Source of the DNA: Gammaproteobacteria bacterium
Lineage (GTDB): Bacteria; Pseudomonadota; Gammaproteobacteria; Steroidobacterales; Woeseiaceae
Assembly: GCA_009937445.1 (NCBI GenBank)
Contig: JAACFM010000001.1
Span: 55,455-119,454, forward strand
Reading direction: 5' to 3'
DNA length: 64,000 nucleotides
The notes under the pieces are model-generated. The model was not told the DNA's origin. It made no database searches and worked only from the letters and a program-made list of their open reading frames with translations. Positions 1-64,000 of this stretch are shown here, in pieces (positions within the stretch are counted from its first letter, which is position 1; the number at the start of each line of letters is the position of its first letter). The position numbers and the translations under genes are program-made.

Positions 1-513
1 GTCGATGCCACTGCTGGAGCTCAGCGTTCGGATCGAACTCGATACCTGGCAGCGATCGCATCACTTGAGCTCGCCGAACCCGTGCGGCGACGTTTCGAGG
101 TCGTGAAATTGTCGCAACCGCTGGCGAGCAGTCTGAAGCTGAAGAAAGACCTGATGGAAGATGTTATCGCAGCCTATACCGGCGCAGCTGAGTACGGCGT
201 TGCCGAAGTCACTACCGCGGCAACTTTCAGACTCGGTGAGGTCTATGAGCAATTCAGTGCCGATTTGATGACATCCGATCGTCCATCGGAACTGGGTGCC
301 GATGCACTGGAGCAGTACGACATCCTGCTTGAAGAGCAGGCGTTTCCATTTGAGGAAAAAGCCATCGATTTATACAAAGCAAATACCGATCGTGCATCGG
401 ATGGTGTGTATGACGAGTGGGTTCAACTCAGTTTTGAGCGCTTGGCCAGACTGATGCCGGCCCGCTACGCGAAAGAGGAGCGCAGCGAAGATGTTGTTAC
501 AGCGCTGTACTGA
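1..513 (+). CDS. TPR-like periplasmic protein, C-terminal part (5' end outside window)
   Basis: Frame 1 is open from base 1 to the stop at 513. Helical, repeat-like protein immediately upstream of a TPR lipoprotein and ExbB/ExbD genes. Confidence 0.6.
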   Translation, partial: VDATAGAQRSDRTRYLAAIASLELAEPVRRRFEVVKLSQPLASSLKLKKDLMEDVIAAYTGAAEYGVAEVTTAATFRLGEVYEQFSADLMTSDRPSELGADALEQYDILLEEQAFPFEEKAIDLYKANTDRASDGVYDEWVQLSFERLARLMPARYAKEERSEDVVTALY

Positions 514-1159
514 CAAGATGCGATTGATGACCGCGATGCTACTGGCGTTGCTGCTGCTTGCCGGCTGTGGTGGATCTGCTGGCGTGAAAAATGCCGCTGT
601 GCCGCAGCAGACCGCCGGTGCATTAAGTGATGGTGATAACAGCGAGTTGGCACCCGTCATTCCGGCAGGCGCTCTGACGTTGTTTGAGCAAGCGGCGGCT
701 GCGATGGCGGCCGGAGACTTTGTCGACGCTGAGCTGCGTTTCAAGGAATTCCTGCTGCAGTATCCGGAGTATCCGGGTGCGCATGTCAATCTGGCGATTA
801 TCCATGCCAGTAATGGAAATGACGCCGCGACAAGGTCCTCAATCGACTCGGCACTGGCTCTGGACCCCGCCCATCCCGCCGCATTAAACCAAATGGGCAT
901 GCTACTTCGCAGAAATGGCAAATTTTTGGAAGCAGAAGCCGCTTATATGAAGGCCGTCACAGTCGCGCCCGAGTACGCCTTGGCACACTACAATCTGGGC
1001 GTTCTTAATGAACTTTATTTGCAACGACTGGAAACGGCACTGCAACACTTCCAGATTTATCAGTCACTTGTTGGCGAAGACAAACAGGTTGCGAAGTGGA
1101 TAACGGATCTGACGCGTCGCGTAGCGGCGAATCAGCGAACGGCAAACGTGGCGGACTGA
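491..1159 (+). CDS. Tetratricopeptide-repeat lipoprotein
   Basis: Lipobox LLLLAGCGG; TPR-like motifs (AHVNLAIIHASNGN, ALNQMGMLLRRNGKFLEAEAAYMKAV, ALAHYNLGVLNE). Overlaps the upstream gene. Confidence 0.8.
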   Translation: MLLQRCTDKMRLMTAMLLALLLLAGCGGSAGVKNAAVPQQTAGALSDGDNSELAPVIPAGALTLFEQAAAAMAAGDFVDAELRFKEFLLQYPEYPGAHVNLAIIHASNGNDAATRSSIDSALALDPAHPAALNQMGMLLRRNGKFLEAEAAYMKAVTVAPEYALAHYNLGVLNELYLQRLETALQHFQIYQSLVGEDKQVAKWITDLTRRVAANQRTANVAD

Positions 1160-1623
1160 TGGTGATGAGTAGACTTGTGCATATTGTTAACAAGGTTTTC
1201 GCTACGGCCATCTCAGTCGCCATGTTACTGGCAGCGTTTACCGCTTTTGCCCAGGATGAAGTTGAAGATATCGGACCGGCTGTGGACACATCGGCGATCG
1301 AAGAACCTGAGATCGCGGCTGCACAGCTGGAGGATATCGGACCGGCTGTTGATACTTCTGCGTCGGGTAATGAGATGACCCGGAGTACGACTGGTATTCG
1401 GGTGATGGACTCACTCGAACTGGAGCGTACCGAAATTACGGGCAATCAGGAGCTGCCAACGGTGATGTACATCGTGCCCTGGAAAAAGGCGGACCCGGGC
1501 GATTTGATGGGCAAGCCTGTGAACACACTGCTCGATGAGGTGCTGGCACCGATCGACAGGGAAGAATTTGTCAGACAGGTCGATTACTACCAGGACCTGT
1601 ATGGCGAAGATAAACAAGAGTAG
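1159..1623 (+). CDS. Secreted protein of unknown function with duplicated EDIGPAVDTSA motif
   Basis: Start overlaps the upstream stop (1159 or 1165); signal peptide MSRLVHIVNKVFATAISVAMLLAAFTAFAQ; internal 11-aa duplication. Confidence 0.65.
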   Translation: MVMSRLVHIVNKVFATAISVAMLLAAFTAFAQDEVEDIGPAVDTSAIEEPEIAAAQLEDIGPAVDTSASGNEMTRSTTGIRVMDSLELERTEITGNQELPTVMYIVPWKKADPGDLMGKPVNTLLDEVLAPIDREEFVRQVDYYQDLYGEDKQE

Positions 1624-1642
1624 GAGCGGCTATTAGCCGCGA
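1620..1642. repeat. REP-like hairpin GTAGGAGCGGCTATTAGCCGCGA
   Basis: Near-perfect palindrome GCGGCTA-T-TAGCCGC preceded by GTAGGA, resembling REP/RAYT-type elements of Pseudomonas and Xanthomonas; overlaps the stop codon of the upstream gene. Confidence 0.5.
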
Positions 1643-1673
1643 TTTTAAACATCTGTTTTAGAGGAGCAGACAA

Positions 1674-2312
1674 ATGAGCACTATTGTGCGGTTTTTCCAG
1701 GATGGTGGGGCATTCATGATCCCAATCCTGTTGGTATTCGGCTTTGGTCTGGCAATTGCGATCGAACGCTGGACTTATTTAACCATGTCGGGTGCGAGCA
1801 ATCGCGCTTTGTGGAAAAAGATCGTGCCGTTCTTAAAGGCGGGCAATTTCCAGGAAGCGGCCCAGCATACGGCTAAATCGAAGGCAGCAATCGGCTCGAT
1901 TCTGACTTACGGCCTGTACCGCGTTAAGTCAGCGCGTCGCCGCGATGATATCGAAAAGGCGATGGAAGAAAGCCTTATGGAAGTGTTGCCGCGACTCGAA
2001 AAGCGCACGCACTATATCGGTACTTTGGCCAATATCGCTACGCTGCTTGGCTTGCTGGGAACGATTATTGGCTTGATCTCAGCATTTACGGCTGTTGCGG
2101 AAGCAAACCCGGCGGACAAAGCGGACATGCTTTCGGCATCTATTTCGACGGCCATGAATACCACGGCATTCGGACTGATAGCGGCGATTCCCTTATTGCT
2201 GATTCACTCGTTGTTGCAAACGAAAACCAACGCCTTGGTCGACAGTCTGGAAATGGCGAGTGTCAAGTTTTTGAATGCAGTTACCGAACGTCAGTTGAAG
2301 ACCGGAGCTTAA
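1674..2312 (+). CDS. MotA/TolQ/ExbB proton channel family protein
   Basis: TM2/TM3 signature: LGLLGTIIGLISAFTAV ... ISTAMNTTAFGLIAAIPLLLIHSLLQTKTN. Confidence 0.92.
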   Translation: MSTIVRFFQDGGAFMIPILLVFGFGLAIAIERWTYLTMSGASNRALWKKIVPFLKAGNFQEAAQHTAKSKAAIGSILTYGLYRVKSARRRDDIEKAMEESLMEVLPRLEKRTHYIGTLANIATLLGLLGTIIGLISAFTAVAEANPADKADMLSASISTAMNTTAFGLIAAIPLLLIHSLLQTKTNALVDSLEMASVKFLNAVTERQLKTGA

Positions 2313-2315
2313 GTC

Positions 2316-2843
2316 ATGATCGGTAGCCGCAGAGGCCGTGGACGGCGTAATGTCGATTCGGCTGAGCTCAATATCACGGCGTTCATGAACCTGATGGTGA
2401 TTCTGGTTCCGTTCCTGCTTATAACCGCGGTGTTCTCGCGATTGGCAATTCTCGAATTGAATTTGCCAGGCTCCTCTACTGAGTCCGTGGAACCGCAGGA
2501 TCAGGTATTCCAACTGGAAGTCATTGTGCGCTCCGACAAGATTGAAGTCGGTGATCGCAACCAGGGTCTGTTGGGTATTTACCCAAACACCGAAGACGGC
2601 TATGACTTTGACGCTGTAGGCGAAAAACTCTCGCAGTTGAAAAAGAGTTACCCGGACAAGACGGACGCATCGATCCTGCTCGAGCAGGAAATCTCCTACG
2701 ACACCGTGGTGCAGATAATGGATACCGTCAGGTTGTCGGTCGACATTGAAGTTGACGAAGATGACAAGCAACAACTGGTCCGCGCAGATCTGTTTCCCGA
2801 TATTTCGATCGGCGATGCGCCGGTCCTGGCAGGAGGTGCCTGA
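2316..2843 (+). CDS. ExbD/TolR-family biopolymer transport protein (first copy)
   Basis: N-terminal NITAFMNLMVILVPFLLITAVFSRLAILELNLP and ExbD-type periplasmic domain. Confidence 0.85.
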   Translation: MIGSRRGRGRRNVDSAELNITAFMNLMVILVPFLLITAVFSRLAILELNLPGSSTESVEPQDQVFQLEVIVRSDKIEVGDRNQGLLGIYPNTEDGYDFDAVGEKLSQLKKSYPDKTDASILLEQEISYDTVVQIMDTVRLSVDIEVDEDDKQQLVRADLFPDISIGDAPVLAGGA

Positions 2844-3370
2844 TGGCCAAGTCCGCACGCGCCAAACGCATGGACAAGCATCACCGCCGCAATAAGGGCT
2901 CGGGCGCGCTGAACCTGGTGTCGCTGATGGATATTTTTACGATTCTGGTGTTTTTCCTGCTGGTCAATTCATCGGACGTGGAGACCCTGCCGAACGCGAA
3001 AGACCTGCAGCTGCCTGAATCGATTGCTGAAGAAAAAGCCAAGGAAACCGTTGTCATCATAATTGGTAAAACCGACCTGATCGTACAAGGTAATCCGGTC
3101 GCTAAAATTGCAGACATTTTGGAGACTCAGGGCAACGATATTCCCGAGCTTCGAGAAGCGTTGATGTCGCAGAATGACCGCGTATTGCGCCGTGAGGCGC
3201 AGGAAAATATCGCAGCACGTGAAGTCACGATTATGGGTGACAAAGACATTTCGTACCGACTGCTGAAGAAGGTTATGGCTACGTGTACGCAATCGGACTA
3301 CGGACAGATTTCGTTGGCCGTGTTGCAGAAGAGTTCCGACGAACTCGATGACATTCAGGCATCACGCTAA
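2843..3370 (+). CDS. ExbD/TolR-family biopolymer transport protein (second copy)
   Basis: ALNLVSLMDIFTILVFFLLVNSSDVETLPNAKDLQLPES with conserved TM Asp; overlaps the previous stop. Confidence 0.88.
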   Translation: MAKSARAKRMDKHHRRNKGSGALNLVSLMDIFTILVFFLLVNSSDVETLPNAKDLQLPESIAEEKAKETVVIIIGKTDLIVQGNPVAKIADILETQGNDIPELREALMSQNDRVLRREAQENIAAREVTIMGDKDISYRLLKKVMATCTQSDYGQISLAVLQKSSDELDDIQASR

Positions 3371-4346
3371 GGCGCAGGGACGAGGAGTCACGGAATTGGA
3401 TCTACCGTTTTATAGAGAGTATGACCTGCCCTGGACAACAGGGCAGAGCCAGGACAAGAAGTTCCAGCGCTTGCTCGGGATCATATTCCTGATATGCCTG
3501 GTACTCAGTATTGTCTGGCCGTTCATTCCAGTTCCAGAACCTGATCCGTTTGACGTCGAAGAGATTCCGCCACGTATTGCGCAACTGTTGCTTGAAGAAA
3601 AACCACTGCCTCCACCGCCGCCTGTAGTAGAGGAGGAACCGGAGCCCAAGCCAGACGATCTCGAGCCTGAACAGGTAGTGGAAGAAACTCCAGACCCAGA
3701 ACCTGAGCCGATACCCGAACCTGAGCCTGATCGCGCAGAGATCGCCCGTGAGCAGGCACAAGCGGCACTGATGCCATTTGCTGAAGACCTCGCGGACCTC
3801 GTTGATAACGAATTGCTCGAGCAGGTTGCAGATGACCGTGATCTGAGCGCGTCGGTAGGCGAAGCGCAGCGCAATGAACGCTCAATGATCACGTCAAAAG
3901 TGGGTACGGCCTCCGCCGGTATCAATACGGCGGCCATGAGCCGCAGTACCGGCGGGACAGGCATTGCGGGTCGCGACACTACGCGAGTCGTCAGTCCTGT
4001 TGCCGGTATAGGTAAGACAGATGGTGCTGCCAGTCGCTCGGGATCAAGTGGCAAGGCTTCTCGTTCGCGCGAAGAAATCGAACTCGTTTTCGACAAGAAT
4101 AAGGGTGCGATCTTTGCGCTATACAATCGCGCGCTGCGGCGAGATCCGTCTCTGGAAGGGAAGCTTGTGCTGCGGTTGACAATCGATCCGAGCGGAGCCG
4201 TGTCCTTTTGCGAGATAGTCTCCAGCGAATTGAATGACGAAGAGCTCGAACGCAAGTTGGTGCAGCGCGTCAAATTGTTCCGCTTCGAGGCGCGGGATGT
4301 TGAGGCAGTTACGACCACCAAGCCGATCGACTTTTTCCCGGCCTAG
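3348..4346 (+). CDS. TonB-like / AgmX-PglI C-terminal domain energy transducer
   Basis: Single N-terminal TM, Pro/Glu-rich linker (PPPPPVVEEEPEPKPDD...PEPEPIPEPEPD), C-terminal domain REEIELVFDKNKGAIFALYNRALRRDPSLEGKLVLRLTIDPSGAVSFCEIVSSELNDEELERKLVQRVKLFRFEA. Start may lie downstream. Confidence 0.85.
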   Translation: MTFRHHAKAQGRGVTELDLPFYREYDLPWTTGQSQDKKFQRLLGIIFLICLVLSIVWPFIPVPEPDPFDVEEIPPRIAQLLLEEKPLPPPPPVVEEEPEPKPDDLEPEQVVEETPDPEPEPIPEPEPDRAEIAREQAQAALMPFAEDLADLVDNELLEQVADDRDLSASVGEAQRNERSMITSKVGTASAGINTAAMSRSTGGTGIAGRDTTRVVSPVAGIGKTDGAASRSGSSGKASRSREEIELVFDKNKGAIFALYNRALRRDPSLEGKLVLRLTIDPSGAVSFCEIVSSELNDEELERKLVQRVKLFRFEARDVEAVTTTKPIDFFPA

Positions 4347-4455
4347 GTTAGCTCTTGGCAGCGTTTCTCGTGTATGCATGCTGCGAAAAATTAACTTGCA
4401 ATTCGAAAGTAATGCCATAACAATCCGCTCATCTCAAGACACGGATAGCAACCGA

Positions 4456-4893
4456 ATGAGCCAGTCTTCCAGAGCCGAAAAGTCCAGTTGTCCGATAAGC
4501 TATAGCCTTGATTTATTTGGAGATAAGTGGACCTTGCTGGTGCTAAGGGATCTGATCCTGTGGGGTAAGACGCGGTTTGCCGAGTTTCAGGCAGCCGACG
4601 AAAAAATCGCATCAAACATTCTGTCCGACCGCCTGCGACGACTGCAGGAGCAGGGGATTGTTGAGATCGAGAAAGACCCATCCGATGCCAGACAGAAGCT
4701 CTATACGGTCACGAAAAAGGGACTGAGCCTCACACCGGTATTGCTCGAAATCGCGGCGTGGGGGGCATCGCAGGATCCTCAAACAGGTGCGCCGGACGAT
4801 TTTGCCGCTGACTTCTACGCCGATCGCGAAACGTATTACGCGGAACACCGCAGTCGAATTGCGGGCCTTTTCGAGAAGCAGAACGAAGGCTAG
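4456..4893 (+). CDS. HxlR-family winged-helix transcriptional regulator
   Basis: CPISYSLDLFGDKWTLLVLRDLILWGKTRFAEF...ASNILSDRLRRLQEQGIVE is HxlR-like; start refined to ATG at 4456. Confidence 0.88.
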   Translation: MSQSSRAEKSSCPISYSLDLFGDKWTLLVLRDLILWGKTRFAEFQAADEKIASNILSDRLRRLQEQGIVEIEKDPSDARQKLYTVTKKGLSLTPVLLEIAAWGASQDPQTGAPDDFAADFYADRETYYAEHRSRIAGLFEKQNEG

Positions 4894-4931
4894 CGTTGTT
4901 GCAAGGCGGTCTGAACGCGTAAACTGCTCTG

Positions 4932-6035
4932 ATGCGAAAAATACACTTGATGGTAATACTGGTGGCGATGCTGTTTGGCATTGGTGAAGAATCTCGTGCC
5001 GAGATATCAATAGATCAGCTGATCGCTCAGACGGGAATAGCTGAAGGTGGTGTTGCGGTCAGCGAGTTGCCTCGCTGGAGCGGTGCGCACAGGATTCTGG
5101 TCTGGGATATGGGTATGGATCTTTCCGGCTTGATCGACGCCTCACCCGATGTCGAATTTATTCTGGCGAAGTCCGTGGCTGAGGCGATGCAATATGCAGC
5201 CGATGTTGATGCGATGATCGGATTTTGTGCTGCGGACCTTATCGACGCGGCTGAGAAGCTGGTCTGGGTACAAATCTATTGGGCGGGCGCGGAGCGGTGC
5301 CTGGCTGTCGATAAAATTGCCGACGGCACCGTCGTGATGTCGAACATGCAGAAAATGTCATCGCCTGTCATCGCGGAGCACGCGATCGCGATGATGATGG
5401 CTCTCAGTCGAAACTTGCCCCAATTCGTCAACATCATGGAGCAAGGCGACTGGTCCGCCGCAAGACGAGCTACTGCTGGCATGACGCCCATCGCGGGAAA
5501 GAAGTTGCTTGTCGCCGGTCTGGGTGGCATCGGGACCGAGGTTGCGCGGCTGGGGGCCGCTTTGGGTATGCGCGTATCGGGCACTCGAAACAGTTCTCGA
5601 AACGGGCCGGACTTCGTCGAGTACGTTGGATTGTCTGATGAGTTGAATGATCTGGCTGCGTCAGCCGATGTCATTGTCAACGCGCTCCCGGCCACCGCTG
5701 CGACTCTGGACTTGTTCGACGCTGAATTCTTTGCCGGCGCTAAAGCGGGTGCGATCTTCATAAATGTGGGTCGAGGGAAAACAGTTGTTACCGCGGATTT
5801 GATTGCCGCTTTGGAGTCGGGCCAGATTTCAGGCGCGGGCCTGGATGTTACGGCACCGGAACCTTTGCCCGCAGACAGCCCGCTGTGGCAGCGCGAGGAT
5901 GTCATCATCACGCCGCATGTTTCATCGTCGGGAGGCGCAAACGAACGGCACGCGGTGTTGCTCCGCGAGAACGTGAGTCGCTATGTAGCCGGTGAACGAC
6001 TGTTGAATGTCGTAGACCCGCAGAAAGGCTACTAG
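4932..6035 (+). CDS. D-2-hydroxyacid dehydrogenase (NAD-binding), with N-terminal signal-like segment
   Basis: GKKLLVAGLGGIGTEVARLGAALGMRV (Rossmann), INVGRGKTVVTADLIAALESGQISGAGLDVTAPEPLPADSPLW. Confidence 0.88.
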   Translation: MRKIHLMVILVAMLFGIGEESRAEISIDQLIAQTGIAEGGVAVSELPRWSGAHRILVWDMGMDLSGLIDASPDVEFILAKSVAEAMQYAADVDAMIGFCAADLIDAAEKLVWVQIYWAGAERCLAVDKIADGTVVMSNMQKMSSPVIAEHAIAMMMALSRNLPQFVNIMEQGDWSAARRATAGMTPIAGKKLLVAGLGGIGTEVARLGAALGMRVSGTRNSSRNGPDFVEYVGLSDELNDLAASADVIVNALPATAATLDLFDAEFFAGAKAGAIFINVGRGKTVVTADLIAALESGQISGAGLDVTAPEPLPADSPLWQREDVIITPHVSSSGGANERHAVLLRENVSRYVAGERLLNVVDPQKGY

Positions 6036-6041
6036 TCGCCA

Positions 6042-6797
6042 ATGCACGTCGATGACGCGGGGCGCAGGACGGCGATAGACGGTGCGAGTCGTCGCCGCAT
6101 CTATTTGTTTCGTCACGGATCGGTGGACTATGTCGATGCTGATGGCAACATCGTTCCCGACACCGATGCCGTTATTCTCAATGCAACGGGTTTGGCGCAG
6201 GCAGCACAGATGCGTGATCTGTTCGCCGATGTGCAGATAGACAAGGCACTTTGCTCGGGCTTGCCGAGAACTCGCCAGACCGGCGAAACCGTATTGGGTG
6301 ATCGCGACCTTCCTCTGGAGGTAAATACGGGATTTCTTGAAATTCGTCAATTTGACGGTGAGGCGTCAGACGACTATGACGTAGTCGCCGATGTCGCTTT
6401 TTCTCACTGGCGGGCGACCGATAAGGACGCCAGGTTTCTGGGCGGCGAGCGTTATAGCGATTTCTATTTGCGTATCGAAAAAGCGATGCAAAACTTACTG
6501 CTGGATACGTCCTGGCATAACCTCGCTTTGTTTGCGCACGGTGCCACGAACGCGGCGATTCTCGGGTGGGTTACCGGTATTGGGCGCTCGGCGTTCGGTG
6601 TGCTGGATCAGGCAATGTGCTGTCTGAATGTCGTCGATATAGATTTTGACGAATCGGGTGCAATTCTCAGGAAGACCGTTCGAGCGATGAATATCACCGC
6701 GGATGACCCGGCCAAGAGCAATCGCCACGGTGGTGATATGGAGTCCTTGGCGCATCGATTATCCCTTGGTACACGGGACCGGAATGGAACCGTCTGA
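6042..6797 (+). CDS. Histidine phosphatase family protein
   Basis: RIYLFRHGSVDY (RHG motif), SGLPRTRQTGE, LFAHGATNAAIL. Confidence 0.85.
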   Translation: MHVDDAGRRTAIDGASRRRIYLFRHGSVDYVDADGNIVPDTDAVILNATGLAQAAQMRDLFADVQIDKALCSGLPRTRQTGETVLGDRDLPLEVNTGFLEIRQFDGEASDDYDVVADVAFSHWRATDKDARFLGGERYSDFYLRIEKAMQNLLLDTSWHNLALFAHGATNAAILGWVTGIGRSAFGVLDQAMCCLNVVDIDFDESGAILRKTVRAMNITADDPAKSNRHGGDMESLAHRLSLGTRDRNGTV

Positions 6798-7290
6798 AGG
6801 TTTTCCGCCAATCGTACGGCCAGACGCGCGAATTCTGATACTGGGCAGTTTGCCCGGGCAAAAGTCGCTAACCGATCAAGAGTATTACGCTCATCCGCAA
6901 AATGCGTTCTGGCCGATAATGGCGCACCTGTTCGGAATCAGCGGTGACTACGACGAGCGATGTGCACGACTACGCGATAAGCGGCTGGCGCTCTGGGATG
7001 TATTGCGCGCCTCAATTCGTCCGGGAAGTCTCGATTCAGATATTCAAAAAGAATCGGCGATGGCGAACGACTTCAGGGCGTTTTTATCCGTGCACACGCA
7101 AATTGAACGAATAGCTTTTAACGGCAAGAAAGCCGAACAGTTGTTCCGAACGATGGTGCCAAACAGGGATTTCGAGAAAATTCAGTTGGTAGGACTACCC
7201 TCTACCAGCCCGGCTTACGCAGCCATGCCATTTGCGAGCAAGTTGAGCCGTTGGAGGACCGGGCTGGAGACAGTGCGGCCAGCAAGTTAA
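6784..7290 (+). CDS. DNA-deoxyinosine glycosylase / TDG-mug-like uracil-DNA glycosylase family
   Basis: ARILILGSLPGQKSLTDQEYYAHPQNAFWPIMAHLFG; KRLALWDVLRASIRPGSLDSDI; IAFNGKKAEQLF; VGLPSTSPAYA. Start ATG 6784 overlaps the upstream 3' end. Confidence 0.87.
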   Translation: MEPSEGFPPIVRPDARILILGSLPGQKSLTDQEYYAHPQNAFWPIMAHLFGISGDYDERCARLRDKRLALWDVLRASIRPGSLDSDIQKESAMANDFRAFLSVHTQIERIAFNGKKAEQLFRTMVPNRDFEKIQLVGLPSTSPAYAAMPFASKLSRWRTGLETVRPAS

Positions 7291-7302
7291 CAGGAGAGAA
7301 AA

Positions 7303-7677
7303 ATGATCGGATACGTCACAGTAGGTACCAATAAATTCGACGAAGCAGCGCAGTTTTACGATGCGCTCTTCTCGACGATCGGCGCTGCTCGAGCATACGA
7401 TACCGAAACGTTCATTGCCTGGGGTACCGGGCCGTCGGCGCCCGCATTTTCGATAACCAAACCCTACGATGGCGGTGCGGCGTCGGTGGGTAACGGCGTC
7501 ATGATTGCCATTGCAATGGACACGAACGAAAAGGTCGACGCCTTTCACGCCAAAGCGTTGGAGTTGGGAGCCAAGGACGAGGGCGCTCCGGGTCCTCGAG
7601 TCGAGACTTTTTATGCAGGTTATTTTCGCGACCTTGACGGCAACAAGCTGAACGCGTTTTGTTTCACGCCTGAATAA
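7303..7677 (+). CDS. VOC (glyoxalase/bleomycin resistance) family protein
   Basis: MIGYVTVGTNKFDEAAQFYDALFSTIGAAR ... FYAGYFRDLDGNKLNAFC. Confidence 0.85.
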   Translation: MIGYVTVGTNKFDEAAQFYDALFSTIGAARAYDTETFIAWGTGPSAPAFSITKPYDGGAASVGNGVMIAIAMDTNEKVDAFHAKALELGAKDEGAPGPRVETFYAGYFRDLDGNKLNAFCFTPE

Positions 7678-7695
7678 TTTGTCACAAGGGGAACA

Positions 7696-7911
7696 ATGCT
7701 GAATGCAGCAGCAATCTTTCTTCCAATGCTCGCAACGATGACGTTAACGGCAATTGTCTGGATATTTTTTCTGTTTCGCACGTTCCACAGCATCGAGCAC
7801 TGCACCAGCTATATCGTCATGGCGCGGTTCTATCTGTACGTCGGTGCAGCATTGGCGTTGTGGTTCATGCTGGGCAGGGCACTGATCGTGGAACTGGCGG
7901 TCTACGTATAG
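7696..7911 (+). CDS. Small hydrophobic membrane protein, unknown function
   Basis: 71-aa ORF with two hydrophobic stretches and an AGGGG-type ribosome-binding sequence upstream. Confidence 0.4.
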   Translation: MLNAAAIFLPMLATMTLTAIVWIFFLFRTFHSIEHCTSYIVMARFYLYVGAALALWFMLGRALIVELAVYV

Positions 7912-8066
7912 ATGATAAAAATAGACACACGGCTGCATCGGATCTTGCGCGAGGTTATCGTTCTCGGGCTGCTTGTCGTCGGCATTCTGGCCGGTCGACG
8001 TTCGCCGCGTGACGGCAAGCGACTGATCAAACGGGTCGTAGCGATCGGTGGCTATTTGCTATCGTC
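7912..8066 (+). pseudogene. Putative remnant of an S26/LepB-like signal peptidase
   Basis: MIKIDTRLHRILREVIVLGLLVVGILAGRRSPRDGKRLIKRVVAIGG: an N-terminal TM joined directly to an SPRDG-RLIKRVVA-GG segment typical of type I signal peptidases; the catalytic Ser region and C-terminus are missing. Confidence 0.4.
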
Positions 8067-8112
8067 GAGAGACCGGATTCAGTTGGCTCGACCTGTAATT
8101 CCGGCGATTTGC

Positions 8113-8490
<378 letters not shown>

Positions 8491-8547
8491 CTAGCAATAG
8501 GCATGCTCTATGTGTACAACTATGCAGAATTATCCGGTGGAAAGACC

Positions 8548-9576
8548 ATGAGCAAAGAAACCAGTCTTCTCAAAGAGCGTGAGGGTTGGCTTTATTACGG
8601 CGTGGCTGTGAGCTACGCAGTTATCGGCTACGTCCTGGGCATTGCAGGGCTGTTCAGCTATGCACCGCTAATAAACGCCGGGGCGACGCTTCTGTTGGCC
8701 CACTCGATGACAATCGCGGCCTACCTGATTCACGAGTGTGGCCACAATGTGGTCTTTCATCGTCACCGGGACAACGCAACTCTCGGTCGGATGATGAGCT
8801 GGTTGTGCGGTGCTGCGTACGGCACCTATGAAGACATGCGCTACAAGCATTTTCGACACCACGTGGATAATGATGATGTTGTCTGGTTTGATTACGAGGG
8901 CTTTTTCGAGCGTCATCCGATTGTCACCAACGTCATCAGGTTTCTTGAGTGGTTCTATATTCCGGCCCATGATCTGCTGATGCACGGCGTCATGATTTTC
9001 ACGTCGTTTATTATTCCGCAACGCCGTGATCAAAGATTACGCAACGTGAGCGTGATTTTGATTCGTGGCGGGGTCTTCCTGACGGCGGCGATCTTGTTTC
9101 CGAAAGTCGCGCTGCTGTACGTGATAGCGTATCTCATGATGATGCATATCCTGCGTTTCATGGACAGCGTGCAACACGATTACCCATACAATACAACGCT
9201 CTTCGAAACCTCACGTGCGCCGCATAAGGGTGATGCCGAATGGGAGCAGGAACATACATTTAGCAACACGCTGTCATTGCGATTTCCGCGCCTGAACTGG
9301 TTAACTCTGAATTTCGGGTATCACAACGCCCACCACGCGAATATGCACATACCGTTTTATCGTTTACCTGCGCTGCATGCGGAGCTGTCCGGCAACGATC
9401 CCAATTTCGTCATTCCTTTCAGTTCTCAACTGCAGCTCTATCACAAAAATCGGGTCTCCAGAATTTACAATCCACAGCCGGACGACTACCCGAAAGGGAA
9501 GGTATATTTGCGTACGGCACAATCCGGTACCGGTGCGATTGGCGGCAACGCTGCGTCATTCCTTACATCTTTTTGA
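8548..9576 (+). CDS. Fatty acid desaturase family membrane protein
   Basis: His boxes HECGHN, HFRHH, HNAHH with multiple hydrophobic segments; start ATG 8548. Confidence 0.85.
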   Translation: MSKETSLLKEREGWLYYGVAVSYAVIGYVLGIAGLFSYAPLINAGATLLLAHSMTIAAYLIHECGHNVVFHRHRDNATLGRMMSWLCGAAYGTYEDMRYKHFRHHVDNDDVVWFDYEGFFERHPIVTNVIRFLEWFYIPAHDLLMHGVMIFTSFIIPQRRDQRLRNVSVILIRGGVFLTAAILFPKVALLYVIAYLMMMHILRFMDSVQHDYPYNTTLFETSRAPHKGDAEWEQEHTFSNTLSLRFPRLNWLTLNFGYHNAHHANMHIPFYRLPALHAELSGNDPNFVIPFSSQLQLYHKNRVSRIYNPQPDDYPKGKVYLRTAQSGTGAIGGNAASFLTSF

Positions 9577-9587
9577 GGACACCTTAA

Positions 9588-9861
9588 ATGTCAGACAATG
9601 TTGGTAAGCTTGGTTGGCCAGACATGACTGTTGATGACGCGAGTGGTCTTCGTGATTTCTACCACAAAGTGGTTGGGTGGAAAATAGAAGACACGCGCAT
9701 GGACGGCTACGACGACTATACGATGATGTCGCCTGATGATGGCGAAGCAGTTGACGGGATATGCCACGCAAGAGGCGGCAACGCGGATCTATCTGGCGGG
9801 TGGGTTATTCTGTGTAATCGAAGATCCGAGCGGCGCGCAAGCTGCTCTGTATCAATCGTGA
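9588..9861 (+). pseudogene. VOC-family protein pseudogene with internal deletion and frameshift
   Basis: N-terminal half in one frame (MSDNVGKLGWPDMTVDDASGLRDFYHKVVGWKIED...DGICHARGGNAD). The family C-terminus (FCVIEDPSGAQAALYQS*) follows in a different frame, with the central segment missing. Confidence 0.7.
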
Positions 9862-9875
9862 CGCGGTAGCGACTG

Positions 9876-10670
9876 TTGCGACCCGTATTCGAAAGTCCTA
9901 ACTGGCATTTAGCCGCGGCCAACCTCGTTGGTGCGTCCGAGTGCTATGCCATTGCCGAGCATCTCGTTTCGTTCGTGTGCTCCACGGTTTCAAATAATGG
10001 CACCAGCCTGCTGGTGTTTCATTCTGATGCGCCGCCGGAAGTCTTGCACCATTCACTGGCTCCAAGTCGGGCGCGCCACTACCTGGACCGCTATTTGGCT
10101 GGGCCGTACCTGCTGGATCCGTTGTACCAAATGGCATTGCGGTCCGATAAACCAACGCTGTGCCGATTTCGCGATACGCAGCCCGACCGCTTCCACTCGA
10201 GTGAGTATTATCGGCAATATGTCGAGCGGACTCACCTTGTTGACGAAATGGATTTTTTGCTTGGCGTGTCAGCGACGAGCACATTGGTCGTCGTGTGCGG
10301 TCGTACCGAAAAACGATTCACGCGGCAGGAGTTGAGCCGTTTGCGACTGGTCGAACCCATCGTCAGGTCGGCGATGCAAAGAGCGTGGGACAGTCGAGAT
10401 AGCAAGGTGGTTCTTGATGACCGTGATCGGGGAATACATCAACGTTTGACGGAGTGTTTTGAGAACTTCGGCGAAGATGCGTTGACGCAACGGGAGAAGG
10501 AAATTACCCAGTTATTACTAAGGGGGCATTCTTCCAAATCCATAGCGCGTGAACTGGGTATTGCGCCGGGCACCGTCATGGTCCACAAACGCAACCTGTT
10601 CGCCAAGCTGGGCATAACTTCGCAGTATGAATTGTTCTCAAGTTTCATCGATGCACTCTCTAACTCCTGA
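9876..10670 (+). CDS. LuxR-family transcriptional regulator
   Basis: C-terminal LuxR HTH: LTQREKEITQLLLRGHSSKSIARELGIAPGTVMVHKRNLFAKLGITSQYELFSSF. TTG start assumed. Confidence 0.85.
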   Translation: MRPVFESPNWHLAAANLVGASECYAIAEHLVSFVCSTVSNNGTSLLVFHSDAPPEVLHHSLAPSRARHYLDRYLAGPYLLDPLYQMALRSDKPTLCRFRDTQPDRFHSSEYYRQYVERTHLVDEMDFLLGVSATSTLVVVCGRTEKRFTRQELSRLRLVEPIVRSAMQRAWDSRDSKVVLDDRDRGIHQRLTECFENFGEDALTQREKEITQLLLRGHSSKSIARELGIAPGTVMVHKRNLFAKLGITSQYELFSSFIDALSNS

Positions 10671-10773
10671 CTGTTGACGACCCGCGTTGGTAAGCGTACC
10701 CCTCAGGCGGTATGTCATTACCAGTTACAGGCGAGGACACTACTTATAACTTTAGATTATCGGAACGAGTGTG

Positions 10774-11931
10774 ATGTTCGAGTTTGATTTTGGGCACGGC
10801 GAAGAAATTGGTCTCTTGCGCGATACCGTGCGCAACTTTGCGACAGACCGAATCGCACCACGCGCGGCAGCCATAGACGAAAACAACGAATACCCAGCAG
10901 ACTTGTGGCCGGAACTTGGCGCGCTCGGGTTACTGGGAATTACCGTTGAAGAATCCTACGGGGGGTCGGAGCTGGGTTATCTGGCCCACGTAATTGCCAT
11001 GGAAGAGATCAGTCGCGCCTCGGCGTCCGTCGGTCTCTCTTACGGTGCGCACTCGAATCTTTGTGTTAATCAGTTGCGGCGCTGGGGTAATGAGGAGCAG
11101 AAACAGAAATATCTGCCCAAACTCGCATCCGGGGAATTTCTCGGCGCGCTCGCGATGAGTGAAGCCGGGGCAGGCTCAGACGTGATGAGCATGCGTGCGG
11201 TCGCTGTGAGGGACGGAGACGAGTACGTCCTTAACGGATCGAAGATGTGGATAACCAACGCGCCGGGTGCTGACGTCATGATCGTCTACGCAAAGACCGA
11301 TCCTGCGGCAGGCTCACGCGGCATCAGTGCCTTTCTTGTTGAGGGCAACACGCCCGGATTCTCAACACCGCAGAAACTCGTCAAACTCGGTATGCGTGGC
11401 TCTGACACGAGTGAAGTGCTACTCGAAGAATGTCGTATCCCGGCGGGCAACTTATTGGGAGAAGAAGGCAAAGGTTCAGCAATCCTGATGAGTGGACTGG
11501 ATTATGAACGCGTCGTACTGGCTGGCGGGCCGCTGGGGATCATGGCTGCTTGCATGGATCTGGTCATTCCATACATTCACGACCGCAAGCAGTTCGGGAA
11601 AGCGATTGGTGAGTTTCAGCTCATGCAAGGTAAAATTGCTGACATGTATACGGCTTTGAGCAGTTGTCGCGCGTATGTTTACGCCGTAGCAAGCGCTTGT
11701 GACCGACAGCAAACTACACGTTTTGATGCTGCAGGATGTATTCTGGTGGCGGCCGAAAAGGCGACCTGGATGGCGGGCGAAACGATTCAGGTGCTGGGTG
11801 GTAATGGCTATATTAATGAGTTCCCGGCGGGCAGACTCTGGCGTGATGCGAAGCTGTACGAAATTGGTGCCGGGACCAGCGAGATCAGACGTATGCTGAT
11901 CGGTCGTGAGTTATTCAACACAAGCAAATAG
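10774..11931 (+). CDS. Acyl-CoA dehydrogenase, isovaleryl-CoA dehydrogenase-like
   Basis: [101 protein letters not shown]. Confidence 0.88.
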
Positions 11932-11938
11932 GAACTAC

Positions 11939-13549
11939 GTGCCAACCATTACAAGCAAAATCGATCGCTCATCTGAGGACTTCGAAAAGAACACAGCGTC
12001 GCATACAAAATTGGTCGATGAGCTTAACGAAGTTAATGACTATGTAATGCAAGGCGGCTCGGAGCGCTCACGCGAGAAGCACCTGGCGCGAGGCAAATTG
12101 CTTGCACGCGACAGAATCCGTTTGTTGCTGGATCCGGATGCTGATTTTCTCGAATTGGGACGTCATGCTGGCTGGCGTGTCTACAGCGATGATGTGCCGT
12201 GCGCAGGTATTGTTACTGGCATCGGTCGCATTCACGGTATCGAATGCATGATCGTGGTGAACGATGCAACGGTGAAAGGCGGTACCTACTACCCGTTGAC
12301 CGTCAAGAAGCATCTTCGAGCGCAGGAGGTCGCCGCAGAAAACCGTCTGCCGTGTATTTACCTTGTGGATTCGGGCGGAGCGTTTCTGCCACGTCAGGAC
12401 GAAGTGTTTCCCGATCGCGATCATTTCGGACGGATCTTCTTTAATCAGGCGCAATTATCAGCAGCCGGAATTCCACAGATTGCCGTCGTGATGGGCTCCT
12501 GTACAGCGGGTGGCGCTTACGTGCCGGCAATGTGTGATGAGTCGATTATCGTGCGCAATCAGGGGACGATCTTTTTGGGTGGGCCGCCGTTGGTCAAGGC
12601 CGCGACCGGTGAAGTTGTAGATGCCGAGACGCTGGGTGGCGGCAGCGTACATTCTCGAATTTCCGGCGTGACGGATCATCTGGCGGATAATGACGAACAT
12701 GCGCTGTCGATCGCCCGAGAGATTGTTTCCAATCTCAATGAAACCCGGACATGCCCTGCAGATCGACGAGAGCCGGTGGCGCCGATATATCCTGTTGAAG
12801 ATATCTACGGCATTGTGTCGCGGGAATACCGATATCCTTATGATGTCCGTGAAGTCATCGCGCGCATTGTCGACGCATCAGAGTTCCATGAGTTCAAGAA
12901 GCTCTATGGCGCGACCCTGGTCTGCGGGTTTGCACGCATCGACGGCTACCCGGTTGGAATTGTCGCGAACAACGGCATTCTTTTCCCGGAGTCAGCACAA
13001 AAGGGAGCCCACTTCATTCAGCTTTGCAATCGCCGGCGTGTTCCGTTGGTGTTCTTGCAGAACATTACCGGATTCATGGTTGGCAAGCGGGTTGAGCACG
13101 CGGGTATCGCCAAGGATGGTGCCAAAATGGTGAATGCCGTAGCGACAGCCAATGTACCGAAATTCACCGTGGTCATTGGTGGTTCGTTTGGGGCCGGTAA
13201 CTACGCAATGTGTGGGCGTGCGTATAACCCGAGCATGATGTGGATGTGGCCGAACGCCCGCATCTCGGTAATGGGTGGAGAGCAGGCGTCGATGGTTTTA
13301 TCAACGGTCAAGGCCGATGGTCTCGAGGCGCGTGGAGAAGAGTGGCCCGAGTCCGAGAAAGCCGATTTTGAAGAGACAATTCGCCAGCAATACGAAGTGC
13401 AGGGTAGTCCGTATTATGCCAGTGCGCGTCTTTGGGACGATGGTGTGATCGATCCAGTCGATACCCGGCGTGTTTTGGCACATGGATTATCGGCAGCGAT
13501 GAATAATCCGGCGAAAGATGAGGCGCGGTACGGCATATTTCGTATGTAA
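11939..13549 (+). CDS. Acyl-CoA carboxylase carboxyltransferase subunit, methylcrotonyl-CoA carboxylase beta-like
   Basis: [57 protein letters not shown]...[19 protein letters not shown]. Likely GTG start at 11939. Confidence 0.9.
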
Positions 13550-13588
13550 GTCCATGTACAATCACGGCACTTAATCCATGGATGCATT

Positions 13589-14446
13589 ATGGCGCTTGAT
13601 TACGATAAGCTTATGGCGACGGAAGTCGTCGACCTTCCCTTACGGTATGACGATTCTGAAGCGATTCTCTACGCATTGAGTGTCGGTATGGGCCAGAACC
13701 CCCTCGATCTGAAGGAATTGCCTTACGTTTATGAGCAGGGAGAGTCATTCAAGACCCTGCCAACGTTGGCAACCGTTCTGGTACCGGACATGTTTCCCCC
13801 TGGGCTTGGCTGGGACTTCAGCCAGGTATTGCATTCAGAGCAGCGAATGCAGTTGTACCGGCCGTTACCCGCCAGTGCCGATATCCTGATCAATAAGCGC
13901 GTTTCCAATGTGTTCGATTGGGGTCCGCGCAAGGGTGCCCTGTTTCTTTTCGAGGCAGAGGGCAGGCTTGCCAGCGACGATACCGTGTTGTTTACGCTGG
14001 GCTGCACCGTGATGGCGCGTGGCGATGGCGGTTTCGGTGGTCCTTCGGGAAAAGGTCCCAGACCACACCGGGCACCACGACGAGATCCCGACCTGAGTTG
14101 CGATATTTCGACGCGCGAAGATCAGGCTTTGCTGTTTCGACTGACGGGCGACAGGAACCCATTGCATGCTGATCCTGCAGCGGCGACCAGAGCGGGATTC
14201 GATGTTCCGATACTGCACGGCATGTGCAGCTACGGCATTGCCTGCCGCGCGGTGCTCCAGACGATCTGCGATTACGACTACACGTTGATTGAGAGTTTTG
14301 ACGCTCGATTCACCGCCCCGGTATTTCCAGGCGACGTAATAACTACGGATATGTGGCAGGACGGTAATATTGTTTCATTCCGCTGCTCTGTAAAAGAACG
14401 AGACACGATTGTTTTGCGAAATGGCAAGTGCACACTTGCGGTTTAG
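13589..14446 (+). CDS. MaoC-family (R)-specific enoyl-CoA hydratase, double hot-dog
   Basis: LLFRLTGDRNPLHADPAAATRAGFDVPILHGMCSYGIACRAV (MaoC hydratase-2 motif) and N-terminal hot-dog half. Confidence 0.88.
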   Translation: MALDYDKLMATEVVDLPLRYDDSEAILYALSVGMGQNPLDLKELPYVYEQGESFKTLPTLATVLVPDMFPPGLGWDFSQVLHSEQRMQLYRPLPASADILINKRVSNVFDWGPRKGALFLFEAEGRLASDDTVLFTLGCTVMARGDGGFGGPSGKGPRPHRAPRRDPDLSCDISTREDQALLFRLTGDRNPLHADPAAATRAGFDVPILHGMCSYGIACRAVLQTICDYDYTLIESFDARFTAPVFPGDVITTDMWQDGNIVSFRCSVKERDTIVLRNGKCTLAV

Positions 14447-14458
14447 GGAACCAGACCT

Positions 14459-15274
14459 ATGGTCACAAACAGCCTAAAAAATAATCGCGTCATCGTAACA
14501 GTCGATACCGAAAATCATGTCGCCGACGTGATGTTGAATCGCGCCGACAAAATGAATGCGGTCGATCTCGAGATGTTCGAAGCGCTTGGGGCTGCAGCGG
14601 ATACTGTTGCTGCGGACAAATCGGTTCGTGCGGTTGTCCTCCGCGGTGGCGGCGGCAATTTCTGCGCCGGCATTGATCTCAGCGTCATTGGCAATTCCGG
14701 CCTCGATTTCGGCAAAGCACTGATGCGCCCTGTCGAGCCATCGGTGGCGAATATTTTCCAGCGCGCGGCCTACGCATGGCGGGAGTTGCCAATTCCCGTT
14801 ATCTGTGCGATCGAGGGCGTAGCCTTCGGGGCGGGTATGCAGATCGCGCTGGGTGCTGATATTCGCTACGCATCACCGGATGCAAAGCTGTCGATCATGG
14901 AATCGAAGTGGGGAATCATTCCGGATATGGGGTTCACGGCGACATTGCGGCATCTTGTTCCCCCGGATCGCGCCAAAGAGCTGGCGTGGTCGGCCCGAAT
15001 TCTGGATAGCGCCCAGGCACAGGCACTGGGTCTGATTACAGCCGTGATGGCCGATCCGGTCAATGCGGCTCGGCAGTTTGCTGCCGACTGCGCGACACGT
15101 TCGCCGGATGCCGTTCGTGGCATCAAGACCCTGGTCAATGTCGCATGGCACCAGACAGAGGCGGAGGCCCTGGCGCTGGAAGCAAGGCTTCAAAGTGGCA
15201 TAATCGGGGGCAAGAATCAGATTGAGGCCGTAATGGCAAACCTCGAAAAGAGAAAACCGGATTTCACCGATTAA
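14459..15274 (+). CDS. Enoyl-CoA hydratase/isomerase (crotonase family)
   Basis: GGGGNFCAGIDLSVI, AIEGVAFGAGMQIALGADIRYASPDAKLSIMESKWGIIPDMG. Confidence 0.9.
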   Translation: MVTNSLKNNRVIVTVDTENHVADVMLNRADKMNAVDLEMFEALGAAADTVAADKSVRAVVLRGGGGNFCAGIDLSVIGNSGLDFGKALMRPVEPSVANIFQRAAYAWRELPIPVICAIEGVAFGAGMQIALGADIRYASPDAKLSIMESKWGIIPDMGFTATLRHLVPPDRAKELAWSARILDSAQAQALGLITAVMADPVNAARQFAADCATRSPDAVRGIKTLVNVAWHQTEAEALALEARLQSGIIGGKNQIEAVMANLEKRKPDFTD

Positions 15275-15296
15275 GAGCTGGAACTTTGCGTCTGTC

Positions 15297-16058
15297 GTGT
15301 ACTCCAACAGATCAGGATCAGCGCAGGAAGTAGCAGTTATTAACTCGACGACACCCCATAAACTCGTGTGGATCGTGGTTATCGCGATGCTCTCGCTGGC
15401 GTCGAATTTAGCCTGGTCTCAGCGCTCCTCGGAGTTGTCAGCCGATCTTCCCAATAGCCTGACGATGATGACCCAGGACAAGGTCGAAGCGCTGTTCGAC
15501 GCAGGTGATTTTGAACGTGCGTTTTTTATCTACCGAAACGAGCTTGCGCCTATCGGCGACAAGTATGCGCAGTACATGGTGGGCTACATGTATTTGACCG
15601 GCATGGGTACCAGAGAAGACCCGATTGCGGCGTCTGCCTGGTACCGTCTGTCGGCGGAACGTGGAACACCAGAGTTCATTGCAGCTCGCGATCAATTACT
15701 GCGAAACATGAACGATGATGAGAGACGTCGTTCAGATGCTGAATACGTTCAGTTGCGCGCTGAGTATTGTGACCTGGCAGTACTGTTATCTTCCGTCAAA
15801 CGTAACTTTAGAGAGTTGGAAGCCAAAACGGGTTCACGGATTCAGTACGATAGCACTGCCGTGACCGTTATCGAAACCGGTGATGGACGCGTTCGTTCCG
15901 GGGTTGATTATTATGGTTCTCTCAACGCGCAGCTTGAAGACAGACTAAAGCTAATGAAGGAAATTGGCGGTTTCGAGGATATGGATACTGACCCGGGGCA
16001 GGTCAACCTGCGCGAATTGGAACGCAGGGTGAAGGAATACATCGCATCAGTCGATTGA
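15297..16058 (+). CDS. Secreted Sel1-repeat protein
   Basis: Signal-like N-terminus; AQYMVGYMYLTGMGTREDPIAASAWYRLSAERGTPEF (Sel1/TPR-like motif). Confidence 0.7.
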   Translation: MYSNRSGSAQEVAVINSTTPHKLVWIVVIAMLSLASNLAWSQRSSELSADLPNSLTMMTQDKVEALFDAGDFERAFFIYRNELAPIGDKYAQYMVGYMYLTGMGTREDPIAASAWYRLSAERGTPEFIAARDQLLRNMNDDERRRSDAEYVQLRAEYCDLAVLLSSVKRNFRELEAKTGSRIQYDSTAVTVIETGDGRVRSGVDYYGSLNAQLEDRLKLMKEIGGFEDMDTDPGQVNLRELERRVKEYIASVD

Positions 16059-16649
16059 GGGCTTGGCGGAAAGTCCACGTGCCAGGATTTCAGGAAACTC
16101 TGTGACCAGCTTTCGACCCATTTCCGTGTCGCCGTGATACCACTTCGGAATCCAGTTGATCGAACCCATGATCGCGTTACCCGTCATGCGCACATTACAA
16201 TCTGCAATACTGCCGTCGCGGATCCCGGTCTCCAGAACTGCCTCAAAATTGGTGCTGTGCTGACGTGACAATTCCAGTACTTCATCGCGGTGTGCGGCTT
16301 CAAGTGACGGAATCTCGCTCATGATTGCGATCGGTCCACGGTCGCCAACCATCATCTCAATGTGATAACGAAAGTACCGAAGCATGATGTCCATGCCGTT
16401 CTCGCCTTCGGCCGCGGCCCTTTCCAGAGCCTCGCGGCCCAGATCGGCGGCGCGTACGTAACAAAGATAAACAAGTTCTTCTTTGTTGCGGACATAGTAG
16501 TAAAGCGCTGCATCCGTCAGTCCCAGCACGTCGGCGACATTTCTGAGCGACGTGCCGCTGTAGCCCTTTTGATTGAAGCACTTCGCTGCCGCCTTGAGCA
16601 TGCGAGCTTTCTGCAGCTCGAATCGGGTTTCTTCAGCGTTTTTCGCCAT
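16047..16649 (-). CDS. TetR/AcrR-family transcriptional regulator
   Basis: RMLKAAAKCFNQKGYSGTSLRNVADVLGLTDAALYYYVRNKEELVYLCY (TetR HTH); divergent from icmF. Confidence 0.9.
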   Translation of the reverse strand: MAKNAEETRFELQKARMLKAAAKCFNQKGYSGTSLRNVADVLGLTDAALYYYVRNKEELVYLCYVRAADLGREALERAAAEGENGMDIMLRYFRYHIEMMVGDRGPIAIMSEIPSLEAAHRDEVLELSRQHSTNFEAVLETGIRDGSIADCNVRMTGNAIMGSINWIPKWYHGDTEMGRKLVTEFPEILARGLSAKPSID

Positions 16650-16712
16650 GGCGCAATAAATCCTTTAGGCACGTCTTCGAGGAAAGTAATAAGTTCTGCT
16701 ACAATGTGTATC

Positions 16713-16732
16713 ATTTTAATCCAGATTAAAAT
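16713..16732. promoter_or_regulatory. Perfect palindrome ATTTTAATC-CA-GATTAAAAT, candidate TetR operator
   Basis: 9-bp perfect inverted arms with 2-bp spacer in the 16650-16775 divergent intergenic region between tetR and icmF. Confidence 0.65.
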
Positions 16733-16775
16733 TATTACAACCCGAAAAGCTATTGATTTTTAAGGAAATTCCTCA

Positions 16776-19700
16776 ATGAGTTCTGCAGCAAGTGATTTGC
16801 CAGGCGTTTCTGGCGAGACCCGCGAAGCGCCGCTTCGCTTCGTTACGGCAGCATCCTTGTTCGATGGTCATGATGCCGCTATTAACATAATGCGGCGCCT
16901 GATTCAGGCGCGCGGTGCTGAGGTGATCCACCTTGGCCACAACCGCAGCGTTGATGACGTGGTCCGGGCCGCGATACAGGAAGACGCGGACGGTATTGCC
17001 ATCAGTTCGTATCAGGGCGGTCACAACGAGTTTTTCCGATACATGATCGATCGCTTGCGAGAGGCCGGAGCCGGTCACATAAAAGTGTTTGGCGGCGGTG
17101 GTGGCACGATCACTCCTGAGGAAATCGTGGAATTGATGGCGTATGGGGTCGAACGCATCTATCACCCGCACGATGGCATGGAGCTGGGCCTCGCAGCGAT
17201 GATTGAAGATCTCATTGTGCGCACGGCTAAAGGACGGCGTCAGTCTGTAGCGCCAGCAACAGTCGAGTCCATGCAAACAACCGATATTGCGGCGACCATC
17301 TCCGCTCTGGAAGAGGGTGTCTTCAGTGATGCCCGGCTGTCCGCGCTGCGCAAGGAATGGCAATTACAGGCGCGACAAGTGCCGGTCATAGGAATCACCG
17401 GTACAGGCGGCGCGGGAAAGAGCAGCGTCACCGATGAAATTCTGAATCGCTGTCTGGCCAGCTTTCCCGATAAACGCATTGCGGTTCTCGCGGTCGATCC
17501 GACCCGGCGCAGAACTGGCGGAGCGTTGCTCGGTGATCGCATTCGGATGAACTCCCTGCGGTCCGAGCGTATCTACATGCGCTCGATCGCCACTCGACGG
17601 CAACACCTCGCGACCAGCGAAATGCTGAGCGACCACATACTTTTCCTCAAGTCGCTGGGATTCGATCTGGTTATCGTGGAGACCGCTGGCATTGGGCAGA
17701 GCGATAGCGAAATTGTCGATATGGTCGATTTTTCAGTCTATGTCATGACCAGTGAATACGGCGCCGCCAGCCAGCTTGAGAAGATCGACATGCTCGACTT
17801 CGCTGATCTGATTGTGTTGAACAAATACGATAAACGCGGCGCGGAGGATGCGCTGCGTGATATTCGCAAGCAGTGGAAACGCAACCATGTTGCCTTTGAT
17901 ATTGCTGACGATGACATTCCGGTTTATCCAACAATTGCGAGTCAGTTCAACGATCCGGGTGTGAGCTGGATGTTCAGCGAATTGTGCCGGCGGACTGTTG
18001 AAAAGATCGGGCTGGACGAGAGCAAATGGTCGCCGGATATTGATACGACTAATCGCGAACCGCGTTCGACAGCGACTATCCCGGGTGCTCGCATTCGCTA
18101 CCTCGCGGAAATAACGGAGCAAGGTCGTGCCGCGAATCGTGAGGTCGACACCCAGGCTGTGGTTGCGAGCCGCGCGCAGCACATTTATGAGGCATTGAAA
18201 CTCCTGGAGGATCCAAAGCTTCCGGGTGAACTGGAGTTGTACAAGGGTGACGACCTGGTTGAGGGTGAAGATCGCAGCCTGACAGTGTTACGCCGGCGAT
18301 ATCAGGAGTCGATTTCTGACTTGTCGTCGGAATCCATCCGACTGCTGCAGGAATGGCCGTCGCGGCGTGCGGCAGTGAAGACAGAGAAATTCAGCTATAC
18401 CGTCCGCGGCCGTGAGATAACCGGCGACAATTATCTCGAAAGCCTGAGTCATCAAAAGATCCCCAAAATCGCGGCGCCGGATTTCACTGACTGGGGCGAA
18501 TTGCTGACGTTTCTGTCAAAGGAAAATCTTCCTGGCGCTTATCCCTATACGGGTGGCGTTTATCCGTACCGACGTCACGGCGAGGATCCGACTCGGATGT
18601 TCGCTGGAGAAGGCACTCCCGAACGCACCAATCGCCGTTTTCACTACCTGTCACAAGGGCAGCCAGCAGCGCGACTCTCGACCGCGTTCGATTCAGTTAC
18701 CCTGTACGGCGAGGACCCACACGAGCGCCCGGACATCTACGGGAAAGTCGGTAACTCCGGTGTGTCGATTGCCACTGTCGACGACATGAAGAAGCTGTAC
18801 TCAGGATTCGACCTTTGCGATCCGAGCACATCAGTGTCCATGACCATCAACGGACCCGCGCCAATGATACTGGCGTTTTTCATGAATACGGCGATCGACC
18901 AGCAGGTAGAAAAGCATCTGCGAGAGTCCGGTGAATGGGCTGCCGCAGAGAAGAAAATAAACGCGCACTTCGAGACGCGCAAGCGACCGCTTTACGAAGG
19001 GGATTTGCCGGAGGGAAATGGCGGACTCGGGATTGCCTTGCTCGGCATATCAGGCGATAAATTGGTCGACGCCGATACTTACGCACGCATCAAGAAAGAC
19101 ACACTGTCGAAGGTCCGGGGTACGGTACAGGCAGACATTCTGAAAGAAGATCAGGCGCAAAATACCTGTATCTTCTCGACCGAATTCGCGATGAAGATGA
19201 TGGGTGATGTACAGCAGTATTTCATCGAGAATGATGTTCGAAATTATTATTCGATTTCCATCAGCGGATACCATATTGCAGAGGCGGGAGCGAACCCGAT
19301 CAGCCAGTTGGCCTTTACGTTGTCCAACGGCTTTACCATCGTCGAGTATTATCTCGCGCGTGGAATGGATATTGATGATTTCGCGCCTAACTTAAGTTTC
19401 TTCTTCTCCAATGGGATGGACCCGGAATACAGCGTTATTGGCCGAGTAGCGCGGCGCATATGGGCACGCGCCATGCGTGAACGATATGGCGCCAGCGCTC
19501 GTTCGCAGATGCTCAAATATCATGTGCAAACCTCAGGGCGCAGCTTGCACGCACAGGAAATCAGCTTCAATGACATTCGCACGACGTTGCAGGCCTTGTA
19601 TGCGCTATTTGACAACTGCAACAGTCTGCACACGAATGCGTTTGACGAGGCAGTGACGACACCAACGGAACAGTCGGTGCGTCGAGCTGTTGCTATTCAG

Positions 19701-20219
19701 CTCATTATTTCCCGCGAGCTGGGCTTGAATTTCTGCGAGAATCCGTGGCAAGGGTCTTTCATCATCAAGGAGATGACCGACCTGGTCGAAGAGGCTGTCT
19801 ATCAGGAGTTTGAGAGAATATCCGAGCGCGGCGGAGTTTTAGGAGCGATGGACACGATGTACCAGCGCGGCAAAATTCAGGAAGAAAGCCTTTTCTATGA
19901 AGGCAAGAAGCACGACGGTTCGTTGCCGCTTATTGGCGTAAATACTTTCTTGCCAAAGGAAGGGCAGGAAGACGAAGTGCATGACCTCGAGTTGATTCGC
20001 TCAACAGAAGCCGAAAAACAGGATCAAATTCGTCATTTACGAGAATTCCAGTCGACTCACGCTGATGACAGCAGCCTCGCGTTGCGACGCCTGCAGGACA
20101 AGGCACGCGAGCGCAGCAATGTATTTGCCGAGTTAATGGAAACAGTCAAGACCAGCTCGCTCAGCCAGATATCTGGCGCATTGTATGACGTTGGTGGTGA
20201 ATACCGGCGCAACATGTAG
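16776..20219 (+). CDS. icmF: Fused isobutyryl-CoA mutase (B12-binding domain, MeaB-like GTPase, mutase TIM barrel)
   Basis: 1147 aa; [33 protein letters not shown] (B12 domain), [16 protein letters not shown] (P-loop), [35 protein letters not shown] (mutase domain). Confidence 0.95.
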
Positions 20220-20242
20220 AACAGCTTTTAAGGAGCTAATGG

Positions 20243-21019
20243 ATGGCAGATACAGTTATTTACGATCGGCACGGTGCAGTTGCCGTTATTTCGATGAACC
20301 GGCCGGACTCTCTGAACGGATTTACCACAGAGTTGTGTGCAGATTTATTGCTTGCATTCGAGGAAGCGCAGCGCGACGACTCGGTTCGGACGATCGTATT
20401 CACGGGCGAAGGGCGAGCATTCAGTGCTGGCGCAGATCTCAAGCAGGGCTTTGTTGGTGATCGGACAACCCAGGGAAAACTGTTATTCGAATACGCTCCG
20501 GTACTGATGGCAATAGCCGACATTCCGAAGCCCGTGATTGCTGCCGTTCCTGGCTTCGCCGCCGGTATCGGTATGTCATTCGCATTACACAGCGACCTGC
20601 TCGTAATGGCGGAAGAGTCATTCCTGCTGTCGCCGTTTACCACGATTTCACTGCTTCCAGACGGTGGCGCCAATTGGCTTCTGGTCAGGCAACTCGGCTA
20701 TCACCGCGCTTTTCAACTTAGTATTGAATCCGAGCGCGTCAGCGCAGAGCGATGTCTTGAGTTGGGTATCGCAAACAAAGTTGTTCCGTCCGCTACGCTG
20801 CGCGAAGCCGCTATTGCCTGGGGTGAAGAACTCAGCCATCGCGCACCGCTCTCTGTGGCTGCAACAAAGAAAGTCATGCGCCATGCGATGGACGGCGACT
20901 GGTTTGATTGCTTTACGATGGAGGCGCAGGAACAGGGGCTGTTAGCAAAGTCGGAAGATGCTAAAGAAGGTATCGCGGCTTTTCTTGAAAAACGTAAACC
21001 AGAATTCACTGGCAAATAA
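20243..21019 (+). CDS. Enoyl-CoA hydratase/isomerase family protein
   Basis: GEGRAFSAGADLKQGFVGD, AAVPGFAAGIGMSFALHSDLLVMAEESFLLSPF. Confidence 0.9.
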   Translation: MADTVIYDRHGAVAVISMNRPDSLNGFTTELCADLLLAFEEAQRDDSVRTIVFTGEGRAFSAGADLKQGFVGDRTTQGKLLFEYAPVLMAIADIPKPVIAAVPGFAAGIGMSFALHSDLLVMAEESFLLSPFTTISLLPDGGANWLLVRQLGYHRAFQLSIESERVSAERCLELGIANKVVPSATLREAAIAWGEELSHRAPLSVAATKKVMRHAMDGDWFDCFTMEAQEQGLLAKSEDAKEGIAAFLEKRKPEFTGK

Positions 21020-21037
21020 ATACAAAAAGAGACAGAG

Positions 21038-22210
21038 ATGGAGCGAAATATTTTCGATGATGAACACGAGATGTTCCGTGATGCAGCGCGGAGCTTTTAC
21101 AAGCATGAAGTTCTTCCGCAGGGTGAGCGCTGGCGCGAGCAGGGTATTGTAGATCGAGATGCCTATTTAAAGGCGGGCGAACAGGGGATGCTCCTGATGT
21201 GGGCCGACGAAAAATACGGCGGTGCTGGCGTGCACGATTTTCGCTACGAACAAATACTCATTGAGGAGATTGCAAAGTACGGCGAACCAGGTTTTTTTAT
21301 GACCTTGCACAGCCGACTGGTCGGGCCCTACATCGGAGAGCTTGGCAGCGAAGAACAGAAACAACGCTGGTTGCCAAAATGCATTTCCGGCGAATACATT
21401 CTTGCAGTCGCAATCACAGAGGCCGGCGCCGGCAGCGACGTGTCAGGGGTTCGCACCAAAGCGGAAGACAAGGGTGACCACTATCTATTGAACGGTTCCA
21501 AGACCTTCATCTCCAACGGTATTCTTGCTGATCTGGTTATTGTTGTTGCACGTACCGACAGCAGCCGCCACGGCCTTAGCTTATTCGTCGTTGAACGCGG
21601 TATGGACGGTTTTGAACGCGGTGAGAATCTGAAGAAGATGGGATTGAAAAGCCAGGATACCGCTGAGCTCTTTTTCAACAACGTCAAAGTCCCCAAAGAA
21701 AATCTTTTGGGTGAGTGGAATCGCGGCTTCTACCAGTTAATGCATTTTCTGGCCGAAGAGCGTCTTCTCGGGGCCTGCCAGTATCTTGCCAATGCGGAAG
21801 CCGCGTTTGATGCAACAATGGAATACACACAGGATCGCAAGGCTTTCGGTCAGGCCATCGCTGATTTTCAGAATACACGTTTCAAGCTTGCCGATATGCG
21901 CACAAAAATGGATGTCGCACAGGCGTTTGTTGATCGCTGCGTTATGGACCATAACGAGCAAAAGTTGAGTGCCGAAGATGCGGCGAAGGCCAAATTATTC
22001 TGCAGCGAACTTGAAGCGAGCGTAACGGATGAGTGCGTACAGTTGCACGGCGGTAATGGCTACATGGATGAGTATCCCGTGAGTCGGATGTACGCCAATG
22101 CGAGGATCTCTCGTATCTACGCAGGCACATCGGAAATCATGCGGGAAATCATCGCTCGTTCGCTGGGCCTCGATCCACGTAAGAAAGACAAATCAAACAA
22201 GGCGGCCTGA
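21038..22210 (+). CDS. Acyl-CoA dehydrogenase
   Basis: [102 protein letters not shown]. Confidence 0.92.
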   Translation: MERNIFDDEHEMFRDAARSFYKHEVLPQGERWREQGIVDRDAYLKAGEQGMLLMWADEKYGGAGVHDFRYEQILIEEIAKYGEPGFFMTLHSRLVGPYIGELGSEEQKQRWLPKCISGEYILAVAITEAGAGSDVSGVRTKAEDKGDHYLLNGSKTFISNGILADLVIVVARTDSSRHGLSLFVVERGMDGFERGENLKKMGLKSQDTAELFFNNVKVPKENLLGEWNRGFYQLMHFLAEERLLGACQYLANAEAAFDATMEYTQDRKAFGQAIADFQNTRFKLADMRTKMDVAQAFVDRCVMDHNEQKLSAEDAAKAKLFCSELEASVTDECVQLHGGNGYMDEYPVSRMYANARISRIYAGTSEIMREIIARSLGLDPRKKDKSNKAA

Positions 22211-22212
22211 CG

Positions 22213-23073
22213 ATGCGCGTAGCTTTCATAGGGCTTGGTGTCATGGGTTTTCCCATGGCTGGCTATCTCGCGCGTAACGGTCACGACGTCACCGTGTATA
22301 ACCGAACCGCAGCGAAGGCGGAAGACTGGTGCCACAATTACGGGGGGCGCAGCGCCGCAACGCCAGGTGATGCTGCCCGAGATGCAGAGATCGTGTTTTC
22401 CTGTGTCGGTAATGACAACGATGTTCGCGAAGTATTGCTTGGCGACGAGGGCGTACTGGCGTCAATCGCAAGCGGCTCAATCATCGTCGATCACACAACG
22501 GCGTCAGCAACGGTCGCTCGCGAGGTCAGCGCACTGGCCAGCGCAAAATCAGTTGGTTTTCTTGATGCGCCGGTATCGGGTGGACAGGCGGGTGCTGAGA
22601 ACGGCCAGTTGACGGTTATGGTGGGTGGAACGGCGGATGATTTTGCGCGCGCTTCGCCGGTCATTGACTGCTATGCAAAAGCGATTACCCATATCGGTCC
22701 GGTCGGATCGGGGCAGTTGGCCAAAATGGTGAATCAAATCTGCATTGCCGGCGTTGTCCAGGGCTTGGCAGAAGGTCTTCACTTTGCGAAGCAAGCCGGC
22801 CTCGATCCGGCGGTGGTTATTGAGTCAATTTCAAAAGGTGCAGCGCAGTCCTGGCAGATGGAAAACCGCTGGCAGACAATGGTCAACGATGAATTCGATT
22901 TTGGCTTCGCCGTTGACTGGATGCGAAAGGACCTGGCAATAGCGCTCGATGAGGCCGCAGCAAATGGCGCGACTCTAGAGCTGACCAAATTGGTCGATCA
23001 GTTTTATTCCGAGGTCCAGGATCTCGGTGGAAAGCGCTGGGATACTTCCAGCCTGATCGCGCGGTTGACCTGA
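22213..23073 (+). CDS. NAD(P)-dependent beta-hydroxyacid dehydrogenase (3-hydroxyisobutyrate dehydrogenase-like)
   Basis: MRVAFIGLGVMGFPMAGYLARNGHDVTVYNRT, FLDAPVSGGQAGAENGQLTVMVGG, GSGQLAKMVNQICIAG. Confidence 0.9.
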   Translation: MRVAFIGLGVMGFPMAGYLARNGHDVTVYNRTAAKAEDWCHNYGGRSAATPGDAARDAEIVFSCVGNDNDVREVLLGDEGVLASIASGSIIVDHTTASATVAREVSALASAKSVGFLDAPVSGGQAGAENGQLTVMVGGTADDFARASPVIDCYAKAITHIGPVGSGQLAKMVNQICIAGVVQGLAEGLHFAKQAGLDPAVVIESISKGAAQSWQMENRWQTMVNDEFDFGFAVDWMRKDLAIALDEAAANGATLELTKLVDQFYSEVQDLGGKRWDTSSLIARLT

Positions 23074-23089
23074 AGAGAGGTTGTGACAC

Positions 23090-23335
23090 ATGCAAGTAGC
23101 TGTTGATATTAGTCTCTATCCCTTGGATGAGGATTTCATACCACCCATCAAGAGCGTCATTGAGCGGCTTGGCCAGCACCCTGGCATTGAGATCGAATAC
23201 AACCGGATGAGCACTCAGCTTCGGGGTGAATTCGATGTGGTCATGCCGGTGCTGACAAAGGAAATTCGCACAACGTTTGAAGACCTGCCCAAGGCGGTAT
23301 TCGCGATCAAGATCTTGAATAATCCTGTCAATTGA
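23090..23335 (+). CDS. YkoF/MTH1187-like thiamine-binding domain protein
   Basis: 81 aa: MQVAVDISLYPLDEDFIPPIKSVIERLGQHPGIEIEYNRMSTQLRGEFDVVMPVLTKEIRTTFEDLPKAVFAIKIL. Confidence 0.65.
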   Translation: MQVAVDISLYPLDEDFIPPIKSVIERLGQHPGIEIEYNRMSTQLRGEFDVVMPVLTKEIRTTFEDLPKAVFAIKILNNPVN

Positions 23336-23955
23336 CCGTACTGTCGCAAGTCATCGAGCAGGCTCGGGCGCAATCGGTTCCTGAGCTTATTGCGGTAATT
23401 GCAGCGATCGCGTATCTCGGTTTCGCCATTCGTCAGCAGATTATTTGCTGGTTTTTTGCCGCGATCAGCACGTCTATCTATATATGGCTGTTCATCGAGG
23501 CCAGGCTCTATATGGAGTCGGTGCTGAACCTGTTTTACCTCCTTATGGCGGGATACGGGTGGTGGGTCTGGAGCGGTGGACGCGATGATGGCGATGGCAG
23601 GCCGGTCGTGATCTGGGCATGGAGAAGACATTTGACGGCTAGCGTCGTTGTTGTTTTTCTCAGCGCGCTAAGTGGCTGGACGCTCAGCGTCTACAGCGAT
23701 GCAGCCTATCCGTACATTGACTCGATGACGACCTGGTTTGCTATCTGGGCAACGTTTCTCGTGGCCAGGAAGGTGCTCGAAAACTGGTGGTACTGGCTAC
23801 TGATCGACCTTGCGTCGATATTCATCTATTGGACACGAGACCTGCAGTTGACCGCATTGCTATTCGTTATTTACGTCATCATGATTCCGTTCGGACTCAT
23901 CAGCTGGAGGAATTCAATGCGCGAACACGGTGACAACAAGTTATCGATGCAATGA
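23332..23955 (+). CDS. PnuC-family vitamin/nucleoside transporter, possibly thiamine-specific
   Basis: Multi-TM; GYGWWVWSGG and LVARKVLENWWYWLLIDLASIFIYWTRDLQLTALLFVIYVIMIPFGLISWR are PnuC-family signatures. TTG start overlapping the upstream stop. Confidence 0.85.
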   Translation: MTVLSQVIEQARAQSVPELIAVIAAIAYLGFAIRQQIICWFFAAISTSIYIWLFIEARLYMESVLNLFYLLMAGYGWWVWSGGRDDGDGRPVVIWAWRRHLTASVVVVFLSALSGWTLSVYSDAAYPYIDSMTTWFAIWATFLVARKVLENWWYWLLIDLASIFIYWTRDLQLTALLFVIYVIMIPFGLISWRNSMREHGDNKLSMQ

Positions 23956-24758
23956 CAGCGCTTCCGGACGATGTTCTCGCCACCATCCCGGGCTGGGAAG
24001 GTGCGACCTGTACTGAACTGACGGGCGGCCTGACAAATAAATCCTGGCGGGTCGTGCAGGGCGAACGTGCGGGCGTTCTAAAGGTCGATAAAAGCCCGCG
24101 TCAGTTGCCATTCAATACTCGTTACGATGAAGCCAGTGTGCAAAAGGCGGCGGCCAAAGCCGGTCTCGCGCCAAACGTCATTCTGGCCAACGACGGGTTT
24201 TATTTGACCGAGTTTGTAGAGGGCTCTGTCTGGGAGCGAGCTTGCCTGGAAGAGGAGGGCAATCTCGCGCGGCTCGCCACCGCACTGAAGAGGATGCACT
24301 CACTGCCCCTGACGGGCCGCTCATTCGATGCAACCATCGCGGCAAAACGCTATGTCGAAAAAATTACTGTTCTGGATTCGCACATCATAGAACGATGTAC
24401 TGCGATAATTTCCAACATGCGCCTGCCGCACAATCTGTGCTGTTGTCACAATGATATTGTTGTCCAAAATATCATTACCACACCCGCTTTGATGTTCCTG
24501 GATTGGGAGTACGCTTGCGACAATGATCCATTTTTTGATCTTGCAACAGTTGTTGAGCACCATGAGCTCAGCGAGTCGCAGGCAGCGGTATTGCTGGATA
24601 CCTATTTTGACGGTGATGGATTGCGCTGGCGACGGAGCATGGAAAAGTACCGCATGCTCTATCTTGCACTGCTTTGTTTGTGGATGGCTTCACAGCCGGA
24701 GATCGACGGTGCGGAACTCGATAAGGTTGTAGAGCGACTCGCTACCAGCTGTTTCTGA
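23952..24758 (+). CDS. APH/choline-kinase-fold phosphotransferase, candidate thiamine kinase
   Basis: TGGLTNKSWRV, LCCCHNDIVVQNIITTPALMFLDWEYACDNDPFFDLATVVEHH (Brenner and DxD-type motifs). Confidence 0.8.
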   Translation: MTALPDDVLATIPGWEGATCTELTGGLTNKSWRVVQGERAGVLKVDKSPRQLPFNTRYDEASVQKAAAKAGLAPNVILANDGFYLTEFVEGSVWERACLEEEGNLARLATALKRMHSLPLTGRSFDATIAAKRYVEKITVLDSHIIERCTAIISNMRLPHNLCCCHNDIVVQNIITTPALMFLDWEYACDNDPFFDLATVVEHHELSESQAAVLLDTYFDGDGLRWRRSMEKYRMLYLALLCLWMASQPEIDGAELDKVVERLATSCF

Positions 24759-25533
24759 GTTCCCGCAGTTTTAAAAAGACGGCGCGCGCGTCGGGGCGGT
24801 CACCCATCTCGGGGAAATCCTCAAGCAGTTTTTCGAGGACTGATGAATTCTGTAATCGAAAGAACGTATTGATTTCTTTTTCCTGGCCCAGCGTCGTGAC
24901 CAGCGCATTTTCAGGATCCTGGTCCTTGTAGTCGCGAATCATTTTTGCCGCGGCTGTGTTGTCGGGTTCCCGGTCCAGTGTAAATGCGAGATTGTTGAGC
25001 AGGTAGTCATGCCCCGGATAGATACGAGTGTCGTCACCAAGGATTTCGAGTTGTCGTTCGAAGGTTTCGAAAAGTTCGTCGGGATGACCGCCGTTGTGGC
25101 AGTTGCCGGCTCCGGCGTTAAATAACGTGTCGCCGCTGAATAAGCCGGGTTGGTCGGTACGGGACAAAAGGCAAATGTGACTCATGGTATGGCCGGGCGT
25201 GTCGAGGCACTCAAGCTCGACGGTGTTGCCGACCTTTATGACGTCGCCGGCGCCAACGCCTCGATCCATATTCGGAATTCGGCCTTGCGCATTACTGTGC
25301 GCAATGACTTTTGCACCCGTGGCACTGACGACGCCCTTGTTGCCGCCTGTATGATCACCGTGTTCGTGTGTATTCAGGATTTGCGAAATCGTCCAGCCGC
25401 GCTCAGCGGCGACCGCAAGACATTTTTTGTAGTCGAGCGGGTCGATAGCAAGAGCATCACCGGTCTCGGGACAGGCGATAAGGTAATTGAAATTTCGATA
25501 AGCGTTACCTGTCCAAACCTGTTCAACGATCAT
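24742..25533 (-). CDS. gloB: Hydroxyacylglutathione hydrolase-like metallo-beta-lactamase fold protein
   Basis: NTHEHGDHTGGNK (THxHxDH-type), DTPGHTMSHICLL, FSGDTLFNAGAGNCHNGG, IYPGHDYLLNNL. C-terminus matches the glyoxalase II family. Confidence 0.85.
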   Translation of the reverse strand: MIVEQVWTGNAYRNFNYLIACPETGDALAIDPLDYKKCLAVAAERGWTISQILNTHEHGDHTGGNKGVVSATGAKVIAHSNAQGRIPNMDRGVGAGDVIKVGNTVELECLDTPGHTMSHICLLSRTDQPGLFSGDTLFNAGAGNCHNGGHPDELFETFERQLEILGDDTRIYPGHDYLLNNLAFTLDREPDNTAAAKMIRDYKDQDPENALVTTLGQEKEINTFFRLQNSSVLEKLLEDFPEMGDRPDARAVFLKLRELRNSW

Positions 25534-27194
25534 TGAATGCCTCCGGCTTCGTACATTACCTCACCGCCAACCCAGGTTTGCAGCACCTGGATATCGTCGA
25601 TTTCTGAACTCGGGATTTCAAAGTAGTCGCGATCAATTACGATAAAGTCCGCCCACTTGCCGGGCTCAAGACTGCCGAGTATGGTTTCCTGATGTGCGGC
25701 GTAGGCTGCGGCCAGCGTGAACGAATGCAAGGCCTCCGCGCGAGTCAGTGCCTGGTCGGCGTACCAGCCACCGTCCGGTTCTCCGTCTCGCCCTTGCCGG
25801 GTAACCGCTGCATACAAGCCGTGAAAAGGATTGGAGAGTTCAACGGGAAAGTCAGAACCGTTGGCCAGGATCGCGCCGGAGTCGAGCAGTCGGCGCCAGG
25901 CGTATCCACCCGGGATTCGTTCGGGGCCCACACGGTCCTCTGCCATATTTCTGTCGCTGGTCGCGTGCGTTGACTGTATGGAAGCGATCACGCCGAGTTC
26001 GGCAAATCTGGGAATATCGCTCATCGCGATTATCTGCGCATGCTCGACGCGATTTCGCAGCGGTGACGGCTTGCCATTTTGGGCCTTTTCAAACGAGTTC
26101 AGTGCCAGCTGATTGCCGAAATCGCCTATGGCGTGAATACCAACTTGAAAGCCCATCTTATTGGCTTTGATAACTTGATTATCCAGCTCCTCCTGAGTCC
26201 AGAACGGCAAGCCACGATTTTCCACATCATCACTGTAGGGTTCGATCATCGCTGCTCCACGACTTCCCAGTGCGCCGTCGGAAACCAGTTTGACAGACGC
26301 GATTTCCAGTCGATCGTTGCCGTACCGCCTGATGGGTTTGCCGATCGCGTCGAGGGCATCACCGGCGCCGCCGATCATGGCGTAGATACGCAGGTCCAAC
26401 TGATTGTCATCCGCCATCGAAAGATAGGCTTCCGCATTCATCAGGCTGATACCGGCGTCGTGGACGCCCGTCACGCCCTCAGCAAGCAAGGCGCGAACGG
26501 CCGCCGAAAGGGCACTTTGTGTGTCGTCCTTGTTGATCTGGGGTACGTGTTCTCGGACGAGTGCCATCGCTCTGTCGATCAGTACGCCCGTCGCACGTCC
26601 GTTGCCGTCACGAATGATCTTGCCGCCAACCGGATCGGGCGTGTCATTGTCGATTCCCGCGATCTTCAGCGTCGCGCTATTAGCCCAGCCAGCGTGACCG
26701 TCCACACGTCGCAGCCAGACTGGACGATCGCTGACCACGGCGTCGATATGGGCGGCAGTGGGAAACTCCTTAATTGGCCAGATAACCTGATTCCAGCCCC
26801 GGCCGAGTATCCAGCGAGTACTCGGATTGGCGTCGACGTAGCCTTTAATCTTCGCGACGGCATCTTCGACGCTTGGGGAGCCCTTGAGATCAAGGCTGGT
26901 ATTCAGGAGTCCAAGTCCAAGGACGTGGGCGTGTGCGTCCGTCAGTCCGGGTAAGACCGTTTTCCCGTCGCCGTCGAGTTGCGTCGCTGCTGGATAGGCA
27001 GTGATTAGTTCGTCGTCTCCGGTCGCTATGATTCGACCGCTGTCGTCGAATATCAAGACAGTGAATGACTCGATCCCATCGTTCGTTGAGGTATAGCCCT
27101 TGATGTTGTGCAGCAAGGTGTCGGCTTGTGCGACGCCGGTCAGCAAGGTCAACAGGAGAAAAATAGTGCGCGATACGTGTTTTATACTTGTCAT
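25530..27194 (-). CDS. Exported amidohydrolase (YtcJ-like, amidohydrolase_3)
   Basis: Signal peptide; VLPGLTDAHAHVLGLG, WILGRGWNQVIWP, GFQVGIHAIGDFGNQLALN, ILANGSDFPVELSNPFHGLYAAVTRQ. Confidence 0.9.
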   Translation of the reverse strand: MTSIKHVSRTIFLLLTLLTGVAQADTLLHNIKGYTSTNDGIESFTVLIFDDSGRIIATGDDELITAYPAATQLDGDGKTVLPGLTDAHAHVLGLGLLNTSLDLKGSPSVEDAVAKIKGYVDANPSTRWILGRGWNQVIWPIKEFPTAAHIDAVVSDRPVWLRRVDGHAGWANSATLKIAGIDNDTPDPVGGKIIRDGNGRATGVLIDRAMALVREHVPQINKDDTQSALSAAVRALLAEGVTGVHDAGISLMNAEAYLSMADDNQLDLRIYAMIGGAGDALDAIGKPIRRYGNDRLEIASVKLVSDGALGSRGAAMIEPYSDDVENRGLPFWTQEELDNQVIKANKMGFQVGIHAIGDFGNQLALNSFEKAQNGKPSPLRNRVEHAQIIAMSDIPRFAELGVIASIQSTHATSDRNMAEDRVGPERIPGGYAWRRLLDSGAILANGSDFPVELSNPFHGLYAAVTRQGRDGEPDGGWYADQALTRAEALHSFTLAAAYAAHQETILGSLEPGKWADFIVIDRDYFEIPSSEIDDIQVLQTWVGGEVMYEAGGIQ

Positions 27195-27241
27195 TGGATT
27201 ACCTTATCACGCGATCTTCAGACCTCAAGCAGGAAATTGAA

Positions 27242-28084
27242 ATGAAACTGGCCAGCTTCGAAACGGACAACAGAGCGACTTACGGCATCTTGGCAGGCGA
27301 CACGCTTCGAGAACCCGATGACGCTTTTCGAGCAACGTATCCGGACCTGCGCTCGGCCATCGCTGCCGGCAAGCTCGATGAGTTGCAGAGGGGGCGAACT
27401 GGGGCGAGTCATGCGGTTGATGCAGTGCGGTTCCTGCCGCTGATTCCGGCTCCCGATAAAATTCTTTGTGTCGGCGTGAACTATCGACCGCATATCGAAG
27501 AAATGGGGCGAGACGTTCCGGACTATCCGGTTGTGTTTGTGCGTTTTCCCGGCAGCCAGGTGGGACACAGTCAGTCGGTGATACGACCGGTTGCCTCCGA
27601 GAAGTTCGATTTTGAGGGCGAGCTTGCCATCGTAATCGGCAAATCTGCACGACACGTCAAGCGCGCCGATGCGTTGGACTACATCGCCGGTTACTGCTGC
27701 TTTATGGATGGTTCTGTTCGTGATTGGCAGAAGCACACAATGCAATTTACGCCTGGAAAGAACTTCGCCAAAAGCGGATCAATGGGCCCGTGGCTGGTGA
27801 CGCGAGACGAAATTCCGGACCCGGAGTCTCTGGCACTAACGACGCGTGTAAACGGCGTGCTGATGCAGGAAGGGCAGGTGGCCGACCTGATATTCGACAT
27901 CCCGGCATTGATCGAGTACTGCTCGACTTTCACCGAGTTGTTGCCGGGCGACGTCATTGCGACGGGCACACCTGGCGGAGTCGGCGCAGCACGCACCCCT
28001 CCGCTGTGGTTAAAGGCCGGTGATTGCATTGAGGTCAATATCCCGGGAGTCGGTCTGTTGGTCAATTCTGTCGCAGACGAGTAG
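27242..28084 (+). CDS. Fumarylacetoacetate hydrolase family protein
   Basis: ILCVGVNYRPHIEEMG, FDFEGELAIVIGKSARHVKRADALDYIAGYCCFMDGSVRDWQ, LLPGDVIATGTPGGVGAARTPPLWLKAGD. Confidence 0.92.
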   Translation: MKLASFETDNRATYGILAGDTLREPDDAFRATYPDLRSAIAAGKLDELQRGRTGASHAVDAVRFLPLIPAPDKILCVGVNYRPHIEEMGRDVPDYPVVFVRFPGSQVGHSQSVIRPVASEKFDFEGELAIVIGKSARHVKRADALDYIAGYCCFMDGSVRDWQKHTMQFTPGKNFAKSGSMGPWLVTRDEIPDPESLALTTRVNGVLMQEGQVADLIFDIPALIEYCSTFTELLPGDVIATGTPGGVGAARTPPLWLKAGDCIEVNIPGVGLLVNSVADE

Positions 28085-28355
28085 CAAGAATAGTCTTGTT
28101 ACGCATTGATTTTGCAGGCAATGGTACAACGATGATTGCTGTGTTTTTTTTACAACAAAATAACTTGGATTGTGTCTAAAATATCTGCGATCGTCATAAA
28201 GGATTGACACTAGGCAGGTTTTCTGCGAATTTTCATATCAACAAGCGTAGTCTTTGAGCAACATCCGGGCTTCGCGCAAGTATGCTAGACACCTTCAGGT
28301 ACGACTTGGCGGGGGATACAGGGGGCCAGGACCACGTGCTAATGTAGGTTTGGAG

Positions 28356-28388
28356 AAAAGCGGTTTCGTTACGGAGCCGCTTTTTTTT
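28356..28388 (+). terminator. Rho-independent terminator (AAAAGCGG...CCGCTTTTTTTT)
   Basis: 8-bp perfect stem 28356-28363 / 28377-28384 followed by a T tract to 28388. Confidence 0.8.
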
Positions 28389-28411
28389 GTCTGCGATTCC
28401 TTACTGCACCT

Positions 28412-29284
28412 TCATGCCGGCAGCCAGGCATTGATTGCCGCCGCTATTTCATCCGGCGAATCTTCCTGAATGAAGTGGCTGCCCGCGACCGTTACTTCGG
28501 TCTGGTTCAAAAATGTGCGGCAGAAGTCTCGTTGCGCGCCCGTCAGGATGGCGCCGGGTTCTGCATTGATAAATAGCTTGGGCACCTCGGATTGAGCGAG
28601 CCATTCTCCATAGGCATCCGCTATGGCACAGACGTCGTCAGGTTGTCCCGCAAGTGGAATCTGTCTTGGCCAGGTCAAAGTCGGCCGCCGGTCTTCTCCA
28701 GCACGCTCGAACGGCCGCCGATAGACGGCCATCTCCTCATCGGTCAGGCCCCGCAACACCGAGCCTGGCAGAACGCGTTCTACGAAAACATTCTTCTCCA
28801 GCACCATTGACTCGCCACCCTCCGAGCGAAAGCCTTCAAATAGAGGTCGAATGACCTCTGGCCACTCGTCCCAGGTCATGGAGCGGACGATACCTTCCAT
28901 GTAGGCGATACCTTTGACTTTATCCGGGTTCCGCATGGCCCATTCGAAACCAAGCGCGGATCCCCAGTCGTGAATAACCAGTGTGACATTGTCCGTCACG
29001 CCCAGTTGCTCCCAGGCGGCGTATAGATAATCGCGATGTTCCGTGTATCGATAGCTGTCGGGGCCCGGGTTATCGAGCTTTTCGGAATCACCCATGCCGA
29101 TCAGGTCAACAGCGATACAGCGACCGCGATCAGCCAGCTGCGGCATGATATTTCGCCACAGGTAAGAGGACGTCGGATTACCATGCTGAAAAACAATCGG
29201 ATCGCCTTCCCCCATTTCGACGTAGGCCATGCGCTTGCCGTTGACGTCAATCGTCTGCTTATTGAGTTCTTTCGTTGAGATCAT
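28412..29284 (-). CDS. dhaA: Haloalkane dehalogenase
   Basis: [36 protein letters not shown] (nucleophile Asp), [24 protein letters not shown] (catalytic His). Start refined to 29284. Confidence 0.87.
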
Positions 29285-29333
29285 CACTGGCTCCCTGCTA
29301 CATTGAGTCACCATAACAATATCCGGGGACATC

Positions 29334-29591
29334 ATGAACAAAGACAAGCGCCTGGCATACTGGCGAGCCAACTTGCGGCTGATGGGGATATGCCTTGTTA
29401 TCTGGTTCACGGTCTCATTCGGTTTTGGTGTTCTGCTTGTCGATCAACTCAACACCATTCGTTTCGGCGGTTTCCAGCTCGGTTTCTGGTTTGCGCAACA
29501 AGGGTCGATCTACGTTTTTGTCTTGCTGATCTTCTACTACGCCTGGCGCATGAATCGCATCGACCGCGAACATGACGTCCACGAAGACTGA
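29334..29591 (+). CDS. DUF4212 protein, small subunit of a sodium/solute symporter
   Basis: [32 protein letters not shown]...[32 protein letters not shown], directly upstream of an SSS gene. Confidence 0.9.
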
Positions 29592-29600
29592 GGTTTTACG

Positions 29601-31373
29601 ATGAGTCTTCAATTACTGACGTGGATCGTTGTTGGCCTGAGTTTCATTCTCTATATCGGCATCGCAATCTGGTCGCGCGCGCATAATACGGGCGACTTCT
29701 ACATCGCCGGCAAGGGCGTATCGCCTATCGCGAATGGAATGGCAACCGCCGCTGACTGGATGAGCGCCGCGTCATTCATTTCGATGGCCGGTTTGATCGC
29801 GTTCCTGGGCTACGACGGCTCGGTTTACCTGATGGGGTGGACCGGCGGTTACGTGTTACTGGCATTGCTACTGGCACCGTATCTTCGCAAGTTCGGCAAA
29901 TTCACCGTCCCGGAATTTATTGCTGAGCGTTATTACTCGAAAACAGCCCGAATTGTCGCCGTGATTTGTCTGATCTTCATTTCCTTTACGTATGTGGCGG
30001 GGCAAATGCGCGGCGTTGGTATCGTATTTTCCAGATTTCTGGAAGTGGAAATCACGACGGGTCTCGTAATTGGCATGGGCGTGGTTTTTGTCTACGCGGT
30101 GCTCGGCGGGATGAAAGGAGTGACCTACACGCAGGTCGCCCAGTACTGCGTATTGATTTTTGCCTACACCGTACCGGCAGTCTTTATTGCGATTCAGCTT
30201 ACCGGGGTCCCCATTCCGCAACTCGCATTCGGCAGCGAGGTGGGTGGCTCAGGAACGGTCCTGCTGGACAAGCTCGACGATATCGTCACCTCGCTGGGCT
30301 TCCATCAATACACGTCAGGAACCAAAAGTCGTATTGATGTTTTTTGTATCACTTTGGCTCTGATGGTCGGGACGGCCGGTCTACCACACGTCATCGTGCG
30401 TTTCTTCACGGTGCCCAAAGTGCGAGACGCACGAATTTCTGCCGGTTGGGCCTTGTTGTTCATTGCATTTTTATACACCGCAGCACCGGCCGTTGGATCG
30501 ATGGCGCGTTACAACCTGATCAACACTATTCAGACCGGTGACGTCGGTACGGTTGACGGTAATCTCGCTTATGAAGCAAGACCGGACTGGTTCAATACCT
30601 GGGAAGCGACCGGATTGTTATCGTTCCAAGACAAGAATGGCGACGGGCGAATTCAGTATTACAACGATGCGAACCCAGAGTTCGCCGCGACTGCTGATCG
30701 ATTCGGTTGGAACGGCAACGAGCTCAACGTTGATCGAGACATAATGGTTCTCGCCAATCCGGAGATCGCCGGGCTGCCCAATTGGGTTATCGCGCTCGTC
30801 GCGGCAGGAGCCGTTGCCGCAGCTCTTTCTACCGCCGCTGGATTGTTACTCGTAATATCAGCGGCCGTATCTCACGACTTGATCAAAGGAATTTTCGCGC
30901 CCGGCATCTCTGATAAGAATGAGCTTCGCGCCGGACGCATCGCCGCAGCTTTCGCGATACTGGTTGCCGGGTATCTGGGATTCGATCCACCTGGCTGGGT
31001 CGCACAAGTGGTTGCCTTCGCATTCGGACTGGCCGCTGCATCACTGTTTCCGGCAATCCTCCTTGGCATCTTCTTCAAGCGTGTCAACCGCGAGGGTGCT
31101 ATTGCCGGCATGTTAAGCGGCTTGTTGTTTACTTACGGCTATATCGAGTTTTTCAAAGGGCTGTTTCTGAAATGGGCCGGCGCTCCGTGGGGTGTGAACA
31201 GTGCCGAACACTGGTTGCTCGGAATTTCTCCCGAAGGCATTGGCGTTATCGGTATGTGCCTGAATTTTGTGGTCGCTATTTCGGTCAGTCTGGTGACAAA
31301 GCCGCCGCCGGAACACATTCAACACATGGTTGAGGACATTCGTGTGCCACGACAAATGGAAATCAAATCATGA
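29601..31373 (+). CDS. Sodium:solute symporter family protein (ActP/VC_2705-like)
   Basis: 12-13 TM; AGKGVSPIANGMATAADWMSAASFISMAGLI, GTAGLPHVIVRFFTVPKVRDARIS, AALSTAAGLLLVISAAVSHDLIK. Confidence 0.92.
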   Translation: MSLQLLTWIVVGLSFILYIGIAIWSRAHNTGDFYIAGKGVSPIANGMATAADWMSAASFISMAGLIAFLGYDGSVYLMGWTGGYVLLALLLAPYLRKFGKFTVPEFIAERYYSKTARIVAVICLIFISFTYVAGQMRGVGIVFSRFLEVEITTGLVIGMGVVFVYAVLGGMKGVTYTQVAQYCVLIFAYTVPAVFIAIQLTGVPIPQLAFGSEVGGSGTVLLDKLDDIVTSLGFHQYTSGTKSRIDVFCITLALMVGTAGLPHVIVRFFTVPKVRDARISAGWALLFIAFLYTAAPAVGSMARYNLINTIQTGDVGTVDGNLAYEARPDWFNTWEATGLLSFQDKNGDGRIQYYNDANPEFAATADRFGWNGNELNVDRDIMVLANPEIAGLPNWVIALVAAGAVAAALSTAAGLLLVISAAVSHDLIKGIFAPGISDKNELRAGRIAAAFAILVAGYLGFDPPGWVAQVVAFAFGLAAASLFPAILLGIFFKRVNREGAIAGMLSGLLFTYGYIEFFKGLFLKWAGAPWGVNSAEHWLLGISPEGIGVIGMCLNFVVAISVSLVTKPPPEHIQHMVEDIRVPRQMEIKS

Positions 31374-32677
31374 AGCGAACTCTCCTTCTTCTGGCGATGA
31401 TTCTGGCCACAGCGACGGTCAATGGGGAAACGCTAAGTTCTGCAGAGCAGCGTATGAGCGATTGGATCGATGCGCACGCGGATGATGCGATCGCTCTGCT
31501 CAAGGAAACGGTAGACATACCCAGCGGCAGTCTGACACTCGACGGTGTCCGTGAGGTCGGTACGGTCCTGAGAAGGGAGTTGGATGCGCTCGGTCTCGAG
31601 ACAGAGTGGATCGAGATGCCGCCCGTAATACAGCGTGCCGGACACCTGGTCGGTCGCAAGGATGGTATGGGTAAGAAGTTTCTGATGATCGGGCATCTCG
31701 ATACCGTCTTCGAGGCCGATGATGGCCTCAAACCGTTTGCCCGTGACGGTGATATTGCGTACGGACACGGCATCTGTGACATGAAGAGCGGCAACGTCAT
31801 CATGGTGTATGCGTTGCTTGCGCTAAAGGAAATTGGAGCACTCGACGATATTCCTGTCGCTGTCTTTTATACCGGTGACGAAGAAAAGTCCGGCCGACCG
31901 TTGTCTATTTCTCGCAAAGAGTTGATCGAGGCAGGGCAGTGGGCGGACATCGCGCTCGGTTTCGAAGAAGGACAGAGTTTTGATGGTACGGATTGGGCCA
32001 CCATAGCGCGTCGCAGTTCAAGCAGCTGGACGCTTACCGTTACAGGCAAGCAAGCGCACTCGTCAGGCATCTTCAATGAAGAAACGGGGGCAGGCGCAAT
32101 ATTCGAAACGGCACGAATTCTCAATGCATTCTACGAGACTGTGCGTGGCGAGGAATATCTGACATTCAATGCCGGTACGATTCAGGGTGGAACTGAAGTG
32201 GACTATGATCCGGGTCAGAATCGTGGCTCAACGTTCGGCAAGACCAACGTCGTTCCACGCAAAGCCGTCGTGCACGGTGGCATACGCACGATTTCGCAGG
32301 AGCAGCTCGAACGAGCACGGGCGGCGATGCGCAGAGTCGTTGCGGACAGTCACCCGCACACGAGCGCAAGCATAGAATTTTCCGACGGTTATCCACCGAT
32401 GGCACCGACCGACGGTAATCTGGCTCTGCAGCGCGAACTGTCTGCGATCAATGTTGCTTTGGGCCGGGAACCCATGCCGTCACTTGATCCTTTACGTCGC
32501 GGGGCGGCGGATATTTCATTTGTAGCACCGCACACAGATGCTCTCGCCGGTTTGGGTTGCTCGTGCGAAGGTGGTCATACGCCGGATGAATTCGTCAGAC
32601 TCTTGTCGTTGCCGCTGGCAATAAAACGTGCTGCAATTCTGATCTATCGATTAAGTAAGCAGACGGCGACAGACTAG
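31370..32677 (+). CDS. M20-family zinc peptidase (glutamate carboxypeptidase-like), exported
   Basis: LMIGHLDTVF, GHGICDMKSGNVIMVYALLAL, YTGDEEKSG, KQAHSSG; N-terminal signal peptide. Confidence 0.9.
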   Translation: MKRTLLLLAMILATATVNGETLSSAEQRMSDWIDAHADDAIALLKETVDIPSGSLTLDGVREVGTVLRRELDALGLETEWIEMPPVIQRAGHLVGRKDGMGKKFLMIGHLDTVFEADDGLKPFARDGDIAYGHGICDMKSGNVIMVYALLALKEIGALDDIPVAVFYTGDEEKSGRPLSISRKELIEAGQWADIALGFEEGQSFDGTDWATIARRSSSSWTLTVTGKQAHSSGIFNEETGAGAIFETARILNAFYETVRGEEYLTFNAGTIQGGTEVDYDPGQNRGSTFGKTNVVPRKAVVHGGIRTISQEQLERARAAMRRVVADSHPHTSASIEFSDGYPPMAPTDGNLALQRELSAINVALGREPMPSLDPLRRGAADISFVAPHTDALAGLGCSCEGGHTPDEFVRLLSLPLAIKRAAILIYRLSKQTATD

Positions 32678-32679
32678 AT

Positions 32680-33585
32680 ATGGGGCACGAGCACCATGAC
32701 CATGGTCACTCGAATGTGAATGAGGGCAACGGGAAGAACCTGCGGCGTGTAATGATCGCACTCGTTCTGACGGGCACCTTCATGGTGGTCGAAGTCGTTG
32801 GTGGAATAATTTCCGGGTCGCTCGCACTGCTGGCCGACGCAGGCCATATGCTGACCGACACAATGGCGCTGGCATTGGCCGCGATGGCGTTTCACGTCAG
32901 TAAGCGACCTCCGAACGGCCAACTCACGTTTGGCTACCAGCGGTTTCAGATTCTCGCCGCCTTTGTCAACGGCCTCAGCCTGCTGGCCATTGTCGGCTGG
33001 ATTCTGTTCGAGGCGATTAGTCGCTTCCTGAACCCTGGTGAAGTACTGGGAGAGACGATGCTGGTGGTGGCCGCCGCCGGTTTGGTCGTGAACCTGATCT
33101 CGTTTGCGGTGCTGCACTCGGGTGATCAGGAAAACCTGAATATTCGTGGTGCTGCACTGCACGTAGCCGGAGACTTACTGGGATCCGTCGCTGCGATAGT
33201 CGCGGCGCTGGTGATCATTTACACCGGTTGGACACCGATCGATCCAATGCTGTCCGTCGCGGTCGCTGTACTGATATTCAAGAGTGCCTGGTCACTGGTG
33301 AAGCGAAGCGCGCATATACTGCTGGAAGGCGCGCCTGAGTGGTTGGACGTACAGGCAATGCAGGAACGCGTTGTCGCGGGCGTACCGGGCGTGGGTGAGA
33401 TACACCATGTCCACATATGGGGTCTGACGCCACAAGAGCTGATGCTGACAATGCATATGTCGGTCATTGATGGCGTCTCAAGTCAGTCGGACGTCGTTCG
33501 CGATACCAAGAAATTCATGAAGGACGAATACGGAATCGGTCACTCAACGATTGAAGTGGACGTCGACGGCTGTTCTGACCGCTAG
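32680..33585 (+). CDS. Cation diffusion facilitator (zinc exporter family)
   Basis: His-rich N-terminus GHEHHDHGHSN, LALLADAGHMLTDTMALALA, DLLGSVAAIVAALVI (HxxxD motifs). Confidence 0.92.
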   Translation: MGHEHHDHGHSNVNEGNGKNLRRVMIALVLTGTFMVVEVVGGIISGSLALLADAGHMLTDTMALALAAMAFHVSKRPPNGQLTFGYQRFQILAAFVNGLSLLAIVGWILFEAISRFLNPGEVLGETMLVVAAAGLVVNLISFAVLHSGDQENLNIRGAALHVAGDLLGSVAAIVAALVIIYTGWTPIDPMLSVAVAVLIFKSAWSLVKRSAHILLEGAPEWLDVQAMQERVVAGVPGVGEIHHVHIWGLTPQELMLTMHMSVIDGVSSQSDVVRDTKKFMKDEYGIGHSTIEVDVDGCSDR

Positions 33586-34118
33586 GTATCGGTTGGTTTG
33601 ATGACACCAATGTAGGGCAGGGTGCGGTTCTGCTCGGCGTAGTCGAGCCCGTATCCCACGACCCACTCATCACCAATATCGAATCCCAGGTAGTCGACAT
33701 CGACATCAACCTCAGCGCTTTCGGCTTTGCGCACCAGTGCGGCCGTCCGGACAGAGGCCGGACGATGTGATTTCATCATACCAATCAGATATTTAAGCGT
33801 ATGTCCGGTATCGACAATGTCTTCCACGATCAATACGTGCTTGCCTTCGATATTGCCCCGTACGTCCATCAGAAGCCGCACAGCGCCACTAGATACGCTG
33901 CCGTTCTCGTAGCTGGAAACGGCGATGAATTCGATTGTGCGAGGAATGCTGAGCCGTCGGGCCAGGTCCGCCAGAAAAATGAACGAACCCTTCAATACGC
34001 CAACCATGACGAGGTCATCGGCACTGTCGTAATCCGCTGATATTTGCTCTGCAAGTTCCAGCACACGTGTCTGGATCGCTTCCTCACTAATGAGGACTTC
34101 TGGAGTATTATTATTCAC
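33582..34118 (-). CDS. hpt: Hypoxanthine(-guanine) phosphoribosyltransferase
   Basis: MVGVLKGSFIFLADLARRL, HVLIVEDIVDTGHTLKYLI (PRPP motif), DYLGFDIGDEWVVGYGLDYAEQNRTLPYIGVI. Confidence 0.93.
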   Translation of the reverse strand: MNNNTPEVLISEEAIQTRVLELAEQISADYDSADDLVMVGVLKGSFIFLADLARRLSIPRTIEFIAVSSYENGSVSSGAVRLLMDVRGNIEGKHVLIVEDIVDTGHTLKYLIGMMKSHRPASVRTAALVRKAESAEVDVDVDYLGFDIGDEWVVGYGLDYAEQNRTLPYIGVIKPTDT

Positions 34119-34157
34119 GGTTTAATCATAGCAGGATTGCGGTATGGTACGACGGCA

Positions 34158-34793
34158 ATGAAAAAGACAATCGCAATCGCCGGCAACATGGGCTCGGGAA
34201 AATCAACGCTCGTCGAGTTTCTGCACAGGACCTATGGGGTGTCTCCCTTCTATGAACCGAATGACGAGAATCCCTATCTCGCCGATTTCTACAAGGATAT
34301 GAAGCGCTGGGCATTTCAGTCGCAACTTTACTTCCTTAGCAACAAGTTCCGATTGCATCAGGAACTGGATCGCCAGGGCGGCGTTGTCGCTCTGGACAGA
34401 ACTATTTTTGAAGACGCTGAAATCTTTGCGACTGCATTGCATCAGATGCGAAAAATCTCGAAGCGTGACTGGGAAACCTATCAGGGTTTTTATCATGCGA
34501 TCCTCGACGCGATACAACCACCGGACCTGATGATTTACCTGCGCTGCTCCATGCGCACGCTACGCCAGCGAATCAATTTGCGCGGTCGTAAAATGGAGCA
34601 GGACATTCCGCTGTCCTACCTGAAGCGACTCGATCGCAATTACGAAAACTGGATTTCTTCCTACAGCATGGGTGAAGTGCTTGTTCTCGAAACCGACGAT
34701 CTCGATTACATTCATGATCTCGTCCACAGGCTCGACGTCATGGAGCGCATTGAGGCCATGCTGCCGGAGGGCATTGGCAGGCCGCAGTGCTAG
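34158..34793 (+). CDS. Deoxynucleoside kinase
   Basis: MKKTIAIAGNMGSGKSTLVEFL, FQSQLYFLSNKFRLHQEL, VVALDRTIFEDAEIFA, YLRCSMRTLRQRINLRGRKME. Start ATG 34158. Confidence 0.92.
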   Translation: MKKTIAIAGNMGSGKSTLVEFLHRTYGVSPFYEPNDENPYLADFYKDMKRWAFQSQLYFLSNKFRLHQELDRQGGVVALDRTIFEDAEIFATALHQMRKISKRDWETYQGFYHAILDAIQPPDLMIYLRCSMRTLRQRINLRGRKMEQDIPLSYLKRLDRNYENWISSYSMGEVLVLETDDLDYIHDLVHRLDVMERIEAMLPEGIGRPQC

Positions 34794-34843
34794 AGTGAAA
34801 TCGGCCGGTCGCCAGCTGGGAGCCATGATTCTTGGGAAGTAAC

Positions 34844-34978
34844 ATGATTGAGAAGCGCATTGCTCGTCGTACGTTCCCGAAGGGCGCCGTATCCTCAGCC
34901 GGGCTCGCTCTTGCAGGCTGCTCTGATTCCGAACCAGTCTCTCGCACGCGAATACGACACTGCCTAAAAAGCGACTAG
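34844..34978 (+). pseudogene. Orphan Tat-lipoprotein leader (gene remnant)
   Basis: 44-aa ORF MIEKRIARRTFPKGAVSSAGLALAGCSDSEPVSRTRIRHCLKSD*: twin-arginine motif plus lipobox, then a stop. Confidence 0.5.
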
Positions 34979-35668
34979 TCTGTCCGCCATGTGGCGGCCG
35001 AATTCTGCGTAACTCTCCTCTGATGGATGATATCCATCGGCTGCAAAGCTCTTCGGGTCGGGCTCAAAATCCAGCGCTACATGTAGGGAGTTGGCTTGTT
35101 CTTCGACGACCTTCATCGCGACTTCGTCGAATGATCTGCCGCGCATTCCGAATGCCGCCCGCAGTGGCTGGGGCAATAATGGGAATCCGTGTAGAGGAGG
35201 CATACCAGCGACTGCAATGATGGCATTGGGCGAGTGAGCATGCAGGTTGCTAAGTAGTAGCGACAGATTCAGACGCCACCTGCGGAGCGATGTAAGGCCA
35301 GTGATGTCATTTACTCCAACAGACACGATAATGTAGTCGAAGGCGAGGCAAGGTATTTTCGGCAGAAGGTGTTCGAGTATTTTCGTTGAGTTATATCCGC
35401 TGACACCGAGTGCCTGCCAGGAGACGCGACTACACTGAGAAGCTGCTAACGCCATGGCTGTCTGGCCGACTAGCGCTTTTGATAATTTCGACGCGCCTAC
35501 CCCGGCGATGATCGAATCCCCGATAGCGAGAAGGCGCATCGGCTTTCCGTCACCGACCATGCCCTCCGAAGATCCGCTAGCCGGCGCGAAACGAGGCGCG
35601 GTTCTGCGAACATAGAGAGCCTGAGGGACAAGAAACGGAAAGATGACCCAAAAAAGCAAGTTCTTCAT
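34964..35668 (-). CDS. SGNH/GDSL hydrolase
   Basis: LLAIGDSIIAGVGASKLSKAL, VSWQALGVSGYNSTKIL, YIIVSVGVNDITGL, DGYHPSEESYAEFG (blocks I, II, III, V). Confidence 0.9.
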   Translation of the reverse strand: MKNLLFWVIFPFLVPQALYVRRTAPRFAPASGSSEGMVGDGKPMRLLAIGDSIIAGVGASKLSKALVGQTAMALAASQCSRVSWQALGVSGYNSTKILEHLLPKIPCLAFDYIIVSVGVNDITGLTSLRRWRLNLSLLLSNLHAHSPNAIIAVAGMPPLHGFPLLPQPLRAAFGMRGRSFDEVAMKVVEEQANSLHVALDFEPDPKSFAADGYHPSEESYAEFGRHMADRLVAF

Positions 35669-35948
35669 GACAGGATGATATTGCAAAGAAGGCGGCGCGT
35701 GTCAGCTTGTTGCAAATATTACGCGGGGCCGTTAGCAACACCTCGCCTCAGTCGATACATTGAGGAATCCCCTGCGGTCGTCTCGGTCTGACCGTTTTAC
35801 CGCCGCCAAGCAAGCATTTAAGTACATCCCGGAATTGACTGATCTTCCTCGTATGCCAAGATAACTGCGGCGCTAAAAGCCAATCTGACCAAAGTCAGAA
35901 CGCCGGGCCACGGGCCCGCATATTCGGCAGCTTGAAGGAGATTATCTA

Positions 35949-36392
35949 ATGATGTCTACAAATTTCGTGACCAAGGAAGTGGTTGGGGATGCCTGTAAGA
36001 GTCTTGGTATCAGAGACTGGAGCGCCCTCTCAGAATTTGAAGTGTCTGACGATGAAGCAGCTGCGATCCTGAACGAGGTTGGCGGTGAAGCCGTTGAGGT
36101 TGGGACGGAAAGTTTCCGCGAAGGCCTGCAGGTTGAACTGGAGCACGGTACGCGCTTTCCGGATGCCAACATCACCAACAATCATCCTGTTCTCACCGGA
36201 CAAATTGTTCTCGCCCATCTAAAGGAGTCGCTCATTTACTACAAACGAATTGCTGTTGCGGAGCTCGAAGGCGACCTTTTGAAGGCGACCAGTGAACGCG
36301 ACGTAGACAAGATACGGTCGGTCTATGAACGAGTTTTACTGGCCCGCCTGTTGCTGGATCAAGCGGAGATCGATTGTCTCAAAAAGATGTAA
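35949..36392 (+). CDS. Small conserved protein, DUF5661-like
   Basis: FREGLQVELEHGTRFPDANITNNHPVLTGQIVLAHLKESLIYYKRI resembles the DUF5661 signature; assignment from memory. Confidence 0.6.
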   Translation: MMSTNFVTKEVVGDACKSLGIRDWSALSEFEVSDDEAAAILNEVGGEAVEVGTESFREGLQVELEHGTRFPDANITNNHPVLTGQIVLAHLKESLIYYKRIAVAELEGDLLKATSERDVDKIRSVYERVLLARLLLDQAEIDCLKKM

Positions 36393-36400
36393 ACTCTCAC

Positions 36401-36419
36401 TGCGGCCCTTTCGGCCGCA
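36401..36419. other. Hairpin TGCGGCC-CTTTC-GGCCGCA
   Basis: 7-bp perfect stem just after the stop at 36392; no T tract follows. Confidence 0.5.
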
Positions 36420-36444
36420 TCATGGAAAACGAAGGATCAAAAAT

Positions 36445-36534
36445 ATGAGAGTAAGCGTCTGCGATAGTGTTTCTTGCTACTTTGCGCTTTGCACGTTTGT
36501 TGCAGGTGCTAGCACACCTCGAGCCAGCAAATGA
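36445..36534 (+). CDS. Small ORF (29 aa) overlapping the start of mscS-like gene
   Basis: GAAGGA upstream, ATG 36445, stop overlaps the next ATG (ATGA). MRVSVCDSVSCYFALCTFVAGASTPRASK. Confidence 0.35.
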   Translation: MRVSVCDSVSCYFALCTFVAGASTPRASK

Positions 36535-38213
36535 TTGCTGTGAGCCTGCGTAATGTCCTGATCATGTTCCTGCTTGTCGCTCAGTTCGCGAGCGCGCAGG
36601 AAGAAGCTGTCGTGCCTGAGTCGCTTGAGTTACCTGCAGACATAGCGGCTAAGTTCGACGCTCGAATCGAGGCTATCGAAACTCAAGGGCGCGCGGTTGT
36701 TCGACTAAGATATAGTTTCGAGTCATCCGATGGATTTGAGGCCGAAATATATGGCGGTCGTATGGATACCGTCTGGTCAGAAATGTTCGACGAGACGATC
36801 AGGTTTGCTCAGGATGTAGCAACAAAACAGGCAGATGGCTTCCCGGTGTCCAAATACGCCGCCTTCATCGCAGAAAGACTAATCGTATTCCCGCAGGAGT
36901 CGGCTGAAGTACTGGAGAGGCTGCGTAACGATATCATCTACGTCACTGGCGAACTTGGTCCGGCTGAAACCGCGATACTGGATCAGCAACTGCTGCGCGC
37001 AACCCAAAAACTCGACCTTGTCATCCAGTCCATAGTGTCCTACCTGGCTGTTGCCGGCGATTTTGGTGTTGGCACCGAAACCGATCTCGACGATCTCATA
37101 ATGACGGTCGAGGAAAGCGCTGCGAATAGATCCACTTTCCTGCAGATCGCAAAAGACAATGTCGCCATCATGGGTGCCGCAGCTGCGGCGCTGCCGACAG
37201 ATGCCGATATAGCCGCACAGCTCGCTGTTGCTGAGGCGAGAGTAAAGGTAGCGTCAAGCGCATTACAAAAAGTCGTTAACCTTATGAACCAGCTTGAGCT
37301 CGATGCCAGCCATTACAGTCAACAGGTTGTGACGACGACCGGTGAGCTGACCTCCGATGTGCTGGACGTTGGGGTGATGGGTGCAATTCTCAGTGAGTGG
37401 TCCGTGTTTGTCGCTGATCTGGCAAAGACGGAAGGCCCGCGCCTGTTGTTTCGATTGATTGTCGTGATATTCATCTTGTTCTTCTTCTCACGGCTTGGCC
37501 GGGGAGTGCAGTCACTTGCCAAGAAGGCGCTTAGCTCATCTAAAGTCCGCTTGTCAGCGTTGTTGACCGACATGATCGTCGCGACAGCGGGCAATTTGAT
37601 CATGCTCCTGGGTATTTTGATCGCGTTGTCGCAGCTCGGAATATCGCTCGGTCCGCTACTCGCCGGCTTGGGTATTGCGGGCTTCATTATCGGCTTTGCA
37701 TTGCAAGACACCTTGGCGAATTTCGCGTCCGGAATGCTGATTCTCATTTACCGACCGTTTGACGTTGGCGATTTTGTTACCGCAGGTGGAGTCACAGGCA
37801 AAGTCAGTCACATGAGTTTGGTGAATACGACCTTCAAGACGATCGATAATCAGGTGCTTATCGTGCCTAATAACCTCATCTGGAGCGGCGTGGTTACCAA
37901 CGTAACTGCACAAAGAACGCGCCGGGTTGACCTCATGTTTGGCGTTGCCTATAGCGACGACATCGAAAAGGTAGAAAAGATTCTGGCCGAAGTAGTTGCG
38001 TCCCACGAATTGGTTCTCGACGATCCGGAACCGATGATCAAACTGCACGAGCTCGCCGATTCGTCAGTCAATTTTGTCGTTAGACCCTGGGTAAAAACAG
38101 ATGATTACTGGGAGGTATACTGGGACCTGCTGCGAACCGTGAAAATGCGCTTCGATGCGGAGGGAATTACGATTCCATTCCCGCAGCGGGAAGTTCATGC
38201 GGCTACAGACTGA
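36531..38213 (+). CDS. Mechanosensitive ion channel family protein (MscS) with periplasmic N-terminal domain
   Basis: LGPLLAGLGIAGFIIGFALQDTLANFASGMLILIYRPFDVGDFVTAGGVTGKVSHMSLVNTTFKTIDNQVLIVPNNLIWSG. Confidence 0.93.
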   Translation: MIAVSLRNVLIMFLLVAQFASAQEEAVVPESLELPADIAAKFDARIEAIETQGRAVVRLRYSFESSDGFEAEIYGGRMDTVWSEMFDETIRFAQDVATKQADGFPVSKYAAFIAERLIVFPQESAEVLERLRNDIIYVTGELGPAETAILDQQLLRATQKLDLVIQSIVSYLAVAGDFGVGTETDLDDLIMTVEESAANRSTFLQIAKDNVAIMGAAAAALPTDADIAAQLAVAEARVKVASSALQKVVNLMNQLELDASHYSQQVVTTTGELTSDVLDVGVMGAILSEWSVFVADLAKTEGPRLLFRLIVVIFILFFFSRLGRGVQSLAKKALSSSKVRLSALLTDMIVATAGNLIMLLGILIALSQLGISLGPLLAGLGIAGFIIGFALQDTLANFASGMLILIYRPFDVGDFVTAGGVTGKVSHMSLVNTTFKTIDNQVLIVPNNLIWSGVVTNVTAQRTRRVDLMFGVAYSDDIEKVEKILAEVVASHELVLDDPEPMIKLHELADSSVNFVVRPWVKTDDYWEVYWDLLRTVKMRFDAEGITIPFPQREVHAATD

Positions 38214-38256
38214 TGTTCGGCGAAGCAATGATCGCTAGCAACGGAGGACGACCGGC

Positions 38257-39438
38257 GTGCCTATCCTGAATCGCTCGCAGCTGTCGGATCTTCGCGGCGG
38301 TATGCGCATGGCTGTCGATGCGACAGATGCAGTCGCCGAGGTCGTCGAGAAGATGCACCGCACCATACAACTACGCCCAGGGCCCATGGGTGTTTCGGCG
38401 ACTGATCGCGCAAGCGGCATCGCGGGCCTTGTCTATCGGTGTGTCCGCGGGGGCACTCGTCTCGCAGGACGTGCTGTCGATGCCGGTCTCAGAGGTGCCA
38501 CAGTATTGTTGCCGGACGGCGAGTCTTCGCCCGCCCTGGACGCATATCGATCCGCGGCGAACGGGGTGTATGGCGACTATCTTTTACGGACCGAAAACCC
38601 GCTCGCTATCGATATGAGCCTGCGTCATCACGGCCGTCGGGTCGACATCCACGATCCCTCAAGCCTGCTCGAGCGGCACGGTGAGACGTCGTCTGGTAAC
38701 AAGCTCCTGGTGCTTGTACACGGGCTCTGCATGAACGATCGACAGTGGCACCGCGATGGACACGACCATGGCGCAGGGCTCGCGGCGGAACTCGGATATC
38801 TGCCACTCTATCTACGTTACAACAGCGGCCTGCATATCGCGAGCAATGGTCGCCTGCTCGCAGAAATGCTGGAGACGCTGATCGGGAATTGGGCAACACC
38901 GCTGGATGAAGCTGTGATCATGGGTCACAGTATGGGAGGACTTGTGGCTCGTAGTGCCTGTCATCACGCTCGGCAGGCAGGGCTTGAGTGGCCAAAGTAT
39001 CTTCGTAAGCTCGTATTCTTGGGTACGCCACATCACGGAGCGCCGTTGGAGCGCGGTGGCCATGGCCTCGATCTCGCAATGAATTTGAGCCCTTACTCGA
39101 TGCCGTTAACGCGTTTAAGTAAGGCGCGCAGCGCGGGTATCACCGACTTGCGCCATGGTGCAGTCTCGGAAGGGAAAGATATCGTGCCGCTGCCTGCGGG
39201 AGTGAAATGCTACGCGGCAGCGGCGGTGCGCGCGGCAAAGCGCAGCCTGCTGAGCGAGCGCTTGATCGGAGACGGGCTTGTGACGATCGACAGCGCGCTT
39301 GGACGGCATAGCGACAAGGCCCGAATGCTGCCAATTCCGGCGGACCGTCAGTGGGTTGGATACGGGATGGGGCACCGCGAACTCTTGAGTCATCCCGAGG
39401 TGTATCGCCAGATATCTACCTGGCTGCAAGAGCCGTAA
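38257..39438 (+). CDS. Alpha/beta-hydrolase, lipase/PGAP1-like
   Basis: LLVLVHGLCMNDRQWH, AVIMGHSMGGLVARSACHHA, LVFLGTPHHGAPLERGGH. Confidence 0.87.
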   Translation: MPILNRSQLSDLRGGMRMAVDATDAVAEVVEKMHRTIQLRPGPMGVSATDRASGIAGLVYRCVRGGTRLAGRAVDAGLRGATVLLPDGESSPALDAYRSAANGVYGDYLLRTENPLAIDMSLRHHGRRVDIHDPSSLLERHGETSSGNKLLVLVHGLCMNDRQWHRDGHDHGAGLAAELGYLPLYLRYNSGLHIASNGRLLAEMLETLIGNWATPLDEAVIMGHSMGGLVARSACHHARQAGLEWPKYLRKLVFLGTPHHGAPLERGGHGLDLAMNLSPYSMPLTRLSKARSAGITDLRHGAVSEGKDIVPLPAGVKCYAAAAVRAAKRSLLSERLIGDGLVTIDSALGRHSDKARMLPIPADRQWVGYGMGHRELLSHPEVYRQISTWLQEP

Positions 39439-39449
39439 CCGGCCCAAAC

Positions 39450-40403
39450 CTATGACTCTGGCGACTTGGCTGGGAGCAGCCGTTTGATGCCGCTTTCGCC
39501 TCCTACCAGCAAGCCGCCAATGAGGACCCCAAAGAGGCCGTTAAATATCATTGCTGCGAGAACGGTGGCGAATCCGCTGCCCACCGGGAGTTCGTGGGCC
39601 AGTGCTTCAAAATGGTGCAGGGAGTTGGCGACCAAAGGAATACTGTGCACCAGAATGCCGCCACCGACCAGGAACATGGCTGCAGTCCCGACCACGGACA
39701 GCGTTTTCATGAACTTCGGCGCGAAGCGCAGTATCCATTCTCCAAACCATTGTTGAAAACGAACCCACTTCGACTCGCCCTGTTTGTCGATAAGGTGTAT
39801 GCCGAGATCATCGAGTTTGACGATGCCGGCAACAAGGCCGTACACGCCAATGGTGATAGCAGCGGCTACAACGGATAGCACAGCGATACGCGTTACGAGG
39901 TCAGCGGCCTGGACCGTGCCGAGCACGATGACAATGATCTCGGCCGACAAAATGGCGTCAGTACGAATCGCACCGCGAATGCGCTTTTTCTCGAAAGCGA
40001 CCATGTCGACTTTTTCGTCAGCCACCGCATTCAGTCGTTGTTTGTGCTCCTCCTCGTCCTCGGCAGAGTGTAGAAATCGATGGGCTACTTTCTCGAAGCC
40101 CTCGTAACAAAGGTATGCGCCGCCCAGCATGAGAAGCGGAGTAATGATCCATGGCAAAAAGGCGCTCAAAGCTAAAGCGATCGGCACCATAATGAGCTTG
40201 TTGAGAGCGGAGCCCTTGAACACCGCCCAGACGACAGGCAATTCTCGTTCCGCCCGAACGCCGGTTACCTGCTGTGCATTAAGCGCGAGATCATCGCCCA
40301 GGACTCCGGCGGTTTTCTTCGCGGCAACCTTGGTCAACATCGCCACATCGTCCAATAGTGTGGCGATATCGTCGATTAGGGCTAGTAGACTGGTTCCGGC
40401 CAA
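39450..40403 (-). CDS. DUF808 family inner-membrane protein
   Basis: MAGTSLLALIDDIATLLDDVAMLTKVAAKKTAGVLGDDLALNAQQVTGVRAERELPVVWAVFKGS...GGAYLCYEGFEKVAHRFLH. Confidence 0.92.
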   Translation of the reverse strand: MAGTSLLALIDDIATLLDDVAMLTKVAAKKTAGVLGDDLALNAQQVTGVRAERELPVVWAVFKGSALNKLIMVPIALALSAFLPWIITPLLMLGGAYLCYEGFEKVAHRFLHSAEDEEEHKQRLNAVADEKVDMVAFEKKRIRGAIRTDAILSAEIIVIVLGTVQAADLVTRIAVLSVVAAAITIGVYGLVAGIVKLDDLGIHLIDKQGESKWVRFQQWFGEWILRFAPKFMKTLSVVGTAAMFLVGGGILVHSIPLVANSLHHFEALAHELPVGSGFATVLAAMIFNGLFGVLIGGLLVGGESGIKRLLPAKSPES

Positions 40404-40482
40404 AAGAGGCTCCTTATTACTTGTTCGGTGATTTTATTTGGCGAGGCTACCTTATCACCGGAACCAGAGTGGAACTTCTTTG

Positions 40483-41289
40483 CTAGTTGAGCCGAAATCC
40501 AGAGGATGCCAATTGCCGTGCACTGCGGTCGAATTCCTGGCGATCCGCGTAGGTCAGTACAACCTCAAACTCGCCTGTGCCGCGACGAAACCAGTCCAGG
40601 CTGATGTCGGGTGTCTGTTTTTCGAGTCTTTCGATGAACGCTTCCGCACGGTACGGTTCGCCAAAGGTCAGAAGCGTCGATTGTCCTAATGCGGAATACA
40701 GCGTATCGGGAGGTGGTTTGCTGCTTACGCCGTTACCGAGGACGTAACCCAAATGCCTGTAAATGTATCCCGAGTACCAGACTGCACCATTGGGAATGGT
40801 ATCGGCGTTCCTGGAAATTCGACCGGGACCGTAGTTGTAAGCAGCGAGCGCCAGATGCAAATTACCGTCGTAGGTCTTTAACAGTTCCTGCAAATAGCGG
40901 GCCCCGGCATCGATGTTAGTGCAGGGGTCATAAAGATCACTCAAACGATGGATACCCAGATGTTTCGCCGTACCTGGCCAGAGAATTTGCATGACGCCGT
41001 GGGCGTTAGCGCGCGATCGGGCCGTTTCCACAAAGTCGCTTTCTCCGCGCGCAACCGCGAGCAGCAGTGACTCCGGAAGATCGTGTTCCAGGGCGGCAGC
41101 CCGAAAGCAGGTAGCGTGGGGAAACGTATAGGCCGGCGCAGTTGCTGTTTGATTTGCTGTGTAGTTGCGCCAGGACGCGTCAAGCTCGTCGTGGCGGGTA
41201 AGCGCGTCTGCTGATAGCGCGAGAAGGGTGGTGATGACGCCAGCAACCAGGATGCTCAACTTGCGCAGTTGACCGGGAACCTTAGCCAT
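40483..41289 (-). CDS. Lytic transglycosylase, SLT domain, exported
   Basis: LPESLLLAVARGESDFVETARSRANAHGVMQILWPGTAKHLGI...DPCTNIDAGARYLQELLKTYDGNLHLALAAYNYGPGRIS. Start refined to 41289. Confidence 0.92.
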   Translation of the reverse strand: MAKVPGQLRKLSILVAGVITTLLALSADALTRHDELDASWRNYTANQTATAPAYTFPHATCFRAAALEHDLPESLLLAVARGESDFVETARSRANAHGVMQILWPGTAKHLGIHRLSDLYDPCTNIDAGARYLQELLKTYDGNLHLALAAYNYGPGRISRNADTIPNGAVWYSGYIYRHLGYVLGNGVSSKPPPDTLYSALGQSTLLTFGEPYRAEAFIERLEKQTPDISLDWFRRGTGEFEVVLTYADRQEFDRSARQLASSGFRLN

Positions 41290-41785
41290 CGGGCATCTCC
41301 AACCCTGTCGCTGCCGATATTGCTGCCAGGCTGGTTTGGATGTCAGTTTCAGCCTCGTAAGCAAAAGCGACTTCGTAAACCCCTGGTTTCAGTCGAACAA
41401 CGCGATAGTCCATGCCGGTGGTTTTTTGCAACTGAGAAACAAATCCGTTCGCCGCAAGCTCGCTGCGAAAAGGACTCCAGAAGGCGTACCAGTGTTCTGT
41501 TGATGGTTGTGCGACCGATTCTGCAGCGAGCAGGTCGTCAATGACCGGTTCGGGAGGTACTTCTTCTTTGACGAGCTCAATAGCTGTTTCGAGCGGCTCG
41601 TCGAGCGCAGCTTCGATCAACAGATCTTCTGCAGGTGCGGGCTCTGGTTCTGAATGGTCCAGAGCCGCAACGGCCGGCTCAGCGTGCACTGTCGTTTGCG
41701 GTAACAACTCGGGTACGCCCAACGCGAGAATCAAAAACGAAATCGCAAGGGCCGAGCCACACAATATGCCAACAATTCGGACCAT
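41282..41785 (-). CDS. Membrane-anchored protein with SPOR-like C-terminal domain
   Basis: N-terminal TM, acidic/Pro-rich linker, C-terminal WYAFWSPFRSELAANGFVSQLQKTTGMDYRVVRLKPGVYEVAFAYEAETDIQTSLAAISAATG resembles a SPOR fold. Confidence 0.55.
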   Translation of the reverse strand: MVRIVGILCGSALAISFLILALGVPELLPQTTVHAEPAVAALDHSEPEPAPAEDLLIEAALDEPLETAIELVKEEVPPEPVIDDLLAAESVAQPSTEHWYAFWSPFRSELAANGFVSQLQKTTGMDYRVVRLKPGVYEVAFAYEAETDIQTSLAAISAATGLEMPDG

Positions 41786-41794
41786 AAGAGTCTC

Positions 41795-43285
41795 CTAGGT
41801 GATATCCCTGACTTGAATGGCTCGCCAGTCAATGTGCTCAGCCGACCGTGCGGTGATCGATGCGAGTTCAGTCAGCCACTCATCTAATGCGGCGTCCTTG
41901 AGTCCAGGACGCATAGACGTTGAGCAGCGCAATGGCAGGTCATCAATGTGATTTGCCAGGCGTCTGGCGATTTTGGCATCGTTAGCTACGAGGGCAAAAA
42001 AAGTGTCCGTATCAATATCGATCGCCCACTCATAGGTCTCTGTCCAGTTGTTTCTGTCGGTTGTGGTCTTCGCGATGGGGAAGTTCAACGTGTCTCCTGT
42101 GCGGGCAATCCTCGCGACGGTGCGCTTGCGGCAGTCCTGGCCTGATAATCGAACCAGGCCATGGTTTGCCTGGTGCTCAAGGAAAAATACAATCGCGTCC
42201 GTGTTCGCCCGCGTCTGCAAAAGGGAGCACGGTGAAAGGCACTCAGAAACCGATCTCGGTGCGACAATCTTTAGTGGTCCGATGAGACCGTCCTTGCCCG
42301 CATTGGGTATCGTTATCGGGTGAGGTCGTTTATAGCCGATTTGCTGCGGTAGCGGATTTTCATGACGCGTTGATCGATCAACGATCACCGGGGGCGGTTC
42401 CACATTCGGAAGAACGACATATGCGCTAACGCTCAGCGCGGCAAGATTGTCATTATCGGATTCGGGCGTTAGGGTCAGCCAATACTGGTACAGGACGTTA
42501 TCGATTTGATGCGCCTTACCGCTGAGAACAGCGTTGGTCTTGTCGGCGTCGCTGGTGAGTTTGAGCGCCTGACGGTTGGCGAGATTGTTGCCAATCAGCT
42601 CAACGGTGCCGTCGAGTCCGTCGCCCGCTGGCACAGCGTTGCTTGTCGAAACAACGTATTCCTCTTCCATCTGTTGTTGCAGCGTGCAAGACAACTGGTG
42701 TGCCAGATGCGATGCAAGCAGGTCGGTTTGTTCGAGAGTAAACGGCACATCACGCGCGCCGAGAAAGGTTGCGTCGATACTTTGTTGTCGCATTGCCTGT
42801 CGTTGAATAGTGCTGAGTCGGCCGGACCACTGTTTGCCGAATCCTGTTACCCAGGTCCGGTCTTCCAGATCGAGGGCCCGGACGTTAACTGAATAGCGAC
42901 TGTCGAGATTCTGACTCAACTCCAGTCCGACGTAATAATGAACACTGTCGTGCAGACAATCGTCCGGTCGCGATTCGAGCGACGTGCCGCTGCGTCCCTG
43001 TTGCCAGCCTATCGAGACGCCAGATGAATCGATCGCCGCCTCAAGCAAGCGGTCCCGCAATGACAGCGCCAGCTCATTACTGATCGAAGCAGGGGCATTG
43101 TCTTGCAGCACCACAAACATGACGGTTTCATTCTTGAATCGCGGGTGGACGAGGAGTTGCTGTTTGACGTACGGGACCAGCTCGCGATCAAGCCATTGGT
43201 CCAGGTCCTTCTCTCGCGACTGCGCTGTTGTTGGTATCGATTGTGCGAGAACGAGCGTCAGAATGATCAATAGCTGCCGAGTCAT
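41795..43285 (-). CDS. Secreted protein of unknown function (496 aa)
   Basis: Signal peptide MTRQLLIILTLVLAQSIPTTAQ; no recognised domain. Confidence 0.7.
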   Translation of the reverse strand: MTRQLLIILTLVLAQSIPTTAQSREKDLDQWLDRELVPYVKQQLLVHPRFKNETVMFVVLQDNAPASISNELALSLRDRLLEAAIDSSGVSIGWQQGRSGTSLESRPDDCLHDSVHYYVGLELSQNLDSRYSVNVRALDLEDRTWVTGFGKQWSGRLSTIQRQAMRQQSIDATFLGARDVPFTLEQTDLLASHLAHQLSCTLQQQMEEEYVVSTSNAVPAGDGLDGTVELIGNNLANRQALKLTSDADKTNAVLSGKAHQIDNVLYQYWLTLTPESDNDNLAALSVSAYVVLPNVEPPPVIVDRSTRHENPLPQQIGYKRPHPITIPNAGKDGLIGPLKIVAPRSVSECLSPCSLLQTRANTDAIVFFLEHQANHGLVRLSGQDCRKRTVARIARTGDTLNFPIAKTTTDRNNWTETYEWAIDIDTDTFFALVANDAKIARRLANHIDDLPLRCSTSMRPGLKDAALDEWLTELASITARSAEHIDWRAIQVRDIT

Positions 43286-44037
43286 GATGCCTCCAGTCTT
43301 ATAGTGCCGTTTGCTCCAATTACCAATGATCCGCCACGGTGTTCCTGCATCAGCCCGTCAAGCTGGCCTTTCAACTTGCCCGGCAAGGTAACGCCCCAGC
43401 TAATGCTGTCGGCATCGATACCCGTTCTGACAAGTGCATCAACGACAGGCGCTGGCACGGTGGATGCTTCCATTTCGTGAAAACTGTTGGGCAAGGAGGC
43501 ATCCCAGAAACTGATTCGCGATTCACTGACCGTCATGCGTCTGGCGCGCTCACCATCGATCGCGTAAACGCCAACCTGACTGGCGGCGACCAGGCGTGTG
43601 AGTGCCGCGTCGGATTCGAATCGCAAGGTAAACCCTTCCTGTTCTGCGGTCACAGGAGCAGGCGCGGGTGTGGGTGGCGCTTCCTTGACCGGACTTGTCA
43701 GTGCCGCAACGGGTTCTCCGTCAGACGCATACCTGGGAACCCACTTCGGTCGTGTCAGCGTTACAAGTTTCGGTTTTTCAACAATCTGTTGCTGCGGTAT
43801 TAGCTTTGGTTCGGGCATTGGTTCCGGTACCGGCACAGTGACCTCTGCAACGACGGTTTCGGCCACTGGCGCAACCGGCGGTGAGATCGGCATACTCTGA
43901 ACGAGTGCGAAAATCGCAACCAGGCACAGCGACAATATGGCCATGAATCGCATGACATCTGTCTGTAGATCAGCCGCGCCACCAACGTCCATGTCAGCGC
44001 CGCGGTTGAGGGGGTAGGCGAGCGGAGACCGGCTCAT
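43282..44037 (-). CDS. Single-TM protein with TolR/ExbD-like topology
   Basis: LQTDVMRFMAILSLCLVAIFALVQ (Asp at start of TM), Pro-rich linker, C-terminal soluble domain; adjacent to a TolQ-like gene. Confidence 0.6.
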   Translation of the reverse strand: MSRSPLAYPLNRGADMDVGGAADLQTDVMRFMAILSLCLVAIFALVQSMPISPPVAPVAETVVAEVTVPVPEPMPEPKLIPQQQIVEKPKLVTLTRPKWVPRYASDGEPVAALTSPVKEAPPTPAPAPVTAEQEGFTLRFESDAALTRLVAASQVGVYAIDGERARRMTVSESRISFWDASLPNSFHEMEASTVPAPVVDALVRTGIDADSISWGVTLPGKLKGQLDGLMQEHRGGSLVIGANGTIRLEAS

Positions 44038-44651
44038 GTGCCCGCCAGGTGTTCTTCGATGCGGTGCAGGCTGGCGCGCATCTGCGAGGTATCAGCCCGC
44101 GCCGCTTTGTCGTACTGCTGCTGCAATTCGGTGCCCAACGTGATGGTTTTGTAAACGCGCATTACGTAGCCGCCAACACCGCCGAATATTGTTGTGGACA
44201 GTGCCAGCAAAATACCGCCATCTATCATGCGTTCCAGCATGGCAAATGCGCCTTGTTCCATCGCCGCAGCGCGGTCACCCAGAGCGAAAATCAAAGCACT
44301 TCGCATCCCGATGGCCGTCCAAATCACGCCGACACCCATGAACAATGTGGTCCAGATATCGGTCAGGTGATCGAAATGCACGATCTGTGTAATTGGTCGG
44401 TCCTCTCGCAGTGCTTCTCGCAGTCGCCCAAGCGTTATGAAGTAAGCCAGAAGTAGCGCGGCGAATACGGGGATCGATGAACCGAGGTTGGTGTAGGCCC
44501 AGTGCAACCAGTCTCCGGGGCTGCTGATGGGCGTGTCACCAAACTGTATCCATCCGAAACGACTCAACGTGTACAGAGCCGCCGATGCGCCCAGCAGTGT
44601 GCCCAGTGCGCCGGCAGCAAGCCCGCGAAAAAATACCTGACCTCGGCCCAT
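44034..44651 (-). CDS. MotA/TolQ/ExbB-like membrane protein
   Basis: Three hydrophobic segments; GVGVIWTAIGMRSALIFAL...ERMIDGGILLALSTTIFGGVGGYVMRVYKTITLG parallels ExbB/TolQ TM2-TM3. Start refined to 44651. Confidence 0.6.
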   Translation of the reverse strand: MGRGQVFFRGLAAGALGTLLGASAALYTLSRFGWIQFGDTPISSPGDWLHWAYTNLGSSIPVFAALLLAYFITLGRLREALREDRPITQIVHFDHLTDIWTTLFMGVGVIWTAIGMRSALIFALGDRAAAMEQGAFAMLERMIDGGILLALSTTIFGGVGGYVMRVYKTITLGTELQQQYDKAARADTSQMRASLHRIEEHLAGT

Positions 44652-44670
44652 TGTCCGTCTCCGTGTGCGC

Positions 44671-45222
44671 CTAGCGGCCGGCGGCGCAGGCGTTGCAGGT
44701 CGCTTCGAGAACCAGTTCAACTTCCTGGTAGAGTTGATCGGCGCGGTAGTAGCCATCGGCATCGCGGCTGACTTTCAACAGGCCGCGTTCCTTGTCGGAA
44801 AGCTCGCGCTCCATATCGAACAGGACTTTTTGCTTGTTCGGACAGGTGTGCGAGCAATTGTTGTAATCGCCGCGCATCGACATGAACTTCACGTTGAAGA
44901 ATCGGTTGTAGTAGTCCTCGGCTTGCCGGGTGCTAAGCAGCCCTTGGTCCGATGACCAGACGAGAAACTCACTGAATTCGCGTTTGTTTTCAGGCTTTGG
45001 ATCGCCTTCAGCAATGTCGAGCAGTTCGTCATAATAGCGATCAAAGTGGGCGTGACAGCCGTTAATCAGAGATGTTTGCACACCGTCGATAGCCGTATTC
45101 AGGTTCCGTGACTGTGGACTTCCACACACAGGGGCGGTCGATGCGCAGGCGACCAGAAAGAGCGTCATTGATGAAAGTGCGGCCAGCGTGAGCAACGGCC
45201 TTCTAATGGCTTTGAGATTCAT
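44671..45222 (-). CDS. Cys-containing lipoprotein of unknown function
   Basis: Lipobox LFLVACAST; conserved-looking CSHTC and CNAC motifs. Confidence 0.7.
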   Translation of the reverse strand: MNLKAIRRPLLTLAALSSMTLFLVACASTAPVCGSPQSRNLNTAIDGVQTSLINGCHAHFDRYYDELLDIAEGDPKPENKREFSEFLVWSSDQGLLSTRQAEDYYNRFFNVKFMSMRGDYNNCSHTCPNKQKVLFDMERELSDKERGLLKVSRDADGYYRADQLYQEVELVLEATCNACAAGR

Positions 45223-45234
45223 GTTCGTTACTCC

Positions 45235-46056
45235 TTATTGTTCGAGTGGACTGCGATAGGCTTGTTCGACGCTGCCAGGCGGCGGCCCAGCGACCAGCGT
45301 CTGGGCATCTTCGTCACCGAACAGGATGCTCTTGACGCCACCAACGACCTCAATCATTTCGGGAGTGATGATTCCAAATGACTGGTTCAGCTGTTCCATC
45401 AAGGTAGCGCGCGCGATCTCCTGGCGTGTTCGCTGAATCAACAAGCTGGTTTCATCCATATCGAGGTAAATGTCCGACGCCAGCACCGCAAGTGACTGGT
45501 CACCTTTGGCGCCGGACGTAGCGACCAGTTGGTAATACTGTTTGAAGCGTTCACTCAGTCGCATTCCGGATCGGCCACGCAACGTCGGTGTGTTTTGTGG
45601 GAGCGCTTCAGAGGCCTTTCCGCCGACCAGTGTTTCCTGCAATTTCCACGGCGTCATTTTCTTGCCGAGCTCGTTACGCAGGCCTTTTTCCAGACTTAGC
45701 TTGGTATTGTTGACGGTGTGTTCCATGTCTGGAAGGCGCTCTTCCATAATGGTCAGCATCTCGAGATACGTAGCGCCAATCTGGCGGGCCAATCGCTGAC
45801 AACCCGAGTCGTTCTCAGCCCCGTCGCATTTGCTTTCGTTGTATAGTTCCTGCTGTTGGTCCAGCCTTCCTATGACTTCCTGGAGGCCGGTTTCCATGTC
45901 GCGGGCCACGTTACCGGTCTGACGAAGGTCCTCCACGACAGTCGTTGGGAACAAGCGAATAGTTGGGGTAGTTGCGAAGCTGCTCGTGGCGCTCAGCAGG
46001 GACAGGGTTGCGATACCCAATGACAGGGTTTTTCGAACGACGCTTATTTTCATCAT
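45235..46056 (-). CDS. Secreted helical protein of unknown function
   Basis: Signal peptide ending SATSSFA; long helical segments; first gene of the minus-strand operon. Confidence 0.7.
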   Translation of the reverse strand: MMKISVVRKTLSLGIATLSLLSATSSFATTPTIRLFPTTVVEDLRQTGNVARDMETGLQEVIGRLDQQQELYNESKCDGAENDSGCQRLARQIGATYLEMLTIMEERLPDMEHTVNNTKLSLEKGLRNELGKKMTPWKLQETLVGGKASEALPQNTPTLRGRSGMRLSERFKQYYQLVATSGAKGDQSLAVLASDIYLDMDETSLLIQRTRQEIARATLMEQLNQSFGIITPEMIEVVGGVKSILFGDEDAQTLVAGPPPGSVEQAYRSPLEQ

Positions 46057-46177
46057 GCATTCCTCGTTGCTAGCATGGCCAAAGACACGGTTTTTTTTGT
46101 GTTGGCTTAACCTAACCCTCGGTCAATGAATGCAACCTGAACGCGGAATCCGTACATTTCCCTATTGCGTATAGTAA

Positions 46178-46192
46178 TGCGAATGATTATCA
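46178..46192. promoter_or_regulatory. Fur box TGCGAATGATTATCA upstream of feoAB
   Basis: Matches TGATAATnATTATCA at 12 of 14 defined positions; 37 bp upstream of feoA. Confidence 0.75.
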
Positions 46193-46228
46193 TTTGAACA
46201 CTGCAGGGACCTCACCCGGAAAAACTTA

Positions 46229-46480
46229 ATGAAAATAAACGGTTACACACTCGCGACGCTGAAAAAGGGCCAAAAAGGCATTATTCAGTCGGTGGATGCC
46301 AGCGACCCACAAGTGCAGCGCCTGATGGTGCTGGGGCTTGTCGAGGGTACCGAAATCGAGCATACGAGCTCGGCGATCGGTGGCGATCCTATCGAATTCC
46401 GTTTGTTTGGCTGTGGCATCTCGCTGCGGCAGGAAGACGCCAGGTTCTTTCAGGTTGCGCCCGTAGCAGCAGGTGACTAA
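46229..46480 (+). CDS. feoA: Ferrous iron transport protein A
   Basis: TLATLKKGQKGIIQSVDASDPQVQRLMVLGLVEGTEIEHTSSAIGGDPIEFRLFGCGISLRQEDARFFQV. Confidence 0.93.
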   Translation: MKINGYTLATLKKGQKGIIQSVDASDPQVQRLMVLGLVEGTEIEHTSSAIGGDPIEFRLFGCGISLRQEDARFFQVAPVAAGD

Positions 46481-48662
46481 AGCCTCCGAAATACGAGTTC
46501 CGGCAAACGAGATAGCAGTACGACCGACCATCGAATCGAGTGTCGCTGTCGTCGGCAATCCGAACTCCGGCAAAAGCACGCTATTCAATCGCCTGACCGG
46601 ACTCAAGCAGCGAATCGGTAACTATCCCGGTGTTACGGTTGAGCGGCATACCGGCGTCTTGTCCTTTGACGGCAAGCAAACCGAGCTTGTTGACCTTCCC
46701 GGCACACATTCTCTCAGTGCGCACTCTCTCGAGGAACAAATCGCTGTAGACGTGATTCTGGGGCGTATGGAAGGTTCGATGGCGCCAGACGGTATTTTGG
46801 CGGTGCTGGATGCGACCAATCTTTATCAGGGTTTGTTTTTGCTGCAGCAATTGGTGGATCTCAACCTGCCCATGGTTGTTGCGTTGACAATGACTGACGC
46901 TGCAGTGCAAGCGGGAATCGAGATCGATGTTGATGCGCTTGGCGCAGCACTCGGCGGTGTAAAGATCTGTACCGTGATCGCGACCACCGGCTTTGGCCTT
47001 GATAAGTTACGTGCTGCTATTACCGAGCTACCGCAGATGTCGCCGCCAAGCAGAATTTCAGTTTGGCCGGAGCTGACCGCAGCGGCAGAACAACTTCGCG
47101 CTGTGGCAGATGATGATCTGGCGTTCGCAGAAAGCGAGCGCTTGCTGATCGACGGAATTACGGAACGCAACAAGTCATTTGCCTCTGCTTTGAGCGCAGA
47201 GGCGGTTACCAAACTTGAGGAGTTGCGCCGCGAAATTTTCGGCGATGAACCGCCTGTCGCAGCGGAGGCGCGCGTACGATACAACTGGGTTCGCAAGACA
47301 TTGCAGTCGGTACAGCGCTCAGCACCGAAGTTTCACTCCTGGCGTACGCGAGTAACAGGTTTTGTGAATCAACCAGTCGCGGGTACCGTTGGCCTGTTCG
47401 TCGTTATGGCCGTTGTGTTTCAGGCTGTCTTTGCCTGGGCGACGCCCATCATGGATCTGATCGACGGTCTCGCGGCAACTCTCGGTGTCAGGGTCGGTGC
47501 GTTACTGGGCGACGGTGCTTTTTCAAGCCTGATCGCCGACGGTGTAATCGCTGGCGTAGGCAGCGTGATTATTTTTCTGCCACAAATTCTGATTCTGTTC
47601 TTGTTCATTATTTTGCTCGAAGACTCAGGTTACCTCGCGCGGGCCGCGTACCTGATGGACAGGACAATGCGCTCAGTCGGTCTGTCCGGGCAATCGATTA
47701 TTCCGATGATCTCGAGTTTCGCCTGTGCAGTCCCCGGTATCATGGCCACGCGAGTCATACCGAACCGGCGTGACAGAATCGCGACAATTCTTGCTGCTCC
47801 CTTCATGACCTGTTCCGCACGTTTGCCGGTCTACGCATTGCTAATTTCGGCCTTCGTACCCGCTACCCAGGTTGGCTTCATGAATTTGCAGGGCCTCGTG
47901 TTGTTCGGCCTTTATATGTTCGGCATCGTTATGGGAATTCTGACAGCATTGTTGATGAGAAAGACGGCACTACGTGGACCCAAGCCGCCGTTTGCGTTGA
48001 TGCTGCCCGAATTTCGAAGACCGAATCTGCAGACGGTTCTTATTCAGTTGCTCGGGCGGGTCAAAGTCTTTCTGTATCGTGCGGGCACCGTTATTTTCAC
48101 TGTCGCGGTTGTTGTCTGGGCACTGGCTTATTATCCGCGCTCCGAGATCATCGGGACAGAGGTTGAGAAACAACGCCAAGTTGCGGCGTATTCATTGTCT
48201 GGACCGGAACTCGCTGAGGAATACGACCACATTGATAACCTCGCTTCTGCCGCACAACTGGAGCAAAGCTGGTTGGGCCGTGCAGGAAAAACGGTGGAAC
48301 CCATCTTCAGACCTCTTGGGTGGGACTGGCGCGTATCCGCTGCTGTTATCGCGGGCTTCCCGGCACGGGAGGTGGTGATCGCTGTTCTGGGAACCGTATA
48401 TGCCGTCGGTGATGAAGCTGATGAACGTACCTTGAGTGGTCGGCTTAAAGCATCAACCTGGGAGGATGGGAGTCCGGTCTTCACCTTGCCAATGGTTATT
48501 GGCCTGCTCATTTTTTACGCGTGCTGCCTGCAATGTGCCGCGACATTGGCAGTGATCCGACGGGAGACTAATGGCTGGGGTTGGCCGGTTTTCGCCTGGG
48601 CCTATATGACGTCTATTGGTTATCTCGGCGCTCTTCTCGCATTCCAGATCGGCAGTGCCTGA
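46473..48662 (+). CDS. feoB: Ferrous iron transport protein B
   Basis: VAVVGNPNSGKSTLFNRLTGLKQRIGNYPGVTVERHTG (G-domain), SFACAVPGIMATRVI, ACCLQCAATLAVIRRET. Confidence 0.96.
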   Translation: MTKASEIRVPANEIAVRPTIESSVAVVGNPNSGKSTLFNRLTGLKQRIGNYPGVTVERHTGVLSFDGKQTELVDLPGTHSLSAHSLEEQIAVDVILGRMEGSMAPDGILAVLDATNLYQGLFLLQQLVDLNLPMVVALTMTDAAVQAGIEIDVDALGAALGGVKICTVIATTGFGLDKLRAAITELPQMSPPSRISVWPELTAAAEQLRAVADDDLAFAESERLLIDGITERNKSFASALSAEAVTKLEELRREIFGDEPPVAAEARVRYNWVRKTLQSVQRSAPKFHSWRTRVTGFVNQPVAGTVGLFVVMAVVFQAVFAWATPIMDLIDGLAATLGVRVGALLGDGAFSSLIADGVIAGVGSVIIFLPQILILFLFIILLEDSGYLARAAYLMDRTMRSVGLSGQSIIPMISSFACAVPGIMATRVIPNRRDRIATILAAPFMTCSARLPVYALLISAFVPATQVGFMNLQGLVLFGLYMFGIVMGILTALLMRKTALRGPKPPFALMLPEFRRPNLQTVLIQLLGRVKVFLYRAGTVIFTVAVVVWALAYYPRSEIIGTEVEKQRQVAAYSLSGPELAEEYDHIDNLASAAQLEQSWLGRAGKTVEPIFRPLGWDWRVSAAVIAGFPAREVVIAVLGTVYAVGDEADERTLSGRLKASTWEDGSPVFTLPMVIGLLIFYACCLQCAATLAVIRRETNGWGWPVFAWAYMTSIGYLGALLAFQIGSA

Positions 48663-48669
48663 TTCCCAC

Positions 48670-49833
48670 TCATAATGCTGACAGTTGCTTCGCTGCGGCT
48701 TGCAGCGTTTCATCGTCCTTTGCAAAACAGAACCTCAGCAGCTTTCCTGTGAGCGGTTTTTCACAAAACACGCTCAACGGTATTGAGGCAACTCCGGCTT
48801 CGTGAGTCCAGCGTTTTGCAAGCTCAACATCATCTTCCTCGGTAATCGCAGAATAGTCGAGTAGCTGAAAAAACGTGCTCTGTGTCGGTGTTAATTTGAA
48901 ACGTGATCCTTCCAGCAGCTGACAAAACAGATCGCGCTTCCGTTGATAAAAATCTGGCAGTTCAATGTAAAACTCGGGATGACTTCTCAGGAAATCCGCT
49001 ATGCCATTTTGTACTGGCGTATTGACTGTGAAGGTGACGAATTGATGAACTTTACGGAATTCTTCGGAAAGTAATCGCGGCGCGATGCAGTAACCGATCT
49101 TCCAACCGGTTGCGTGAAATGTTTTGCCGAATGATGAAACGATCATCGTTCTTTCCCACAACTCATCGTGTTCCAGGAGACTGTGGTGTGTATTACCGTC
49201 GAATACGATGTGTTCGTAAACTTCATCTGACAAAAGATAGCAATCGGTATCACGAACGAGATTGGCGAGCCGATCCAGATCTGCCGCTTGCAGGATGGCG
49301 CCGGTTGGGTTGTGCGGGAAGTTCAAAATGATCAAGCGAGTCTTGCTGCTAACGGTATCTTGTAGCAATTGCCAATCAATCGAGAAGTTGCTGTCGTTGC
49401 TGCCGACCAGCAAAGCATTGTGCCGAGTGACTCCCCCGGCCAGCGTAATAGCGGGCTCGTAGGAGTCATAAGCCGGGTCCAGAATAATAACCTCGTCGCC
49501 GCGTCGGACGAGCGCCTGAATGGCCACGAACAATCCTTCAGTCGCGCCACTGCAGACTGTAATTTCGAGTTCCGCGTCAATGTCGCGCCCGTGCAATGTT
49601 GCGGTCTTTTCAGCAATTGACGAGCGCAATGCTGGAACCCCGGCCATGGGCGCGTATTGATTGTCTCCGTGATCAAGGTGATGTTTGATCCGATCCAACA
49701 AAGCGCTCGGCGGCGAAAAGCCTGGAAAACCTTGCGACAAATTTATCGCACCGGTATCGCTGGCCAACTGGCTCATGACGGTAAAAATCGTCGTACCGAC
49801 GTTTGGTAACTTGCTTTGGATGATTTTGCTCAC
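48670..49833 (-). CDS. PLP-dependent aminotransferase class I/II (YbdL/methionine aminotransferase-like)
   Basis: AINLSQGFPGFSPP, VCSGATEGLFVAIQALVRRGDEVIILDPAYDSYEP, MIVSSFGKTFHATGWKIGYCIAP. Confidence 0.9.
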   Translation of the reverse strand: MSKIIQSKLPNVGTTIFTVMSQLASDTGAINLSQGFPGFSPPSALLDRIKHHLDHGDNQYAPMAGVPALRSSIAEKTATLHGRDIDAELEITVCSGATEGLFVAIQALVRRGDEVIILDPAYDSYEPAITLAGGVTRHNALLVGSNDSNFSIDWQLLQDTVSSKTRLIILNFPHNPTGAILQAADLDRLANLVRDTDCYLLSDEVYEHIVFDGNTHHSLLEHDELWERTMIVSSFGKTFHATGWKIGYCIAPRLLSEEFRKVHQFVTFTVNTPVQNGIADFLRSHPEFYIELPDFYQRKRDLFCQLLEGSRFKLTPTQSTFFQLLDYSAITEEDDVELAKRWTHEAGVASIPLSVFCEKPLTGKLLRFCFAKDDETLQAAAKQLSAL

Positions 49834-49961
49834 TCGAGCAACTTACTCGATACCGGGTCAAAAAACGACGCTTGCGACAAGTGTCCCCCTGCTGGTTGCT
49901 GGAATTTGGATGTCATCGCGTCTATTCTCAATAAAAATTCAAGAACAATCGGGAGAGTGAT

Positions 49962-51464
49962 ATGGACAGACGTTTATTTCTGCGTTCGGCGACCGCAGTT
50001 GGTGTTGCCGCAGCATTTACCCAGCAAAATGCCTTGGCATCCCATTTTGCTGCTTTGACGCAAGTGTCCAGTGATATTGCCGCTGTGACCGGTGGGCGAA
50101 CGCCAATTACCCTGGAAAAAGCAGCGGTCCAGGAGCTCGCAGACAGCTTGCGCGGTAATGTCCTGGTACCCGGTAATGTGGGATACGATCAGGCACGACG
50201 CGTACTGAATCCCAGTATCGACAAGAGACCGGCGTTGGTTGTGCAACCAGATGGCGCGACTGATATTCGCAGAGCGGTCGAATTCGCCGGCGAACGAAAC
50301 TTGCTGTTGGCCGTGAAGTGCGGTGGACACAGCTATGCGGGCAAATCCACCTGCGACGGTGGTATGCAGATCGATTTGTCCACATATCGACATGCGCGCG
50401 TGGATGCAAATTCGCGTACGGCATACGTTGCGGGTGGCAGCTTGCTGGCAGAGCTGGATCGTGAATCCATGGCGGTCGGTCTCGTCACCACAGCGGGTAC
50501 GGTTTCGCATACTGGCGTCGGTGGCCTCACTACCGCAGGCGGATTTGGTCGCGTTGGTCGACGATTTGGTCTTGCTTTGGATAATGTTAAAGGTGTCGAT
50601 ATCGTCACGGCGGATGGCCAATTGCGTCACGCGAGTCCCGATGAGAATGAAGATCTCTATTGGGGTGTTCGCGGCGGCGGCGGAAATTTCGGAATTGTCA
50701 CGTCATTCGAATTCGCGCTACACCCCATGCAACGCAAGATTATTGGCGGCGATATTGTCTTTCCATTTTCGAAAGCGCGGGAGGTGATGGCTGTGTACCG
50801 GGACTTCTCAAAGAATGCGCCGGATGAACTCTATTGCGATCTGTTCTTGTCGACGCCGTCACTGATAGAAGGATTTGACGGCATTGCCGGACTGCACGTC
50901 TGCTGGTCTGGAGCAGAAGATCAGGCGGAAAAAATACTCGCGCCCATTTATGCGTTGGGAACACCCATCGCGGACAGTGTGAAGAGTCAGGATTACGTTC
51001 GCATTCAGCAGAACTATGACAATACCGAGCCGAGAAATAACGCCGAGTATATGAAAGCCGGATTCATCAACGAATTTACCGATGATTTGCTGAATAAGCT
51101 TATAGACGGCTTCGAAATGCAGGAGGGCCGGTCTGTTACGGTCTATTTTCAGCACTCGGGTGGTGCCATTGGCCGAGTGGAAACATCGTCAACCGCATTT
51201 GCACATCGTAAATCGATAGCGAACATGTTGCTGATAGTTGGTTGGCCTACAGATGATGATAGTGCGCCGCATATTGCCTATTTGCGTCGCTATTGGGCCT
51301 TGCTCGAGCCAGCGACAGACGGCTATTACACGGTTGAAACCGATGATGAGTCAGACAGCGTGAGGCACGGCAATTACCAGGGTAATTTCCCGAGGCTACT
51401 TGAAATCAAGAGAAAGTATGACCCGGCGAACCTGTTCCGACTGAACGCCAACATTAAGGCATAG
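49962..51464 (+). CDS. FAD-binding oxidoreductase (PCMH/BBE type) with Tat signal
   Basis: Tat-like MDRRLFLRSATAVGVAAA; VKCGGHSYAGKSTCDGGMQIDLS, YWGVRGGGGNFGIVTSFEFALH, YDPANLFRLNANI. Confidence 0.92.
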   Translation: MDRRLFLRSATAVGVAAAFTQQNALASHFAALTQVSSDIAAVTGGRTPITLEKAAVQELADSLRGNVLVPGNVGYDQARRVLNPSIDKRPALVVQPDGATDIRRAVEFAGERNLLLAVKCGGHSYAGKSTCDGGMQIDLSTYRHARVDANSRTAYVAGGSLLAELDRESMAVGLVTTAGTVSHTGVGGLTTAGGFGRVGRRFGLALDNVKGVDIVTADGQLRHASPDENEDLYWGVRGGGGNFGIVTSFEFALHPMQRKIIGGDIVFPFSKAREVMAVYRDFSKNAPDELYCDLFLSTPSLIEGFDGIAGLHVCWSGAEDQAEKILAPIYALGTPIADSVKSQDYVRIQQNYDNTEPRNNAEYMKAGFINEFTDDLLNKLIDGFEMQEGRSVTVYFQHSGGAIGRVETSSTAFAHRKSIANMLLIVGWPTDDDSAPHIAYLRRYWALLEPATDGYYTVETDDESDSVRHGNYQGNFPRLLEIKRKYDPANLFRLNANIKA

Positions 51465-51472
51465 ACGAGCTT

Positions 51473-51961
51473 TCATGGGCAGTCGGATTCACCGTCCAGC
51501 AATGCTTGAGTCTCTTCGGACGGTGTTTCTGCAGCCTCGTTACCGGCATCGAAAACGACCTTCCACGACCCATCGTCCTGCATGCGCCAGACGGAATTGA
51601 ACGTACCCCAGTGCTCACTTTCCTCACCGTCCGCATCCTTAACAGTCATTCGATACGGGCCTCTGGAGAGAGCTAACCTACCGTCTTTGAGTACCTCGAT
51701 GATTTGCGGGCGCCATTTCAATTGCGGCGAATCGTCGGAGAAGAAAACGCTCCATGCTGCGGTGATGTCCGCCACACCGCGTTGCACCGAGCTGCCGACG
51801 AATCGTGCGTCGGCATCAATGAATGACTCGAAAAGCGTAATGTTTTGCGTCTCAACCGACCGGCTGAAGGCGATCTCGGCACAACGCACGTCCTCTCCAA
51901 TGTCGGCTAAGACGGGTGCGGAGAAAATTAGTACTCCGTTCAGAAATAAACTCGCTTTCAT
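51473..51961 (-). CDS. Exported DUF4440/SnoaL-like (NTF2-fold) protein
   Basis: Signal peptide; FESFIDADARFVGSSVQRGVADITAAWSVFF...RMTVKDADGEESEHWGTFNSVWRMQDDGSWKVVFDAG. Confidence 0.85.
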   Translation of the reverse strand: MKASLFLNGVLIFSAPVLADIGEDVRCAEIAFSRSVETQNITLFESFIDADARFVGSSVQRGVADITAAWSVFFSDDSPQLKWRPQIIEVLKDGRLALSRGPYRMTVKDADGEESEHWGTFNSVWRMQDDGSWKVVFDAGNEAAETPSEETQALLDGESDCP

Positions 51962-52148
51962 TGGTCAATCCTCTCGCTATTATCGGTTGTGAGGGCGTGA
52001 GTTATAGTATCCGAAAAATGGGTGCCATTTATGCGGAGTGAATTCGACAGGGAAAAATGAAAAAGAACAGAACGTACAGACAAAGCAACAACAGGAGTTC
52101 GGGCTGAAACAATCGGACACCCATACACAGGAATCGGGAGTTGCTTGA

Positions 52149-53189
52149 GTGAAAGCTGTCATATACAGAGCGTTTGGGGAGCGGCCGGTGATAGAGCAAC
52201 TACCGGACCCGGTTCCTCGTCCTGATGCAGTCGTGTTGAAAGTCATGGCGAGTGGCGTTTGTCTGAGCGATTGGCACGGGTGGCAAGGCAACGATCCCGA
52301 TATCGAGTTGCCCCACGTTCCGGGGCACGAGTTGGCGGGAGTCGTCGAGGCGATCGGTAGCGATGTCACCCAATGGCGTATCGGTGATCGAGTCACGGTG
52401 CCGTTCGTGGGCGGCTGTGGCCGGTGCCCGGAGTGCCTTTCCGGAAATCATCAGGTCTGCGACCAGCAGTTTCAGCCCGGATTTACGCATTGGGGATCGT
52501 TCGCGGAGTATGTCGCAATACATTACGCCGATGTGAACCTCGTTCGATTGCCAGACGACATGGGATTCGAGACCGCTGCGAGTCTGGGTTGCCGATTTGC
52601 TACGTCATTTCGAGCGATTGTCGATCAGGGCAGGGTAGTCGCCGGTCAGTGGGTTGCAGTGCATGGCTGTGGCGGAGTCGGCTTATCCGCGGTCATGATT
52701 GCCACCGGGCTGGGAGCGAAAGTGCTTGCAGTCGATCTCTCTGAAGAAAAGCTCGAGTTGGCACGTGAGCTTGGTGCGGCTGCGACGTTGAATGCCAGAT
52801 CAACACCCGATGTTGCTGGCGCGATCAGGGGTCTGTCGAACGGCGGCGTGCATGTGTCGGTTGACGCGATCGGTAATGCTGACGTGTGTTTCCAGTCGAT
52901 CAACAGCCTCCGCAAGCGCGGCAGACACATTCAGGTTGGACTTATGGTGGAGCAGCACAGTGAACCCAAAGTTCCTATGGGAAACGTGCTGTCCAATGAA
53001 CTGGAAATTCTGGGAAGCCACGGCATGCAAGCGCATCGTTACGGTGAAATGCTGGGAATGATTTCGGCCGGAACATTATCACCGGGCAAACTGATTGGTC
53101 GAACCATCAGTCTCGAGGAATCGATCGATGCACTTACCTCGATGAGCGACTTCAGTACGCGCGGAGTGACGCTAATTAACCAGTTCTAG
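52149..53189 (+). CDS. Zinc-dependent alcohol dehydrogenase family protein
   Basis: [28 protein letters not shown] (structural zinc), [29 protein letters not shown] start. Confidence 0.92.
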
Positions 53190-54042
53190 TCATTTCCTGA
53201 GTTTCGAGCATTTCGTTTCGCCATTCACTGAGGTTGAATTCGATCGCAACGAATCCCAGGATCCAGACCAGTTCGTCCCACAAATACAACCAATGTGACA
53301 ACGATGCCCAGTAAACGCCAGCCGCAATAATTCCGGCATACATTACGAAGGTGGCCCTGTTCGCGAACGTAATCGTGCGTCCACTCGAGATACCGCGGCC
53401 CTGAAGCCGCACAACGATTTCGATTGAGAGTATTGCCAGTAACCAGAGTGTTGCTTCTGTGATGTCCACTTTTGCAAGCCTGCGCTCCAGCGCCAAACCC
53501 TCGGCGTCCGCAACGACGGGATCTTCTCCCACCCAATAGAACTGCTTGTCTGCGGACAGGGAATTGCAGGTTTGCTCGTTGATCTTGGTGTACTCGAGAT
53601 TGTAGACGTAGGAAATATCGGCACCGTTCAGATCGCATAAGCTGGACGCGTCTTCAACGGCAACAGTGGGTTGCAGGCTTATCAGGGCAGTCAGGTATGC
53701 GTAGATCGTGTGTGCGAGCAGTGCATAGCAAAACAAGCGCACGGCATGGAGAGTCTTTGCGACCCAGGTCGTCAGGTCTTCGTCTTCAATGACATAGGTT
53801 TCGATTTCGAACATGGCCAACAGGAGGAACCATGCCGATTCGTCGATCGTGGTTGTAAATGCGCCGGTCCAGTCAAGAAAGGTCGATCCCGCGTGCAGGG
53901 TGTGCGCCGCACGTGTTGTATCTTCAATGATGTAGAACACAAAATTGATAATCAGAAAGGTATACACGACCCACTTTATGATTTGCTGGATCTTGTGCCA
54001 GTCGGGACCGGTGTTTGGCGCTATTGTCTGATGCATAGGCAA
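53176..54042 (-). CDS. Polytopic membrane protein of unknown function
   Basis: Several hydrophobic segments ([45 protein letters not shown]); convergent with ADH. Confidence 0.7.
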
Positions 54043-54043
54043 G

Positions 54044-55372
54044 CTACAAACGGTCTTTTATTTGGTAATAAAAAACGCCAAGCGCCACCATGGGTTTGGT
54101 GAACAGTTGAGCGCCCGGCACGACAAACGGTTTTACGTCCGCAAAAAGATCAAACTGTTCCATTGTGCCCGCAACGGCGTCCGCCATAATTCGACCTGCA
54201 AGATGAGTGACGTTTACTCCATGCCCTGAATATCCCTGGCAATAGAAGACGTTCGAAGCAACCCTGCCGAGCTGCGGTACCCTTGTGACCGGAACGCCAA
54301 TAGTGCCGCCCCACGCATAGTCAATGCCGATGCCGGCGAGTTCCGGGTAAATTGTTGCCAACTTTTTTCGCAATTTGCGTTTGATGAAGTCTGGGTTTTC
54401 ACCGAAGTAATTGATTCGGCCGCCAAATAGCAGCCGTTTGTCGGCGCTCAGACGAAAGTACTTGAGAACGAAATTGGGGTCGCAGACAGCAAGGTCCAGC
54501 GGGTTGATCCGGCCTACCGTTTCCTTGCTCAGCGGTTCCGTTGCGATGATGAAACTTCGTACCGGGAACATGATTCCGCCGAGCTTCTTTTCCAACATGT
54601 GATAGGCGTTGCCAGCGATTACCACGCTGTCAGCGGTCACGGCACCATGCTCCGTAATAACCCTGGCCCTGCTGCCGTGTTCAATGTTAAGAACAGGCGA
54701 TTGTTCGTAGATTGTTGCTCCCTGAGACACAGCTGCGCGCGCCTCGCCGACGCATAGCTTGAGAGGATGCAGGTGGCCATTTCCCATGTTCAGGAACGAA
54801 CCGATGTAGGCGTCGGTACCGATTGTGTCGCGAGTTTCAGCCTTCGAAAGGATTCGGCACTCATGCGGGAATTCGGCTTTTACAAGTCGCTCGTAATCCG
54901 CCTCTATATCACGCAAGTGTCTTTGCTTTATGGCGACATCCAGGTAACCAAACTTCAGGTCGCACTGAATTGCGTACTGGTCTACCCGGTCGCGAATTAT
55001 CTGGTGCCCGGCCCAACGCATCGCCCCGAAAAGTTCTTCGACATCCCGGCCGTGGTGTTTGGCGATATTAGTCTCGCCGGAAATCCCACCAATGATCTGG
55101 CCACCGTTGCGTCCGGAGGCACCCCAACCAACTCTGTTCGACTCAACGACGTGCACGTTGTAACCGCGTTCGGAAAGGAAGAGAGCTGTCGAGATACCGG
55201 TGAAGCCAGCGCCGACGACACAAACATCCGCAGACTGTTCGCCACGCAACGGCGCGAAGTCCGTTGCGTCATTGACAGTTGCGGCGTAGTAAGAACCCGT
55301 GTGCGCTTGTGGTTTCAGTGCGATTTGTCTTTCTGAGTCCGGCGGTATTGGGCAGGAGTTTGACCAACACAT
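54044..55372 (-). CDS. FAD-dependent oxidoreductase, PuuB-like (DAO family)
   Basis: YYAATVNDATDFAPLRGEQSADVCVVGAGFTGISTALFLSERGYNVHVVESNRVGWGASGRNGGQIIGG; GVPVTRVPQLGRVASNVFYCQGYSGHGVNVTHLAGRIMAD. Start uncertain; annotated start overlaps the AraC gene. Confidence 0.88.
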   Translation of the reverse strand: MCWSNSCPIPPDSERQIALKPQAHTGSYYAATVNDATDFAPLRGEQSADVCVVGAGFTGISTALFLSERGYNVHVVESNRVGWGASGRNGGQIIGGISGETNIAKHHGRDVEELFGAMRWAGHQIIRDRVDQYAIQCDLKFGYLDVAIKQRHLRDIEADYERLVKAEFPHECRILSKAETRDTIGTDAYIGSFLNMGNGHLHPLKLCVGEARAAVSQGATIYEQSPVLNIEHGSRARVITEHGAVTADSVVIAGNAYHMLEKKLGGIMFPVRSFIIATEPLSKETVGRINPLDLAVCDPNFVLKYFRLSADKRLLFGGRINYFGENPDFIKRKLRKKLATIYPELAGIGIDYAWGGTIGVPVTRVPQLGRVASNVFYCQGYSGHGVNVTHLAGRIMADAVAGTMEQFDLFADVKPFVVPGAQLFTKPMVALGVFYYQIKDRL

Positions 55373-56112
55373 TTCTTAAAGGCCGCATAAAAAGCGGAGT
55401 TCGAATTGAAGCCAACCGTGAACGCAATATTCAATATCGCATTATTTGCGTCATCGAGATCTTCGAGCAGAGTCTTTGCATGCTGAATGCGGTGGTGATT
55501 GAGATAGTCAAAGAAACTCATTCCGATCCCGGCATTGATAACTTGCGACAGGTGATTGACGGAGCAGTCGACCGCTGCAGCCAGTCGGGGAAGAGTCAGG
55601 TCAGGCCGCAAGTAGGCCTGTTGTTCCAACATAATGTGTTCGAGGCAGTCTTTGTAATGCAACAATTGTGCTGCGTTCAGCCCCGACTTTGCGTATTTGC
55701 CGCGTTGCTTTTGCGTCGAAGTCAATCTCGCAAGTTTCGCTGGCCGTTCGATGCCGGGAACATCATAGTAGTCAGTGATAGTCACCGCTGCATCGCCATT
55801 CAAAGCCATGAATTCTGCCCCGTTGTAGGGTGCGGTCGGCTCGCCATTGCTACCCGGTTCGAGAGGGCAGACCTCATATTGAAATGCGAGCGTGTTCTCA
55901 CCTGTCAATATTTCTCCGATCAATTCATAGCGATGACGATGGTTTGAGAAGAAGTCCGCGAGCGTTGTAATCAGTTCGTCGTGCGAGCGTTGTACGTTTT
56001 CGGGTATGTCGCAGTAGATGCCGTCAGCCGTGAGGTGGTCAGCTACGCCCTTGGGATCGCAATGATTCCAGGCGTCGAAATAGCTTTCCACAAATCGCGT
56101 TGGGTGTATCAC
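55315..56112 (-). CDS. SnoaL-like domain fused to AraC-family HTH regulator
   Basis: N-term ESYFDAWNHCDPKGVADHLTADGIYCD (NTF2/SnoaL-like); C-term LTLPRLAAAVDCSVNHLSQVIN...ILNIAFTVGFNSNSAFYAAFKKCVGQTPAQYRR (AraC HTH). Confidence 0.87.
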   Translation of the reverse strand: MIHPTRFVESYFDAWNHCDPKGVADHLTADGIYCDIPENVQRSHDELITTLADFFSNHRHRYELIGEILTGENTLAFQYEVCPLEPGSNGEPTAPYNGAEFMALNGDAAVTITDYYDVPGIERPAKLARLTSTQKQRGKYAKSGLNAAQLLHYKDCLEHIMLEQQAYLRPDLTLPRLAAAVDCSVNHLSQVINAGIGMSFFDYLNHHRIQHAKTLLEDLDDANNAILNIAFTVGFNSNSAFYAAFKKCVGQTPAQYRRTQKDKSH

Positions 56113-56191
56113 AGATTCTCAGGCCGCAACAAAGTCGTCAAATATAGTAGCCCAGAGCTACGATAGTGTCATCATTGTGGTGCGTCGTTTG

Positions 56192-57388
56192 CTAGAAACG
56201 GCCGGGCGGCGTGGCACTGCGATGATCCGGGGTATAGAAAGGCTTCGTCTGAGAATGGCACTCGGCCCATGCTGTATGCCATTTGAGCTCACGTTGATAA
56301 TCGAAACGTGCCCACAATTTGGGCGACAGCTTGCCATTGACGTATTCGATATCCGCGAGCGCCAGATTGGCTTTCAGCACTGGTGACCAGATCGTGCATC
56401 GGACCTCACCGATTTGTTTGCCATTCTTGCCAGCGTAGATAAACGCTTCGCCGACGGGTTTGTTGCCGTCGACAACGATCTTGGTCAGACGCCGCTGAAT
56501 CGGTCGCGCTTTCTCCGCAAGCAGCGCCTTGCGGCCAGTAAAGTGGCCCTTGTCGAGGTTCACGACCCAGCCGAGGCCGATTTCATAAGGTGATCGGTCG
56601 TGCCCGTTTCGAACGGTCGCATCCGCCGTGTTGAAATCAAATCCGGGCATGATGAACCCGGCTTCGATGCGCACCATTTCGAGTGCATCCAGACCCATCG
56701 CGACAACATCGTACTGGCCCTGTACACCGAAAATGGCATCCCATATTGTTAATGCATGCTGAGGCTCTACCCAGACTTCGTAGCCAAGATCGCCGGTGAA
56801 CCCGGTGCGTGAAACGGTGACCGCGATGCCGTCGCATCGAAGATTCGCAATACCGAAAGGTTTTAGCCCATCGAGACCGGCGATTCCGGCGGCGGTCAGG
56901 ACGGAGTAAGACGTAGGACCTTGCACGGCCAGTGCTGCGACGTCTGACGTTTCCGTGCGAATTTGTACATCAAAACCGCTCGCTGACATGAGTAACCAGT
57001 CAAGTTGATGGTGTTGGGCACACAGGCGGTAATCATTGTTTGCAAGTTGAAACAGAGTCCCGTCGTCAATGACTTTGCCATCATCATTACACCAGACAAT
57101 GTACGTAACGCGGCCGGGTTTTAGTGTGGAAATATCCCGCGTCACGAGTCGATCAAGATAGGCTGCGGCGTCATTACCGCTAATCCGGTACTTTTCCATC
57201 GGCGTGAGATCCATGACCGCACAGCCGCTGCGCACGGCAAAATACTCAGACGTCAGCTTATCGACAACACGCGGAACCTTATAGGTATTCCAACCCGTCC
57301 AATTTTCCGTGCTCGACAAAGCCTCAATGCGCTCGATAAATGGTGAGCGGAGGAATGGCTGGCGAAAATGTTCATGATGAAATGTCAT
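56192..57388 (-). CDS. GcvT-like aminomethyltransferase family protein (folate-dependent demethylase candidate)
   Basis: RSGCAVMDLTPMEKYRISGNDAAAYLDRLVTRDISTLKPGRVTYIVWCNDDGKVIDDGTLF, SRTGFTGDLGYEVWVEP, GLDALEMVRIEAGFIMPG. Confidence 0.9.
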   Translation of the reverse strand: MTFHHEHFRQPFLRSPFIERIEALSSTENWTGWNTYKVPRVVDKLTSEYFAVRSGCAVMDLTPMEKYRISGNDAAAYLDRLVTRDISTLKPGRVTYIVWCNDDGKVIDDGTLFQLANNDYRLCAQHHQLDWLLMSASGFDVQIRTETSDVAALAVQGPTSYSVLTAAGIAGLDGLKPFGIANLRCDGIAVTVSRTGFTGDLGYEVWVEPQHALTIWDAIFGVQGQYDVVAMGLDALEMVRIEAGFIMPGFDFNTADATVRNGHDRSPYEIGLGWVVNLDKGHFTGRKALLAEKARPIQRRLTKIVVDGNKPVGEAFIYAGKNGKQIGEVRCTIWSPVLKANLALADIEYVNGKLSPKLWARFDYQRELKWHTAWAECHSQTKPFYTPDHRSATPPGRF

Positions 57389-58944
57389 TTCGCTCCCCCC
57401 AGTTTGAGGACGCGTTTAGCGGCGTTGTGGCCCGGCAAGCCGGTCAAGCCACCACCCGGATGACAGCCCGCGCCGCAAAGGAAAAGGCCATCAACCGGAG
57501 TGTCGTATTGTGCGGCGCCATGCAGCGGACGCATCATGAAAGACTGATGAATGGAAAGCTCACCGTGATGCCAGTGGCCCTGAACCGCGTGGAACTGTTC
57601 TTCAATATCCTGCGGCGTCAGGAATTCATGATCAACGACCAGCGACGTCAGATTTGGTGCGTACTGACCGAGGAGTGAGATGACCTTGTAAGCATAGGTT
57701 GATTTCTGTTGCTGCCATCCCCCGTCAAGCGCGTACGGCACGAAAGCGACGTTAACAGACATTACATGGTGGCCGTCCGGTGCGAGGGAACTGTTGTGCA
57801 GGCTTGGCAAGGTGATTTCGAGAACCGGATTTTCAGAACATTCGTTGTATTTGGAGTGATTGAACGCGTGTTCGATATATTGCATTGATGGCGCGACCAA
57901 CAGACGGTTTCTCAGCTGTGACTCGGCAAGTCCAGTGAACTCCGGCAGTCCGTTGAGTGCGAGATGCAGTTTCGCAACGACACCGCTACCGCGAATCTGT
58001 GCGACTCGGTTCGCGAACATCGTGTCGAGCTGCGGTGCACCGACGAGGTCAGAAAACGTCGAGCGCGGGTCAGCGTTGGATATGATGACCTTTGCCTTAA
58101 CCATGTCACCGTTAGTGAGCTGCACGCCAAAAGCCTTGCCATTTTCGATCAGGATCTTTTCGACGTGAGTGTTCAGCTGAATTGTCACGCCGGCGCTTTC
58201 GGCCGATTGCGTAAGAGCGTGTGCGAGTTGTGCCTGCCCACCGGATTGCAGCGATAATGGACCGTTGATCTCTCCCTGAAGGCGCTGCAGCCAGGTTAGT
58301 ACAGTGCCGGGAGAGCGCGGCCCCATTGCGCTTCCCAGTATCGCGTCAACGGCAATAGCGGCTTTCAGCCGGTCGTCTTCAAACTCCTCGTTCAGGACGT
58401 CATAGATATTGATCGCGGCGACGCGCAGGAATTCGTACATCGTCTCGCGGCCCAGCCCCAACCGAACATTCCAGCCAAGTTTCGCGAGCGTTGCCGTGTC
58501 GGCGAAGTCCATGTCTTTTAGTCGTGGCGGCTTGTTGTCGAACAACGGACGAATTGCCTTGGCGAAGGCCAGATAGGTTTTTCGAAACGCCGGGTAAGCT
58601 TGTTCATCAGCTTCTGACAGGTTGTCGCCTGCGACACGGTCTGTGCCGATAGTGAGGTGCTGTCCTGCCGCATCGAGTGCGATCGTATCGACGGCTGTAC
58701 CGGGGACATAACCGTATTGATCGAGCTTTAACTCGCGACGGATTGCCGCGCTGACCGGATAGGACGCATGGGCGAGACCGGGGAAGTGATAGTTTTCTCC
58801 GATAGATCGCGGCGCCGACATGCCACCGGCCGAATCAGAAGACTCCAGACACAGGACCTGCATGCCGGTACGGGCCAGCGTCGAGGCGCAGACAAGCCCG
58901 TTGTGGCCGGCACCAATGATGATCGCGTCAATTCGTTCAATCAT
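57385..58944 (-). CDS. Phytoene-desaturase-like NAD(P)/FAD-dependent oxidoreductase (copy A)
   Basis: DAIIIGAGHNGLVCASTLARTGMQVLCLESSDSAGGMSAPRS; C-term GLFLCGAGCHPGGGLTGLPGHNAAKRVLK. Confidence 0.9.
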   Translation of the reverse strand: MIERIDAIIIGAGHNGLVCASTLARTGMQVLCLESSDSAGGMSAPRSIGENYHFPGLAHASYPVSAAIRRELKLDQYGYVPGTAVDTIALDAAGQHLTIGTDRVAGDNLSEADEQAYPAFRKTYLAFAKAIRPLFDNKPPRLKDMDFADTATLAKLGWNVRLGLGRETMYEFLRVAAINIYDVLNEEFEDDRLKAAIAVDAILGSAMGPRSPGTVLTWLQRLQGEINGPLSLQSGGQAQLAHALTQSAESAGVTIQLNTHVEKILIENGKAFGVQLTNGDMVKAKVIISNADPRSTFSDLVGAPQLDTMFANRVAQIRGSGVVAKLHLALNGLPEFTGLAESQLRNRLLVAPSMQYIEHAFNHSKYNECSENPVLEITLPSLHNSSLAPDGHHVMSVNVAFVPYALDGGWQQQKSTYAYKVISLLGQYAPNLTSLVVDHEFLTPQDIEEQFHAVQGHWHHGELSIHQSFMMRPLHGAAQYDTPVDGLFLCGAGCHPGGGLTGLPGHNAAKRVLKLGGAK

Positions 58945-60553
58945 CGTTGAACTCCACCGGCGTTGTATCGGGTCTCTTCAAGTCACGAAGAATCTCACGA
59001 GCGGCATTCGCACCGGGCGCCCCCATGACGCCGCCGCCCGGGTGCGTTGACGATCCGCACATATACATTCCTTTGACCGGTCCGCGGTATTGCGCGTAGC
59101 CGGGGAATGGGCGATTAAACATCAGCTGATCGAAGGTGAGTTCACCCTGGAAGATATTTCCCTCCGTTAAGCCAACCTCGTTCTCGAGCTCACGGGGTGT
59201 GCGTATCTCGGCATGCAGCAACAAGTCCTTGAAGTCGGGACTGTAGTCGGCGATCTGATCGATCACTGTTTGCCCAAACTGATCACGCTTTTCATCGGTC
59301 CAGCCGCCTTCGGGCTCGACGGGACAGTATTGAACGAACACGGTCATCATATGTTTGCCGGGCGGGGCAAGACTGGGGTCATACTGTGACGGGATGAGTA
59401 CGTCGCAATACGGGTCAGCTGACCAGCGATCGTCCTTCCAATCGTCATACGCTTTTTCGAGACGTTTCAGTGTGTCCGTGAAATGCATGTGGCCGAGCGT
59501 GAGTGGTGAATCTTTTGGCAGTGACGGAAAAGTCGGCATTCCATCAAGCGCGATGTTGAGTTTTCCTGATGAACCACGAATCTTGAAGTTTTTCGCCCGT
59601 TGCAGTAATTCGGGTGGCAAATCGTCCGGATCCATAACCTTCGTAAAGGTTCGTTTTGCGTCCAGATTCGAAACAACGACCTTGGCTGAGATCTCTTCTC
59701 CCGAAGCAAGGACTACACCGGTCGTCTTCTTACCGGAGACCCTAATCTGCGTCACTTCCGCGTCGGTTCGAATCTCGCCGCCGTACTCCTTGAAGGATGA
59801 CGCGAGGGCCCCGGAAACAGCGCCCATACCGCCGCGAGAGAAACCCCAGGAACCAATGTTGCCGTCAACGTCGCCCATCGCATGGTGCAATAAAACGTAC
59901 GCCGTGCCGGGCGAATAAACGCCGAGGCCGGTGCCGATAATGCTGCCACCGGAATAGTGCGCAAGAATCGCTTCGTTCTCGAAATAATTTTCGAGATATT
60001 CGGCGATCGACATCGTGAAAAAGCGCATGAATTCGTAAATTTGTGATTCGCTGAGTTCGTAGAATTTTTTCAGAAGGTAGGCAAATTCGAATGCGTCACG
60101 CGGTCGAAAGGAACCGGGGTCGGGTGGCGTTCGAAGAAGGAAATTACGAATGAGTTTGCACCACCGCATCACGTCAGCATCAAAGCGAATTGCCGCGTCG
60201 GCATCCCGCATACTGTGGCGCATCAATTCATGACGGCGTACGTTTGAATCGTAGTAACTACCGAAATAATCGCCATCTTGCTTGAATGTCATGCTGGCGG
60301 TCAGCGGAATGACTTTCAGGCCATGCCGGCCGAGATCCAGTGCCTGGTAAATCTCCGGACGAAAGAGGCTGCAGACGTAAGAGCAGTTCGAATACTTCCA
60401 GCCCTCGTGCAGTTCGCGACTGACGGTGGCGCCGCCGACGTAATTGTTTTTCTCAACGACCAGAACATCCAGACCCGCTTTGGCGAGAAAGGCTGCGTTG
60501 GTCAGGCCATTGTGGCCCGCACCGATAACAATTGCGTCGTACGCTTTAGTCAT
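58937..60553 (-). CDS. Phytoene-desaturase-like NAD(P)/FAD-dependent oxidoreductase (copy B)
   Basis: DAIVIGAGHNGLTNAAFLAKAGLDVLVVEKNNYVGGATVSRE; C-term GMYMCGSSTHPGGGVMGAPGANAAREILRDL. Confidence 0.9.
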   Translation of the reverse strand: MTKAYDAIVIGAGHNGLTNAAFLAKAGLDVLVVEKNNYVGGATVSRELHEGWKYSNCSYVCSLFRPEIYQALDLGRHGLKVIPLTASMTFKQDGDYFGSYYDSNVRRHELMRHSMRDADAAIRFDADVMRWCKLIRNFLLRTPPDPGSFRPRDAFEFAYLLKKFYELSESQIYEFMRFFTMSIAEYLENYFENEAILAHYSGGSIIGTGLGVYSPGTAYVLLHHAMGDVDGNIGSWGFSRGGMGAVSGALASSFKEYGGEIRTDAEVTQIRVSGKKTTGVVLASGEEISAKVVVSNLDAKRTFTKVMDPDDLPPELLQRAKNFKIRGSSGKLNIALDGMPTFPSLPKDSPLTLGHMHFTDTLKRLEKAYDDWKDDRWSADPYCDVLIPSQYDPSLAPPGKHMMTVFVQYCPVEPEGGWTDEKRDQFGQTVIDQIADYSPDFKDLLLHAEIRTPRELENEVGLTEGNIFQGELTFDQLMFNRPFPGYAQYRGPVKGMYMCGSSTHPGGGVMGAPGANAAREILRDLKRPDTTPVEFNDD

Positions 60554-61767
60554 GAAGCATCTGCGAGTGCTGGTATTTCACGTTTCAACATCAGGTACAT
60601 GTAAAGATATACCAGCATGGCGATAATGGAAGCCGCAGCACACATTATGAAAACGCCGTTGTAGCCGACACCCCACGCGAGGACCGTAGCGGCCGCACCC
60701 GGACCGAGGCCGTTACCAAGACCTTGCGCCGCTGGCAATAGAGAAACGTAGCGTCCTGAACGATCGACATTTGAAATTGTGGCCGCCTGATAAATGTCTA
60801 CGAAGATCCAGCAGAAATTGAAGGCAAACATGCTGAAGGCGACACTGTAATTGGTGATTCCGAATATGAGCATCAGTACGATGCTCGCCTGAAAAACAAG
60901 GGTCACTAGCAACGGTTTCGAAAGTCCGAAGCGATTACTCAGCAGTACCGCGAACAGGCAGCCTATGAGCGAGAAAAAGGACGTGTAGACAAGCATGCTG
61001 GCGACCCATTCGGACGATGCGTCGGTACCGACCGTTGCCAGTTCAATATAGGCCCAGTACCCCCCAATGTTGATGTAGGTAAAGACGACGGCTGTCAGAA
61101 CCAGCCACGGCACATAGGCCGGTACGTGTCGATGCTCGACATGGTGATTACCTTGCGGCTCCGCGACATCAAGTTCTACGTCCAGCGCGGGTTCAGCGGG
61201 TTCTCTGGGCAGCCAGCTTATAAACATGAGTCCGACCACGAAAGTGGCGGCGAAGGCGACGTACATACCCTCAACCGAGAGATAGGGCAGGAATTTCAGT
61301 TCCCCGGCTTGTGAGAATGCAAACGCGAACAATTCGAGGCCGAATGCGAACGCGGGTCGCGAATGTCCGCCAATCGTGGCAACGGCAATACCGGTATACA
61401 AGCCAGCACCGATTCCCGCAGCCAGTCGCAGCACGAGCGTTAAGTCATAGCTTTGGAAATAGATACACAGCAGGTTCGCGGCAATCGCGACACCTGCGGC
61501 GACAACCGCCAGGTAGCGGCGATCGTATTTCGCGACAGTGAAGTAGGCGATAACCGCGCCGACGGCCAAACCCAGGAGATCAGCGCTTGTGACGTAGCCG
61601 ACCTGAACCTCAGAAAATCCGAGGTTATTCACCCAGGACGTAGAGATGACGGGCAGTCCCACCATGACGGCGTAGCCGGCCAGCGCCATGTAGATGCCGA
61701 TGGTAAGCGATCGCCAATCGTCAAAAATGGTGCGGTGGTGCAGTAACTTGCTGCCGTCGTCGGTCAT
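60550..61767 (-). CDS. MFS transporter
   Basis: About 12 hydrophobic segments; last-transcribed overlaps (4 bp) with the downstream oxidoreductase; MFS-like halves separated by a hydrophilic loop. Confidence 0.85.
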   Translation of the reverse strand: MTDDGSKLLHHRTIFDDWRSLTIGIYMALAGYAVMVGLPVISTSWVNNLGFSEVQVGYVTSADLLGLAVGAVIAYFTVAKYDRRYLAVVAAGVAIAANLLCIYFQSYDLTLVLRLAAGIGAGLYTGIAVATIGGHSRPAFAFGLELFAFAFSQAGELKFLPYLSVEGMYVAFAATFVVGLMFISWLPREPAEPALDVELDVAEPQGNHHVEHRHVPAYVPWLVLTAVVFTYINIGGYWAYIELATVGTDASSEWVASMLVYTSFFSLIGCLFAVLLSNRFGLSKPLLVTLVFQASIVLMLIFGITNYSVAFSMFAFNFCWIFVDIYQAATISNVDRSGRYVSLLPAAQGLGNGLGPGAAATVLAWGVGYNGVFIMCAAASIIAMLVYLYMYLMLKREIPALADAS

Positions 61768-62009
61768 GCCGAATTCCCGTTGTTATTATTGTTTCCTGCC
61801 GTCAATCAGCGCGTTTAAAGGTCGGTAGGCATTGCTCACTGTTTCTATCACTTCCCACGTTCCTTTACTATCATTTGAGAATACCGCCGTCTGTGGAGCG
61901 TGTAGGCTCGGTAGTCGGATTCCAGAATCAGCACTGACAATCAGACCTGTTCTACGGCATCGGTGTGGTCGCTGAGCTGAGCTAATACAAACGAAAAGGG
62001 GAGCAACCA

Positions 62010-63503
62010 GTGCCGGACAAAAGCAGACAGGATTGGACTTCGCTCGCGGGCGAAATTGAAATCGAAAGTCGTGCGTTTATCGATGGCGCATATCGCGACG
62101 CGCTGTCAGGCGCAACGCGCGAAACCATCAATCCGGCCAACGGGCAAAAACTCGCGGATGTTGCGAACTGCGGCGTTGCAGATGCCGATCGTGCCGTTGC
62201 AGTAGCGAGAGCCGTTTTTGAACGCGGCACCTGGGCGAACATGGCACCTGCAGATCGAAAAATGGTGCTGGTTCGGTGGGCCGAGTTGATCGCAGACAAT
62301 GCGGATGAAATCGCACTGCTCGAGTGTCTTGATGTCGGTAAGCCGATCGCGGATACGACCGGCGTGGATGTGCCGTCTGCTGTACGGACGATCCGCTGGA
62401 GCGGTGAAGCGATCGACAAGGTTTATGATCAGATATCGCCCGCACCAGCGGACTGTTTGGCGCTGGTCCAACGACTGCCGCTTGGCGTGGTTGCTGCGAT
62501 TGTGCCGTGGAACTTTCCGCTTTCCACAACGGCATGGAAGCTTGCACCGTCACTGGCGACCGGTAATTCCGTTATTCTCAAGCCCGCCTCGAATACGCCG
62601 CTATCAGCGCTGCGAATAGCAGGACTCGCGACCCAGGCAGGACTGCCTGACGGTGTGCTGCAGGTATTGCCGGGTCCAGGCGGTAGCCTCGGCAAACATC
62701 TCTCACTGCACGAGGACATCGACGGGCTGACATTCACGGGTTCGACCGAGATAGGCAAGCAACTGATGCAATACTCGGGTCAGTCCAACCTGAAACGCAC
62801 GTTTTTGGAGCTGGGCGGTAAGAGTCCGAATATCGTCTTCGCAGATTCGAATCTCGAAAAAGCAGCAATGATGGCAGCGGTTGCTGTGTTCTATAACGGC
62901 GGCCAAACCTGTACGGCCGGTACACGGCTGATCGTAGAAAACAGTGTCAAAGCGAAATTCGTAGAAATGGTCGTAGAACATACGCGCAACTGGATGCCGG
63001 GCGACCCGCTCGATCCAACCACGAGTATGGGTCCAATGATCGATGCAGCCCAGCTACAAACAGTTGCCGACTACGTCGAGATCGGAAAGGGGGAGGGCGC
63101 CTCTGTCATGGCCGGGGGGAATCAGGTGTTGGCTGACTCCGGCGGTTGTTACCACGAACCGACGATCTTCGACGGCGTGAACAACAACATGCGAATCGCC
63201 AGAGAAGAGATATTCGGGCCCGTTATGTCTGTGATCGGATTCAAAGACGCTGAAGAAGCGGTCGCTATCGCGAATGACTCGATTTACGGACTCGCCGGCG
63301 CGGTATGGAGTAACAATATCAACACCGCACACAAGGTTGCGGCTGCAGTACGAGTCGGCACCATGGGGATTAATAATTACTTCGGCGGTGACGTCACAGT
63401 GCCTTTCGGCGGCTTCAAGCAAAGCGGCAACGGCCGCGATAAGTCGATGCATGCTTTTGACGACTACACCGAATTAAAAACCACCTGGATTGAATTCGAC
63501 TAG
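62010..63503 (+). CDS. Aldehyde dehydrogenase, PuuC-like
   Basis: VVAAIVPWNFPLSTTAWKLAPSLATGNSVILKPA, FLELGGKSPNIVFADSNLEKA, FYNGGQTCTAGTRL, VTVPFGGFKQSGNGRDKSMHAFDDYTELKTTWI. GTG start. Confidence 0.94.
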   Translation: MPDKSRQDWTSLAGEIEIESRAFIDGAYRDALSGATRETINPANGQKLADVANCGVADADRAVAVARAVFERGTWANMAPADRKMVLVRWAELIADNADEIALLECLDVGKPIADTTGVDVPSAVRTIRWSGEAIDKVYDQISPAPADCLALVQRLPLGVVAAIVPWNFPLSTTAWKLAPSLATGNSVILKPASNTPLSALRIAGLATQAGLPDGVLQVLPGPGGSLGKHLSLHEDIDGLTFTGSTEIGKQLMQYSGQSNLKRTFLELGGKSPNIVFADSNLEKAAMMAAVAVFYNGGQTCTAGTRLIVENSVKAKFVEMVVEHTRNWMPGDPLDPTTSMGPMIDAAQLQTVADYVEIGKGEGASVMAGGNQVLADSGGCYHEPTIFDGVNNNMRIAREEIFGPVMSVIGFKDAEEAVAIANDSIYGLAGAVWSNNINTAHKVAAAVRVGTMGINNYFGGDVTVPFGGFKQSGNGRDKSMHAFDDYTELKTTWIEFD

Positions 63504-64000
63504 CAGTCCGGTGGGGGAGTCTGGCGGGCTCGCTCGGGCGTCCAGAACGGCTTGGTCTTGCGCGTGCACCTCGCTACCCGACTGTAATGGCGCAGTTCTT
63601 TCTCGTAGTATATTTCCGCGAAGAGATGGCCTTGGAGATACTCCGTCTTGATCATCGCCAATGCGATATTTGCCTTAACCGCTGGTGACCACATCGCCGA
63701 TGTGACGTAACCAATTTCCTTTGTGCAGCGGCGGTTATTGTATATGTAGGAACCGTCCGGAGGCTTATTGCCCTCGACATCGAGCTTCGTCAAGGTGTAT
63801 TTCGACCCGCATTTCTTTTCTCTCAATAACGCGCTACGGCCGTTAAAGTGCGGTTTGTCGAAATGCACCAACCACCCCAGGTTCAACTCGAAAGGCGTTT
63901 GGTCGTGCTCAAAATGTACGGTCCTGAGTGCCTCATTAAATTCCATGCCGGGCATGATGAAAGCGGCTTCAAGCCGAGCCATATTGGTTGCAGTCTCACC
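63500..64000 (-). CDS. GcvT-like aminomethyltransferase family protein, C-terminal part (paralog of 56192-57388)
   Basis: ARLEAAFIMPGMEFNEALRTVHFEHDQTPFELNLGWLVHFDKPHFNGRSALL... aligns with the C-terminal half of the 56192-57388 product; 5' end beyond window. Confidence 0.88.
   Translation of the reverse strand, partial: GETATNMARLEAAFIMPGMEFNEALRTVHFEHDQTPFELNLGWLVHFDKPHFNGRSALLREKKCGSKYTLTKLDVEGNKPPDGSYIYNNRRCTKEIGYVTSAMWSPAVKANIALAMIKTEYLQGHLFAEIYYEKELRHYSRVARCTRKTKPFWTPERARQTPPPDC

Follow-up and report, generated by a model that had tools for sequence, protein, structure and literature searches.

A seven-gene envelope operon conserved in Woeseiaceae and other gammaproteobacterial families, with a predicted TolQ/ExbB-like motor pair and a lytic transglycosylase

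Do the seven minus-strand genes between positions 40483 and 46056 of the 64,000-nucleotide window (the whole stretch of DNA analysed here) form one envelope machine in which a TolQ/TolR-like pair acts on the cell wall, as the original prediction proposed, or do they belong to a system that already has a name? The ORF check found every one of the predicted reading frames in place and confirmed their tight packing, each junction being either an overlap of 4–8 bp or a gap of 9–19 bp. The g1 gene (45235–46056) lies 12 bp from g2 (44671–45222), and g2 lies 19 bp from g3 (44034–44651); g3 and g4 (43282–44037) overlap by 4 bp at 44034–44037, as do g4 and g5 (41795–43285) at 43282–43285; g5 and g6 (41282–41785) are 9 bp apart, and g6 overlaps g7 (40483–41289) by ~8 bp when the ATG at 41289, confirmed in the sequence, is taken as the g7 start. 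A longer g3 frame reaching 44762 overlaps g2, and its additional N-terminus is absent from most relatives, which support the originally predicted start at 44651. Promoter and terminator scans at the operon gave nothing clearly above shuffles. Searches of Pfam, NCBIfam and PADLOC with all seven proteins returned SLT-type matches only, the sole significant family match being that of g7 to SLT lytic transglycosylases. Searches of PDB sequence profiles with g1, g3, g4 and g5 gave no match.

The order and orientation of g1–g7 were kept throughout Woeseiaceae, in all fetched contigs long enough to show them, and the same seven-gene order recurred in other gammaproteobacterial families (f3, f136, f189, f191 and f195 among them); the flanking genes vary between families while the g1–g7 order stays. 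Because the full order is kept both in Woeseiaceae and in other families, the operon is far beyond chance. Within the family, g3 and g4 occurred together in 44 of the 46 positive genomes (Fisher P = 4e-28, 107 genomes), and g1 and g3 matched the identical 6 of 369 genomes of the class. The seven genes are one co-inherited unit, and the search for a co-conserved neighbourhood suggested with the original prediction showed all of them recurring in the same order in several families, as befits a real operon. The DUF808 gene (39450–40403) was rejected as an eighth member, as it was not found next to the operon in relatives, and no plasmid match to g1 was found. A literature search on the taxon returned no paper, and no named system corresponding to the seven genes was found in the family libraries and papers searched, in agreement with the earlier statement that the layout fits none of Tol-Pal, Ton, Mot, Agl/Glt or Zorya. 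The operon appears to encode an undescribed machine of the cell envelope, joining a distant relative of TolQ/ExbB motors to proteins for binding, cutting and possibly regulating the wall.

The proposed MotA/TolQ/ExbB-like character of g3 (205 aa) received support from profile comparison but not from direct family or fold searches. The protein has four TM segments, a short cytoplasmic loop and a helical C-terminal tail; PF01618 (MotA_ExbB) gave no match to it even at E 1, and g3 is not one of the seven PF01618 loci of the genome. When the g3 profile was compared with ExbB/TolQ by hhalign, a score of 32.3 was obtained, which was reached by 0 of 200 shuffles (mean ~15, sd 2.7, maximum 25.0), column shuffling being lenient as a null for membrane proteins. 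The score was of comparable strength to that of the positive control, TolQ against MotA, at 30.2 in the same test. The alignment placed GVIWTAIGM of g3 on GLFGTVWGI and ILLALSTTIFG on IAEALIATAMG, and in this register of the pore helices Thr112 and Thr154 of g3 fell on T145 and T178 of TolQ, which form a polar ring in the path taken by protons (PMC12583513). Both threonines were invariant in 25 divergent g3 sequences from several families; g3 has no counterpart of TolQ E173, the Glu in IAEAL. The AF2 model (pLDDT 70) showed two TM helices followed by two long helices. Foldseek comparison of this model with the PDB gave no match below E 0.001, the best motor match standing at 0.45; ~18 of the 50 matches listed were ExbB, TolQ, Mot, Pom or Zor chains, none with E below 0.001. 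On this evidence, g3 is probably a remote member of the ExbB/TolQ/MotA superfamily.

The g4 protein had been described as TolR/ExbD-like, and of this description the single-TM topology and an invariant Asp at the start of the TM segment held, but the TM profile was no better than shuffles. Asp27 (LQTDVMRFMAIL...) was present in 40 of 40 g4 rows carrying the TM motif, the rows without the motif being C-domain fragments or late start calls. A Pro-rich linker, coiled-coil-like in some families, leads to a conserved periplasmic C-terminal domain. Comparison of the TM block with the ExbD/TolR profile gave P 0.33, with 148 of 200 shuffles equally good, and 3 of 100 shuffles equalled the C-domain in its comparison with the ExbD profile; nothing reliable emerged for the C-domain against SPOR or ExbD, and neither an OmpA-like (MotB) nor any other known C-domain was recognized by a significant Pfam match or a PDB match. 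Membership of g4 in the TolR/ExbD family is weakly suggested by these data.

At the downstream end of the operon, the original identification of g7 as an SLT lytic transglycosylase was supported by its matches to PF01464 (SLT; E 1.4e-27) and to Slt70 in the PDB (7.8e-15) and by the invariant motifs in the alignment, which comprise the catalytic Glu82 in ARGESDF, GVMQI and AYNYG. The exported enzyme carries a C-terminal SPOR-like domain homologous to that of g6 (hhalign prob 96, E 4.3e-9), in which an N-terminal TM anchor and a variable, Pro/Glu-rich linker precede the C-domain. PF05036 (SPOR) matched these C-termini below threshold in 4 of 22 g6 members (best E 0.031) and 3 of 21 g7 members (best E 0.0036), and hhalign comparison of both with SPOR was only just above shuffles. 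The predicted SPOR-like anchored nature of g6 was supported by the homology of its C-domain to the g7 C-terminus, SPOR being the best plausible, though sub-threshold, Pfam hint for this domain.

The remaining three proteins are a secreted helical protein, a lipoprotein and a larger secreted protein. The 273-aa g1, which has no known family, was the most conserved member (53–86% identity across families) and contains two invariant Cys. The g2 protein, likewise without known family, proved to be a lipoprotein as predicted, with a LVAC lipobox whose Cys26, together with six further periplasmic Cys, was invariant in 44 sequences. In the AF2 model of the 496-aa g5 (pLDDT 78), the N-terminal domain has the LpoB/GNA1162/TolB-N/CsgG fold, matching 4q6l (E 4.7e-4, prob 1.00), GNA1162 (0.96) and TolB and CsgG (up to 0.84) in Foldseek. 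A further beta-rich region makes up the C-terminal part, and g5 has conserved Cys; no internal repeats among the g5 domains and no indication of a TolB beta-propeller were found. The g5 protein is not TolB, but the earlier statement that the operon lacks TolB is incomplete in that the N-terminal domain of g5 has the LpoB/TolB-N/CsgG fold. The modelled LpoB-type fold of g5, the homology of the g6 and g7 C-domains and the six invariant Cys of g2 are new in this analysis.

We favour, with moderate confidence, the reading that g3 and g4 constitute a diverged motor pair of a predicted 5:2 type, and hold with marginally less confidence that all seven genes form one envelope machine coupling this putative motor to peptidoglycan remodelling; that remodelling is the output of the machine we consider an even bet. 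In such a machine two g4 TM helices would form a dimer enclosed by a g3 oligomer, probably pentameric, that serves as an ion channel of the ExbB/TolQ/MotA type, and ions passing Asp27 of g4 and the threonine pair of g3 would move g4, whose flexible linker and C-domain would extend into the periplasm. The moving g4 may act on the LpoB/TolB-N-like domain of g5, on the lipoprotein g2 and on g1, and thereby control or position the peptidoglycan-cutting g7, which, with the inner-membrane-anchored g6, would be retained on the glycan via the related SPOR-like domains. The net result would be energy-dependent, localized peptidoglycan remodelling, analogous to but separate from Tol-Pal. More tentatively, at slightly less than even chances, the operon may represent an undescribed class of ion-driven envelope machine: a TolQ/ExbB-like motor, deeply diverged, would directly power a peptidoglycan toolkit of its own, the inner-membrane ion gradient energizing wall cutting. 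That the toolkit comprises a lytic transglycosylase with SPOR-like targeting, together with a regulator resembling LpoB, is put forward with the same reserve.

Dedicated lytic transglycosylases open the peptidoglycan for flagella, pili and secretion systems, and SLT enzymes are common companions of trans-envelope machines. The motor-like pair could drive export or movement in an envelope-spanning apparatus for assembly, secretion or motility, with g1 and g2 as surface or outer-membrane parts, a reading to which the resemblance of the g5 domain to CsgG, the strong conservation of g1, as might be seen in an assembly component, and the over-representation of flagellin genomes among carriers (22/44 versus 13/63) all lend some weight. 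However, half of the carriers, the source genome included, had no flagellin match, no ATPase, secretin, usher, pilin or outer-membrane channel was recognized among the seven proteins by Pfam or NCBIfam, and the two SPOR-like domains favour peptidoglycan targeting over a pore. We consider this apparatus unlikely, and equally so the corollary that g7 merely opens a gap in the peptidoglycan.

A slightly lower probability attaches to g3 and g4 being a static scaffold, anchored in the membrane, to which the wall enzyme and the LpoB-like regulator are recruited. Such a scaffold is favoured by the failed ExbD/TolR test of g4 and by the lack of any direct support for g3 from Pfam or Foldseek, but two features within the membrane, the g4 Asp and the g3 Thr pair, do not vary across families, which a passive anchor would not need, and the g3 profile score was well above shuffles. 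Far less probable is an iron-linked, TonB/ExbB-like uptake system belonging with the divergent feoAB genes. These adjoin the operon in every fetched Woeseiaceae locus whose contig reaches there, and a Fur-box-like sequence lies between them and the operon; yet in most relatives this site is closer to feoA, neither a TonB-dependent receptor nor a TonB C-domain was found, a lytic transglycosylase and SPOR-like domains are unsuited to uptake, and feoAB was rejected as part of the system since searches in other families did not find it next to the operon.

Few ion-driven motors of the 5:2 type are known (Mot, Ton, Tol, Gld, Agl and Zor). If the motor reading is true, the operon adds one more, overlooked by standard family models, and to our knowledge it would be the first encoded with a dedicated lytic transglycosylase and SPOR-like and LpoB-like domains in one strictly conserved unit. 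The g1, g2, g3, g4 and g5 proteins are families without significant Pfam or NCBIfam match. So compact an operon would also allow direct tests, by gene removal and point mutation, of the coupling between membrane energy and the cutting and synthesis of peptidoglycan. Like ExbB/ExbD-TonB, it encodes a two-gene inner-membrane pair with a TM Asp, a Thr pair and a Pro-rich linker on the single-TM partner, but g3 has four TM segments, a short cytoplasmic loop and no PF01618 match, and g4 has no matching ExbD or TonB domain. A four-TM A-like subunit with a single-TM B-like partner directly downstream is shared with MotA/MotB and the non-flagellar generic ion transporters (PMC12505986), whereas g4 carries no OmpA-like peptidoglycan-binding domain and the operon is far more diverged; it is not flagellar, and a flagellar stator was rejected on the ground that the source genome has no flagellin match. 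Zorya ZorAB is likewise a diverged MotA/MotB-like pair, and a chain of its complex (8vvi_C, prob 0.82) was among the marginal Foldseek matches of g3, but none of the seven proteins had a PADLOC match and nuclease or helicase partners are absent. The g5 protein shares the fold of its N-terminal domain with the LpoB/GNA1162/CsgG/TolB-N group, differing in being larger, multi-domain and secreted, with no detectable sequence similarity to these proteins. Tol-Pal (TolQRAB-Pal, CpoB), which in E. coli tunes PBP1B-LpoB (PMC4458516), resembles the operon in having a motor-like pair in the inner membrane, a lipoprotein, a periplasmic protein whose fold is TolB-N-like and a link to peptidoglycan. In contrast to Tol-Pal, the operon brings a lytic transglycosylase and a SPOR-like pair of its own and lacks TolA, a TolB beta-propeller match and a Pal/OmpA domain, Pfam and NCBIfam giving no matches to tolA, tolB or pal in the cluster. 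The canonical TolQ/TolR pair sits elsewhere in the same genome, and the operon is additional to it.

Seven minus-strand ORFs occupy positions 40483-46056 of the window, with overlaps of 4-8 bp or gaps of 9-19 bp, in the fragmented genome of a Woeseiaceae-type gammaproteobacterium. In reading order, they code for a secreted helical protein (g1, 45235-46056), a lipoprotein (g2, 44671-45222), a four-TM protein (g3, 44034-44651), a single-TM protein (g4, 43282-44037), a 496-aa secreted protein (g5, 41795-43285), an anchored protein with a linker (g6, 41282-41785) and an SLT transglycosylase (g7, 40483-41289). The original prediction of a seven-gene operon was borne out by a neighbourhood search, which revealed the g1-g7 order in the Woeseiaceae and in other families and identified these genes as a genuine conserved unit. 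Order and orientation were the same in all fetched Woeseiaceae contigs of sufficient length, and each long enough region among the twenty fetched from the class and order searches carried g1 to g7 in identical order; the flanking genes varied between families. Independent searches with g1 and a g3 profile returned exactly the same 6 genomes from a class-wide set of 369, some of them outside the source genome's family, and an order-wide g1 search added five further families. Within the family, g4 was present in all 44 g3-bearing genomes and two more (Fisher P 4e-28 for g3/g4 co-occurrence, which overstates the number of independent cases among related genomes). A 398-genome phylum sample yielded g1 in the source genome only, apart from a partial hit of marginal significance (E 9.6e-4). 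Branching in the g1 and g3 trees mostly followed family boundaries, suggesting mainly vertical descent with many losses. One genome, G448, carried two complete, divergent operons (L098 and L099), which were placed apart in both trees.

The proposed MotA/TolQ/ExbB likeness of g3 was supported by profile comparison, but not by PF01618, which did not match g3 (its seven matches in the source genome were all elsewhere), or by Foldseek, which gave no significant match to the g3 model. Hydropathy indicated four TM segments, and the AlphaFold2 model (pLDDT 70) showed two TM helices followed by two long helices; about 18 of the 50 Foldseek matches listed were ExbB, TolQ, Mot/Pom or Zor chains. The best evidence for an ExbB/TolQ relationship came from aligning 44 g3 sequences against an ExbB/TolQ alignment from related genomes, where the score of 32.3 exceeded the maximum of 200 column shuffles (25.0) and the reversed alignment (13.9); TolQ versus MotA scored 30.2 in the same test. 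T112 and T154, invariant across 25 divergent g3 sequences, align with the threonines of TolQ (T145/T178) and ExbB (T148/T181) that make up the polar ring in the proton path (PMC12583513, PMC12905483). The periplasmic Glu E173 of TolQ is not conserved in g3.

For g4, the predicted TolR/ExbD likeness held for the overall layout, shared with TolR, ExbD and MotB, and for the Asp of the TM segment (LQTDVMRFMAILSLCLVAIFALVQS), present in all 40 alignment rows carrying the TM motif. However, the TM block matched the ExbD/TolR alignment no better than shuffles, and family membership was therefore not established. The linker that follows, Pro-rich in most families and coiled-coil-like in some, leads to a conserved C-domain, for which no match was found.

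The N-terminal domain of g5 (AlphaFold2, pLDDT 78) was predicted to adopt the fold of LpoB, GNA1162, TolB-N and CsgG (Foldseek to LpoB 4q6l, E 4.7e-4, prob 1.00). In E. coli, the Tol motor acts through CpoB to tune PBP1B-LpoB, a peptidoglycan synthase (PMC4458516), so g5 may plausibly have a regulatory role. The SLT motifs of g7 were conserved, and its C-terminal domain was homologous to that of g6 (prob 96, E 4.3e-9). Among plausible Pfam hints, SPOR ranked first for each of the two domains, below threshold, and direct comparison with SPOR profiles scored only slightly above shuffles; we term them SPOR-like. Besides its lipobox, g2 has six further invariant Cys; these and the two invariant Cys of g1 fit an oxidizing periplasm.

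Taken together, g1-g7 most likely link a diverged ion-driven pair to the remodelling of peptidoglycan, with a motor mechanism, stoichiometry and phenotype that we infer. The system appeared separate from Tol-Pal, since the genome encodes TolQ with an adjoining TolR at another locus (L001). A flagellar stator was ruled out because half of the carriers, including the source genome, had no flagellin match. Across the 107 family genomes, flagellin was nevertheless commoner in carriers (22 of 44) than in non-carriers (13 of 63; P 0.002, ignoring relatedness and genome size). No such operon was described in the literature searched, in which subscription journals were mostly missing.

The divergent feoAB neighbour and its Fur-like site were seen in Woeseiaceae only; in the window, the Fur-box-like sequence GCGAATGATTATCATTTG lies between g1 and feoA (46057-46228), and such sites in relatives were mostly near feoA. 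The gene immediately downstream, also on the minus strand (39450-40403), is a DUF808 member that did not flank the operon in the related loci retrieved. Elsewhere in the source genome, L007 (C147:20814-21164) codes for a divergent 266-aa MotA/TolQ/ExbB-type protein, followed by a gene apparently encoding a 454-aa protein rather than ExbD. An eighth gene, found neither in the window nor in other Woeseiaceae loci, directly follows g7 in several other families (L104:3425-3910, L106:4379-4774, L109:4045-4446, L111:4458-4856, L112:4161-4637, L098:2176-2688 on the minus strand and L116 at about 14596-15360 on the plus strand). It encodes a small secreted protein with the motif YDYAxVxxVxP...GYxVxYxYxGxxYxR...DPGxxIRVRV, which resembles the flanks of glycine-zipper 2TM proteins, apparently without the zipper.
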